From: a virus
IMG/VR virus record: IMGVR_UViG_3300043392_000039
Span: 1 to 35,303 of that record
DNA: 35,303 nucleotides
Strand: one strand, 5' to 3'
In this document: positions 1 to 35,303 of the stretch, piece after piece
How positions within the stretch are numbered: position 1 is the stretch's first letter
How the letters are laid out: each line of letters begins with the position of its first letter
The notes under the pieces: model-generated
Database searches by the model: none
What the model was told of the DNA's origin: nothing
The model's input: only the letters and a program-made list of their open reading frames with translations
Position numbers and translations under genes: made by a program

Positions 1-127
1 AAAAAAAAAAGCCCTTGCAATAGGATACTTGTATCTATTAAGGTATGAACAAATAACCACCATATAGCACCCCATATAAAGCCCCATATCTTCCACCTAA
101 TGAGCTCAAATAGGTATGCAAGTACAA
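1..127. repeat. Terminal direct repeat, left copy
   Basis: Bases 1-127 are identical to 35177-35303, starting with an A10 run and ending in GTACAA. An exact terminal overlap of this odd length is typical of a de Bruijn assembly of a circular or circularly permuted molecule, so it is probably an assembly overlap, not a biological terminal repeat. The join falls inside a noncoding region, so no gene is split. Confidence 0.95.
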
Positions 128-167
128 AGACATTAACAAAGGATAAATAAGGGCTTAAAATCAATTT
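105..167 (-). repeat. Bipartite noncoding motif, copy 1
   Basis: On the + strand CTCAAATAGGTATG (105-118) and GCTTAAAATCAATTT (153-167) are separated by 34 bases. Reverse-complemented, both blocks recur at 2961-3023 in the same order with exactly the same 34-base gap, although the gap sequence itself has diverged. Conserved blocks at a fixed spacing suggest a two-site protein binding element. A nearby GCAATAGGATA (17-27) also recurs inverted at 2936-2946. Confidence 0.6.
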
Positions 168-207
168 GTTTAGTGTTCTATTGTTTCGGTTAAATAAGGT
201 ACTTATG

Positions 208-230
208 TTATTTAGAATGATTATAAATAA
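208..230. promoter_or_regulatory. Operator-like palindrome, copy 1
   Basis: This 23-bp imperfect palindrome, TTATTTAGA-N5-TATAAATAA, belongs to a family of six related sites. The right arm carries one substitution relative to the consensus TCTAAATAA. It lies in noncoding DNA upstream of the 12-bp repeat array. The symmetry suggests binding by a dimeric DNA-binding protein. Confidence 0.5.
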
Positions 231-319
231 GCAAAAAGGAATAGTTCTAATAGAAAGAAAGAAAAGAAGCAAAAGAAAGAAAGATTAACTCCTTAGGATA
301 CTTTTTTTTTACACTAATT

Positions 320-391
320 AGAATACTTAATAGAATACTTAATAGAATACTTAATAGTGTAATATATAGTATAATTAATAGTGTAATAAAT
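320..391 (+). repeat. Iteron-like array of 12-bp repeats
   Basis: Three exact tandem copies of AGAATACTTAAT (320-355) run without a gap into three related 12-mers: AGTGTAATATAT, AGTATAATTAAT and AGTGTAATAAAT (356-391). Related AGTGTAAT units occur in the opposite orientation at 34683-34703, on the far side of the same noncoding region. Tandem AT-rich repeats of this period resemble initiator-binding iterons. A partition or regulator site is also possible. Confidence 0.6.
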
Positions 392-461
392 TGTAATTGG
401 TAAAAAAAGGAAATATTTTAATTGTGCAAGTATTTAGGAGATGTATTTTTAAAATGTTTCC

Positions 462-484
462 TTATTTAGAATCATTCTAAATTT
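462..484. promoter_or_regulatory. Operator-like palindrome, copy 2
   Basis: TTATTTAGAATCATTCTAAATTT contains a perfect 8-bp inverted repeat, TTTAGAAT-C-ATTCTAAA. It ends 30 bp upstream of the -33 element of the early promoter (515-545), a position suited to controlling that promoter. Confidence 0.55.
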
Positions 485-514
485 CATACTTTTTTAAAAA
501 TAATTTACTTTTCT

Positions 515-545
515 TTTGTATTGTTGTATACGTTAATTATGTTTG
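515..545 (+). promoter_or_regulatory. Early-arm promoter (Bacteroidota type)
   Basis: TTTG (515-518) is followed after 19 bases by TATGTTTG (538-545). This matches the Bacteroidota primary sigma consensus TTTG-N19-TAnnTTTG exactly. The predicted transcript would start near 550 and reach the first early start codon at 578 after a short leader. Confidence 0.75.
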
Positions 546-577
546 TATCGCAATCATTCACAAAAACAAAAAACACA

Positions 578-850
578 ATGAAAAATCAAATAAGCATATT
601 AGACCACAATTGTACCAAAATTGATACAATAGAATTACAAGACTTACGAAAGTATATTACAGATTTTGAAATTAACGAACTTGAAATTTACAGTACAAAA
701 AATGACAATTACTTAACAATTGAGCACAACGGTAAGGGCTGGATATTGACTTCTGAAAATTATAAGAAATTATCCTACCGTTTCCCTCAAGATTCAATTA
801 ATTACAAAATCAAAATTTTAGGCTTAGATTTTATTTTTAACGAAAATTAA
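578..850 (+). CDS. Small early protein of unknown function
   Basis: This 90-residue acidic protein starts MKNQISILDH and I recognise no family. An in-frame ATG lies upstream at 521, but that start would overlap the promoter. The ATG at 578 follows the AAACACAATG context used by many genes in this arm, so I chose it. It is the first gene after the early promoter, a position where phages often keep host-takeover or counter-defence genes; that role is only inferred from position. No membrane segment is visible. Confidence 0.7.
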   Translation: MKNQISILDHNCTKIDTIELQDLRKYITDFEINELEIYSTKNDNYLTIEHNGKGWILTSENYKKLSYRFPQDSINYKIKILGLDFIFNEN

Positions 851-857
851 TAACACA

Positions 858-995
858 ATGAAAAACACAACAAAACGCGAATTAATCGAATTATTTTTAG
901 GTGATGAATCCTACACTAAAAAAGACCTTATCCAATTAGCAAAACAATTAGGGGGGTTACTTATAATTTTAGCCCTTGTTAATTTATTATCTTAA
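858..995 (+). CDS. Tiny membrane protein, 45 residues
   Basis: The ATG at 858 follows TAACACA, 7 bases after the previous stop. The N-terminal half is charged and helical (KRELIELFLGDESYTKKDLI). The C-terminal half, about residues 32-45, is a run of Leu, Ile, Val and Ala that could span a membrane. It is too short for a simple 60-residue cutoff, but its leader and tight spacing match its neighbours. Function unknown. Confidence 0.6.
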   Translation: MKNTTKRELIELFLGDESYTKKDLIQLAKQLGGLLIILALVNLLS

Positions 996-1022
996 TTTTT
1001 TAACCCCTTAAAATATACTATT

Positions 1023-1283
1023 ATGAAAAATTACGCTATCTACGACCAGAAAAAAGACAAAAATTTAAGTCATGTTTTTAATACCATAAAAGAAGCCGAA
1101 ATAAATAATTTATTCCCTGGTAAAAATTATAGCTTTTCGGCAAATAGATTTAAGGAAATTCAGATAGAAAAAAACGGCTTAACTTATATAGCTAATTTAC
1201 AAGATTCTGGATATATAAGCGAAAAAATTCTAATAGGATACTCAAATGAGAGATTAACTCAATTTTATAATTTAACTAAATAA
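1023..1283 (+). CDS. Small early protein of unknown function
   Basis: An 86-residue soluble protein starting MKNYAIYDQKK, rich in Lys, Asn and aromatic residues. I recognise no family. The upstream gap contains AATTTTTTAACC, a variant of the leader element found before the next two genes. It is co-directional and closely spaced with its neighbours, so it is probably part of one early operon. Confidence 0.7.
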   Translation: MKNYAIYDQKKDKNLSHVFNTIKEAEINNLFPGKNYSFSANRFKEIQIEKNGLTYIANLQDSGYISEKILIGYSNERLTQFYNLTK

Positions 1284-1311
1284 ATTTTTAACCCATAAAA
1301 CACGAAAAACA

Positions 1312-1569
1312 ATGCAAACGCAAATAATAGCATATACTTACAATTCATGCAATTCAAAAAAACCTATTCCAGTTTTAGTAAAAAGTTTATCCTACTGGAA
1401 AAATAAAGTATGTAGGCACGAAATTAATACTAATAATATAAATGAATTTTTAGGCACTAAATACAATGAAAATAAGCCCTTTATTTTATCCTATTCAGGT
1501 ACATTAATTAAATCAAATGAAAGGGTTTTTAATGACCAATTTGTGGATTTTATACATATTTCTTATTAA
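1312..1569 (+). CDS. Small early protein with duplicated leader
   Basis: An 85-residue protein with two early cysteines (C13 and a later C near residue 34) and no recognised domain. Its 32-base leader including the ATG (1283-1314) matches the leader of the next gene (1571-1602) at 30 of 32 positions. The two proteins are not obviously alike, so the leader seems to be duplicated as a module independent of the coding sequence. Confidence 0.7.
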   Translation: MQTQIIAYTYNSCNSKKPIPVLVKSLSYWKNKVCRHEINTNNINEFLGTKYNENKPFILSYSGTLIKSNERVFNDQFVDFIHISY

Positions 1570-1599
1570 TAATTTTTAACCTACAAAACACGAAAAACA

Positions 1600-1848
1600 A
1601 TGATAACTAAGGAAAATCTAAAAGAGGTAATTTTATCAATTCCTAAAAAAAGACTTAATCAGGTTTTTAATAACAAAAAAGACTGGTTACTTATTCAACT
1701 ATGTATTTTTAATACTGGTACAAAAGTTTATATCGAAAATAAATATTACCACGAAAAGCATGAAAATTACGCATACCAAACTGGTAATTTATTTTTACAT
1801 AAAGATACATTTTTTGACTTATTGCATGATTTTAATATAAATTTTTAA
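1600..1848 (+). CDS. Small early protein with duplicated leader
   Basis: An 82-residue protein starting MITKENLKEVILS, with a basic helical N terminus followed by an aromatic-rich part (KYYHEKHENYAYQ). I recognise no family. It shares its near-identical 32-base leader with the gene before it. The next start codon lies only 3 bases beyond its stop, which suggests translational coupling. Confidence 0.7.
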   Translation: MITKENLKEVILSIPKKRLNQVFNNKKDWLLIQLCIFNTGTKVYIENKYYHEKHENYAYQTGNLFLHKDTFFDLLHDFNINF

Positions 1849-1851
1849 CTT

Positions 1852-2097
1852 ATGAAATTTTCAACAAAAACAATATTTAAAGAAAACATAGTTTTGTTTT
1901 CAAATGATATATGGGAAATATCTATTTTCCCACAATTGCATGAAATTGTAATTTCAAATAGTAGCGAAATTTATTACGGATATCCTACTAATTGCAAAAG
2001 CAAAATTTTTTGGGATAGTACAAATTTTCCTAAATATTTAGGACAAAAGGCTATAAAATCAATTCGAAAAATTAAAATTAATTCAATATATGAATAA
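1852..2097 (+). CDS. Small early protein of unknown function
   Basis: An 81-residue protein starting MKFSTKTIFKE. A likely beta-rich middle (FPQLHEIVISNSSEIYYGY) is followed by a basic C terminus (KAIKSIRKIKINS). I recognise no family. It begins 3 bases after the upstream stop and overlaps the next gene by 8 bases, so it should be cotranscribed and translationally coupled. Confidence 0.7.
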   Translation: MKFSTKTIFKENIVLFSNDIWEISIFPQLHEIVISNSSEIYYGYPTNCKSKIFWDSTNFPKYLGQKAIKSIRKIKINSIYE

Positions 2098-2272
2098 GGA
2101 TATTTTAATTAATCAAGTAGATATATTAATAGCTGAAAAGAAAAGAAAATTTTCAAATATTGATATTTCGCTACCAAAATCAATAGAAGAAAAAGAATTG
2201 GACAAAAAGATAAATTCTATTTTTTCTCAAATTCAAGAAATTATAAGAAACAAAAGAAAATCAACACTATGA
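2090..2272 (+). CDS. Small coiled-coil-like early protein
   Basis: A 60-residue, strongly charged protein, probably almost entirely helical: MNKDILINQVDILIAEKKRK followed by EEKELDKKINSIFSQIQEI. Its start overlaps the end of the upstream gene by 8 bases and its stop overlaps the next ATG (ATGA type). Function unknown. A short helical adaptor or inhibitor would fit its composition, but nothing in the sequence shows this. Confidence 0.65.
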   Translation: MNKDILINQVDILIAEKKRKFSNIDISLPKSIEEKELDKKINSIFSQIQEIIRNKRKSTL

Positions 2273-2472
2273 AAAATGAATATATAATTTGGGGTATTAA
2301 ACCCGAAAATAATTTTGAAGAAATTTTGTACACAAAAGCGACAAATTTAGGTCAAGCTGAAATAGCATGCTACATGTTAGAAACAAGATACCAATGTAAA
2401 AAATGTCGGATACAAATTTTAGATTTTAGTAATGATTTTAACAAAGATTTTTTAAACGCAATTAATCAATAA
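2269..2472 (+). CDS. Small early protein with Cys cluster
   Basis: A 67-residue protein starting MKNEYIIWGIKPEN, with cysteines in the stretch ACYMLETRYQCKKC. Similar short proteins with an early IWG motif and an alternating alpha/beta pattern occur on Bacteroidota mobile elements, in my recollection, but their function is not known to me. It overlaps the upstream gene by 4 bases. Confidence 0.65.
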   Translation: MKNEYIIWGIKPENNFEEILYTKATNLGQAEIACYMLETRYQCKKCRIQILDFSNDFNKDFLNAINQ

Positions 2473-2476
2473 CACT

Positions 2477-2707
2477 ATGAAGCGTTTCAGAATAAACCCA
2501 AATAATGAAATTAATATTTTCATAAGGTATAAAGGTGAATTAATACTACGAACGGTCTACGAAAAGGGTTTTAATTCAATTAACGATACAGTTAAATATT
2601 CAAAAGGTCTTTTGAGTAATTTGCACAAAAACAAAGGATACCGAATAGAAATAGGAATTTTTAACCTTGACACGGGACAAAGTAAATTTATTAATACATT
2701 CAGTTAA
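2477..2707 (+). CDS. Last gene of the small early operon
   Basis: A 76-residue protein starting MKRFRINPNNE, with a beta-rich appearance (EINIFIRYKGELILRTVYE) and no recognised domain. It follows the previous stop by 4 bases with a TAACACT leader. A strong hairpin terminator begins 4 bases after its stop, so it closes the first early transcription unit. Confidence 0.7.
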   Translation: MKRFRINPNNEINIFIRYKGELILRTVYEKGFNSINDTVKYSKGLLSNLHKNKGYRIEIGIFNLDTGQSKFINTFS

Positions 2708-2710
2708 AAA

Positions 2711-2745
2711 GACACGAAGCCCCAATTTAGGGGCTTTTGTCGTTT
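2711..2745 (+). terminator. Intrinsic terminator of the early operon
   Basis: GCCCC (2719-2723) and GGGGC (2730-2734) pair around the loop AATTTA and are followed by TTTTGTCG. Flanking bases (GACACGAA against TTTTGTCG) can extend the stem with mismatches. It starts just after the stop at 2707. Confidence 0.75.
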
Positions 2746-2782
2746 AAATAGGGGGTATATTAATTTAACCCCTTAATTAAAT

Positions 2783-2824
2783 AGCCCTTTTTGGGCTTTT
2801 CTTATTTATAGCCCTTTGTGGGCT
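2783..2824 (+). terminator. Tandem back-up terminator hairpins
   Basis: Two near-identical hairpins follow the first terminator: AGCCC-TTTTT-GGGCT (2783-2797) and AGCCC-TTTGT-GGGCT (2810-2824), each followed by a T-rich tract. Three hairpins in a row would isolate the early operon from the genes that follow, or mark an RNA processing or folding region. Confidence 0.55.
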
Positions 2825-2960
2825 TTATTTATTTAAAGCCTTACCAATATATCAAGCGAAGCAATTCGAAGCGATACAAGTCAAAAGAAAGGGCAAAAAT
2901 AGGGGTACTTATTAGGGCTTATTAGTAGCCTAAAATATCCTATTGCCTTAATACTTTGAT

Positions 2961-3023
2961 AAATTGATTTTAAGCGACTTTTATAGGTCTAAACATAGAA
3001 ACATATTACCATACCTATTTGAG
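2961..3023 (+). repeat. Bipartite noncoding motif, copy 2
   Basis: AAATTGATTTTAAGC (2961-2975) and CATACCTATTTGAG (3010-3023) are separated by 34 bases. They are the inverted counterpart of 105-167, with identical block order and gap length. It lies 52 bases upstream of the gene starting at 3076. Confidence 0.6.
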
Positions 3024-3075
3024 TGGCTTAAACGCTAAATATAGTACCTTAAATTAAATTTAAACTTTAAAGATT

Positions 3076-3348
3076 ATGAACACAAAGCAAGAAAAACAAA
3101 AAAACTATGAACTAATAGGCTTTATTCAATTCCCAAAACCAAAACCCACACTATTTAGAACAATTCTAAATAAGCTACTTTGGAGTGAAGAAAAAGTGGA
3201 AAAAGTCGCCCATTGGCATTTGGGTAAAAAAGCTGATAGTCCCAGGAATTTTTCGGAAAAAATTCTAAAATTGGTCGGAATCCTTTTGTGGATTATCGTT
3301 GGACTAAATTTAATTATCACAATTTTAATTTATAAAATATTTTTCTAA
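3076..3348 (+). CDS. Small C-tail-anchored membrane protein
   Basis: A 90-residue protein with a polar, Lys-rich N-terminal domain and one long hydrophobic segment at about residues 66-88 (GILLWIIVGLNLIITIL). The topology is that of a tail-anchored inner-membrane protein. Function unknown; superinfection exclusion or membrane recruitment would fit but is unproven. A copy of the operator-like palindrome lies inside its coding sequence at 3151-3173. Confidence 0.65.
   Translation: MNTKQEKQKNYELIGFIQFPKPKPTLFRTILNKLLWSEEKVEKVAHWHLGKKADSPRNFSEKILKLVGILLWIIVGLNLIITILIYKIFF
3151..3173. promoter_or_regulatory. Operator-like palindrome, coding copy
   Basis: CTATTTAGAACAATTCTAAATAA fits the family found in the divergent region, with arms TTTAGAA and TTCTAAA. 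It lies inside the small membrane-protein gene, about 180 bp upstream of the promoter of the ribbon-helix-helix gene. Its presence in coding DNA shows the motif is not just a feature of noncoding base composition. Confidence 0.45.
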
Positions 3349-3354
3349 TAATTG

Positions 3355-3387
3355 TTTGCAAATATTATTAATAAATGTTTACATTTG
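3355..3387 (+). promoter_or_regulatory. Promoter of the regulator gene (Bacteroidota type)
   Basis: TTTG (3355-3358) and TACATTTG (3380-3387) are separated by 21 bases. The -7 element matches TAnnTTTG exactly and lies 25 bases before the start codon at 3413. The surrounding AATGTTTAC and TTGTACAA closely resemble the promoter at 5707-5737, suggesting the two are related or coregulated. Confidence 0.65.
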
Positions 3388-3412
3388 TACAAGAAATCAC
3401 AACAAGAAAAAA

Positions 3413-3601
3413 ATGAAGATTAAAACAGTAGAAAACCCAAAGAAAGCAGGTCGCCCACAAGGTGAACCAACATCGGTAATTTCGGTAAGAATCCCAACTG
3501 CATTAAAGAAGGAAGTAGATGAAAGATTTGGAATCGGTTGGCAAGGAATGTTCAAGGATTTCATTAAGGTTTACTTAATGGATAGAGATTCCAAAATTTA
3601 A
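3413..3601 (+). CDS. Ribbon-helix-helix DNA-binding regulator
   Basis: A 62-residue basic protein. Residues about 20-37 (SVISVRIPTALKKEVDER) fit the beta strand and first helix of CopG/Arc-type ribbon-helix-helix domains. The N-terminal KKAGRPQGEP resembles an AT-hook-like basic arm. Such proteins bind as dimers to short inverted repeats, and the genome carries a family of six TTTAGA-N5-TCTAAA palindromes that could be its operators; that link is inferred. An in-frame TTG upstream at 3356 would start inside the promoter, so the ATG at 3413 is preferred. It has its own promoter and terminator. Confidence 0.7.
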   Translation: MKIKTVENPKKAGRPQGEPTSVISVRIPTALKKEVDERFGIGWQGMFKDFIKVYLMDRDSKI

Positions 3602-3650
3602 TTAGTAGTAGATTGTTTTTCATAGTATAGGTTAAAGGATGATTAATTAA

Positions 3651-3680
3651 AGGGGTGAAAATTTTTTTCACCTCTTTTTC
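3651..3680 (+). terminator. Intrinsic terminator after the regulator gene
   Basis: AGGGGTGAA pairs with TTCACCTCT around an A/T-rich loop, followed by TTTTTC. It lies 50 bases after the stop of the ribbon-helix-helix gene and makes that gene monocistronic. Confidence 0.7.
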
Positions 3681-3730
3681 TCAAAATTATTTTTTCCTAT
3701 TTGAAAAATAAGGCACTTTTTTGAAAATCA

Positions 3731-3738
3731 TAAATTTG
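3731..3738 (+). promoter_or_regulatory. Possible promoter -7 element
   Basis: TAAATTTG matches the Bacteroidota -7 element TAnnTTTG and lies just after the regulator terminator, but no TTTG sits at the ideal -33 distance (the nearest, at 3700-3703, is 27 bases away). If active, transcription would start at or very near the ATG at 3744, giving an almost leaderless message. Confidence 0.35.
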
Positions 3739-3743
3739 AAATT

Positions 3744-3848
3744 ATGAAAAATGAATTGGATGAAATTAATCACAAATTTGTAGCAGTGTGTTATTGGCTA
3801 ATTGCTATAAGTACAATTATTATACTACTTAAATGTTGCGACCTATGA
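3744..3848 (+). CDS. Tiny membrane protein, 34 residues
   Basis: The polar N terminus MKNELDEINHKF is followed by a hydrophobic stretch at about residues 13-29 (VAVCYWLIAISTIIILL) that can span the membrane, and the protein ends KCCDL. Its stop overlaps the next start (ATGA), which supports translation. Function unknown. Confidence 0.5.
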   Translation: MKNELDEINHKFVAVCYWLIAISTIIILLKCCDL

Positions 3849-3991
3849 GCATCTTAAAGAAAATGAAAAAGAAATATTATTCCATTAATAAAAATAATTG
3901 GGATGAAATTGAAAAGCAAAAAGAAATACAATGGGCTTTATCTGATTGGTTAAAAATTAGAGATTATTTAAAATTAAATCAAAGTAAATGA
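3845..3991 (+). CDS. Tiny basic protein, 48 residues
   Basis: Starts MSILKKMKKKYY inside an ATGA overlap with the upstream gene and ends in an ATGA overlap with the downstream one. It is rich in Lys and Trp (NNWDEIEKQ, QWALSDWLK) with no recognised domain. A second in-frame ATG after six residues could be the real start. The chained overlaps are the main evidence that it is a gene. Confidence 0.5.
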   Translation: MSILKKMKKKYYSINKNNWDEIEKQKEIQWALSDWLKIRDYLKLNQSK

Positions 3992-4167
3992 CACCAAAAG
4001 AACAAGCTAAATCATTTTATGTTCAAGCATTAATGCAAGGGTATAATGAAACGATTGCCTTAGAGATGGCAAAGTTTGCAGTTGATAAAGTTATTAATTA
4101 TGGTGAATTAGATAGAATATCAGAAAGTTTTTGGTATGATGTATTAGAAGAACTTGAATCAATGTAA
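3988..4167 (+). CDS. Small acidic helical protein, 59 residues
   Basis: Starts MTPKEQAKSFYVQALMQGYN; the rest is acidic and helical (ETIALEMAKFAVDKV, ESFWYDVLEELES). Family unknown. The start overlaps the upstream stop by 4 bases and the next gene begins one base after its stop, so it belongs to a tightly packed operon. Confidence 0.6.
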   Translation: MTPKEQAKSFYVQALMQGYNETIALEMAKFAVDKVINYGELDRISESFWYDVLEELESM

Positions 4168-4168
4168 T

Positions 4169-4306
4169 ATGAAAATAAGACTAACAGTATTTATGAATAG
4201 GCTTGAAATTTTGCCTTGCATCACACTCCACAAATGGGATAAGAGTGCATCAATTTATTTCTCTTGGATTATATTCTCATTAGGCTTCGGTATCAAATGG
4301 AAGTAA
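4169..4306 (+). CDS. Tiny protein overlapping the RusA gene
   Basis: A 45-residue ORF starting MKIRLTVFMNRLEI, one base after the previous stop. Its C terminus (SIYFSWIIFSLGFGIKW) is hydrophobic and could insert in a membrane. Its last 10 bases overlap the RusA start. Function unknown. It fills a gap that would otherwise be unusually large for this operon. Confidence 0.5.
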   Translation: MKIRLTVFMNRLEILPCITLHKWDKSASIYFSWIIFSLGFGIKWK

Positions 4307-4647
4307 TCTACGGAACTGTACCGAGTAAGTCTAACTCTTATCGCTTTAGTGGTAAGTTTATGTATAAGACTAAGGCACTTAAAGATTATGAGGCTTCATT
4401 CATTGAGCAATGTAAAGTTTATAAAGATGCAAACCTGGAAGGTAATCTAAGGATAATAATAATGGTGTACTATCCCAATAGAAAGAGTGATTTGGATGGG
4501 TGTGCAAAAGCCTGCCTTGATTTATTGCAAAAGGTTAATGCTTTTGAGAATGACAATAAGGTTGCAGAATTATTTTTATATAAAGGATTGGATAAGGAAA
4601 ATCCAAGAATTGAATTTTTGATTGAACAAGTAGATTATGTTATATAA
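4297..4647 (+). CDS. rusA: RusA-like Holliday junction resolvase
   Basis: A 116-residue protein. RusA enzymes are small dimeric Mg2+-dependent nucleases that cleave four-way DNA junctions arising in recombination and replication. The catalytic pattern is intact: D65, D67, K71 and D86 have exactly the spacing of E. coli RusA D70, D72, K76 and D91, in the context RKSDLDGCAK and ENDNKVAEL. The ATG at 4297 gives a normal family length and the family N terminus (IYGTVPSKSNSY). It would act with the phage nuclease and SSB-like protein, and before packaging to remove branches. Confidence 0.85.
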   Translation: MEVIYGTVPSKSNSYRFSGKFMYKTKALKDYEASFIEQCKVYKDANLEGNLRIIIMVYYPNRKSDLDGCAKACLDLLQKVNAFENDNKVAELFLYKGLDKENPRIEFLIEQVDYVI

Positions 4648-4649
4648 AG

Positions 4650-4807
4650 TAACCCTAACTTAAATGTTGCTATAAAGTTAGATTTGTTGGCATAAGCAAT
4701 GATGCACGAACAAGGGTTGGATGAGCCGAATATTACGCCTCCTCGTGAATATTACCAACTTAAATGTAAAGATATTCTGACTGATGGAAAGACATCATTT
4801 TTTTTTT
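4650..4807 (+). ncRNA. Candidate structured small RNA with terminator
   Basis: The segment downstream of rusA is noncoding and folds well by eye. AACCC (4651-4655) pairs with GGGTT (4714-4718) and encloses two hairpins: TAACTT (4656-4661) with AAGTTA (4675-4680), and TTGTT plus GCAT (4684-4693) with ATGC and AACAA (4702-4713). A third hairpin, ACG-CCTCCT-CGT (4735-4746), exposes a CCUCCU loop and is flanked by two copies of GAATATTAC. It ends with TGATG-GAAAGA-CATCA and a T10 tract (4782-4807), a textbook intrinsic terminator. I match it to no known RNA family and see no clear promoter of its own. It could also be a structured 3' end of the rusA message. Confidence 0.5.
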
Positions 4808-4826
4808 AAACTAAACCAAACACACA

Positions 4827-4937
4827 ATGAAAGCGAAATTAAAAGAAACATTTTGGCTAATTGTTGAACTAATGATTGCCATAGCCTACATCCCAGTTGA
4901 TTATTTCCGAGAATTATTTAACCAAAACACAAAATGA
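4827..4937 (+). CDS. Tiny membrane protein, 36 residues
   Basis: MKAKLKETFW is followed by the hydrophobic stretch LIVELMIAIAYIPV and a polar tail. The A/C-rich leader (CAAACACACAATG) is typical of this arm. Its stop overlaps the next start by 4 bases. A single-span membrane protein is likely; the role is unknown. Confidence 0.6.
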   Translation: MKAKLKETFWLIVELMIAIAYIPVDYFRELFNQNTK

Positions 4938-5302
4938 ACCAAAAAGAATCACACAAGTTTTTAACTTATTATAGCTTAGCTAACTTCATGACCGACTTTA
5001 TAGAGGACAAGTGGGCTAACTCATCAAATAATGTAAAGAAGGTTAAGTATCTCACCAATCAATTAAAGGGCGAATTAGAGAAATCTATCAATCACATTTT
5101 TGCAAGCAAGGAAACACAAGGAGTGGACATGAATAATGTCTTAGACCAATTTGTGAACGCATCCTATGTAATGGAAAAGTTCTTTGCCATTGGATTAGAG
5201 ATGGATTTAATGGAAGATAATAAGAGAGCCGAATTGAATGACCGGTTGAATAAATTATTATTAGAATATACAATAGACTTAAATAAATATGAAGGTAGAT
5301 AG
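4934..5302 (+). CDS. Conserved-looking helical protein, unknown
   Basis: A 122-residue soluble protein that looks all-helical and acidic: KFLTYYSLANFMTDFIEDKW early, then NVLDQFVNASYVMEKFFAIG and LNDRLNKLLLEYTIDL. I recognise no family. It starts within an ATGA overlap and overlaps the following MazG-like gene by 14 bases. A role in nucleotide or DNA metabolism is suggested only by its neighbours. Confidence 0.75.
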   Translation: MNQKESHKFLTYYSLANFMTDFIEDKWANSSNNVKKVKYLTNQLKGELEKSINHIFASKETQGVDMNNVLDQFVNASYVMEKFFAIGLEMDLMEDNKRAELNDRLNKLLLEYTIDLNKYEGR

Positions 5303-5654
5303 CATAGTAGAAAGTGTAAGAGAAGATTTACACATTCGTTCTCAAATTGGGATAAAGAAGTATAACAATACACTTGACCGAGAAGATTTAGAAGTAACAG
5401 ATTGGATTCAACACGCATACGAAGAAATGCTTGATGGGGCTCTATACCTTAAAAGACTAAAATGTGATGTTAATGAGTTGCAAGGACAATTTGATGAAGT
5501 TGTTAGAGAATGCTTCAAATTAAATGATGAATTATCTATTAAAGTTAGAATCATTGAAACTCTTAATAAAGTTATTTTATCCCAGGAGCAGGAGATTAAA
5601 GAACTCAAAAACGAAAAATATTTACAAGAAAAAAGAAGGGCTTGGCATTATTAG
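5289..5654 (+). CDS. MazG-like pyrophosphohydrolase-type protein
   Basis: A 121-residue protein. Residues about 10-56 (REDLHIRSQIGIKKYNNTL, then HAYEEMLDGALYLKRL) resemble phage MazG-like all-alpha NTP pyrophosphohydrolases, where the ExxD pattern (here EEMLD) contributes to metal binding. The C-terminal half is a predicted coiled coil (NKVILSQEQEIKELKNEK). Such enzymes hydrolyse nucleoside triphosphates and can lower alarmone or damaged-nucleotide levels in infected cells. Only the EEMLD helix is clear, so activity is uncertain. The stop codon lies inside its own terminator hairpin. Confidence 0.5.
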   Translation: MKVDSIVESVREDLHIRSQIGIKKYNNTLDREDLEVTDWIQHAYEEMLDGALYLKRLKCDVNELQGQFDEVVRECFKLNDELSIKVRIIETLNKVILSQEQEIKELKNEKYLQEKRRAWHY

Positions 5655-5667
5655 AGCCCTTTTTTAT
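5637..5667 (+). terminator. Intrinsic terminator overlapping a stop codon
   Basis: AGGGCT (5637-5642) pairs with AGCCCT (5655-5660) across a 12-base loop that contains the stop codon, followed by a long T-rich tract. It ends the transcription unit that includes rusA and the MazG-like gene. Confidence 0.7.
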
Positions 5668-5706
5668 TTTTTTTTGATTAATTTTTAAATATTTTTTAAT
5701 ATTTAT

Positions 5707-5737
5707 TTTGTTGTTATATAAATGTTTACTAATATTG
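5707..5737 (+). promoter_or_regulatory. Promoter of the replication module (Bacteroidota type)
   Basis: TTTG (5707-5710) and TAATATTG (5730-5737) lie 19 bases apart, the ideal spacing; the -7 element deviates at one position. Flanking AATGTTTAC and TTGTACAA resemble those of the promoter at 3355-3387. It should drive the genes from 5763 to 12891. Confidence 0.7.
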
Positions 5738-5762
5738 TACAACAAACAACAACACAAACAAA

Positions 5763-5909
5763 ATGAAGGTAATTAAAGCACAATTCAAGGATGAATCAGG
5801 TTATTATACAATGACTTGGAGTTTCGACCCAAACCTTTGGGAAATTATTGACATTATTCGCAATGAATGTCAAGTAAGTAATGCAAAATTTATTAAGTAT
5901 ATCTATTAA
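5763..5909 (+). CDS. Small protein ahead of the SSB-like gene
   Basis: A 48-residue protein starting MKVIKAQFKDESGYY, with TWSFDPNLWEIIDIIRNE in the middle and a basic end. It is the first gene after a good promoter and has the A/C-rich leader AACACAAACAAAATG. I recognise no family. It is short, but its position and leader make translation likely. Confidence 0.6.
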   Translation: MKVIKAQFKDESGYYTMTWSFDPNLWEIIDIIRNECQVSNAKFIKYIY

Positions 5910-5928
5910 CAATTAAACAATTTACACA

Positions 5929-6573
5929 ATGGCAATTATCGCTAAATCAAGCGGAGGTGGAAGCATCGAACGCAAAGTAGTACCAGCAGGAAACCATGTA
6001 GCAAGATGCTACGGTATGATTCAAATCGGTACAGTAGAACAAGAGTATATGGGTGAGAAAAAGAAACTACATAAGGTTATGGTGGATTTTGAATTACCAC
6101 TAGAAACGGCAGTATTCAAAGAAGGTGAAGAAGCTAAACCTTTTGTTATCTCTAAAGACTTCACATTATCATTCAATGAGAAATCGACATTACGCAAGAT
6201 GTTGGAATCCTGGAGAGGTAAAGCATTTACTGATTCTGAGGCAGCTAACTTTGACATCACTAAATTAGTTGGTGCACCATGTATGCTTAACATTGTCCAC
6301 AAAGCATCTGCCGATGGCACAAAGACTTATGCTAACATAACAGGAATAACCCCTATTCCTAAGGGATTACAATGCCCTGAGCAAGTTAATTCAACTCGTA
6401 TTTTAGCTTACGATTCTTGGAATCAAGATTTGTTTATGACTTTGCCAGAGTGGTTAGCTGATAAGATTAGTGCTACACCTGAGTATAAGGCTAAGTTTGC
6501 AATGGATGCACCTAAGCAAGAAGCATTTAACTTAGATAAAGTAGAGGAAGATTCAAATCCATTGCCATTTTAG
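5929..6573 (+). CDS. Single-stranded-DNA-binding-like replication protein
   Basis: A 214-residue protein. It has a glycine-rich start (KSSGGGS), a beta-rich core and an acidic C terminus ending EEDSNPLPF. That tip closely resembles the acidic tail ending in PF with which bacterial SSB proteins recruit DNA-repair and replication partners. The overall size and pattern recall phage DUF669/gp2.5-like ssDNA-binding proteins, but I did not confirm an OB fold. It is the first large gene after a strong promoter, upstream of the nuclease, loader and helicase, as expected for a protein needed in quantity on single strands. Confidence 0.6.
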   Translation: MAIIAKSSGGGSIERKVVPAGNHVARCYGMIQIGTVEQEYMGEKKKLHKVMVDFELPLETAVFKEGEEAKPFVISKDFTLSFNEKSTLRKMLESWRGKAFTDSEAANFDITKLVGAPCMLNIVHKASADGTKTYANITGITPIPKGLQCPEQVNSTRILAYDSWNQDLFMTLPEWLADKISATPEYKAKFAMDAPKQEAFNLDKVEEDSNPLPF

Positions 6574-6597
6574 TTTACATTTTAAATAATAAATACA

Positions 6598-6804
6598 ATG
6601 AAAAGATTTATCAAGATTACAGTAAGAGAAGGAGAAGCTATTATTCGCAAATGGATTCTTGCAGAAGGAGTTATTGAAATATCTCAAAACTCAATTACAG
6701 AACAAGGTAGAAATGAAGGGACATTGGTATTTGATAATGGGGCATTTAAAAGTGAAGAAATAAAAATCATAAACTTCAATGAAACCATTGATTCGTTAAA
6801 CTAA
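6598..6804 (+). CDS. Small protein, unknown function
   Basis: A 68-residue, apparently beta-rich acidic protein (KRFIKITVREGEAIIRKWIL, then GTLVFDNGAFKSEEIKI). I recognise no family. It is 24 bases downstream of the SSB-like gene in the same unit and has the leader AATACAATG. Confidence 0.7.
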   Translation: MKRFIKITVREGEAIIRKWILAEGVIEISQNSITEQGRNEGTLVFDNGAFKSEEIKIINFNETIDSLN

Positions 6805-6821
6805 ATTAATCACAACACACA

Positions 6822-7103
6822 ATGACACGAAACGCAAATAACTTAGTCAAGACAATTGAAAGAAGTGTTGGCTATAAAGCAAGATTTATCTTCAAATTAG
6901 GAAACTTAGAAGAAGATTTAGAATCCGAAATTTTAGGTGTTACGGAATCGGGGAATATGGTTATTATTAACCACCCCGAACCATTCCTAAACTTCTCAAT
7001 CATGGAGGAACACATCACAAAAGGCAAAAGAGAAATGTTGCCTAAGTTGGTAAAACAAATGTGTATTCCAATCAACAACATTATAGCATTTAAGGTATTA
7101 TGA
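6822..7103 (+). CDS. Small protein, unknown function
   Basis: A 93-residue protein with a basic N terminus (RNANNLVKTIERSVGYKAR) and an SH3- or Sm-like beta pattern (ARFIFKLGNLEEDLESEILG, ESGNMVIINH). It is well preceded by CACAACACACAATG and overlaps the next gene by 4 bases. A nucleic-acid-binding role is conceivable but not shown. Confidence 0.7.
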   Translation: MTRNANNLVKTIERSVGYKARFIFKLGNLEEDLESEILGVTESGNMVIINHPEPFLNFSIMEEHITKGKREMLPKLVKQMCIPINNIIAFKVL

Positions 7104-7321
7104 GTAAATCAAAAGAAAAACTACCGATACCAAGAGAAAGAAGTTATTCAGAATTGTTTATCGAAACTGCAAATAGATTAAACAAAGATAAAAAACTTCC
7201 ATACCGAGGTAGAGAGTACACGATAGGAATCGTTCAATCTCATGTTTATGGGAAAATTAAAGACCCACAAGTTCAAGAATATTTAAACATCATAGCAAAT
7301 GAATGGTATAGTGCCCAATGA
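7100..7321 (+). CDS. Small basic protein, unknown function
   Basis: A 73-residue protein rich in Lys and Arg, starting MSKSKEKLPIPRERSYSE and ending [12 protein letters not shown] see no domain. It overlaps the preceding gene by 4 bases (ATGA) and the following one by 23 bases. Confidence 0.65.
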   Translation: MSKSKEKLPIPRERSYSELFIETANRLNKDKKLPYRGREYTIGIVQSHVYGKIKDPQVQEYLNIIANEWYSAQ

Positions 7322-7496
7322 CCCAAAGTGGTTAGAACAACAAGAGATTCTCTCTAATGCCCATTGGCACCAAATCTTTCAACTCTTAGAGTTTATGGTT
7401 AATGGGATATACCCAGATGACTTTGATGAGTTGAGCCCAAGTGGAGATGTAAGAGATTATTTTAAAGCTAAATATCAAGTAACATTTAAAAACTAA
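7299..7496 (+). CDS. Small acidic protein, unknown function
   Basis: A 65-residue protein with aromatic and acidic residues ([36 protein letters not shown]). The ATG at 7299 overlaps the upstream gene by 23 bases; a GTG at 7311 would shorten the overlap. I recognise no family. Confidence 0.6.
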
Positions 7497-7500
7497 AAAT

Positions 7501-8022
7501 ATGCAAGAGATTTGGAAGGATATAGAAGGTTACAATGGTGTTTATTGTGTTAGTAATTTTGGCAGAATAAAAAGCACCAATTATAAGAAAACTGGTAAAG
7601 AGAAAATTTTAAAAAAATTCTTATCAGATGGATATAATACTCTATCATTAAGTAAAAATGGCGAATACAAAACCTATCGTGTTCACAGATTAGTTGCTAA
7701 TGCCTTTATTGATAATTCACAAAATAAACCACAAGTAAATCACTTAAATGGAGTTAGAACAGATAATAGGGTTGAAAATTTAGAATGGGTAACCAATAGA
7801 GAAAATGTAATTCATTCTTATGATGTGTTAAAAAGGATTATTACAAAAGAAACAAGAAATAAGATTGCATCATATAAAATGAAAAAAGTATTAGATACCA
7901 AAACGGGTGTAATTTTTTGTTCAACTATTGAGGCATCATTCCATTTAAAATTTGATAAGTTTAGATTGAGAAAAATGCTTAACGGTCAAATTAAAAACAA
8001 AACAACACTAAAATATTTATAA
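7501..8022 (+). CDS. HNH homing endonuclease with NUMOD4 domain
   Basis: A 173-residue protein. Residues 1-25 ([20 protein letters not shown]) form a NUMOD4 DNA-binding module. Residues about 60-105 are the HNH nuclease, with VHRLVANAF (H62), QVNHLNG (N80, H81) and [11 protein letters not shown] (N89, N93). The C terminus (about 127-173) resembles a NUMOD1 helix-turn-helix module. Such enzymes make a sequence-specific nick or break and spread themselves into uninterrupted phage genomes. It is free-standing, inserted between a small gene and the RecE-like nuclease, and a second related copy lies at 9847-10332. Confidence 0.9.
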
Positions 8023-8023
8023 T

Positions 8024-8761
8024 ATGGACAATGAAACAATTGAATTGCTAAAGCAAGATGAAAATTATTATGGCGAATATGGCAGGCAGTTTCTGTCAAA
8101 TTCAGATATAGGAATTTTATTGAGAAATCCTAAAATGTTCAAAGTCCCCCAGGAAAAAACATTAGCCATGCTACAAGGGAATTATTTCCATCAGGCAGTA
8201 TTAGAACCCCATAAACTCAAAGATTTTCCTTTAGTTGATGCTTCTACTCGTACTACTAATTTATACAAAGATGCTTGCAAGGATAGAGGATTAGACTTTA
8301 TGCTTTTGACTAAGGAGGCTGATGAGGTAGATTGGATGGTTAAGGCTTTGAGAAACAATCGTGAGTTATCTAAATTGGTTTGGGATAATGGTTGTAAGTA
8401 CGAAGTACCAATGGTAGGTGAGATTATGAATCTGCCTTTTAAGGGCAAGGCTGACATTATCAATGGCGATATGATTTATGACCTGAAAACCACAACATCA
8501 CTTGATGATTTTAAGTATTCAGCCAAGAAGTATAACTATGATTCCCAGGCTGCAATTTATCAGCAATTATTTGGCAAAAAGATGGCATTTATTGTCATCG
8601 AAAAGGGAACTAATCGTTTAGGATTTTTTCAATGCTCGGATGAGTTTCTTGAGAATGGATGGGATAAAGTTGCTAAAGGGGTTGAAGTTTATAACAACTT
8701 TTTTGGAGTAAACTCTTACTTAGACATTGACCAATATTATATTAACTCTTACCTATTTTAA
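8024..8761 (+). CDS. RecE/YqaJ-like PD-(D/E)XK exonuclease
   Basis: A 245-residue protein. The catalytic core is visible: H56 in GNYFHQAVLEP, D144 in FKGKADIING, then D153 and K155 in YDLKTTTSLDDF, and a downstream helix with Q175 and Y179 (DSQAAIYQ). This fits exodeoxyribonuclease VIII/DUF3799-type nucleases, which resect double-stranded DNA to 3' tails for single-strand annealing. A partner annealase would be expected nearby; none is recognisable, although the SSB-like protein may cover single strands. It starts one base after the upstream stop (TAATATGG). Confidence 0.8.
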   Translation: MDNETIELLKQDENYYGEYGRQFLSNSDIGILLRNPKMFKVPQEKTLAMLQGNYFHQAVLEPHKLKDFPLVDASTRTTNLYKDACKDRGLDFMLLTKEADEVDWMVKALRNNRELSKLVWDNGCKYEVPMVGEIMNLPFKGKADIINGDMIYDLKTTTSLDDFKYSAKKYNYDSQAAIYQQLFGKKMAFIVIEKGTNRLGFFQCSDEFLENGWDKVAKGVEVYNNFFGVNSYLDIDQYYINSYLF

Positions 8762-8763
8762 TC

Positions 8764-8946
8764 ATGAAAGCACAACACAAATTCAAAACAAACCAACTTG
8801 GTTTAACATATTCCGAATGGGGAACAAACTTAGATTATCAATTAAAACTTAATTATGTAAAACTTTATGGCAAGCAAGCAGTCGCAACAAGAAAAAGCAT
8901 TAAAGGACAATCGGGAGGTAATCGCCAAAATGCTACAAGAGTATGA
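8764..8946 (+). CDS. Small basic protein, unknown function
   Basis: A 60-residue protein starting MKAQHKFKTNQLGLTYSE and ending in a low-complexity basic stretch. It begins 2 bases after the nuclease gene and its stop overlaps the next ATG (ATGA at 8943). The second half overlaps another ORF in a different frame (8867-9058), so its C terminus may not be what is conserved. Confidence 0.55.
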   Translation: MKAQHKFKTNQLGLTYSEWGTNLDYQLKLNYVKLYGKQAVATRKSIKGQSGGNRQNATRV

Positions 8947-9058
8947 AGAACTTAAAAAGATTCCTAATTGCAATCCTATTAGTGTTATCGCTTATAACTA
9001 TTTTGTCATGGAGTTCAAAATCTCAGATGATGAACACGCAAATACCCTTGGAATATAA
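8867..9058 (+). CDS. Possible overlapping gene in a third frame
   Basis: A 63-residue ORF whose first half (KQSQQEKALKDNREVIAKM, then LQEYEELKK) looks like a genuine charged helix, unlike the low-complexity tail of the ORF it overlaps. It overlaps both flanking genes extensively, so between 8943 and 8946 all three frames are open. It may be a true nested gene or a shadow. Confidence 0.35.
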   Translation: MASKQSQQEKALKDNREVIAKMLQEYEELKKIPNCNPISVIAYNYFVMEFKISDDEHANTLGI

Positions 9059-9167
9059 GTTTGGGGAGTTTGATGATAGCTTTCATGAAGACTTTGATTC
9101 AACTTATTATTACTATGGATGCCAATACAATACTTTCAAACTAAATCATAAGTGCAATGGTAAATGA
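8943..9167 (+). CDS. Small membrane or exported protein
   Basis: A 74-residue protein with a basic start and a hydrophobic segment (MKNLKRFLIAILLVLSLITI), then an acidic, Tyr-rich region (FDSTYYYYGCQYN). It is a signal peptide or an N-terminal anchor; no lipobox is evident. It overlaps the upstream gene by 4 bases and the next by 11. Confidence 0.65.
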   Translation: MKNLKRFLIAILLVLSLITILSWSSKSQMMNTQIPLEYKFGEFDDSFHEDFDSTYYYYGCQYNTFKLNHKCNGK

Positions 9168-9543
9168 ATTTGTAAAATACGAGCAAGCATTAGCCTTAAA
9201 GGAATTATGTTTTGATGATATGTGTTTTTGTTATTTTGATAATGAAAAAGAACTAAGAACCTGTATTGGATTAAAAAATTGGAACAGTCATTATGGTTTC
9301 CCGTTATTTGTTTCAGCCCCACTTAAACAACAAGTATTTAGATGGTTTAGGGAGAAGTATAATATAATTGGAATAATAGAAGGAGGATATACAGAAGGGA
9401 AAAATGTATTTAGCTATGTTATTTGGCAAGGTCATTTAGACGATTGGACTGATGATATTTTTAATACCTACGAAGAAGCACAGAATGTTTGTATTGATAA
9501 ACTTATAGAGATAGCTAAACAAAAAGACAATGGACATAACTAA
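9157..9543 (+). CDS. Conserved Bacteroidota phage protein, unknown function
   Basis: A 128-residue protein of a type I recall from many Bacteroidota phages and prophages: FVKYEQALALKELCFDDMCF at the start, APLKQQVFRWFREKYN in the middle, and a C-terminal EEAQNVCIDKLIE helix. No function is established to my knowledge. The last bases contain the first copy of a repeated start-site element (9516-9532) holding the next ATG. Confidence 0.75.
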   Translation: MVNEFVKYEQALALKELCFDDMCFCYFDNEKELRTCIGLKNWNSHYGFPLFVSAPLKQQVFRWFREKYNIIGIIEGGYTEGKNVFSYVIWQGHLDDWTDDIFNTYEEAQNVCIDKLIEIAKQKDNGHN

Positions 9544-9766
9544 ATGTAAAGGCGAAGGATGTGACATAAAATTAAAGTGCCATAGATTTATGGCAGAGCC
9601 AAATTTTTATAATCAAACTTATTTTGCAGAATTACCGATAAAAAATGGCAAGTGTGATTTGTTTTGGGGAGAACAGGCACAGAGTATTTTCAATCAATTA
9701 TTAGACATTACTAAACAACAAGACAATGAACAAGGAAATATCCAAACTAATAAAGCTTGCTCATAA
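9530..9766 (+). CDS. Small Cys-rich protein, possible zinc binding
   Basis: A 78-residue protein with four spaced cysteines (C6, C11, C17, C42) in ITKCKGEGCDIKLKCHRF and NGKCDLFWG. Short proteins with this layout occur in Bacteroidota phages, in my recollection. A metal-binding or structural role is likely, but the target is unknown. It overlaps the upstream gene by 14 bases and the next by 41. Confidence 0.7.
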   Translation: MDITKCKGEGCDIKLKCHRFMAEPNFYNQTYFAELPIKNGKCDLFWGEQAQSIFNQLLDITKQQDNEQGNIQTNKACS

Positions 9767-9857
9767 TTCTATAACACGAATTAAGGGTAAGAATTATGCA
9801 CCAACATCCAATGAAATTCAAGATTGGATTGATAAACAACAAGACAATGGAAAATAA
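9726..9857 (+). CDS. Tiny protein, 43 residues
   Basis: Starts MNKEISKLIKLAHN and ends DKQQDNGK. Both its own start (9726) and the start of the next gene (9847) lie in copies of TAAACAACAAGACAATG. The repeated initiation element is the best evidence that it is translated. Function unknown. Confidence 0.55.
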   Translation: MNKEISKLIKLAHNSITRIKGKNYAPTSNEIQDWIDKQQDNGK

Positions 9858-10332
9858 ACTAACGGCAATTATACCCAATAGCACCTATATTATTTATTCT
9901 GATGGTAGATTATACAATAATAAGACAGGTAAATTTAAGAAATTCACCAAATCCTCTAATGGATATATGCGTACTCAAATTTTGGTAAATAATAAAGGTG
10001 TAAATTTCTCTCAACATAGACTTATGGCTATATGCTTTATTGACAATCCAAATAATAAACCACAAGTGAATCATATAAATGGTATTAAGCACGACAATAG
10101 ATTAGAAAACTTAGAGTGGGTAACTCAGTCTGAAAATGCAAAACATTCTTTTGCGAATGGATTGCAAAAGGTAACAAAACCTAATAAGAAGGTGGTTGAT
10201 ATGATTACGGGTAAAGTATTTCAAAGTGTAACATTTGCAGCAGAATATTTTGGGGTATCAAGAAGCCACTTATCTAATATGTTAATTGGTAGAGTTAAAA
10301 ATAATTCAAATTTAAGATTCTATGCCAAGTAG
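9847..10332 (+). CDS. HNH homing endonuclease, second copy
   Basis: A 161-residue protein starting MENKLTAIIPN. It carries an HNH core at about residues 55-102: QHRLMAICF (H57), QVNHING (N75, H76), DNRLENLEWVT (N84, N88). A NUMOD1-like module follows (KKVVDMITGKVF, FAAEYFGVSRSHLSNML). Unlike the copy at 7501 it lacks a clear NUMOD4 module and has a divergent N terminus (YIIYSDGRLYNNKTG). The ATG at 9847 is preferred over 9796 because it lies in the repeated start element used by two neighbours. It is free-standing and could mobilise itself between phages. Confidence 0.85.
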   Translation: MENKLTAIIPNSTYIIYSDGRLYNNKTGKFKKFTKSSNGYMRTQILVNNKGVNFSQHRLMAICFIDNPNNKPQVNHINGIKHDNRLENLEWVTQSENAKHSFANGLQKVTKPNKKVVDMITGKVFQSVTFAAEYFGVSRSHLSNMLIGRVKNNSNLRFYAK

Positions 10333-10594
10333 AACCCAAACAATAACCCAGAACATCTTAATCTGCCCATCTTGTTCTAAGGATTACTCAAAGACTACAA
10401 TAATCGAAAGATTTGATAAATGTGGTAATATTGGACACATGGCATTTGTATGCGATTGTAAAAGAAAATTATCACTTAGACTTATGGTTAATGGTTGGTT
10501 TAAGATTTATGACATAACCGATGCGGAGATTAGAAAGAATTACAACGCAAAAATGCAACGATTAGCTAAACGACAACTCAATGGAGCAATCTAA
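10322..10594 (+). CDS. Small zinc-ribbon-like protein
   Basis: A 90-residue protein with CPSC (C15, C18), C34 and CDC (C44, C46), a pattern suggesting a zinc ribbon, followed by a basic helical C terminus (AEIRKNYNAKMQRLAKRQL). Such proteins often bind nucleic acid. It overlaps the upstream endonuclease by 11 bases and the next gene by 14. Confidence 0.6.
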   Translation: MPSRTQTITQNILICPSCSKDYSKTTIIERFDKCGNIGHMAFVCDCKRKLSLRLMVNGWFKIYDITDAEIRKNYNAKMQRLAKRQLNGAI

Positions 10595-10823
10595 GCAAGA
10601 TGAATACTACCAAATGGCAATTGATTGGGCTACTAACTTTATTGAAACAAAAGAGCCATTAATTAATTACAAGTGTTTTGATGGGAGTATATGCGATAAT
10701 TCACACTACACGCTTGGTATATGGATTCTAAGATTAAAAGAACCTGGGTATTCCGAAAAACGAGCATCTTTTGTAAAAATTAAGAAATTTAAAGATTGGT
10801 ATAATGAAAAAGAGAAAATATAG
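10581..10823 (+). CDS. Small protein, unknown function
   Basis: An 80-residue protein starting MEQSKQDEYYQMAIDWATNF, with mixed charge and several aromatics. I recognise no family. It overlaps both flanking genes (14 and 20 bases), consistent with a compact operon. Confidence 0.65.
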   Translation: MEQSKQDEYYQMAIDWATNFIETKEPLINYKCFDGSICDNSHYTLGIWILRLKEPGYSEKRASFVKIKKFKDWYNEKEKI

Positions 10824-11052
10824 GGTATTAGAGATAAGAGATAGATTTTACGCACAAGAAAAAAAATGGTTTGTGTGGATGTATCTTGATAATAATTTTC
10901 CAGAATTTATTTGGTCATCATATAGAGATTATCATGCTTCATGTGATTCAATAAATGAAGCCGAATTAATCATAAAGCGTAGAATTGAATATTTAATAAA
11001 AAATAACCCAATTGTAAAGATTCACATATACAACAAACACAATGAAAACTAA
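10804..11052 (+). CDS. Small basic protein, unknown function
   Basis: An 82-residue protein with an aromatic-rich middle (KKWFVWMYLDNNFPEFIWSS) and a helical C terminus (NEAELIIKRRIEYLI). I recognise no domain. It overlaps the upstream gene by 20 bases and the helicase-loader-like gene by 11. Confidence 0.65.
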   Translation: MKKRKYRVLEIRDRFYAQEKKWFVWMYLDNNFPEFIWSSYRDYHASCDSINEAELIIKRRIEYLIKNNPIVKIHIYNKHNEN

Positions 11053-11518
11053 ACAATTAGCACTCGGTGATTTCTTGCAAGAATTATTAAGCAAGTTTCA
11101 CTACGCAATCAAGGACCAAGAATTACTTGATTCACTTAATGAAACAAAGTTAAGTGCAACGGAAGGGTTAGAATTAATTTACCATATTGATAAGCCTTTA
11201 GCAATGCCACAATTACCCAAAGTGAGTGCCCAAGAAATACTCAAAGAGGTCAATGAAAAAGAGGAGGCATTTAGCAAGTTTTGGAATCTTTATGACAAAA
11301 AGATTGGGACAAAGGATGCAAAAACAAAGTTTTTAAAGCTACCAATGAAAGATATTGAGAAAATATTTGAAACTTTGCCACACTATTTAAAATCAACACC
11401 AGATATTAAGTTTAGAAAACACCCCGTTACATATCTTAATCAACGCACTTGGGAAGATGAAGGATATATGCCAAGAGGCATAAATAGACCAAATGTGGCG
11501 AACCCATTTAAGTTTTAG
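11042..11518 (+). CDS. Replisome organiser / helicase-loader-like protein
   Basis: A 158-residue protein. Its C-terminal region (about 74-140) matches the domain common in phage replication initiators next to DnaB: FSKFWNLYDKKIGTKDAK, LPHYLKSTPDIKFRKHPVTY and NQRTWEDE. Such proteins load or recruit the helicase at the origin. The N-terminal part is shorter than in full DnaD-type initiators and lacks an obvious winged-helix motif, so origin binding may lie elsewhere. It immediately precedes the helicase gene. Confidence 0.65.
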   Translation: MKTKQLALGDFLQELLSKFHYAIKDQELLDSLNETKLSATEGLELIYHIDKPLAMPQLPKVSAQEILKEVNEKEEAFSKFWNLYDKKIGTKDAKTKFLKLPMKDIEKIFETLPHYLKSTPDIKFRKHPVTYLNQRTWEDEGYMPRGINRPNVANPFKF

Positions 11519-11532
11519 TAAACAACAACACT

Positions 11533-12891
11533 ATGAAACAATTAGACAAAGTAGCATTTACCGATTTAGATGCCGAAAGGGAAATCTTAGCCCTTTTGAT
11601 GAATCACCCAAGCTACACAAAAGACATTCAAAAGATTATCACTCCCGATGTGTTTCACTTCGGGACAACTAAAGCCGTTTATTTGACTTGTGTTGAATTA
11701 TTTTCCGAAAAAGGCACATTCACACAATCGGATATTATTATACGCTTAAAATCAAAAGGAAGCAATGATTGGGTAGATGTAATGATGGCATCAACCACAA
11801 GAACTCCATTAAATGCCCAAGAGGTAATTCTATACTTAGCTGAATTGAAGGGTAAGAGGGATTTATTAGCCCTTAGTCGTGAAGTAAATAACTCATTGGT
11901 CAATGGTGAAGATTATTTTACAATTGTGGATAAGATTAACAGTGTTACTTCAAATGAATTAATACAAAACGATACTAATGAGGTATTGGACATGAAGCAT
12001 GCATTAAGTGATGCTATTAACAACATTGGAGATGTAATGACTAATGGTAGCTTATCGGGAGTTCCAACGGGTTACAATATTCTTGACAATGTTACAGGTG
12101 GTTGGTTAAAAGGCAATGTTATCTTGTTTGCAGCACGACCAGGACAAGGGAAAACTATTTGCTTACTTGAACATTCTCGGTGTGCAGGGGAAATGAATAA
12201 GAAGGTATTATTCTTATCATTAGAGATGCCTGTGGTGTCATTAGTATATCGTATGATTAGTGGGCAATTAGATGATTCTACTCCTTACTCAAAGATTAAA
12301 ACAGGTCGTATAGACATTAACCAATTTAATAACATTCAAAAAGAGGCAGTAACTAAGTTAGAAAAGCTACCAATTACTTGGTACGATGGGGCTAACCGAG
12401 ATATTAATTACCTATCCACATTAATACAAAAGATTGTTAGGGAAAAGAATATTGATATGGTTGTTGTGGATTATCTACAACTTATCACCGACAATTCTAT
12501 TCGTTCAAATGATGAAACGGCAGTTGTGGGCTCAGTATCAAAAAAGATTCAACAATTAGCCAAGAAATTAAACATTCCATTCCTTTGTGCAGCACAATTA
12601 AACCGACAATCAGAGGGTAGAACATCACACCGACCAAAGCTATCTGATTTGCGTTCTTCGGGTCAGATAGAACAGGATGCTTCGGTTGTTATTGGCTTGT
12701 ATCGTGATGACTATTATAAGTACGAAAAAGCAAAAGAAGAAGGTAATCCTAATGTAGTTTATGATAATGTTATTGAGTACATATTCATGAAGAATCGAGA
12801 TGGGGATACAAGGACTGCTGATTTATATATTGATGTGGCAACGAGTAAGATTAGGGAAACTAACCCAGCTTATGTTCCACCAAGTTTTTAG
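11533..12891 (+). CDS. dnaB: DnaB-family replicative helicase
   Basis: A 452-residue protein. The N-terminal domain starts DLDAEREILALLMNHP, as in DnaB. The RecA-like motor has Walker A ARPGQGKT (201-208), SLEM (229-232), Walker B VVVDYLQL (310-317), AQLNRQ (354-359) and the C-terminal SDLRSSGQIEQDA (371-383) with the arginine-finger region. It is a hexameric 5'-3' helicase that unwinds the fork using ATP. Length and motifs are normal for the family, with no sign of an inserted intein. No separate primase or polymerase is recognisable, so replication presumably relies on host enzymes. A terminator follows 25 bases later. Confidence 0.95.
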   Translation: MKQLDKVAFTDLDAEREILALLMNHPSYTKDIQKIITPDVFHFGTTKAVYLTCVELFSEKGTFTQSDIIIRLKSKGSNDWVDVMMASTTRTPLNAQEVILYLAELKGKRDLLALSREVNNSLVNGEDYFTIVDKINSVTSNELIQNDTNEVLDMKHALSDAINNIGDVMTNGSLSGVPTGYNILDNVTGGWLKGNVILFAARPGQGKTICLLEHSRCAGEMNKKVLFLSLEMPVVSLVYRMISGQLDDSTPYSKIKTGRIDINQFNNIQKEAVTKLEKLPITWYDGANRDINYLSTLIQKIVREKNIDMVVVDYLQLITDNSIRSNDETAVVGSVSKKIQQLAKKLNIPFLCAAQLNRQSEGRTSHRPKLSDLRSSGQIEQDASVVIGLYRDDYYKYEKAKEEGNPNVVYDNVIEYIFMKNRDGDTRTADLYIDVATSKIRETNPAYVPPSF

Positions 12892-12916
12892 TTTGATTTT
12901 CATAGTGTGATTGTAG

Positions 12917-12949
12917 AATACCCATTGACTTTGTTGGTGGGTATTTTTC
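12917..12949 (+). terminator. Terminator of the left arm
   Basis: AATACCCA (12917-12924) pairs perfectly with TGGGTATT (12938-12945) around a 13-base loop and runs into a T tract. It stops rightward transcription from the helicase operon. Confidence 0.85.
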
Positions 12950-12950
12950 T

Positions 12951-12983
12951 TGTAAAAAGCAAAAGTCGGAGATATTCCCCGAC
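12951..12983 (-). terminator. Terminator of the right (late) arm
   Basis: On the - strand GTCGG and CCGAC (12965-12983) form a stem followed by TTTTGCTTTTT. It stops leftward transcription from the late operon, 56 bases past the metallophosphoesterase stop, so the convergent arms are insulated from each other. Confidence 0.7.
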
Positions 12984-13038
12984 CTTGCTAATCAAACCAC
13001 AACACCCAATGAAACACGATGAACGCATTACAAAGGTA

Positions 13039-14184
13039 TTAAAATATATGTGTAATCCTACAAATTTGACCATGCACTTTTGAGTGCAAGAATCCCTCAA
13101 TTGCCTTAACTCCACCTACACCATAACCATTACGGTGATGCCAAGAATCAGTTCCACTTGGGCTTCTAAGAGATTCAATGGTCAAGCCAATCATGTCCTT
13201 AGATGTCTTATGGTGGACATGGTGTGTATAAAAGTATCTATGCTTAGTATCACCCCAATCTTTCTTAGCCTCCTCAGCCATTAATAATCCTAAATCACTT
13301 TGTTTAGCCCCATCACCATGCGTAGTCCCAATAAGATTCTCAAAGTAACGATAATATTTTCGGTGGGCAATTGAGCAATCAAATGTAATGTTTGCTGAAT
13401 GTCTGAACCAAGACTTGATTGCATCTGCCAAAAAGAAACCATTAGTATAATCATGATTAGAAGGGTTGAATACTACATGAACATCAGCTACACTTGTTAG
13501 CTTCTCAATAACCTCAACATAAAGTTGTTTAGCCATTAAGAAGTTGTCATACCACATTTGGCAAACATCTTGTGAAGTTCCCGAGGTGGTTGTGTTTTTA
13601 GGTGAATCAACATGAAGTATATCATTACCAATAATTAGCATGATTTGGTCAATATTAAATCCTTTAACCTTTTGTAAAATTCCTTCTACACCTTCGTGTA
13701 CTCTACGAACGGCTATTTGTGCATTATAATCTTCACCCGATTCAAAAGAGGTAGCTAATTTACCAATATGGACATCTGCTGGGTCAATAACCAATAAATG
13801 CCCATCAACTAAGAACTCCCTTTCAATGTTAGGGTACTTAGGTGAGTGAGCATCCATTCTCTCAATAATCTCATCCCTTAAATTCTCATAAGTTACTTGG
13901 TTCTTATCCAACCTAACTGCAACCGAATATTCCTTAGTCTTATCCCAATAAAGAGTAACATCGTTAATATCTATTCCCCTTTCTTCGCAATGTTTTGCAA
14001 GTCCTTGATGCTCATTTTCTTTGTCTAATCTTCGTTCATATCTTGGCATTGAACGACTAATAGTTTCAAAGGCATAATCAGTCCCCTCTACTGCTCTCCT
14101 TGATGCCTCTCTCTTACTTACTCCGAGTTCACGAGTAATTCTAATAGCTTCAAGAACTACTTGCTTAAATCCTTTCTTTTCCAT
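13039..14184 (-). CDS. Calcineurin-like metallophosphoesterase
   Basis: A 381-residue protein with the metal-binding blocks of the calcineurin-like superfamily in order: DVHIGK (D137, H139), IGNDILH (186-191), NPSNHD (240-245), THGDG (288-292) and HHVHH (321-325). The N-terminal region (about 15-50, VSKREASRRAV) resembles a helix-turn-helix. The nearest functional class is DNA phosphodiesterases of the SbcD/Mre11 type, but phosphatase activity is possible. It is the last gene of the late transcript, downstream of the lysis genes, an unusual site for a DNA-metabolism enzyme. Confidence 0.85.
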   Translation of the reverse strand: MEKKGFKQVVLEAIRITRELGVSKREASRRAVEGTDYAFETISRSMPRYERRLDKENEHQGLAKHCEERGIDINDVTLYWDKTKEYSVAVRLDKNQVTYENLRDEIIERMDAHSPKYPNIEREFLVDGHLLVIDPADVHIGKLATSFESGEDYNAQIAVRRVHEGVEGILQKVKGFNIDQIMLIIGNDILHVDSPKNTTTSGTSQDVCQMWYDNFLMAKQLYVEVIEKLTSVADVHVVFNPSNHDYTNGFFLADAIKSWFRHSANITFDCSIAHRKYYRYFENLIGTTHGDGAKQSDLGLLMAEEAKKDWGDTKHRYFYTHHVHHKTSKDMIGLTIESLRSPSGTDSWHHRNGYGVGGVKAIEGFLHSKVHGQICRITHIF

Positions 14185-14192
14185 TGTTTAGA

Positions 14193-14633
14193 TTATTTCC
14201 AAATAAGTCGGAAGTATAAATACAATCCGATTATAAGAGTTTCGATTAAGATTGTTGTGATAGCCCAAGAAGGAACTTTGTATTTGATTACATCTCTATT
14301 GGTGTACAAAATATTAGTACTCTTTTGACCTTGATATATTGCCGAATAAAATTGTCTAATAGAATCAATATCAATAGTAGCCTGTATTTTGCCTTGTACC
14401 GAACGAATTATTACCTTCCCTTGTGGCAGGTTTGATTTGTAATAAAAGTCCTTTAAACGCAAAGAATCGCATGGATTCTCAATCGTTAAAGTATCGTGTA
14501 CTGCACGAAAGATTTCTACATTGTTAGTAATGTGAATTGTGTCCGTTTTGATTACCTCTTTGATTGAAGTAATACTCTTTTGTGGCTTACACGAACCGAG
14601 TGAGATTAGTGTAAAGATTAAAATTCGTTTCAT
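14193..14633 (-). CDS. Probable unimolecular spanin
   Basis: A 146-residue protein with a lipoprotein signal at its start: MKRILIFTLISLGSC, lipobox LGSC with C15 as the predicted lipidated residue. A hydrophobic span lies at the extreme C terminus (about 123-142, WAITTILIETLIIGLYLYF), ending in the basic RLIWK. The region between is periplasmic. This is the architecture of u-spanins such as T1 gp11, which link the outer and inner membranes and fuse them at lysis. The position directly after the endolysin gene supports the call. No homologue is recognisable by sequence; that is normal for spanins. Confidence 0.7.
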   Translation of the reverse strand: MKRILIFTLISLGSCKPQKSITSIKEVIKTDTIHITNNVEIFRAVHDTLTIENPCDSLRLKDFYYKSNLPQGKVIIRSVQGKIQATIDIDSIRQFYSAIYQGQKSTNILYTNRDVIKYKVPSWAITTILIETLIIGLYLYFRLIWK

Positions 14634-14644
14634 TGGTTTGGAGT

Positions 14645-15103
14645 TTATGAGAAGTAGAGTTTAGCTTCTTCTTCTCTGCGTTTGGCTAATCCTGGAATAA
14701 CTCTACCACCACCACGATTCCACTTTCTAAATTCATCAGCTATCTTAGGGTTATTTGGGTTAGCATTAACTAATCTAAGAAGTGTTGAACTTTTTAAAGC
14801 AGAAGTTCCACAATTGTAAGCAAATGAAACCAAAGCATCAAAGTTGCCTTGACTAATGTCATCTCTACAATAAGAATCAACTGCTTTCTCAAATGAAACT
14901 AAAAGAGCCATCAACAATGTTGTGGCTTCTTCTTCGGTAATTGGTGGGTCGGTAAGTTTGACTTTATGCCCATCTTCGTAGTAGGTGCTTCCGAAACCTA
15001 TCGTAGGCACGGAAGAAGGGCACAAATATGGCTTAGATTTAAAGCCTTCGTATTTTTTAATTAGATTTAGCCCTTGTTGGCTTACTTTTGTGATTTTCAT
15101 CAA
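14645..15103 (-). CDS. Endolysin, GH24 T4-type lysozyme
   Basis: A 152-residue muramidase that cleaves peptidoglycan at lysis. The catalytic triad is present as E19-8aa-C28-5aa-T34 (KKYEGF, PYLCPSS, PTIGFG), the Cys-containing version of the T4 lysozyme E-D-T triad. Other family motifs are NFDALVSFAYNCG (87-99) and GLAKRREEEAKLY (138-150). No signal peptide is visible, so export should depend on a holin. Two adjacent ATGs (15103 and 15100) are both possible starts; each overlaps the upstream gene by over 40 bases. Confidence 0.9.
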   Translation of the reverse strand: MMKITKVSQQGLNLIKKYEGFKSKPYLCPSSVPTIGFGSTYYEDGHKVKLTDPPITEEEATTLLMALLVSFEKAVDSYCRDDISQGNFDALVSFAYNCGTSALKSSTLLRLVNANPNNPKIADEFRKWNRGGGRVIPGLAKRREEEAKLYFS

Positions 15104-15365
15104 GTCCTAATTTGTGTTTTAAATCGGAGTTTTCAGTTCTAAGTGAGTGAACCTCTTGTGTTAGAGCATCCACTTTATCACTTAATTCCTTTACCTTATC
15201 AGACATCTCTTGTGCCATCTCTCTCCAGATTTTAATAGCCTCTTGTGTATTAGTAATTTCACTTCCTTGAACCTCAACATTTTCTTTCTTGCGACCAAAA
15301 AGCCAAGAGATGAAAGCACCGATAGCACCTGTAATCGAAGGAACAATTATATCATCTAAATTCAT
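15057..15365 (-). CDS. Holin candidate: membrane protein with coiled coil
   Basis: A 102-residue protein starting MNLDDIIVP. One hydrophobic segment (about 8-25, IVPSITGAIGAFISWLFG) is followed by the basic RKK and a long coiled coil (IWREMAQEMSDKVKELSDKV, then DALTQEVHSLRTEN). Its place just before the endolysin and its topology fit a small holin with a cytoplasmic coiled-coil tail. One span is fewer than in many holins, so the call is tentative. A TTG start 21 bases upstream is less likely than the ATG that overlaps the previous stop (TAATG). Confidence 0.55.
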   Translation of the reverse strand: MNLDDIIVPSITGAIGAFISWLFGRKKENVEVQGSEITNTQEAIKIWREMAQEMSDKVKELSDKVDALTQEVHSLRTENSDLKHKLGLDENHKSKPTRAKSN

Positions 15366-15694
15366 TACGATTGAGGAGTTATCCAAGGCAATGGAAGTGT
15401 AACAATAGGAGGATTCTTTTGAGTATCAATGACATTTACTAATCCATTATCAATAGTAAATACATCAAGTCCTGCATCAAGCCAAGATTCAACTTGTGCT
15501 TGAGTTAAGTCTGGATAGGCAGTAAAATCAGTAGAACTTGGAGTAGCACAACCCATAGTACCATAAGATTCGGCAATATAATCTCCATCGGTAGCATTTC
15601 TTCTCCAATGAACAACGGATACAACATCTTGTAAGCCATCCTCTTGGGGCTTAGTGTCTAATTGTACTACAATCCACTTAAATTCTACTGCCAT
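15365..15694 (-). CDS. Small virion- or lysis-associated protein
   Basis: A 109-residue protein starting MAVEFKWIVVQLDTKPQ, with VVSVVHWRRNATDGDYIAES and a proline-rich end. Proteins with this start are common near tail-fibre genes in phages of diverse hosts, in my recollection, but have no known function. It lies between a small unknown gene and the holin candidate, and its stop overlaps the next ATG. Confidence 0.65.
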   Translation of the reverse strand: MAVEFKWIVVQLDTKPQEDGLQDVVSVVHWRRNATDGDYIAESYGTMGCATPSSTDFTAYPDLTQAQVESWLDAGLDVFTIDNGLVNVIDTQKNPPIVTLPLPWITPQS

Positions 15695-15699
15695 ATCTA

Positions 15700-16089
15700 T
15701 TATAGTTCTATTTCTTCTACTTGCTTAAATTCCACTCCTTTAACCCAACCGTTTAAGAATGGATAAGAATCTAAACCTTCAGGATTAATAACATGAATTG
15801 GCTCAAAGCTAATTTCAGTTAATAATAAGTCCTTCAATTGAGAGTTTAGCTTTTTAACCCCTTCTTTATTAAAATTATATTCACCTTTTTCATTTAACAA
15901 TAAGTTTCCATCTTTATCAACGGAAGCATTATCTAAACGAAGTTCCTCTTTCTTTTCATTAAACTCATCAAGATACTTTTGGATTCTTTCTCCAATCTTG
16001 ATTAATTTCTTTTGACCCTTAGTCTTTCCTACTCCTACCGAAGCATTTAAGAATTGAACAAGTGTCAATAAATCTGCATTTGTTTTCAT
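15700..16089 (-). CDS. Helical protein, unknown function
   Basis: A 129-residue protein starting MKTNADLLTLVQFLNASVGV. It is rich in Lys and Glu, with a coiled-coil-like stretch (IQKYLDEFNEKKEELRLD) and a C-terminal part with GWVKGVEFKQVEE. An extended start at 16122 would overlap a probable promoter, so the ATG at 16089 is chosen. Its place between fibres and lysis genes suggests a fibre chaperone or lysis accessory, not shown by sequence. Confidence 0.65.
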   Translation of the reverse strand: MKTNADLLTLVQFLNASVGVGKTKGQKKLIKIGERIQKYLDEFNEKKEELRLDNASVDKDGNLLLNEKGEYNFNKEGVKKLNSQLKDLLLTEISFEPIHVINPEGLDSYPFLNGWVKGVEFKQVEEIEL

Positions 16090-16119
16090 TTTGTTTGGAT
16101 GTTTATGTTTTTGATTGAG

Positions 16120-16127
16120 CAAATATA
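16120..16127 (-). promoter_or_regulatory. Possible promoter -7 element for the lysis cluster
   Basis: On the - strand TATATTTG matches TAnnTTTG and lies between the second fibre gene and the start at 16089, giving a leader of about 25 bases. No good TTTG is found at the -33 position, so this is a weak prediction. It could allow separate timing of the lysis genes. Confidence 0.4.
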
Positions 16128-16142
16128 ATAATATTTATGAAA

Positions 16143-17279
16143 TTATGGAGTAAAATAAATTTTAACATACTCTCCATCTCGGTAAAAATCTCCATCACTA
16201 AGTCCCGTACTATATACAGGTAAATTGCTTGCTCTAATTCCATCAGAAAATAGCACCCTTGTAGAACTTATTAATAAATCTCCACTTGTATAACCTCCTG
16301 TAAATTCCTTACGAACATTCATTACCATTGTCCCTGTACTTGTTGAACTTGAAGTTAAAGAAATGTATCCAATGTTTAGTCCACTGCTTGAAAGAAAGAA
16401 TAAAGATGTCATTGTAGAAGAACCAAATGGAACAGTTTTGATGCTTGATGAACCAATAGTTGTTCCTGCCGTAAACATTGCCACATAATCAGCAGTTCCA
16501 CTACCACTAATATTACCACTACCACCTCCTGTACCAATTGCAACTCCATTAACTTTAAATGTACCACTAATATTAACATCACCATTAACTTGAAGAATAC
16601 CACCTCCACTAACACCACTTGTAGTGTTGATTAAGATAATCTTAGAAGATGTAATTCTCATTGCTTCCGAGTATCCAATGTAGAAACCCATGTGAGAGGC
16701 ATTAATTAACATTGGGATAGAAGTATAACTATTATTAACCGAGTTCACAAATATTGAATCATCGGTTGAGTTTAATGTTTGCTTACCAATTCCAAAGTTG
16801 ATGTTAGAAGCAGGCTGAACAGTTAGTTTATATAAACTTGTTGTTCCACCAATCATAAAGCTACTTCCATCATCAAATGCAATGCTATTAGTCAAAGATG
16901 TTGCACCACTCCATTTTGTTAAATAGTTAGTTGTACCACTACCCGATACACCTCCACCTCCACCCGTTCCAATAGAAGTACCATTGATACGAAATGCACC
17001 CGTAATGTTAATATCTCCAACAACATCTAACTTGTATGCAGGTGAAGCATTATTAATACCAACATTACCTGTGTTATAATAAATATTAGCACCACTTGTA
17101 GTCCATTGTGTAGCAGGAGAAGTAGTGGTTAAGATATTACCACTTGAGTCAAATGCAAGGTATCCTGCTACTGTACCTGTAAATGAGGTAGTAGAAGTAT
17201 AGAATGGGAAAGTTAGCTTTCCTGATGAAGCCCCTTTCACATAATTAATTAATTCCGATAAATCAGTATTCTTTGACAT
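16143..17279 (-). CDS. Tail fibre protein, smaller paralogue
   Basis: A 378-residue protein of low complexity rich in Gly, Ser and Thr. Two internal repeats are visible: GDINITGAFRINGTSIGTGG followed by SGSGTTNYLTKW, and GDVNISGTFKVNGVAIGTGG followed by SGSGTADYVAMF. NVGINNASPAYKLDV is typical of phage and bacterial fibre shafts. The C-terminal end (GLSDGDFYRDGEYVKIYF) resembles that of the larger fibre upstream (GLSSGDIYKAAGVLMIV). It probably binds the host surface or forms part of the same fibre. No enzymatic or chaperone domain is seen. Confidence 0.75.
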   Translation of the reverse strand: MSKNTDLSELINYVKGASSGKLTFPFYTSTTSFTGTVAGYLAFDSSGNILTTTSPATQWTTSGANIYYNTGNVGINNASPAYKLDVVGDINITGAFRINGTSIGTGGGGGVSGSGTTNYLTKWSGATSLTNSIAFDDGSSFMIGGTTSLYKLTVQPASNINFGIGKQTLNSTDDSIFVNSVNNSYTSIPMLINASHMGFYIGYSEAMRITSSKIILINTTSGVSGGGILQVNGDVNISGTFKVNGVAIGTGGGSGNISGSGTADYVAMFTAGTTIGSSSIKTVPFGSSTMTSLFFLSSSGLNIGYISLTSSSTSTGTMVMNVRKEFTGGYTSGDLLISSTRVLFSDGIRASNLPVYSTGLSDGDFYRDGEYVKIYFTP

Positions 17280-17288
17280 ATTACTTTT

Positions 17289-20200
17289 TTAAACTATCAT
17301 TAAAACCCCTGCTGCTTTATAAATATCTCCACTTGATAACCCAGCAGATGAAGTGGGGACATTTGCTAAATTTATTATACCATTCCCTTTTATTGTCATC
17401 CTTAAAGTTGGTGCAGCATTATTCGTAACTGAAGTATAAAATGTAATATTTGCATCTCCACTTACGGAATCCATAAAAATACCAGACATTGGAGTAGATG
17501 CACTATCAGTTACCCAACCACTATTATAGCATCCAGCATTTGATATGTATGAAGTATTAGCAAAATGACCCAAATGTAAAGTTCTACCACCAATAGAGCC
17601 AACTGATTTAATTCTTACTTGTGATGTTGAAAGATTATCTGCTCCATAAATTTCTAATGGTCTTGATGAAGAAGAAGTTCCAATTCCTACATATCCATTT
17701 GATGCAATTCTCATTCTTTCAGTACCCGATGTACCAATAATAACAGGATTTGCCGAATTATTAGATAACCATAATGCCGAATTATATGATTTTACTGCCC
17801 CTGTATAAACACCATTTTCAACAAAATCAATTCTTGGCTGACCAGCATTATTATTAAATTCCAAAGCATAACCTGTTCCTCCTAATGTATTGAAAAATGA
17901 AATACCTGTGCCATTAGAATAAATTAAAGACCCATTGATAGAAGAAGTACCATTCCACTTTGCAATATACCCAGAAGTACCTGTACCTGTTACAGTTCCA
18001 CTTCCACCACCACTTGATGAAATAACCCCACCACTAATTGTGATGTTAGTTCCTGCCGTAATTACAGAACCATCGGCAGCTAAGATTTGTGCAGAAGTTC
18101 CACCCGATTTAACAAATGAAGTTGCGGTTACCGAACTCGAAGAAAGTATAGTACCAATTACATGAAGAACTGCCGAAGGTGAAGCCGTTCCAATACCAAC
18201 ATTTGTTGAGTTGCTATAAATCAATGAATCTCCAAGTACATTTGAAGCCGTAAACTTAGGAATGTAATTTGTAGTTCCACTACCATTAATTCCACTTGAA
18301 AGGCTTGCCGTATAGGAAACAAAATCAACAATGTCATTTGTTACAACACCTATACCTAATACTACCGTAGTTCCATTGGAAGCGGTATAATCAGAAGGGC
18401 TTAATCTTGCTCCATTGACATATACATCAACTAATCCAACGGTGTATCCACCCGTGATTGTGAAGGTAGTTTGACCCGAAGTTGCAGTAAATGATTGAAC
18501 ATTACGCATACCACTTCCTGGAGTAATTGTCCATGACCTATCGGCACTTAAATCATAAGAAGTGCCATTAATCGTAATTAAACGAGAAGTAGGGGTATAA
18601 GTGGTATTATCATAGCTTATTGTACTACCTGCAACTTTCACAAATCCAGTTCCACTTAAAGCATTTTGTTTTGCATTAAATGTAGTCCAATCGGTTGAAC
18701 TTAAATAACCATTAGTTGTGCCACTTGCTTGAGAAATGCTAATTACACCACTCGTAATAGATAAAGGCGGAGAAGTGGTCAAAGATGAACCCGTTGAAAC
18801 ACTTCCATCAGCCATTAAGTATTGGCTTGATGTTCCTCCACTTTTCTTAATAGAAGAAGCTACTATTGAGCCATTGATTTGAACTAAATCAACACCATTA
18901 TCAGTTGTTGTGCCCCAAAGTAATCTGCCACTTGAATTAACTCTACCTCTTTCGCTATTCTCAACTAAGAAAGCTAAAGAATGAAATGTAGATGTTCCAA
19001 TTTGGAACACGCTATTAAGAGTATTCATAAAGCCCTTAATAGACATATCGTAGTGCATAACACCAATATGACCTGCACCTGTCTTACCTCTTACAATGAA
19101 GTTGGTAGCAGAAGAAGTCCATGTTGGAGTTTGCCCAACAAACATATTGCCATCGGAATTAATTCCTACCTTCTCAGAGTTAGACCCATTTGTGTAGAAT
19201 TGAATTCCACCACCAGCTTTCTTAGCTACAATGGCAGCATCTAAAGAAGTATTAGCTTGATAGTGAGCATCAGTACCAAACATTGCAGTTTCAGCACCAT
19301 TTTGATAGGCACTAAACATACCACCACCCGTTGGACCATTGTTATCAACAATTAGTTTAGTATAGGCAGTAGTACCCTTCAAATCCATTAATGAACGAGG
19401 TGTGATTGTATTTACACCAATCAATCCACCATCTGTCCAAAAAGGAGAGTTAAGGAACAATGTTGTATCATTAAAGTAAGGGATATAACCCTTAGTTCCA
19501 TGCATATCCTTATTTTTCCACACATTAAGTGTAGTATCATACATAAGGAAGTCATCAAGAACAGGATTAGTAATCTTTACATTATGTAGTTCATCTAACT
19601 CATAGCCATTATCAACCTTAACAAATATCTTTCCGTGAATTGCATGAGCATAAGCTATCCAACCAATAATAATAGTATGGTCTGGTGCTTGTGGTTTTAC
19701 ATTAGTCAAATATCCTGCATGAGTAGGAGATAAATATAAAATATCCCCATCAACCCAAGTTTCAGTACCTCCCCAAGATTTGGCACCTGTTGTATTTATT
19801 TCTCTAACATTACCACTTGTAGTAATAAATCCTTCAGCGTTATTTATAATAGTTTCGGTTACTAATCCAATAGTAGTAGCTGAATTAGCATCACTATTCG
19901 CTTGTGCTAATACAACTGCAAGTCTTTGTCCTTGCGCCCCACCTTCAGCTACGGAACGGAATCTAACGGCTCTAAAATCTCCTTCATCAAGGGTAAGACC
20001 TGATTTATTAATAGTGGGGACAACGCTTTCTTGCCCAATTTGTAATCTAACATTACCTCTTTTAAGAATAAGGTCTGATGTGCCATCTACATCATTCCAA
20101 ACCATTGTTCCTGGGGTAGTAGGTATATTTGCAGTAGTTGGTGTATTATCTAAGTGTAGAAAACCTCCACTTAATCCAAACTCACCTAAATCTACATTCT

Positions 20201-20534
20201 CGGTTGCTCCAACATAAGGAACGGTATAATCAAGATTGGCAATTATAATACCCATTACCACATTGTTAATCAATGGGCTATCGGGATAAACACGAACATT
20301 ACGAGTATAGTTAATATTCCACTCCGCACCATGCGAACGAATCCAAACATAGAAGTCAGTCATTTCAGTAACCTCAACATCTAAGTCGGGGTCATCTAAT
20401 TGAAATGTAGTTGGAGTTTCTTCAGGGAATGTACCTGCAATAGTATAACCATAGTCAATGTTTCCCGCAGGAGGCATAGGAACATACCCCTCGGAAGTAA
20501 ACTCTTGAAATACTCTTAATGTCTTTATTGCCAT
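17289..20534 (-). CDS. Long tail fibre / receptor-binding protein
   Basis: A 1081-residue protein. The N-terminal region (about 1-120) is globular and probably attaches to the tail. The rest is a Gly/Ser/Thr-rich shaft with repeated units such as SGTTNYIPKFTASNVLGDSL, TNVGIGTASPSAVLHVIG and GTSGYIAKWNGTSSINGSLI. The end GLSSGDIYKAAGVLMIV is shared in outline with the smaller fibre gene downstream. The repeats make it prone to recombination and host-range change. Long open frames on the opposite strand are by-products of the biased codons. Confidence 0.85.
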   Translation of the reverse strand: MAIKTLRVFQEFTSEGYVPMPPAGNIDYGYTIAGTFPEETPTTFQLDDPDLDVEVTEMTDFYVWIRSHGAEWNINYTRNVRVYPDSPLINNVVMGIIIANLDYTVPYVGATENVDLGEFGLSGGFLHLDNTPTTANIPTTPGTMVWNDVDGTSDLILKRGNVRLQIGQESVVPTINKSGLTLDEGDFRAVRFRSVAEGGAQGQRLAVVLAQANSDANSATTIGLVTETIINNAEGFITTSGNVREINTTGAKSWGGTETWVDGDILYLSPTHAGYLTNVKPQAPDHTIIIGWIAYAHAIHGKIFVKVDNGYELDELHNVKITNPVLDDFLMYDTTLNVWKNKDMHGTKGYIPYFNDTTLFLNSPFWTDGGLIGVNTITPRSLMDLKGTTAYTKLIVDNNGPTGGGMFSAYQNGAETAMFGTDAHYQANTSLDAAIVAKKAGGGIQFYTNGSNSEKVGINSDGNMFVGQTPTWTSSATNFIVRGKTGAGHIGVMHYDMSIKGFMNTLNSVFQIGTSTFHSLAFLVENSERGRVNSSGRLLWGTTTDNGVDLVQINGSIVASSIKKSGGTSSQYLMADGSVSTGSSLTTSPPLSITSGVISISQASGTTNGYLSSTDWTTFNAKQNALSGTGFVKVAGSTISYDNTTYTPTSRLITINGTSYDLSADRSWTITPGSGMRNVQSFTATSGQTTFTITGGYTVGLVDVYVNGARLSPSDYTASNGTTVVLGIGVVTNDIVDFVSYTASLSSGINGSGTTNYIPKFTASNVLGDSLIYSNSTNVGIGTASPSAVLHVIGTILSSSSVTATSFVKSGGTSAQILAADGSVITAGTNITISGGVISSSGGGSGTVTGTGTSGYIAKWNGTSSINGSLIYSNGTGISFFNTLGGTGYALEFNNNAGQPRIDFVENGVYTGAVKSYNSALWLSNNSANPVIIGTSGTERMRIASNGYVGIGTSSSSRPLEIYGADNLSTSQVRIKSVGSIGGRTLHLGHFANTSYISNAGCYNSGWVTDSASTPMSGIFMDSVSGDANITFYTSVTNNAAPTLRMTIKGNGIINLANVPTSSAGLSSGDIYKAAGVLMIV

Positions 20535-20536
20535 TG

Positions 20537-21127
20537 CTAATCTTCTTTTTGCCCTATTGGACTAATCCAACAATCTTCCGTATAAACCTTTGTATAATAA
20601 GCCAAATTTACATTATCTGAACCACTACTACAACTTAAATGCTTTTCCAATGTTGGGTATGATTCCGTTTCATCGTAGATAGTATCTAAGTTAGTCCAAG
20701 TTACGGCATTTAATGCAGTTGATTCAGGGTCTAAAGAGTAGTTAAATTCGATTTCCCCTGAGATTTTCTTCATCTCTAACCAAACACCTTCGGTAACTCC
20801 TAAAGTGGCTGAAACGCCAAAAGAAATGCTTCCATCGACCTTTGTTCTACGATATATCTTTAACTCCCCATTGCCATCAAGAAACATTCCAACAAATGGA
20901 ACATTATTCTTTGCCTCTTGGCGAAATTGTAAACCAGCTTTTGCTTCAGTTGTGTCAAATGTAAAGGTGTTTAAGTATGCTACTAATCTAAATTCGGGTA
21001 ATGTTTCTGTCCATCCATAGACATATCCTGTATCAGTAGAAGTGGCAAAGTCGCCACTCCCATACATCTCAATCGCTGAACGACTAACATAATAAAAATA
21101 TCCTATTTCTCTTGTTTCTATTGGCAT
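20537..21127 (-). CDS. Probable baseplate or fibre-connecting protein
   Basis: A 196-residue, beta-rich protein starting MPIETREIGYFYYVSR. The segments AGLQFRQEAKNNVPFVGMFL, GNGELKIYRRTKVDGS and GVWLEMKKISGEIEF suggest a concanavalin-like jelly roll that may bind carbohydrate. It lies between the tail-tip gene and the fibres. The -1 frameshift extension of the upstream gene ends 2 bases before its start codon, which would couple the two. Confidence 0.6.
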   Translation of the reverse strand: MPIETREIGYFYYVSRSAIEMYGSGDFATSTDTGYVYGWTETLPEFRLVAYLNTFTFDTTEAKAGLQFRQEAKNNVPFVGMFLDGNGELKIYRRTKVDGSISFGVSATLGVTEGVWLEMKKISGEIEFNYSLDPESTALNAVTWTNLDTIYDETESYPTLEKHLSCSSGSDNVNLAYYTKVYTEDCWISPIGQKED

Positions 21128-21129
21128 TG

Positions 21130-21239
21130 TTATTCGGGTATAAAATCATCCATAAAGAAGGCAACAAACTTGTCGAACAATGAGCCTGCACCACCTGCTT
21201 GACCAAGGTCAGTACCTACCCCATTACGATTTTTTTTTT
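21130..21239 (-). other. Probable -1 frameshift site and C-terminal extension
   Basis: An A10 run (21230-21239 on the - strand) lies four codons before the stop of the tail-tip gene. The zero frame reads AAA AAA AAA ATC and stops soon after (IVMG). A -1 slip on A AAA AAA opens 33 more residues, including VGTDLGQAGGAGSLFDKFVA and ending FMDDFIPE, which look like real protein and stop at 21130. Without it the region would be an 88-base gap in an otherwise gapless operon. A miscounted homopolymer (A11) would give the same fusion constitutively. Confidence 0.6.
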
Positions 21240-23171
21240 AGAGGAACTAAGTTCCTGATACACGATGTTGTTTTCAACATCAAATAGTGTACAATTTATT
21301 GAAGGCTCAATCTCATTTGGAGTAAGTTCCATGAACACAACCTCGGCAGTACAATCTCTTTCGTTAAACTTCATTGAAAGAGGGAAGAACTTTTTATCAG
21401 CTAATGCACCTTGAACGGGGAAGTTATAAATAGCACCATACTCTAAGTTCTTACCTATAATAGTACCCGTGAAGATATTACGATAATCTGAATATTGATT
21501 AAGAACATTTCTTACCGATAATTCTTGAATCTTATACCCGTATTCCTCGTTTCTTTCGTAATATGTTTCACTTAATGTATATCCATTGCTTGTAATGTTT
21601 GATTCATCAGTAATAGTAGTAACTCCATCTTGCTTTAAGATGTAACTACCATTAAATACCTCAATTGTACTTGGGTTAATTGAAGTGTCCTTCGGGTTGG
21701 TAGCAATTGTACTTTCAACATTATATGGCAATACTGTATTAGCGCCATAGGTTGATTCAGCATTAAAATAGGTTATAATTTGATTATATAACCCCTCAAA
21801 AGCTGGATAGAAATACATTCTAAAGTAAACTGTTCCATCATAAGGAACACTTACATTGGTTTCCGATATAATATCAGTTTTGTATATTGAAGGGTTTGAT
21901 GTTCCCCAAGTCCCACTAACTAAATACTTTGTTGTTTGACTTGGAGCTTCTAATCTCACTTCAAATCCTACATAAGATAAAACTCCTAATGTGTAAGAGA
22001 ATGTTTCATCGTTAGCGACAAATACACTTGTTTCAATGTATGCACCAATATCATTAAATGATACACCCCATTCATTTGTTGAATTATTTAAACAAGGATA
22101 CACATTGCCACCATGAGTAAAAGATGTCCAAGCAAATGGTGTAGGAGGTGTGCCTGATGCAGTATCAAGAACAGTTAAGGTAGCATCACCACCTAAGCCA
22201 TCTGTTTGATATTTTGCATAGGTGTATATCCCTGGAATATCCTTTGTAAAAATATTGAAATTGCTATTAAAAATAGCATCACCATTATAATACTGATAAT
22301 CAATTTGTGCTTGCTTATAGAATCTACGAATCTTTCTTTTTGGCTCTGCTACAATCAAGAAATCAGTTCCGTGATTATATTGATTTACAGTACCACTACC
22401 AATGTACAATCCATCTTTATCATACTTATCTGTTGTATAAATACCAAAAGCTAAATCCTTAGGCTTAATAATAAACCATTGCCCTCTATTTTGATACATT
22501 ACAACATTAAACAAATAGGAGATAGACTTCATAATTACATCAACCCCCAATGGTTGATTTCCTTTTTGTCTAAATACATTAGTGTATGTGCCTACCAAAT
22601 CAATGATTCTATCAATAGGCAATGGATTCTTATTCTTTAATTTCAGTAAGATATTAAACTCATAATTATATCCAATAAATCTTAAAGCACTTGCAATAAT
22701 ATCTTTAAACGAATTAAATCCATAAAGCACACGACCATTAGTTTCTCTTAATGTTGCGTTCTTAAATGCACTCAATCCATCAATAGTCTTAAATTCAATA
22801 GCAGGGTATTTCAAGAATATATCTTCTTCACATAACTCTGGAGAAACAAATCCTGTCCAAAATAAAGCACCATCACGATAGTATTCTAACACATATTCTT
22901 TCTCATCCTCGGAGATAATAGAATCCATGTCAATTGCACCACCTAATACTTTAAATGACAACACACTACCACGAATAGGGTAGAAGATGTCATCATCTGC
23001 CGTAGGATAGTCAATCTCAACGGGAGTAGCTTGACCATAAGGTATCTCGGTTATATCACCACTATATCCCTTCTTTAAGATTAATACTTTACACTTTGTA
23101 GTTAATAGAGTTGCAAATGGTTTGCAAGTCCCATCAAATTCAAACTTGTATTTAGTTCCGTATCCTATCAT
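21216..23171 (-). CDS. Tail tip / distal tail protein
   Basis: A 651-residue protein directly after the tape measure gene, the position of distal-tail and tail-associated proteins in siphoviruses. It starts MIGYGTKYKFEFDGTCKPFA; the N-terminal 150 residues (YVLEYYRDGALFWTGFVSPE) resemble proteins common in Bacteroidota phages. The middle is beta-rich and the end is NNIVYQELSSSKKKIVMG. It overlaps the tape measure gene by 4 bases. A -1 frameshift on the terminal A10 run would replace the last four residues and give a 680-residue form ending at 21130. Confidence 0.7.
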   Translation of the reverse strand: MIGYGTKYKFEFDGTCKPFATLLTTKCKVLILKKGYSGDITEIPYGQATPVEIDYPTADDDIFYPIRGSVLSFKVLGGAIDMDSIISEDEKEYVLEYYRDGALFWTGFVSPELCEEDIFLKYPAIEFKTIDGLSAFKNATLRETNGRVLYGFNSFKDIIASALRFIGYNYEFNILLKLKNKNPLPIDRIIDLVGTYTNVFRQKGNQPLGVDVIMKSISYLFNVVMYQNRGQWFIIKPKDLAFGIYTTDKYDKDGLYIGSGTVNQYNHGTDFLIVAEPKRKIRRFYKQAQIDYQYYNGDAIFNSNFNIFTKDIPGIYTYAKYQTDGLGGDATLTVLDTASGTPPTPFAWTSFTHGGNVYPCLNNSTNEWGVSFNDIGAYIETSVFVANDETFSYTLGVLSYVGFEVRLEAPSQTTKYLVSGTWGTSNPSIYKTDIISETNVSVPYDGTVYFRMYFYPAFEGLYNQIITYFNAESTYGANTVLPYNVESTIATNPKDTSINPSTIEVFNGSYILKQDGVTTITDESNITSNGYTLSETYYERNEEYGYKIQELSVRNVLNQYSDYRNIFTGTIIGKNLEYGAIYNFPVQGALADKKFFPLSMKFNERDCTAEVVFMELTPNEIEPSINCTLFDVENNIVYQELSSSKKKIVMG

Positions 23172-25369
23172 TGTCTGCCTGTTACTCTAAGTGTTGTTTC
23201 TAAAGATTTATTAATTTGATAACCCGTTTGAGTTGCCGTAATTGCTCCCGTTAAGTCAATAGCTAATCTAATAGTTTGTGCCGAATAAGATGAACCACCA
23301 TAAGTATAATTACTACCCGATGACTTTTGAGCAACCGATTGAGTTTGACCACTAGTACCTGCTGATTCCTTTGGCTTAGATAATGCAGAACTTACTCCTT
23401 TCAGCAACCCACCGACTGCCATTAATGCCAAACCTCCAAGTAATCCTGCCGTAGCACCTGCTGGGCTAAACATGGAAGTTAAAAATGATTGAACTGCAAT
23501 CATTGCCTTAGAAGCCATTACAATACCAAGACCAATTTTAACAAACATATCTCCAAGAGCACCTAATATACCTGCACCAAACTTTTTAATTGCATCACCA
23601 GCACTTCCTCCTTCACCAATAAAAGAAAACATATCAGCAAATTGAGAAGCGACACTTTGTGTCATTTCGTCAACCGAAGCACTAATTACATTGGCAACAC
23701 CAAGAAATGCCATCTTCATCTTTTCGGCAGTGTCTTGTGCTATTTTTAATGCTATTTGTGTAGATGCACCAAATTTAGCTAATTGCTCATCTGATAGTGC
23801 CTTACCAAGCATTCCACCCTCCATTCCTGGTAGTGGCTTGATTAGTTTCATCAACGCACCCTTTCTTTCTGATTCAATCTCACCTTGCAATTGAGCAACC
23901 TTCAGCAAGTATAATCTTGTAATATTTGCGGTATCAATTCCATATCGCTGAAATTCAGCCTTCTCTTTATTGAAAGCATCAGTTAAATCAGCTAATTTCT
24001 TTTTACTTCCCTGTAATCCAATGTTATTAATCTCAGCAATTGCATCAGCACTCATTTGTTGAAGTTTCTTCAAATGTGTACCATATTCCTTAGTTTGGAA
24101 ATCAGTTCCAACAATGACTTCAACCTTTTCAGTTTTACGACCTGTTGATTGTTTCTTACTTGGATTTTCACTTAATCCTGTAAGTTGAGAATCATCAACT
24201 TTTGGCAACTCTAATGGTTTTGCATTATCAATCTTTGTGAATTTTCCAATTAACCAATCAAGTGCCTTGCCAAGAAATTCTATTCCATGAATAAAATCGT
24301 AAATCTTTTTATAAATATTAGCAAAGAAATTAATAATAGGCTTATAGACATTATTCACCATAAACATGAATACACCAACAAGCCCTTGCCAAAGATTTAT
24401 TAACCCAATTAATGCAGCAGTCAATCCTTTTACAACTAACTTAATGCCTTCAATAGCTAATGATAATAATTGAGCAACTGATTCATTTGATTGCATAGCA
24501 GTTTTAAAGTCATTCATAAATGACAATATACCACTTACTGCACCCTTTAAATCAAATGCTTTAGCCATGGAATCACCCATTTCTGCTAATGCAAAACTTA
24601 CACTTTCAGATAATTTATTGAATTGACCTTGTAGTGTTTGTGATTGCTCATCAGCCATTCCGAAGAATTGACCTCCTTTGCTTGTAGCTGATATAAAAGC
24701 ATCGCCAACTTCCTTAACAGATATTTGACCATCGTGCATTCTTTGTGTCAAAGAAGCCATAGATTCCCCTGTCGCATCTGAAATAGCTTTCAATGGGTTA
24801 AACCCTGCGTTAATCATTTGGCGAGCCTCTTGACCCATCAAACGACCCGATGCGTTTACTTGACCAAATGCTAATGCTAAACGATTAAATCTGTCTGCAT
24901 TACCACCAGAAATATCACCCAACATCCTTGTAATAGGAACAACTTGTTGAGCAGTTAAGCCATATTGTAATAATGTTTGAGCACCCTTTGTAATGTCTTG
25001 GAATTGCATTGGCGACTTTAATGCTTGATTTTTTAAATCAGCAAGCATATTTTTCGCAACCTCTGCACTACCCGTAAATACTCTAAATGAAACCGATATT
25101 TGCTCTAATTCAGCAGCAGTTGTAAGTGCAGCTTTACCTATTCCAATAATAGCAGTCGTAATTCCAGCAGTAGTAAGTGCCAATCCCATTGCACCAAATG
25201 CTTGAGATATTGACTTAGCAGTAGTATCCATGCTACCACTAATTCGATTACCACTTCTTTGCGTAGAAGATGCTAATTGAGATAATTGAGATGACAAACG
25301 ATTAAGTTTGTTCATCGCATCATCTACATCTGCTCCAATCTTTATATAAAACTCATTAGTTTCTGCCAT
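23168..25369 (-). CDS. Tape measure protein
   Basis: A 733-residue protein. A tape-measure domain occupies about residues 60-270: SVSFRVFTGSAEVAKNMLAD, MQFQDITKGAQTLLQYGL, GRLMGQEARQMINAGFNPLK. Hydrophobic segments at about 55-80, 300-345 and 610-665 and long helical parts (NKEKAEFQRYGIDTA) are typical. It sets tail length and is ejected into the host envelope; by the usual rule of about 0.15 nm per residue, the tail would be roughly 110 nm. It follows the G/GT chaperone genes that shield it during assembly. Confidence 0.9.
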   Translation of the reverse strand: MAETNEFYIKIGADVDDAMNKLNRLSSQLSQLASSTQRSGNRISGSMDTTAKSISQAFGAMGLALTTAGITTAIIGIGKAALTTAAELEQISVSFRVFTGSAEVAKNMLADLKNQALKSPMQFQDITKGAQTLLQYGLTAQQVVPITRMLGDISGGNADRFNRLALAFGQVNASGRLMGQEARQMINAGFNPLKAISDATGESMASLTQRMHDGQISVKEVGDAFISATSKGGQFFGMADEQSQTLQGQFNKLSESVSFALAEMGDSMAKAFDLKGAVSGILSFMNDFKTAMQSNESVAQLLSLAIEGIKLVVKGLTAALIGLINLWQGLVGVFMFMVNNVYKPIINFFANIYKKIYDFIHGIEFLGKALDWLIGKFTKIDNAKPLELPKVDDSQLTGLSENPSKKQSTGRKTEKVEVIVGTDFQTKEYGTHLKKLQQMSADAIAEINNIGLQGSKKKLADLTDAFNKEKAEFQRYGIDTANITRLYLLKVAQLQGEIESERKGALMKLIKPLPGMEGGMLGKALSDEQLAKFGASTQIALKIAQDTAEKMKMAFLGVANVISASVDEMTQSVASQFADMFSFIGEGGSAGDAIKKFGAGILGALGDMFVKIGLGIVMASKAMIAVQSFLTSMFSPAGATAGLLGGLALMAVGGLLKGVSSALSKPKESAGTSGQTQSVAQKSSGSNYTYGGSSYSAQTIRLAIDLTGAITATQTGYQINKSLETTLRVTGRQ

Positions 25370-25662
25370 TACTCAATAGAATTAACCCACTTTTTAACTA
25401 TTTCATCCGAAAGATACTCTTTTTCTTTTGATTTTTCTAAATCCTTGCCTATATTGTCAATCCACAATGGTACAAGGTCTTTAGGTTGTTTCATATCCTT
25501 ACCTCCCATTGCAGCCAAAGATGCCCACATAATATTTCTTGTAACATCCCATTGCTCTGCCTTCCTAAACTCAAAGCCGTGTTCATAGTCAAGAAATTCT
25601 CCTAAAGTCATTCTTTTCCACTCCCACGGCTTCAAACCTGTTCTATAAATTCTTGTAAGCAT
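25369..25662 (-). CDS. Tail assembly chaperone, T part of G-T fusion
   Basis: A 97-residue frame (from ATG 25662) that is most likely read as the C-terminal part of a G-T fusion via -1 frameshift at 25683-25692. The -1 frame is open without interruption from the slippery site, reading VEITWSNMLTRIYRTGLKPW. The residues KPWEWKRMTLGEFLDYEHGF match the T-domain style of such chaperones. The fusion would be 227 residues. It overlaps the tape measure gene at a single base. Confidence 0.8.
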   Translation of the reverse strand: MLTRIYRTGLKPWEWKRMTLGEFLDYEHGFEFRKAEQWDVTRNIMWASLAAMGGKDMKQPKDLVPLWIDNIGKDLEKSKEKEYLSDEIVKKWVNSIE

Positions 25663-25679
25663 ATTGCTCCAAGTTATCT

Positions 25680-26051
25680 CTACTTTTTTTTTGCTTGCGT
25701 AGCTTTTGGTGCATCTAAATCACTCGGCATTAAATCCTTAGTAATCCATTCTACAACAGTAATTACTTGAGTTTGCATCAACCATTTTGTTGCAATCATT
25801 TTAGCACTCTTAATCTTTGTGATTAAGGCATCAGCATCTTCTTCATGACCATTGATGTATAGCCAATAAATATGACCACTAAGCATCATATCACGAGTTA
25901 CCTCAATAAGTTTAGATGGATTGCTTTCATACTCTTGCATATTAATTAAGTCATTGAAGTCGCCTCCTAACTCCTTAACATACACATCATTAATGCTTCC
26001 TAAAGAAAAGTCAAAGTTGATTTTTTTGCCTTCAAAAGTAATACTTCTCAT
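25680..26051 (-). CDS. Tail assembly chaperone G
   Basis: A 123-residue protein starting MRSITFEGKKINFDFSLG and ending KATQAKKK. It lies between the major tail protein and the tape measure, the standard place of the lambda G-type chaperone, which coats the tape measure before tail tube polymerisation. The ATG at 26051 is preferred; a TTG at 26078 would start inside the terminator that follows the major tail gene. Its last codons contain the slippery A AAA AAG. Confidence 0.8.
   Translation of the reverse strand: MRSITFEGKKINFDFSLGSINDVYVKELGGDFNDLINMQEYESNPSKLIEVTRDMMLSGHIYWLYINGHEEDADALITKIKSAKMIATKWLMQTQVITVVEWITKDLMPSDLDAPKATQAKKK
25683..25692 (-). other. Programmed -1 frameshift site (G to G-T)
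   Basis: On the - strand the sequence GCA AAA AAA AAG TAG contains the heptamer A AAA AAG, the same slippery sequence as E. coli dnaX, next to the G stop codon. A -1 slip joins frame G to the T frame with no intervening stop. This arrangement is conserved in most long-tailed phages. Confidence 0.85.
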
Positions 26052-26076
26052 GTTTTTTGTGTTTGTGGGTTTAAAC

Positions 26077-26105
26077 AAAAAGGGTGAAGAACTAAATCCT
26101 CACCC
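26077..26105 (-). terminator. Terminator after the major tail gene
   Basis: On the - strand GGGTGA pairs with TCACCC (26082-26105) across a 12-base loop, followed by TTTTTG. It lies between the major tail protein and chaperone G, so only part of the transcripts should continue into the chaperones and tape measure. Confidence 0.75.
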
Positions 26106-26131
26106 CAAATGTAATCAATTATTTTTGATTA

Positions 26132-26545
26132 TTAAGCACCTACGACATCCTTAGTCAATGCTCCTGTACCTTGCAATGTGATTTCAACAGTTGCAATCTC
26201 TTGGTCGCCTGCTTGTACAGGCTTAGAAGCCACATAAGCAGTTCCTGTAAGAGTTGTATCTGCTACTGTTGCAGTCTTGAATGATACAGTTAAAGCAGTT
26301 TGGTCTAACCAAGCAGTCAATAACTCATCGTAAGTGTAGTTAGAGCCACCATCTGCATAATCAACTTGGATTGTAGATGTGATAGACCAAGACTTACGAC
26401 CTGGAATTTGAGTTGCCCATGCGCCACTATCTTTGCTTGAAGTTTCAATCATTGAAGTGGATAAGTCGATACTACAAGTAGTTTCGTTTGCTATTTTTTT
26501 AGTACCTACGAAAATGCGTAAGTCTGTTCCTTTTACTAATGCCAT
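26132..26545 (-). CDS. Major tail tube protein
   Basis: A 137-residue protein with the all-beta pattern of TP901-1-type tail tube subunits: MALVKGTDLRIFVGTKKIAN, SIDLSTSMIETSSKDSGAWA, PGRKSWSITSTIQVDY, and a Gly/Thr-rich end (VEITLQGTGALTKD). It polymerises into the tail tube around the tape measure. The terminator that follows and its position fit high expression. Confidence 0.85.
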   Translation of the reverse strand: MALVKGTDLRIFVGTKKIANETTCSIDLSTSMIETSSKDSGAWATQIPGRKSWSITSTIQVDYADGGSNYTYDELLTAWLDQTALTVSFKTATVADTTLTGTAYVASKPVQAGDQEIATVEITLQGTGALTKDVVGA

Positions 26546-26552
26546 TTTATTA

Positions 26553-26996
26553 TTAATTTAATTGATTTAACAATTGACTGAAAATTATATTTTGTTCTAC
26601 TTGCCATCCTGTTGGCAATTGTAATATTACGGAATTTGTTTGATATTCACAATTGATGACCTGCCACCCTTCAAGGTATTGACTAAATCCATAAGTATTA
26701 TTGGAAGTAATAATTCTTGCAATGATAAGATTAGAAATGTCATTCACCTCTTTTTTACCACCTTCACTTGAATCATATCTTTGGATAACACTAATTTCAA
26801 TTGTAGAATCTCTTTGAAATGTATCCTTACTTCTTTCTCCTCTTGAAATTTGATTCCCTAAAACAATAACAGGATATACTGCACCTTCGGGAACAATTTC
26901 ATCATAAACACCAACTGCTTGGCTATTATAAGTAATCCCACTTAATGCTTGGTAGTATGCCTTCCGTAAATCAAATGCACTATCCTTGTTTATCAT
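26553..26996 (-). CDS. Tail terminator / tail completion protein
   Basis: A 147-residue protein of the DUF3168/gpU-like type by position and pattern: AFDLRKAYYQALSGITYNSQ, VYDEIVPEGAVYPVIVLGNQ, and ISNLIIARI. It caps the growing tail tube and contacts the head connector. It lies between the gp10-like gene and the major tail gene, as in HK97 and lambda relatives. Confidence 0.75.
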   Translation of the reverse strand: MINKDSAFDLRKAYYQALSGITYNSQAVGVYDEIVPEGAVYPVIVLGNQISRGERSKDTFQRDSTIEISVIQRYDSSEGGKKEVNDISNLIIARIITSNNTYGFSQYLEGWQVINCEYQTNSVILQLPTGWQVEQNIIFSQLLNQLN

Positions 26997-27433
26997 TTAA
27001 AAATTCGTTTAATGTGCTTACTTGTTTCTCTATTTAATCTCCTTCTACTTAGTACATAATAATGTAAAAAATACCTTTGTGGTGAAACTGAAATAATAGG
27101 AGTTCCTTTTTTAAATTTTATAGCTAAATCAGAAAACTCGGAATATTCTTTATTTAAACGAAATCTTTTACCTGTTCCAAATTCTTGATATACTGCATAG
27201 GTTTTTTTAAACCCAATTTTATAAACCCTTTTATTATTAGTTCTTTCTACTAAGTTTTTATATTGACTACCTCTTAAATCACCAGTTTTATAAGGAGCAT
27301 TTAAAGCAGACATTAATTCAATGTAATCAGCTTCATTCTCAACCGTATTATATAAAATAGATTCAAGCCTAATTTTAGACCTCTCAATTTTATTTTGCAG
27401 AACTTTAAGACCAGCGAAATTTAATTTAAGCAC
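26993..27433 (-). CDS. HK97 gp10-like head-tail joining protein
   Basis: A 146-residue protein. The signature appears as YAVYQEFGTGKRFRLN and SPQRYFLHYYV. I propose the GTG at 27433 as the start: it gives MLKLNFAGLKVLQNKIER, which matches the usual N terminus of this family and overlaps the upstream gene by only 8 bases. A TTG at 27484 would extend it and overlap by 59 bases. It completes the connector between head and tail. Confidence 0.75.
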   Translation of the reverse strand: MLKLNFAGLKVLQNKIERSKIRLESILYNTVENEADYIELMSALNAPYKTGDLRGSQYKNLVERTNNKRVYKIGFKKTYAVYQEFGTGKRFRLNKEYSEFSDLAIKFKKGTPIISVSPQRYFLHYYVLSRRRLNRETSKHIKRIFK

Positions 27434-27776
27434 TTCTTTTTGTTGCTTTAAAAGTAAGTTTTGTTTTTGTAAAGTCAGGGTCAATTATATTGCTTAAAGC
27501 ATACTCAACTCCATTAACCTCTAAAATATCAGTTGTTATTGGAATAAATGAGTTACGATAACGCATCTCTCCTTCAAAGGATTGATTGACACCAAACTTA
27601 GAACTTTCAATGTTTCGGATACCTCCATAGTTGCCATAGAAAGAACTTGTTTCAGCAAAGTAAATACTTGTCGTATAGCTTGAATAAGTTACACCCGATA
27701 AGCCACCTGCACCATCAGGAGTACCCGATAGTTTGCGTTTAAATGTACCTTTAATTCGATTAAGTTTGTTATACAT
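27426..27776 (-). CDS. Head closure protein (SPP1 gp16-like)
   Basis: A 116-residue beta-barrel-like protein: MYNKLNRIKGTFKRKLSGTP, then FIPITTDILEVNGVEYALSN. Size, order and the DILEVNG motif fit the phage head-tail joining family. It seals the portal channel after packaging. It overlaps both neighbours by 8 bases. Confidence 0.7.
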   Translation of the reverse strand: MYNKLNRIKGTFKRKLSGTPDGAGGLSGVTYSSYTTSIYFAETSSFYGNYGGIRNIESSKFGVNQSFEGEMRYRNSFIPITTDILEVNGVEYALSNIIDPDFTKTKLTFKATKRSA

Positions 27777-28305
27777 AAATAGGGCGATAATGTCTTATTC
27801 TGTCCTTAATTGCTTTTAATGCAAGTCTTTTATCTTCTACCTTATTGTCGAAATCTACGGCAATAATATCAAGAATTGAGTTCTCAATATCTTTAGGCAA
27901 TGAAGTGAATCCACATACATAAGTTATTTTAATACCATTACCATTGTAAGCACTTAACTTTGTTTTCTCTCCACTTAATTCATAATCAGTATCAAGAACA
28001 AGTGCAGTATTATCAAAATCAGTTACCGAAGTAATTGATTGAATTGGGGCAAATGGCAACATAACCGTACCATTGATTTGAGTATAAGATAATCTTACGG
28101 TCTTAGTCTTTAATCCACACTCGGTGAACAACTCAACCTCACGAAAAGCGGAAGCTAATAAAGCCGTAAGTTTGTCATCTTGGTCATCAAAATCAATGTT
28201 CAAATGCTCCTTAACTTGTGCTAAAGTTATAGGAATAGGTAATGAATCTAATGTTACCACCAAATCCATACCTTGAGTTTTAACTGCTTCTAATTCGTAA
28301 GACAT
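27769..28305 (-). CDS. Head-tail adaptor (HK97 gp6-like)
   Basis: A 178-residue protein with the typical pattern ITLAQVKEHLNIDFDDQDDK, LTALLASAFREVELFT and the C-terminal LPKDIENSILDIIAVDF. It forms the ring below the portal. The first 25 residues before PITLAQ are an N-terminal strand common in this family. It is adjacent by one base to the small gene upstream. Confidence 0.85.
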   Translation of the reverse strand: MSYELEAVKTQGMDLVVTLDSLPIPITLAQVKEHLNIDFDDQDDKLTALLASAFREVELFTECGLKTKTVRLSYTQINGTVMLPFAPIQSITSVTDFDNTALVLDTDYELSGEKTKLSAYNGNGIKITYVCGFTSLPKDIENSILDIIAVDFDNKVEDKRLALKAIKDRIRHYRPIYV

Positions 28306-28502
28306 TATTTCTTCTTGAATACAGGTTTATCAGCCTTATCCTTATCTGCTTTAACAGGGGCAGATTTCTCTAAAACCTCTACTAATTTTTTATTATTCAA
28401 TACATCTGCACGAGCATCTGTACACTCAAAAATATCACCTGCATTACGCAAAGCATTAGTTTCTAAGTCATGGAAAATAGTCAATACTTTTACCTTTGCC
28501 AT
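28305..28502 (-). CDS. Small protein between capsid and adaptor
   Basis: A 65-residue protein starting MAKVKVLTIFHDLETNALRN, with RADVLNNKKLVEVLEK and a Lys-rich end (PVKADKDKADKPVFKKK). Short proteins with this beta-alpha pattern are common downstream of HK97-type capsid genes. It may be a minor head or joining component; function unknown. Confidence 0.65.
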   Translation of the reverse strand: MAKVKVLTIFHDLETNALRNAGDIFECTDARADVLNNKKLVEVLEKSAPVKADKDKADKPVFKKK

Positions 28503-28520
28503 TATATTATTATTTAGTTT

Positions 28521-28560
28521 TTAAAAAATAAGCCTACTGTTCTTATGGGAAGTAGGCTTA
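28521..28560 (-). terminator. Terminator after the major capsid gene
   Basis: TAAGCCTACT (28529-28538) and AGTAGGCTTA (28551-28560) form a perfect 10-bp stem with a 12-base loop; in the - direction it is followed by TTTTTT. It is the strongest hairpin of the late arm and lies just after the capsid gene. Confidence 0.85.
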
Positions 28561-28593
28561 CATAATTAACAAAAAACAAAACAAAAAGATATA

Positions 28594-29778
28594 TTATGCT
28601 ACCACAAAAACACCTTTTCTCATTGCTGAACCGAAGTATATTGGCAATGCGATTGATTCCTCAACACGAACAGTTACCAAGTTTTTAGTGAAGTTATCAC
28701 CATCTTCGTAAGCAAACTCAGTCATGATGTTATCTTCGAACAACAATTCTGCTGCACGGTTCATATCACCTACTAAGAAGCTATTTGCATCAATGATGTC
28801 AGTAGCAATTACAGGAACACCAGCAATAGACAAGTTACCACTTGCAACTAAAGAAGGGAAAGAGTAACCTGCACCTGATTCTTTGTTAATCAACAATTCC
28901 ATGAAGTCGATTGGGTTAACCAAAACAACATTTGGAGTGAAACGAGCAGCCTTCAATTGTGCGATAGCATTAGCTAACTTATCCCAACGGTTAGAAGAAG
29001 TTGTTACCGAACCTGATGGAGTGTAAGAAGTTGCTGATTCCCAAAGACCTACAAAATCAGAAGTACCAGCAGTGTCTAACAAGTTAGTATCTTCAACGAT
29101 TAACAAATCTTGTACCATTTGAGTAGATACGAAGTTTTGCAACCAAGATAAACGTTGTAACATTTGCTTAGAAATCTTTGCGTAAGCAGCGATTGTCTTA
29201 GGAGTTACCTCAGTGATTGTGAAATCGTAATCTACTTGAGCCTTAGAAGCACCTTCAGTTTGGATTGCAGGAGCACCTTCACCACTTGTTTTCTTAGCAA
29301 ACTTGAATACACCATTTTGCTCAATTGTAGAAGAACGCATCAAATCACGCAAGTGAATTTGGCGGAAAGGGTCAGTCAATACAACATTTGACAAACCAGC
29401 AATCTTAGAAGCCCAATCAGAACCAATGTTTGCAGGCAAAGTCATTGTACCTACTGCCTTCATGTTCAATCCGAAAGCTGCATCACGACGAGCACCTAAA
29501 GCCTTAAATTTATCAGCATTAGCTTCGAAAGCCTTAGCCATGAAGTTCTCTGGTTGAGAAGCTACATTCTTTTGATTAGAATCCAAGATAGCATCAGCTA
29601 ATCCCTTCTCTACCAATCCTAATTTCTCCTCTAAAGAAGCAAATTTCTCACCTGCATTCTTAACTTGGTTAGTCAAATCGTCAATGTTCAAACCTTCGAT
29701 TTCACGACTAACACCTTTTTGAATCATTTCGTTAAGGTCGCCTTTTACTTCCTCAACTAATTTTTTAATATCCTCCAT
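28594..29778 (-). CDS. Major capsid protein, HK97 fold
   Basis: A 394-residue protein. The N terminus (about 1-100, MEDIKKLVEEVKGDLNEMIQ, then NAGEKFASLEEKLG) is a coiled-coil delta domain that acts as an internal scaffold. The rest has HK97 capsid features: TEVTPKTIAAYAKISKQML, SWLQNFVSTQMVQDLLIVED and the C-terminal RVEESIALPIYFGSAMRKG. The prohead protease gene directly precedes it (the TAATG overlap at 29778), so the delta domain is probably removed during maturation; I cannot place the cleavage site. No separate scaffold gene is seen. Confidence 0.93.
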   Translation of the reverse strand: MEDIKKLVEEVKGDLNEMIQKGVSREIEGLNIDDLTNQVKNAGEKFASLEEKLGLVEKGLADAILDSNQKNVASQPENFMAKAFEANADKFKALGARRDAAFGLNMKAVGTMTLPANIGSDWASKIAGLSNVVLTDPFRQIHLRDLMRSSTIEQNGVFKFAKKTSGEGAPAIQTEGASKAQVDYDFTITEVTPKTIAAYAKISKQMLQRLSWLQNFVSTQMVQDLLIVEDTNLLDTAGTSDFVGLWESATSYTPSGSVTTSSNRWDKLANAIAQLKAARFTPNVVLVNPIDFMELLINKESGAGYSFPSLVASGNLSIAGVPVIATDIIDANSFLVGDMNRAAELLFEDNIMTEFAYEDGDNFTKNLVTVRVEESIALPIYFGSAMRKGVFVVA

Positions 29779-30506
29779 TATTTAAACGAGTTTTTTAATT
29801 GTTGTAAAAATTCTAATTGTTGTTTTTGGATTAATTCTTCTGGATTAATCGCTTCAAGAGTGGTTGTAATCTCCGACTTCTCTCTACCATTAATTAGCTT
29901 GAACATTTCCGACTTGATAAAGTTATACTCAATTTCTAACAATTCATAGGATTCATCCTTTAAATTTCCTTTACGCAACATTTTGTAAAGTTTTTCGAAT
30001 CTATCTGATAACCCTTTAGCATCTAAGGATTTTAACCCTAAGAATGGTGTATCGGGATTAGCAGCCCATAAAACTGAAGAAAACTCATATAATTTAACTT
30101 CTTGAATCTCATAATAAGGAATCCCGTTTTTAGGCTCTACTCTATCTTCCTTAATTGTTGAGAAACCAATTGAGTGCTGATTAATCAATCCTTCTTCGTA
30201 AAGTTTAAGGATGTCCTCACCAACTTCGGTATCAACAATTTTAGCTTCAAAGTAAAGACCAAAAGAATCTTCCTTTAAGACTTGTGGCTTTCCAAGAGGT
30301 TTAGAAGAATCATGGTCATGTAAAAACCAAATTTCATTCTTACCATCTACACCTCTTTCTTTAATGGTTTTAGAGAATGCACCAGGCATAATCATATCAC
30401 CATGTAAATCAATATTACCAAACTTAGCTGCGTAACCTGTAACGATTCGCTTTTCGATGTCTAAGTCAGTAATCTCTCCATCAGACTTTATTTTATAATC
30501 TCTCAT
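29778..30506 (-). CDS. Prohead maturation protease (HK97 family)
   Basis: A 242-residue protein of the HK97/U35 serine protease family. Motifs: VTGYAAKFGNIDLHGD (22-37), FLHDHD with H63 and H65 (61-66), GLINQHSIGFS with the likely nucleophile S112 (106-116), and YEFSSVLWAANPD (140-152). The C-terminal third is helical and may serve in co-assembly with capsid. It cleaves the capsid delta domain and itself. A Bacteroidota-type promoter lies directly upstream. Confidence 0.9.
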   Translation of the reverse strand: MRDYKIKSDGEITDLDIEKRIVTGYAAKFGNIDLHGDMIMPGAFSKTIKERGVDGKNEIWFLHDHDSSKPLGKPQVLKEDSFGLYFEAKIVDTEVGEDILKLYEEGLINQHSIGFSTIKEDRVEPKNGIPYYEIQEVKLYEFSSVLWAANPDTPFLGLKSLDAKGLSDRFEKLYKMLRKGNLKDESYELLEIEYNFIKSEMFKLINGREKSEITTTLEAINPEELIQKQQLEFLQQLKNSFK

Positions 30507-30523
30507 ATCTAATTCAATATTCG

Positions 30524-30553
30524 CAAATATAACAAAAATAAATTACTACCAAA
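30524..30553 (-). promoter_or_regulatory. Late promoter upstream of protease and capsid
   Basis: On the - strand TTTG (30553-30550) and TATATTTG (30531-30524) lie 18 bases apart, close to the Bacteroidota consensus. It ends 17 bases before the protease ATG and overlaps the intergenic gap after the minor head gene. It would boost protease and capsid transcripts, which then end at the 28521-28560 terminator. Confidence 0.65.
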
Positions 30554-31285
30554 CTATACAAACATTATCCCACATCGGCAATTAACTAATTCGGATACGG
30601 GGGCACTATTATCACCAGGGGCATTCATAGGGAATCCACCTACAATAAACTTTTCAGATAAGCCAATAGCAGGATAATTAGCCATAGCATTATGCGTTGC
30701 TCTTTCTTTTCCATCTAAAGTAACTATCCATTTTTTCTTAATTTCTTTTTTCTCCAACTTAGCCCACTCTAAACTTGCAAGATTCATAATCTTTGTAGTT
30801 TCAGTTCTTGCAATCGTTTGAGCACGAATAATATTCTTTTGAGTTAAATATAATCCGAGTAAAGTAATTATCGCCGTTGTCGGAATACCTTGACTAACCT
30901 TATCCTCCACAAATCGCTTTATATCGTTTTTTATTGTCCGAATGATACCAAGTATTACAATGAACTCAACGAGGTTGTTAAATAGCAAAAGAACGGCTAA
31001 ATTCCATGCGTTATTAAATTCATCATCTTCGGCTTTTTTGTTTGTCCCATTAAGGAACTCATTTTGCTTTCTACCGAACTTATAATAAGCATCTTTAAGT
31101 ATTTCCATCATCCACTTGTCACTAAAGTGCGATGTGATGTGAAATGTACTCGGATTCCTTCCTTGTAGGCTTTGAATGTAAGCCTTTGTTTCAATATTTA
31201 ATTTAGTTTGTAAGAAAGCATAAAAACCTCTTTCGTTTATATCATGCCTTCGTGTCCATGCTCGGATGTATTGTTCTTCGGTCAT
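30554..31285 (-). CDS. Minor head protein (SPP1 gp7 / Mu F type)
   Basis: A 243-residue protein. The C-terminal domain matches phage head morphogenesis proteins: RAQTIARTETTKIMNLASLE, TLDGKERATHNAM, and APGDNSAPVSELVNCRCG. An inner hydrophobic stretch (NLVEFIVILGIIRTI) is present. It is probably bound to the portal inside the head and may take part in DNA ejection. It overlaps the small membrane gene upstream by 4 bases. Confidence 0.88.
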   Translation of the reverse strand: MTEEQYIRAWTRRHDINERGFYAFLQTKLNIETKAYIQSLQGRNPSTFHITSHFSDKWMMEILKDAYYKFGRKQNEFLNGTNKKAEDDEFNNAWNLAVLLLFNNLVEFIVILGIIRTIKNDIKRFVEDKVSQGIPTTAIITLLGLYLTQKNIIRAQTIARTETTKIMNLASLEWAKLEKKEIKKKWIVTLDGKERATHNAMANYPAIGLSEKFIVGGFPMNAPGDNSAPVSELVNCRCGIMFV

Positions 31286-31419
31286 CGTTTGTTTCTAAAT
31301 ATGCGTTCAACCTTTTTGCGTTCAATTCTTTTATGCTCAGGCTCATAAGTAATGATGAACCCAAGCAAGAAAGAACCTACTACACTAACTATTAAAATAA
31401 TTGAAGTTATGTAATCCAT
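31282..31419 (-). CDS. Tiny membrane protein between portal and minor head
   Basis: A 45-residue protein: MDYITSIILIVSVVGSFLLG is a single transmembrane segment, and the tail HKRIERKKVERIFRNKR is strongly basic. It starts one base after the portal stop and overlaps the next gene by 4 bases (ATGA). This placement within a packed late operon makes a real gene likely. Function unknown. Confidence 0.65.
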   Translation of the reverse strand: MDYITSIILIVSVVGSFLLGFIITYEPEHKRIERKKVERIFRNKR

Positions 31420-31420
31420 A

Positions 31421-32794
31421 TTAATCTTCATCTATAATTGGCGAACCAATTGTGTTAGGGTCAACATTCAAGCTGCCAATCGGCACTTGATTTGATTTAA
31501 TATACACATTTTGCATAATCGGGTCATTAGTTGGCTCAAAGTCCATAAACACCCTTTTCTCGTCTTGTGTAAGCACACCATCAAGTTTTTCCAAGATTGT
31601 CGCTGCATCCAAGAAGTTTTGCTTCATTTCAGGGTAAGCATCAACATCAAAACGAAGAATATATTGGGATGGGTTAATGCTCATCGTAGGGGCTAGCCAA
31701 GCAAGCATTTTTTCTAACACCTTTGATTGCAACGGAATAACGCAGTTAATAATCATTCTACGGATAAAGTGAGCCAAGTTGCTTTCCGTTAAGTTATCCG
31801 AGTTTAATAAAACATAAGGATAGTGCCATAAGCGACACAATTGCTCGGTAGATAGCTTACTCATTTGACGAAGGTCTAAGTCAATGTTGCTTGTTGATAG
31901 CTTCAAGTAACCCATCTTCGTATTTGAGAAAGCAATACGACCTTGGTTAGCCGAATTATAAACTTTGTCATAAACTCGGTCTTGTAAGTCTTGATAACCA
32001 GTTCCACTAATATCTTGAACATTAGGGTCATCGGTATAAAGCATACCAACTGCACCACGAGTTTCGTAATTCTCAATCGCTACTTCTTCTCCACTATTTG
32101 CTTTTTGTAGCACACGAGAACCAGCTTGCAAAGGAGAGAATCCACGAGGGATACTCAAGAAGTTAGTTTCGTTAGGGTTAAATGAACGAAACGATAAGAA
32201 AAACTTAGGGTCAATGTTTTTTACATTTAAAGAGAAAATGTTATACCCAGTAATCTTACGGAATCCATCGGTAACGATTTGGTAGTCGTTAGCAGCAATG
32301 ACATGAAGTCTTGCAATTTTACCCTTTTTAATCGGGTCCTCCTCGGCATAAACACCTACATCACCTAAAAGCAAGTACCATGAGAAAATAGCCTCAAAAA
32401 ACTCCTTTGTTGTTTGGTAATTGTTAGGTTGTCTTAATAATGCCAAAATTGGATGTTCTTCCAATTCTTTTAAGTTCTTTCTCCTAATGCCATTAGCTTC
32501 CAAGATACTTCTATCATTTGGTCGCATCATTAAGGATTTATATCTCTCGGCTTTCTTTACATCAACCTTATTAGCTTGATATAATTCTAACGGAACTTCA
32601 ACGGCACGAGATGCAATATCACTAATGATTGCATACACATCCACATTCTTTTCGTATCCATTTTGAATCGCATCACGATAGTCAGCGTTGTACAAAGAAT
32701 AGGTTTGCCCACCCATGAAGATTTGTTGTTGCTTCATTTGTTGAGCATTAATGTTAATGGCTTTTTTGCCAGTAAAAAAATCAAGTAATCCCAT
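31421..32794 (-). CDS. Portal protein
   Basis: A 457-residue protein of the HK97-type portal family: YEKNVDVYAIISDIASRAVE near the start, HPILALLRQPNNYQTTKEFF, WYLLLGDVGVYAEEDPIKKG, and SLPRGFSPLQ-like SIPRGFSPLQAGSRVL. It forms the dodecameric ring at one capsid vertex through which DNA is packaged and ejected. It follows the large terminase by 3 bases. Confidence 0.92.
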   Translation of the reverse strand: MGLLDFFTGKKAININAQQMKQQQIFMGGQTYSLYNADYRDAIQNGYEKNVDVYAIISDIASRAVEVPLELYQANKVDVKKAERYKSLMMRPNDRSILEANGIRRKNLKELEEHPILALLRQPNNYQTTKEFFEAIFSWYLLLGDVGVYAEEDPIKKGKIARLHVIAANDYQIVTDGFRKITGYNIFSLNVKNIDPKFFLSFRSFNPNETNFLSIPRGFSPLQAGSRVLQKANSGEEVAIENYETRGAVGMLYTDDPNVQDISGTGYQDLQDRVYDKVYNSANQGRIAFSNTKMGYLKLSTSNIDLDLRQMSKLSTEQLCRLWHYPYVLLNSDNLTESNLAHFIRRMIINCVIPLQSKVLEKMLAWLAPTMSINPSQYILRFDVDAYPEMKQNFLDAATILEKLDGVLTQDEKRVFMDFEPTNDPIMQNVYIKSNQVPIGSLNVDPNTIGSPIIDED

Positions 32795-32797
32795 TGT

Positions 32798-34180
32798 TTA
32801 AAAAATTAAAAGTTTCTTTTTAGAATACTTCGTATAAATCGCATATCGAATAGCATCAAGTGCGTGGTTGAAATCATCTATTGGTTTATTGATTGGTTTA
32901 CCACCAACCGTTAGCCATTGATAATTATCCACTTCTTTCTTGATATTCTTTGACCTACGAGTGTAATACACTTCATACTCTCGCAATTTACTAATACCAG
33001 CATTAACGGAATCGTTCCCTTTTACTGCTTTAAGAACTTTGACCCCAGCACGCCTTAATTCCTCAATTGATTTAGGGTCGGCACTATCGGCATAAATCTC
33101 CCCGTACTTATCGGGGTACATTTCAATCCTTTTGACCAAATCGGAATTAGTTAATCCTTTATCGTAAATTACTTCGTCAAGGTACAACTTATTACCAATT
33201 TTAGCAATTCTTATCAAAGCAGTTGGGTCATTAGAGAATCCAAAGTCAAGTCCACTAAAGATAACATCGGCATCCTTTGGAAAGAACTCACACACTTGCC
33301 AATCGTGATAAATCAAAGATTCACTACTTGGTTTAGGGTTTTGTTGATAAAGTGATTCAAAAGTAAAAGGTTCGTTCTTTTTGACCCTTAATAGCTTCTC
33401 TGCACTATGCTTTGCCTCCCATAAAGCCTCACCTTCTTTTCTTGGGTCGTAATCATTCTCGGCTCTTTCTCTTAAAGCAGGAAACTCAATAATTGTCCAA
33501 TCATCATCTCTCTCAAGCAATCTACCTGCTAAGTCATCATCATACCACCGAGTTTGGATAATAATTTGTGCTGAATCGTTATGTAAGCGAGTTTCAAACA
33601 CATCGGTGTACCAATTCCACAATTGCTCCTTAATAATGCTTGATTGTGCCTCTTGTCGGTCTTTTAAAGGGTCATCTATGATACCTAAGTCCACGGCAGT
33701 TCCAGTGAGTGAACCACCACGACCAACGGCTTTTAAATAGCCTCCACTACCAACAACTTGAAAAAACTCGGCAGTACGAATAGCTTCACCCTTCTTTTCA
33801 CTAATGCGTGTATCGGGGAAAAGTATTTTATACTCATCACTTGTAATCCTTCGTTGTATCTCGGCACTAAATTGTTCGGCAAGGGTTGCGTTATAAGATG
33901 CAAGAGCAATCTTTAAATTAGGCTTCTTACCAAGTGCATAAGTCGGAAAACTACGAGTAGATAATTCGGACTTCCCGTGTTGAGGAGGCACAAATATCAT
34001 TAACTTCTTTATCTCACCATTAAGCACCTTATCCAAGTGGTCGCATATAACTTTATGAAACCATTGCATATCATAGTCGGGCTTAATGTACTTAACAAAG
34101 TTATCAAACGACCTCCTCGAAATCTCTCTCCTCAATATCTCTATTTCGTAATTCTGAAAGTCTTTGTCTAATTTCTTCAT
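32798..34180 (-). CDS. terL: Large terminase subunit
   Basis: A 460-residue packaging motor. The ATPase has Walker A VPPQHGKSE (64-72), Walker B LGIIDDP (165-171) and IIIQTRWYDDD (206-216). The nuclease domain has GLDFGFSNDPTA (D312), IYADSADPKS (D365) and DDFNHALDAIRY (D442). It docks on the portal, translocates DNA with ATP and cuts the concatemer. The start ATG at 34180 overlaps the small terminase gene by 77 bases; the next ATG would remove the conserved FVKYIKPDY region. Confidence 0.95.
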   Translation of the reverse strand: MKKLDKDFQNYEIEILRREISRRSFDNFVKYIKPDYDMQWFHKVICDHLDKVLNGEIKKLMIFVPPQHGKSELSTRSFPTYALGKKPNLKIALASYNATLAEQFSAEIQRRITSDEYKILFPDTRISEKKGEAIRTAEFFQVVGSGGYLKAVGRGGSLTGTAVDLGIIDDPLKDRQEAQSSIIKEQLWNWYTDVFETRLHNDSAQIIIQTRWYDDDLAGRLLERDDDWTIIEFPALRERAENDYDPRKEGEALWEAKHSAEKLLRVKKNEPFTFESLYQQNPKPSSESLIYHDWQVCEFFPKDADVIFSGLDFGFSNDPTALIRIAKIGNKLYLDEVIYDKGLTNSDLVKRIEMYPDKYGEIYADSADPKSIEELRRAGVKVLKAVKGNDSVNAGISKLREYEVYYTRRSKNIKKEVDNYQWLTVGGKPINKPIDDFNHALDAIRYAIYTKYSKKKLLIF

Positions 34181-34586
34181 CGCTTAATTGTCTTGGGTCT
34201 ATAATATCTTCTCTAACTACCTTTTCCATTTGAATAGCTTGTAATGCCTTTCCATGTTGAAACTCCAACATAAATTGGGTATTCTTCATTTCACCATTCT
34301 TAATATCACCTAAGATGGCATTGGCTACTACGGCAATGAAGCCAGGGGTTTGAGAATCGGTTGCTACTCTTTTAATCTCACTAACGGTCATTGATTGAAC
34401 CAAAGCGGTAACACTCATTACATCATGCCTACTTAGCTTGACATCAAGAATATCACCTGCTTCTTCGATGACTTTCCTAATCATACTCTTTGGTCTGCCA
34501 TTAGGATTACGAACCTCACCCTTTTGAACAGGCTTTAAGTTCTTAATACTATTTGGATGAACCTCTCTTTTCTTTTCTTCACTCAT
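34104..34586 (-). CDS. Small terminase-like DNA recognition protein
   Basis: A 160-residue protein starting MSEEKKREVHPNSIKNLKPV. QKGEVRNPNGRPKSMIRK is a basic region common at the start of small terminase-like/DUF5681 proteins. The middle and C terminus are helical (QLSDEEIRQRLSELRNRDIE) and acidic. Position directly before terL supports a role in recognising the packaging site. It is the first gene of the late arm. Confidence 0.75.
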   Translation of the reverse strand: MSEEKKREVHPNSIKNLKPVQKGEVRNPNGRPKSMIRKVIEEAGDILDVKLSRHDVMSVTALVQSMTVSEIKRVATDSQTPGFIAVVANAILGDIKNGEMKNTQFMLEFQHGKALQAIQMEKVVREDIIDPRQLSDEEIRQRLSELRNRDIEERDFEEVV

Positions 34587-34682
34587 AAGTGTAGTTGTTT
34601 AAGGGTTTCAAACTGGGTTTATATTTTTTTTATGTGAAAATGGTTTTTACTTTCTTTTTCAAAATTGGCTAACCGAAAACTT

Positions 34683-34703
34683 ATTACACTATATCATTAC
34701 ACT
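34683..34703 (-). repeat. Inverted AGTGTAAT repeats
   Basis: Two ATTACACT units (34683-34690 and 34696-34703) are 13 bases apart and are the reverse complement of the AGTGTAAT units at 356-363 and 380-387. TAGTATACTA and TAGTATAATA follow at once. It looks like the opposite-facing counterpart of the 12-bp array. Confidence 0.5.
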
Positions 34704-34746
34704 AATAGTATACTAAATAGTATAATAATATAATATATATCTTTTC

Positions 34747-34769
34747 TTATTTAGAACGAATCTAAATAA
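34747..34769. promoter_or_regulatory. Operator-like palindrome, best copy
   Basis: TTATTTAGA-ACGAA-TCTAAATAA has perfect 9-bp arms, the most symmetrical member of the family. It lies 160 bp upstream of the small terminase start. Confidence 0.6.
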
Positions 34770-34824
34770 CACCTAACTCCTTAATAACCAAGACTTTATC
34801 CATGAGTTTGACCCGATTTTTGCC

Positions 34825-34847
34825 TTATTTAGACTCAATCTTAATAG
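34825..34847. promoter_or_regulatory. Operator-like palindrome, degenerate copy
   Basis: TTATTTAGA-CTCAA-TCTTAATAG keeps the left arm intact and a weakened right arm. It lies 78 bp from the best copy. Confidence 0.35.
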
Positions 34848-34858
34848 TGTTTACACCA

Positions 34859-34866
34859 CAAACATA
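34859..34866 (-). promoter_or_regulatory. Possible late-arm promoter -7 element
   Basis: On the - strand TATGTTTG matches TAnnTTTG exactly. No TTTG lies at the -33 distance; instead that region is occupied by the palindrome at 34874-34896, so transcription may need an activator or be blocked by a repressor bound there. It would give a leader of about 270 bases before terS. Confidence 0.4.
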
Positions 34867-34873
34867 ACACTTC

Positions 34874-34896
34874 TTATTTAGATTCAGTCTAATTTC
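34874..34896. promoter_or_regulatory. Operator-like palindrome over late -33 region
   Basis: TTATTTAGA-TTCAG-TCTAATTTC keeps the full left arm and a TCTAA right arm. It overlaps the expected -33 region of the possible late promoter at 34859-34866. Confidence 0.45.
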
Positions 34897-34965
34897 TTTG
34901 TTTTTACCTAATTTTTAAATGCGGTGTTTACAGGTATTACCCATATTTTCCTAGGTTTTTTTTGT

Positions 34966-34990
34966 TGGGTACCCCGACCAGACCTACCCA
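34966..34990. other. Hairpin in GC-richer patch
   Basis: TGGGTA (34966-34971) and TACCCA (34985-34990) pair around CCCCGACCAGACC. It lies between two CCTAGG sites (34950-34955, 35013-35018) in a patch that is richer in G and C than its surroundings. A packaging (cos or pac) role is possible from its place upstream of terS, but nothing confirms it. Confidence 0.35.
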
Positions 34991-35176
34991 CCCCCTTTTG
35001 CTCCACGACTTTCCTAGGTGCACCCCTCTTTTGCCCACAATAACACACACAAACACACAATAACATAGTTTAAGTAGTTACAAAGGGTGTGCCTGGGTTG
35101 AATAGGTGGTAGTGGGAGGGCAACCCACAAGGGTTTTACTCTTATTACTTAACTATTTTAGCCTTGTATCCATGAG

Positions 35177-35303
35177 AAAAAAAAAAGCCCTTGCAATAGG
35201 ATACTTGTATCTATTAAGGTATGAACAAATAACCACCATATAGCACCCCATATAAAGCCCCATATCTTCCACCTAATGAGCTCAAATAGGTATGCAAGTA
35301 CAA
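35177..35303. repeat. Terminal direct repeat, right copy
   Basis: Identical to bases 1-127. Removing one copy gives a circular unit of 35,176 bp. Confidence 0.95.

Follow-up and report, generated by a model that had tools for sequence, protein, structure and literature searches.

In phage P4, ori and crr lie some kilobases apart and contain iterons bound by the alpha primase-helicase; one initiator binds both sites, and the second works in either orientation. The locus described here shares with P4 two sites some kilobases apart, which we call R1 and R2, but differs in that an alpha-type primase-helicase was not identified in this phage. Invertible segments are a further arrangement for comparison, in which a gene block is flanked by inverted repeats. 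For the present phage group, we know of no origin or operator, and a literature search for either returned none in the portions of the sources available. In Bacillus phage SPP1, oriL and oriR, the sites of the gp38 replisome organizer, consist of direct repeats and are ~13 kb apart in the circular genome, according to the available part of the source (PMC6316719); phage operators read by ribbon-helix-helix (RHH) repressors include those of Arc and the TAGA box, likewise from a partial text (PMC12645479). As far as the SPP1 account is available, our locus resembles SPP1 (PMC6316719) in having two distant sites of similar build, one of them intergenic beside accessory genes, and in encoding a DnaB-type helicase together with phage recombination genes, here a RecE-like exonuclease, RusA, and an SSB-like protein; the AT-rich DNA at the sites may be a further resemblance. 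Conversely, the half-sites are inverted here, the sites are ~2–3.5 kb apart, and their binding by an initiator is a prediction.

The window, that is, the whole stretch of 35,303 nucleotides analyzed (IMG/VR record IMGVR_UViG_3300043392_000039), is circular, its ends sharing a terminal repeat of 127 bp (1–127 = 35177–35303) that closes the genome. The initial annotation described a bipartite motif, CTCAAATAGGTATG-N34-GCTTAAAATCAATTT, in two inverted copies at 105–167 and 2961–3023, and both copies are exact: CTCAAATAGGTATG at 105–118 and GCTTAAAATCAATTT at 153–167 on the plus strand, and GCTTAAAATCAATTT at 2961–2975 and CTCAAATAGGTATG at 3010–3023 on the minus strand. With the gap of 34, the pattern matched twice in the window and never in 100 dinucleotide-preserving shuffles. 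As also described, the gap letters have diverged between the copies (10 of 34 identical, about the chance level of 0.29 for this composition), and the copies flank the small genes at 578–2707. The inverted sharing of a further block, GCAATAGGATA, was true (17–27, plus strand; 2936–2946, minus strand; a mean of 0.02 expected per shuffle), but the block is not part of a fixed unit, as it lies 77 bp outside CTCAAATAGGTATG at the first copy and 14 bp outside the other block at the second. We rejected it as a piece of the element, since its order and spacing differ between the copies and it is absent, allowing up to one mismatch, from the locus of the relative L005. Owing to the terminal repeat, CTCAAATAGGTATG and GCAATAGGATA reappear at 35281–35294 and 35193–35203, respectively, which are not extra copies.

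Both blocks belong to a longer element of ~105 bp, in which they are the best-preserved parts and which forms an imperfect dyad with ~29-bp arms; in R1, CTCAAATAGGTATG is the inner part of one arm and GCTTAAAATCAATTT the outer part of the other. R1 (71–175, minus strand) is non-coding and is located where the leftward late genes and the rightward early genes diverge, and R2 (2952–3056, plus strand) lies 20 bp upstream of a small gene with a hydrophobic C-terminus (3076–3348, plus strand). When R2 orthologues from 17 relatives were aligned, with the start of this gene as the anchor, the 34-bp gap proved to be more than filler: conserved letters occur there across the 18 R2 orthologues, for example at the arm ends and in the centre AAACATATTACC. 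Against the R1+R2 profile, R2 scored 75.5 bits and R1 51.4 bits (E = 4.4e-14; this profile included the R1 copy itself), whereas against the R2-only profile R1 scored 18.9 bits, compared with 10.0 for the best of a simulated control (1.12 Mb); in 24 of 30 records, R1 exceeded that control score. The reverse strand of R2 matched as well (22.1 bits, E = 6.8e-5). Over the whole element, R1 and R2 share 54% identity in the window. R1–R2 identity was 0.573 within genomes versus 0.569 between genomes (permutation p = 0.29, 16 genomes), and a recent inverted duplication was rejected on this ground. Gene conversion between R1 and R2 was rejected on the same observation that the copies are no closer within than between genomes. 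They are not evolving in concert, and tight co-evolution with a single protein is thus not apparent. On these alignments, R1 and R2 are paralogous DNA elements, each ~105 bp long. In both, a centre of ~20 bp separates two inverted ~29-bp half-sites (consensus ATAnnTTG..T.TAAG..A.T..TAGG), and the predicted binder would be a protein acting as a dimer or a dimer of dimers. For the reading of inverted repeats, this means that an exact repeat can be just the most conspicuous stretch within a conserved element.

Judging from the contigs compared, a family of uncultured phages retains R1 and R2 with a rapidly changing block of genes between them. R1 was present in 33 of the 35 close-relative contigs covering its place, and R2 was full-length in 16 of the 19 relative contigs reaching at least 4.3 kb upstream of TerL. 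The earlier suggestion of selection on a protein–DNA architecture is, at the level of sequence, borne out by this comparison. In the diverged relative L041 (TerL 82%), R1 was not seen and seems to be missing, with R2 found only as a degenerate half; R2 matches were partial in L031 and L051, and L033 had none above 14 bits. The stretches covered of the distant TerL relatives L048, L050, and L053 contained no element scoring above 14 bits, and in cultured phages nothing matched R2 above chance (best E = 0.4). Of 23 relative records, one (G010) had the exact block pair with a gap of 34, located at R2, so the literal pattern alone would have seemed a one-off. An exact-pattern scan of IMG/VR gave zero matches, which is unreliable as absence, because G010 is itself an IMG/VR record carrying one exact match and the scan may omit near records. 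A 104-kb contig, G014, was rejected as a concatemer, as the compared stretches did not match each other.

Inversion of the two copies is not the rule. R1 is co-oriented with R2 (plus strand) in 25 of the 33 relative contigs having R1 and flipped in eight contigs and the window, which belong to one clade, whereas R2 is never flipped; R1 orientation therefore seems unimportant, and the inverted layout of the window is, among the contigs compared, a trait of one clade. The window resembles an invertible segment in that a gene block lies between its two inverted copies, but it differs from one in the prevailing co-orientation of R1 and R2 and in that an inverted island was not seen.

R1 and R2 are most likely a pair of protein-binding sites for the start or control of phage DNA replication. 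More specifically, we tentatively regard them, with somewhat less than even confidence, as a pair of sites at which an initiator binds, together forming a two-site replication origin that works like oriL/oriR of SPP1. The main origin would be R1, which sits in the divergent non-coding region with a very AT-rich segment on either side; R2, ~2–3.5 kb away and adjoining another AT-rich segment, would serve either as a second origin or in an auxiliary role, looping to R1 or stalling forks. The initiator would load the phage’s own DnaB-like replicative helicase (11533–12891, plus strand; phrog_19, E = 1.3e-79), perhaps with a 158-aa candidate initiator or helicase loader (11042–11518, plus strand; phrog_270 ‘replication initiation protein’, E = 4e-12), which resembles only the C-terminal part of initiators and gave a poor structural model (mean pLDDT 59). 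Among the proteins searched, we saw no initiator that carries a recognised DNA-binding domain. The product of 5929–6573 (NCBIfam ‘replication initiation protein’) was rejected as the initiator, as its predicted OB-like fold appears SSB-like (model pLDDT 68; best PDB match, SSB PrgE, E = 9e-4, TM 0.32).

Several observations favor a two-site origin: the two elements occupy fixed places (33/35 for R1 and 16/19 for R2); the flip of R1 suits a site without direction; no conserved housekeeping-type promoter occurs at R2, although the same scan detects the promoter of the downstream RHH gene (17/18); and the early block encodes both a DnaB helicase and an initiator-like protein. Of the six 100-bp windows with the lowest stability in each genome, one lay to the left and one to the right of R1 in 12 of 12 genomes, and one lay 302–374 bp after the start of R2, again in 12 of 12; these AT-rich windows also border promoters, and the one at R2 borders the coding sequence of a hydrophobic tail. 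The cumulative GC-skew minimum fell between R1 and R2 in six of six circular genomes, but this signal is confounded by gene direction, because the turn in skew coincides with the switch of gene direction. Conversely, R2 always has one orientation and one place, just upstream of gene 3076, which would be expected of a regulatory site, and one relative apparently lacks R1 while three others appear to have partial or no R2. We consider rather unlikely, as a broader proposal, a phage-family-specific, two-site, orientation-tolerant replication control in which long dyads bracket a hypervariable early cassette, accessory genes are kept and exchanged between the origin arms, and a putative initiator contacts the half-sites in tandem. 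If the island is truly bracketed by origin sites, this would illustrate how a phage can keep swappable early genes without breaking replication control. The two 105-bp sites at fixed places also offer a handle for catching the binder and mapping the start of replication.

The main rival to the replication origin, possible but on balance doubtful, is that R1 and R2 are paired operators or enhancer-like sites, bound by a dimeric early regulator that perhaps loops across the island and switches gene 3076 on or off, as well as the divergent early and late genes. This would fit the position of R1 between divergent promoters and that of R2, which is always on the plus strand and directly upstream of a gene, behind three terminator-like hairpins (2716–2824, plus strand) that separate it from the island (terminator-like sites in 1–4000: nine versus a shuffle mean of 1.2). 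With terminators ahead of it, gene 3076 probably needs a nearby start. A conserved RHH-like DNA-binding protein with an N-terminal KKAGRP motif is encoded just downstream (3413–3601, plus strand; 17 of 18 relatives), with a weak match to VapB antitoxins (E = 3.5e-4, below the curated cut-off); its gene has its own promoter (−7 element TACATTTG at 3380–3387) in 17 of 18 genomes, and the same promoter scan found a leftward −7 element in all 18. Querying PDB sequences with alignments of the RHH, initiator-like, and SSB-like proteins produced no credible match. Against operators, no Bacteroidetes-type promoter (TTG, TAnnTTTG) is conserved at R2 in the 18 genomes, where two perfect TAnnTTTG-type matches occur at different places and on different strands; a phage-specific promoter type may be used instead. 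A sigma-70 scan found 22 sites versus a shuffle mean of 25.5, that is, no excess. In addition, the recognisable Bacteroidetes-type promoters lie away from R1 and R2 and adjoin a different palindrome, TTTAGA-N5-TCTAAA. As far as the available part of the source allows, this palindrome and the RHH-like protein recall the Arc and TAGA-box operators (PMC12645479), but the palindrome is separate from the R1/R2 dyads, whose motif is another, much longer one. The R1 flip is also ill-suited to a directional regulatory site, although a symmetric operator could tolerate it.

It is improbable that R1 and R2, rather than serving as origin sites, mark the boundaries of a gene-exchange segment, as recombination anchors for swapping island genes or as recombinase sites. 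Most of the island is variable among relatives, a point that the initial annotation had suggested testing: tblastn of its eight rightward ORFs (578–2469) against 18 relatives gave matches in 0, 2, 2, 0, 0, 0, 1, and 1 of them, in order, so that eight of nine ORFs lying between R1 and R2 occur in 0–2 relatives, and the flanks are better conserved. The last gene of the segment (2477–2707, plus strand; 76 aa) is more conserved (14 of 18 relatives, 27–47% identity). However, an R1–R2 identity of only ~57% is too low for a homologous anchor inside one genome, and R1 and R2 lie ~400 and ~370 bp, respectively, from the variable genes, with the conserved gene and the terminators intervening. An invertible island is likewise not indicated: in 12 genomes, island ORFs read rightward, and minus-strand ORFs of at least 60 aa occurred in three of the 12, all overlapping rightward ORFs. 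No recombinase was found among the early and other proteins searched, which included few late genes.

A structured RNA or hairpin, such as a leader RNA, a primer, or a single-strand origin, is highly improbable. The R2 of the window can fold into an imperfect hairpin (2969–3032), and some R2 orthologues reach about −20 to −24 kcal/mol as RNA, but the RNAalifold consensus was −0.23 kcal/mol, single-strand DNA folding gave z-scores of −1.34 and −0.47 for R2 and of 0.22 and −0.08 for R1, and Rfam gave no match in the window at the gathering threshold. The arms pair at 66.1% in register versus 36–47% when slid, with a covariation score (0.115) no higher than that of shuffles (0.118), which indicates half-site conservation rather than base pairing; a few relatives had first looked compensatory, and the full count showed nothing beyond shuffles. 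Letters fixed in both arms, together with no covariation at variable positions, thus point to a DNA–protein site rather than the RNA architecture raised as an option by the initial annotation.

A packaging or partition site is just as improbable: the terminase genes lie within ~1.1 kb of R1, but R2 is almost 3 kb further away, no partition protein was found among the proteins searched, and a likelier packaging site is the more strongly conserved stretch beside the terminase genes, at about 34950–35010.

We examined the two-block motif that the initial annotation had placed at 105–167 and, inverted, at 2961–3023. Both places were exact, including the 34-bp gap and the inversion, and none of the shuffles reproduced the pattern. 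Relatives came from a search of IMG/VR with the terminase gene (TerL), which gave 53 loci; 14 contigs were read as whole or partial records, rotated to the TerL start. For R2, the right-hand copy (2952–3056, plus strand), we aligned the window with 17 relatives, using the start of the downstream gene as the anchor and leaving out L066, whose contig is without the R2 stretch. About 100 bp upstream of the orthologue of gene 3076–3348 were conserved in all 18 aligned sequences, and the two blocks lie within the two arms of this stretch. Spacing was constant apart from 4 of the 18 R2 sequences, which are 2 bp shorter in the gap region through a deletion. The gap had been regarded as unconserved filler, but it carries conserved letters in the 18 R2 sequences (AAACATATTACC and the arm ends).

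The element is a dyad of about 105 bp: positions 5–88 of the R2 model match their own reverse strand, and nine pairs of arm positions are identical and complementary in 18 of 18 R2 sequences, with many others nearly so. In these sequences the arms paired in 66.1% of cells, against 65.9% in shuffles and 36–47% in slid versions. An RNA architecture, one of the proposals made for the motif, was not supported by covariation (score 0.115 versus 0.118 in shuffles, with variable positions pairing no better than shuffled), by the consensus fold of the element (no energy, −0.23 kcal/mol) or by Rfam, where no match was found. Folding of the element as single-stranded DNA was also unremarkable. With arms that are conserved and complementary yet show none of these features, the element looks like a pair of conserved half-sites recognised by a DNA-binding protein, which fits another of the proposals, selection on a protein–DNA architecture. 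R1, the left-hand copy (71–175, minus strand), is about 57% identical to R2 (0.29 expected by composition), and R1–R2 similarity was no greater within a genome than between genomes, from which we infer that the two are ancient paralogues held by constraint.

A 127-bp terminal repeat closes the window into a circular phage genome of 35,176 bp. Its terminase and portal (late) genes run leftward and its early genes rightward; R1 lies in the non-coding region of about 1.2 kb separating them, and R2 between the small-gene block and gene 3076–3348. Among cultured phages, those of Flavobacterium and Bacteroides come closest in TerL (<60% identity), so the host is likely a member of Bacteroidota.

A profile built from R2 only matched R1 in the divergent non-coding region of 28 of 30 records. 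Of these matches, 24 exceeded the best score in 1.12 Mb of first-order simulated sequence (10.0 bits), those in L031, G010, L013 and G011 fell under it, and L003 and L041 gave none. A combined R1 and R2 profile, which is non-independent as it contains most of the R1 copies counted, recovered R1 in 33 of 35 close-relative contigs that extend 1.1 kb or more upstream of TerL, with R1 lying 1,074–1,302 bp from the TerL start; the profile missed L031, which has a 14.0-bit match at the expected place, and L041. Of 19 close-relative contigs reaching at least 4.3 kb upstream of TerL, 16 had a full-length R2, L031 and L051 a partial one and L033 a score under 14 bits; L041 kept one degenerate half. Because some of the contigs, several in number, are almost copies of one another, these R1 and R2 counts are not independent events. 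The R1–R2 distance was 1,949–3,480 bp (19 records), and searching the rotated records with the R2 profile returned nothing at E < 0.1 besides R1 and R2. Two exact-pattern scans of IMG/VR added 31 newly numbered loci, several from already known contigs. The element was full-length in 17, all encoding proteins of the window phage's family in the stretch covered, and an eighteenth family locus was cut at its edge; in the remaining 13 loci, which showed no clear family proteins, no element match exceeded 10.6 bits.

R2 hits had a single orientation (18/18). R1 was on the minus strand in the window and in eight contigs whose TerL identity is at least 96%, and on the plus strand in 25 contigs, L013 (TerL 96%) among them. 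The inverted layout is therefore the trait of one clade and not a general rule, and the element can apparently function in either orientation.

The small early genes between R1 and R2 vary among relatives: eight of the nine ORFs were present in only 0–2 of 18 relatives, and the ninth (2477–2707) in 14. The first eight ORFs past R2 occurred in 9, 17, 0, 6, 14, 15, 14 and 12 of 18, although some contigs end early. Three terminator-like hairpins separate the island from R2. Gene 3413–3601 encodes a small ribbon-helix-helix (RHH)-like protein, found in 17 of 18 relatives, with an invariant KAGRP motif (mostly KKAGRP) that we take to resemble an AT-hook. Scanning for the promoter motif TTG-N17-22-TAnnTTTG placed a promoter ahead of the RHH gene in 17 of 18 genomes, a rightward early promoter in 9 and, preceding the late genes, a −7 element that points leftward in all 18 (TTG present in 6); no conserved promoter of this type was found at R2 in the 18 genomes. 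TTTAGA-N5-TCTAAA palindromes occur seven times in the window at one mismatch or fewer (0.49 expected), including 211–227, 465–481, 3154–3170, 34750–34766, 34828–34844 and 34877–34893, several near recognisable promoters, and palindromes of this type are also present in the corresponding non-coding region of each of the 18 records examined. The Arc TAGA box also has N5 spacing. The palindromes resemble this box as given in excerpts of PMC12645479 and are likely Arc-like operators of the RHH-like protein.

In 12 of 12 genomes, the six least stable 100-bp windows of the sequence covered included one on each side of R1 and another 302–374 bp after the R2 start. The cumulative GC-skew minimum fell between R1 and R2 in six of six circular genomes, where gene direction also switches. 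The early block encodes a DnaB helicase, an initiator-like C-terminal domain, a RusA-like resolvase, an exonuclease and an SSB-like protein. Phage SPP1, in which gp38 binds oriL and oriR (excerpts of PMC6316719), is the closest likeness to this gene set with two distant sites; on that analogy we tentatively favor R1 and R2 as the sites of a two-site replication origin, and place second, as a rather doubtful option, a pair of regulatory operators. That L041 seems to be without R1, and that R2 is weak in L031, L033 and L051, speaks against a strictly essential role, or for replacement by diverged forms.

The product of 5929–6573 matched the NCBIfam "phage replication initiation protein, NGO0469 family" (E 7e-67). 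Because its predicted fold is OB-like, with the SSB PrgE as best PDB match, this family name, which excerpts of PMC1931599 trace to weak similarity, may be wrong. AT-rich TAGTRTAMT arrays flank R1 at 34683–34726 and 355–387 and hold 8 of the window's 10 matches on either strand (2.2 expected in the whole window); they could be iteron-like or promoter-related. Near the small terminase gene, about 34950–35010, an alignment of 11 sequences including the window contained a conserved T-run, GGGTACCC and CCCCCTTTTGCTC, a possible packaging site. In L014, L016, L017 and G006, a GC-rich hairpin (GCCGC-nnn-GCGGC) adjoins a five-codon ORF in the otherwise very AT-rich non-coding region right of R1. A 139-bp direct repeat (72%) at 7684–7822 and 10015–10153 lies within two HNH endonuclease genes, probably related copies. 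Finally, a 104-kb IMG/VR contig (L051/G014) carries a family terminase, R1, a partial R2 and, far from the terminase locus, further family-like genes, and is either a larger relative or a chimera.

Follow-up and report, generated by a model that had tools for sequence, protein, structure and literature searches.

A conserved poly-A run with two frame states at the end of a phage tail-tip gene, a probable site of RNA-polymerase slippage

The tail operon and the end of the tail-tip gene

The window, meaning the whole stretch of DNA that was analyzed (35,303 nucleotides), is an IMG/VR virus record (IMGVR_UViG_3300043392_000039), and the relatives with which it was compared are contigs from metagenomic assemblies. 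Its minus strand carries a tail operon with genes for the portal, the major head protein, the major tail protein, a chaperone pair, the tape measure, the tail tip, a 196-aa protein, and the tail fibre (Table 1). The tail-tip gene is preceded by the tape-measure gene, which was recognized by means of PHROGs. Distant relatives of the tail tip are annotated structural proteins of the Cellulophaga phages phi17:1, phi18:1, and phi12:1, and distant homologues occur in Cellulophaga and Flavobacterium phages. No match bearing on the fold of the tail tip was found in Pfam. The AlphaFold model of the tail tip of one relative (L031) was of moderate quality (mean pLDDT 66.5), and a Foldseek search with this model retrieved carbohydrate-binding jelly-roll modules (CBM22, CBM36, and CBM4) that aligned over ~150 columns in the middle of the protein. 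Based on this likeness, the jelly-roll-like middle of the tail tip may be its receptor-binding part. The downstream 196-aa gene had no match in Pfam or PHROGs. One distant contig (3300046804_003453, L006/L116) has an apparent frame break in the core of its tail-tip gene near residue 138, ahead of the A10 site, which may be a sequencing error.

Table 1 Features at the 3' end of the tail-tip gene and the site used for comparison. Positions refer to the window.
Feature	Position	Strand	Basis
Tail-tip gene, zero-frame ORF (putative short product, 651 aa, ends SSSKKKIVMG)	21216..23171	-	ORF list; distant relatives; tape-measure neighbour
Predicted hairpin AGGAAC-UUA-GUUCCU, 2 nt 5' of the run	21242..21256	-	RNAfold -5.6 kcal/mol
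A10 run, candidate slippage site (T10 on the + strand)	21230..21239	-	Sequence; conservation; no AAG at the three Lys codons
C-terminal extension, 33 residues, -1 frame	21133..21231	-	Peptide kept in all 48 contigs; pN/pS
TAA in the third frame (reached when A10 loses one A)	21224..21226	-	Overlapping Arg CGT / Ser TCT invariant at third base
TAG ending the short form	21216..21218	-	Overlapping Val/Ile codon always GTA or ATA
TAA ending the long form, 2 nt ahead of the next start codon	21130..21132	-	Sequence
196-aa gene downstream, perhaps coupled to the extension at the level of translation	20537..21127	-	Conserved neighbour
Comparison site, A9 then G, in the tail-assembly chaperone gene (25680-26078), -1 into 25369-25662	25684..25692	-	A9G in nearly all relatives

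In mRNA sense, the tail-tip ORF ends with ...TCT AAA AAA AAA ATC GTA ATG GGG TAG, and the run of exactly ten A lies four codons ahead of the stop codon of this 651-aa gene. A first-pass annotation of the window, which had left the strand of the site unnamed (it is the minus strand), described the 651-residue ORF with its stop four codons past the A10 run correctly in every detail. As it also stated, the -1 frame stays open over 33 residues (NRNGVGTDLGQAGGAGSLFDKFVAFFMDDFIPE followed by the stop codon) and terminates 2 bases ahead of the next ATG (21127), and the 88-base gap between the listed ORFs corresponds to positions 21128-21215.

Runs of ten or more A were present at least once in 58% of synonymous shuffles of the genes (mean 0.81). 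Chance thus suffices to explain an A10 run, and we rejected the notion that the run is surprising by itself; what goes beyond chance is its conservation. Further runs of ten A or ten T lie outside the main genes at positions 1-10 (the very start of the record), 4798-4807, and 35177-35186 of the window.

Conservation of the run and the extension in two frame states

Peptide and DNA scans of IMG/VR yielded 48 contigs, the window included, whose tail tips share identities down to 36-38%. All 48 contigs possess A10 or A11 at the site together with the extension peptide, and the run is uninterrupted and never shorter than ten A. Even lineage L108-L118, the most distant one (38% identity) with a peptide that has diverged to NSNGIGTDLGQAGKEGTIFDTFTVFYLDDFVP, still has the frame open. 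Six further matches to a degenerate DNA pattern (L061, L066, and L068-L071) lacked the extension and were discarded as chance hits. Some of the scans had used peptides that cover the Lys codons, and the test was repeated from the downstream gene alone. Each of the 45 loci fetched in this way, which were not selected on the run, contained A10 (34 loci) or A11 (11 loci) ~100 nt upstream of the downstream gene, always followed by the TAG in the alternative frame. These loci largely represent the same contigs, so that they serve as a check for selection bias and not as extra independent phages. The run and the open -1 extension were hence kept in every relative examined, and no homologue without an open extension was encountered among them. 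Run and extension were absent from the distant homologues in Cellulophaga phages and in Flavobacterium phage 11b, and the extension was not found in the cultured phages or bacterial genomes that were searched.

Relative to the upstream part of the tail-tip gene, the extension was out of frame in 23 of the 48 contigs (window included) and in frame in the other 25. Within the out-of-frame group, pN/pS was 0.22 in the frame of the extension, compared to 0.97 and 1.87 in the other two frames. The extension thus evolves as a protein under purifying selection in this group, and its first-pass description as reading like real protein was borne out. Together with the conservation of the run and the extension, this protein-like evolution lends good support to the earlier proposal that the phage has a second frameshift site besides that in the chaperone gene. 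The extension is predicted to be disordered in the monomer, which fits a flexible tail for docking or assembly, probably supplied by the long form. In nearly all loci, the stop codon of the extension is positioned within a few nucleotides of the ATG that follows, most commonly 5 nt ahead of it, and reading through the extension may therefore couple translation to the next gene.

The in-frame state arises either by A11 (e.g., in L031) or by A10 with different following bases (L043, L052, and L060). Conversely, L038 (GCG after the run) and L044 (A11 and then CG) are out of frame with other bases past the run, and these two contrast with their neighbours L039 and L040, which are in frame. When only well-supported branches of the core-protein tree were considered, at least three changes of frame state were counted, and parsimony gave four. 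Run length was uniform inside each close clade across different metagenomes. One clade with the extension in frame has a codon starting with T or C after the KKK; its preceding Ser codon is TCA, so that the run still reaches A10. Two contigs (L023 and L024) share a near-identical extension module despite very different tail-tip cores, which points to the movement of this 3' module between phages by recombination. Change counts on the core tree are therefore approximate, and the neighbouring codons of the extension were used as an internal control for them.

Codon usage and RNA structure around the run

All three Lys codons of the run were AAA in each of 35 representatives, and AAG never occurred there, although the two codons are used about equally in these genes (687 AAA and 711 AAG, i.e., 49% and 51%). 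On the tree, not a single codon change was found at the three Lys columns of the run, compared to a mean of 7.2 changes (range 3 to 9) at five other invariant Lys columns. A similar restriction applies to two codons downstream of the run. The Arg before Asn is always encoded by CGT (19% of the Arg codons in these genes; AGA accounts for 62%), or replaced by Ser TCT in one lineage, and Val is always GTA (35% of the Val codons), or ATA where the residue is Ile. This codon choice has the effect that both non-extension frames stop at once, at TAA and TAG, respectively, and the presence of stops near the run in both alternative frames would give a defined short product. Along the columns K K K R N G V, we counted 0, 0, 0, 0, 5, 6, and 0 third-base changes. 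The means were 5.4 at the other columns of the extension and 6.4 in the core, and neighbouring codons changed 5-8 times (5-7 times for the adjoining Gly, Thr, Asp, and Leu codons).

The five columns with zero counts lacked third-base changes within the in-frame group as well as within the out-of-frame group, and the TAG of the short form is also kept in the in-frame relatives, where it lies in the +1 frame. Judged from these alignments, the run is maintained irrespective of which product would be the default, and so are the early stops in the two non-extension frames. The codon constraint shared by the two groups argues that slippage, and not one particular frame arrangement, is what is conserved. 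Slippage itself thus appears to be under selection, with short and long tail tips expected from either allele.

The predicted hairpin directly 5' of the run (Table 1) is kept in L022 by a paired synonymous change from G-C to A-U (CAG..TCC in the window, CAA..TCT in L022). Most clades have a hairpin ending 1-4 nt 5' of the run, with a sequence that differs between clades. By folding stability, 11 of 18 tail-tip contexts ranked in the most stable ~6% of windows, compared to none of 25 at the chaperone site. Three clades (L024/L025, L029-L037, and L052/L058) lack such a hairpin, and the idea that it is universal was rejected. On the 3' side, no structure beyond that expected from base composition was found in the 60 nt downstream (mean z of -0.25 for the out-of-frame and +1.1 for the in-frame group). 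Low-percentile folding energies had made a 3' stimulatory structure a candidate in the out-of-frame group, and they were explained by dinucleotide shuffles. A conserved SD-like element at the tail-tip site was looked for by eye and none was seen.

As a control we used the chaperone frameshift site of this operon, which follows an opposite grammar. In the zero frame its motif reads AAA AAA AAG, which is replaced in the L051 lineage by GGGAAAG, the lambda-type heptamer. Hence A9G or GGGAAAG without a 5' hairpin is found at the chaperone site, versus an uninterrupted run of 10-11 A in the tail-tip gene. In the chaperone pair of another contig (3300013295_000057), an A10 run results in an in-frame fusion.

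Candidate mechanisms and known slippage systems

We propose that programmed slippage takes place at the A10 run and favour slippage by RNA polymerase, to which we assign a probability of roughly two in three. This preference is based on the pure run of 10-11 A that never contains AAG, the hairpin in most clades, the lack of a detectable 3' structure, and the closure of both alternative frames. RNA polymerase, probably that of the host, would slip on the 9-10 bp rA:dT hybrid and produce mRNAs with one or more A added or lost. One register (A11 or A8 in the window) would allow translation through the 33-residue tail to its end just before the next gene, and the other two registers would run into the TAA or the TAG after a few codons and thus yield a clean short tail tip. 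For relatives of the A11 type the reverse would apply, with the long form made by default and the short form by slippage. In most lineages, slipping is probably stimulated by the nascent-RNA hairpin that lies immediately behind the hybrid. The conserved run, stops, extension, and frame states are features of the alignments; from them we infer the slipping of the polymerase, the role of the hairpin, the making of both proteins, and their functions. More tentatively, and with somewhat less than even confidence in the whole, we suggest that polymerase slippage and the nascent-RNA hairpin set the ratio of short to long tail tips, that single-base changes in or beside the run repeatedly flipped the default, and that the neighbouring chaperone gene uses ribosomal frameshifting instead.

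The first-pass annotation had named ribosomal or polymerase slippage as possible causes. The second fits the data better, and a -1 slip of the ribosome, which we consider unlikely, fits them less well. By that mechanism, tRNA-Lys would slip on A AAA AAA and thereby add the extension in A10 phages and cause early termination in A11 phages. The heptamer is present within the run, and runs of A also cause ribosomes to slip. Furthermore, the chaperone gene of these phages contains a site that is apparently ribosomal, and C-terminal extensions of structural proteins are made in this way in Lactobacillus phage A2 and the Listeria phages A118 and PSA (PMC5009743). Two observations count against the polymerase, namely the three clades that lack a 5' hairpin and the behaviour of a Roseiflexus element whose hairpin drives the loss of one base, whereas the extension in the window needs one A added or two lost. 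However, neither A AAA AAG nor another X XXY YYZ heptamer ever occurs at the tail-tip site, unlike at the chaperone site, and the full 10-11 A are kept where seven would do. A ribosomal slip also does not account well for the constraint on both alternative stops in both frame-state groups, or for the lack of a 3' structure, a common though dispensable stimulator of -1 shifts, and of a conserved SD-like element. Moreover, an adjoining 5' hairpin attenuates -1 frameshifting, also in a 70S system (PMC6321510).

It is highly improbable that the long form alone matters, with A10 being an indel that the phage tolerates thanks to rescue by slippage, as happens in insect endosymbionts. The strong conservation of the extension agrees with this explanation, and rescue by poly-A slippage is a known phenomenon (PMC5009743), but the in-frame phages need no rescue and nevertheless retain the three AAA codons and both stops unchanged. 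Hardly credible, too, is a phase-variable switch at the DNA level, in which slippage during replication would alternate between A10 and A11, and thus between short and long forms, with no recoding during individual infections. Homopolymers are prone to indels, and the frame state changed at least three to four times on the tree. However, such a switch conflicts with the uniform run length per close clade across different metagenomes and with the constraint on the AAA codons and both alternative stops within each state. Finally, the chance that sequencing or assembly errors hide a true A11 run and a single longer gene is negligible: homopolymers are error-prone and the core of L006/L116 has another apparent frame break, but the 23 contigs from several clades agree on the out-of-frame state (22 of them besides the window), L038 and L044 show this state with different bases downstream of the run, and sister lineages were resolved as in-frame A11, so that the assemblies do tell A10 from A11.

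Slippage by RNA polymerase at the tail-tip run would resemble several known systems. In dnaX of Thermus thermophilus, a long and a short form arise by transcriptional slippage at a 9-base homopolymer, and stop codons close the two alternative frames (PMC5009743); there are also split-ORF dnaX genes with A10 whose relatives have the long form in frame or out of frame (PMC5009743 and PMC3711429). The tail-tip site shares with dnaX the homopolymer, the close stops in both alternative frames, and the occurrence of both default states among relatives. It differs in that dnaX is a cellular DNA polymerase gene with a large extra domain, and that no 5' hairpin is reported there in the excerpted text. 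The type VI secretion genes tssM1 of Citrobacter rodentium and tssM3 of Yersinia pseudotuberculosis have A11 shortly ahead of a stop codon, and slippage that adds A produces the long form in one species and the short form in the other; C. rodentium needs both forms and their ratio (PMC4256274). A poly-A run near the stop and homologues that differ in the default form are common to tssM and the tail tip. However, tssM encodes a bacterial membrane protein and not a virion protein, no stimulating mRNA structure was found near its run (PMC4256274), and its slippage was proven by experiment, whereas that at the tail tip is proposed from sequence. The third system, an IS630 element of Roseiflexus, shows stem-loop-dependent transcriptional slippage with a hairpin directly 5' of the slip motif (PMC5009743). 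This position of the RNA hairpin is matched at the tail tip in most clades, but the Roseiflexus motif is a T5C5 heteropolymer that loses one C, unlike the pure A run whose extension needs a shift of +1 or -2.

Among phages, C-terminal extensions made by ribosomal frameshifting have been described for Lactobacillus A2, Listeria A118, A500, and PSA, and gene 10 of T3 and T7 (PMC5009743). Like the tail-tip site, these cases concern structural proteins with a frameshift near the stop, and in-frame and out-of-frame versions occur. However, these proteins belong to the capsid or the tail shaft, their sites have ribosomal signals, and many of them contain Ig-like domains, whereas the tail tip has a short tail, predicted to be disordered, and a polymerase-type site. 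The tail-assembly chaperone frameshift (lambda G/GT type) is alike in shifting by -1 within the tail operon of these phages and differs by its A9G or GGGAAAG motif without a 5' hairpin. No comparable phage case was found in our searches of open-licence papers. By its tested features, read from the DNA, the tail-tip site is a putative member of the dnaX/tssM type in a new place, the phage tail tip.

Gene callers would stop at the zero-frame stop codon and thus leave out a part that is among the more conserved of the tail-tip protein. A direct test would be a reporter in which the A10 run is changed to A11, AAGAAGAAG, or AAG codons. If our interpretation is right, two recoding mechanisms can be compared naturally within a single tail operon, and a virion gene of a phage would have two length variants of a receptor-end protein that are kept by selection despite flips of the frame in the DNA.
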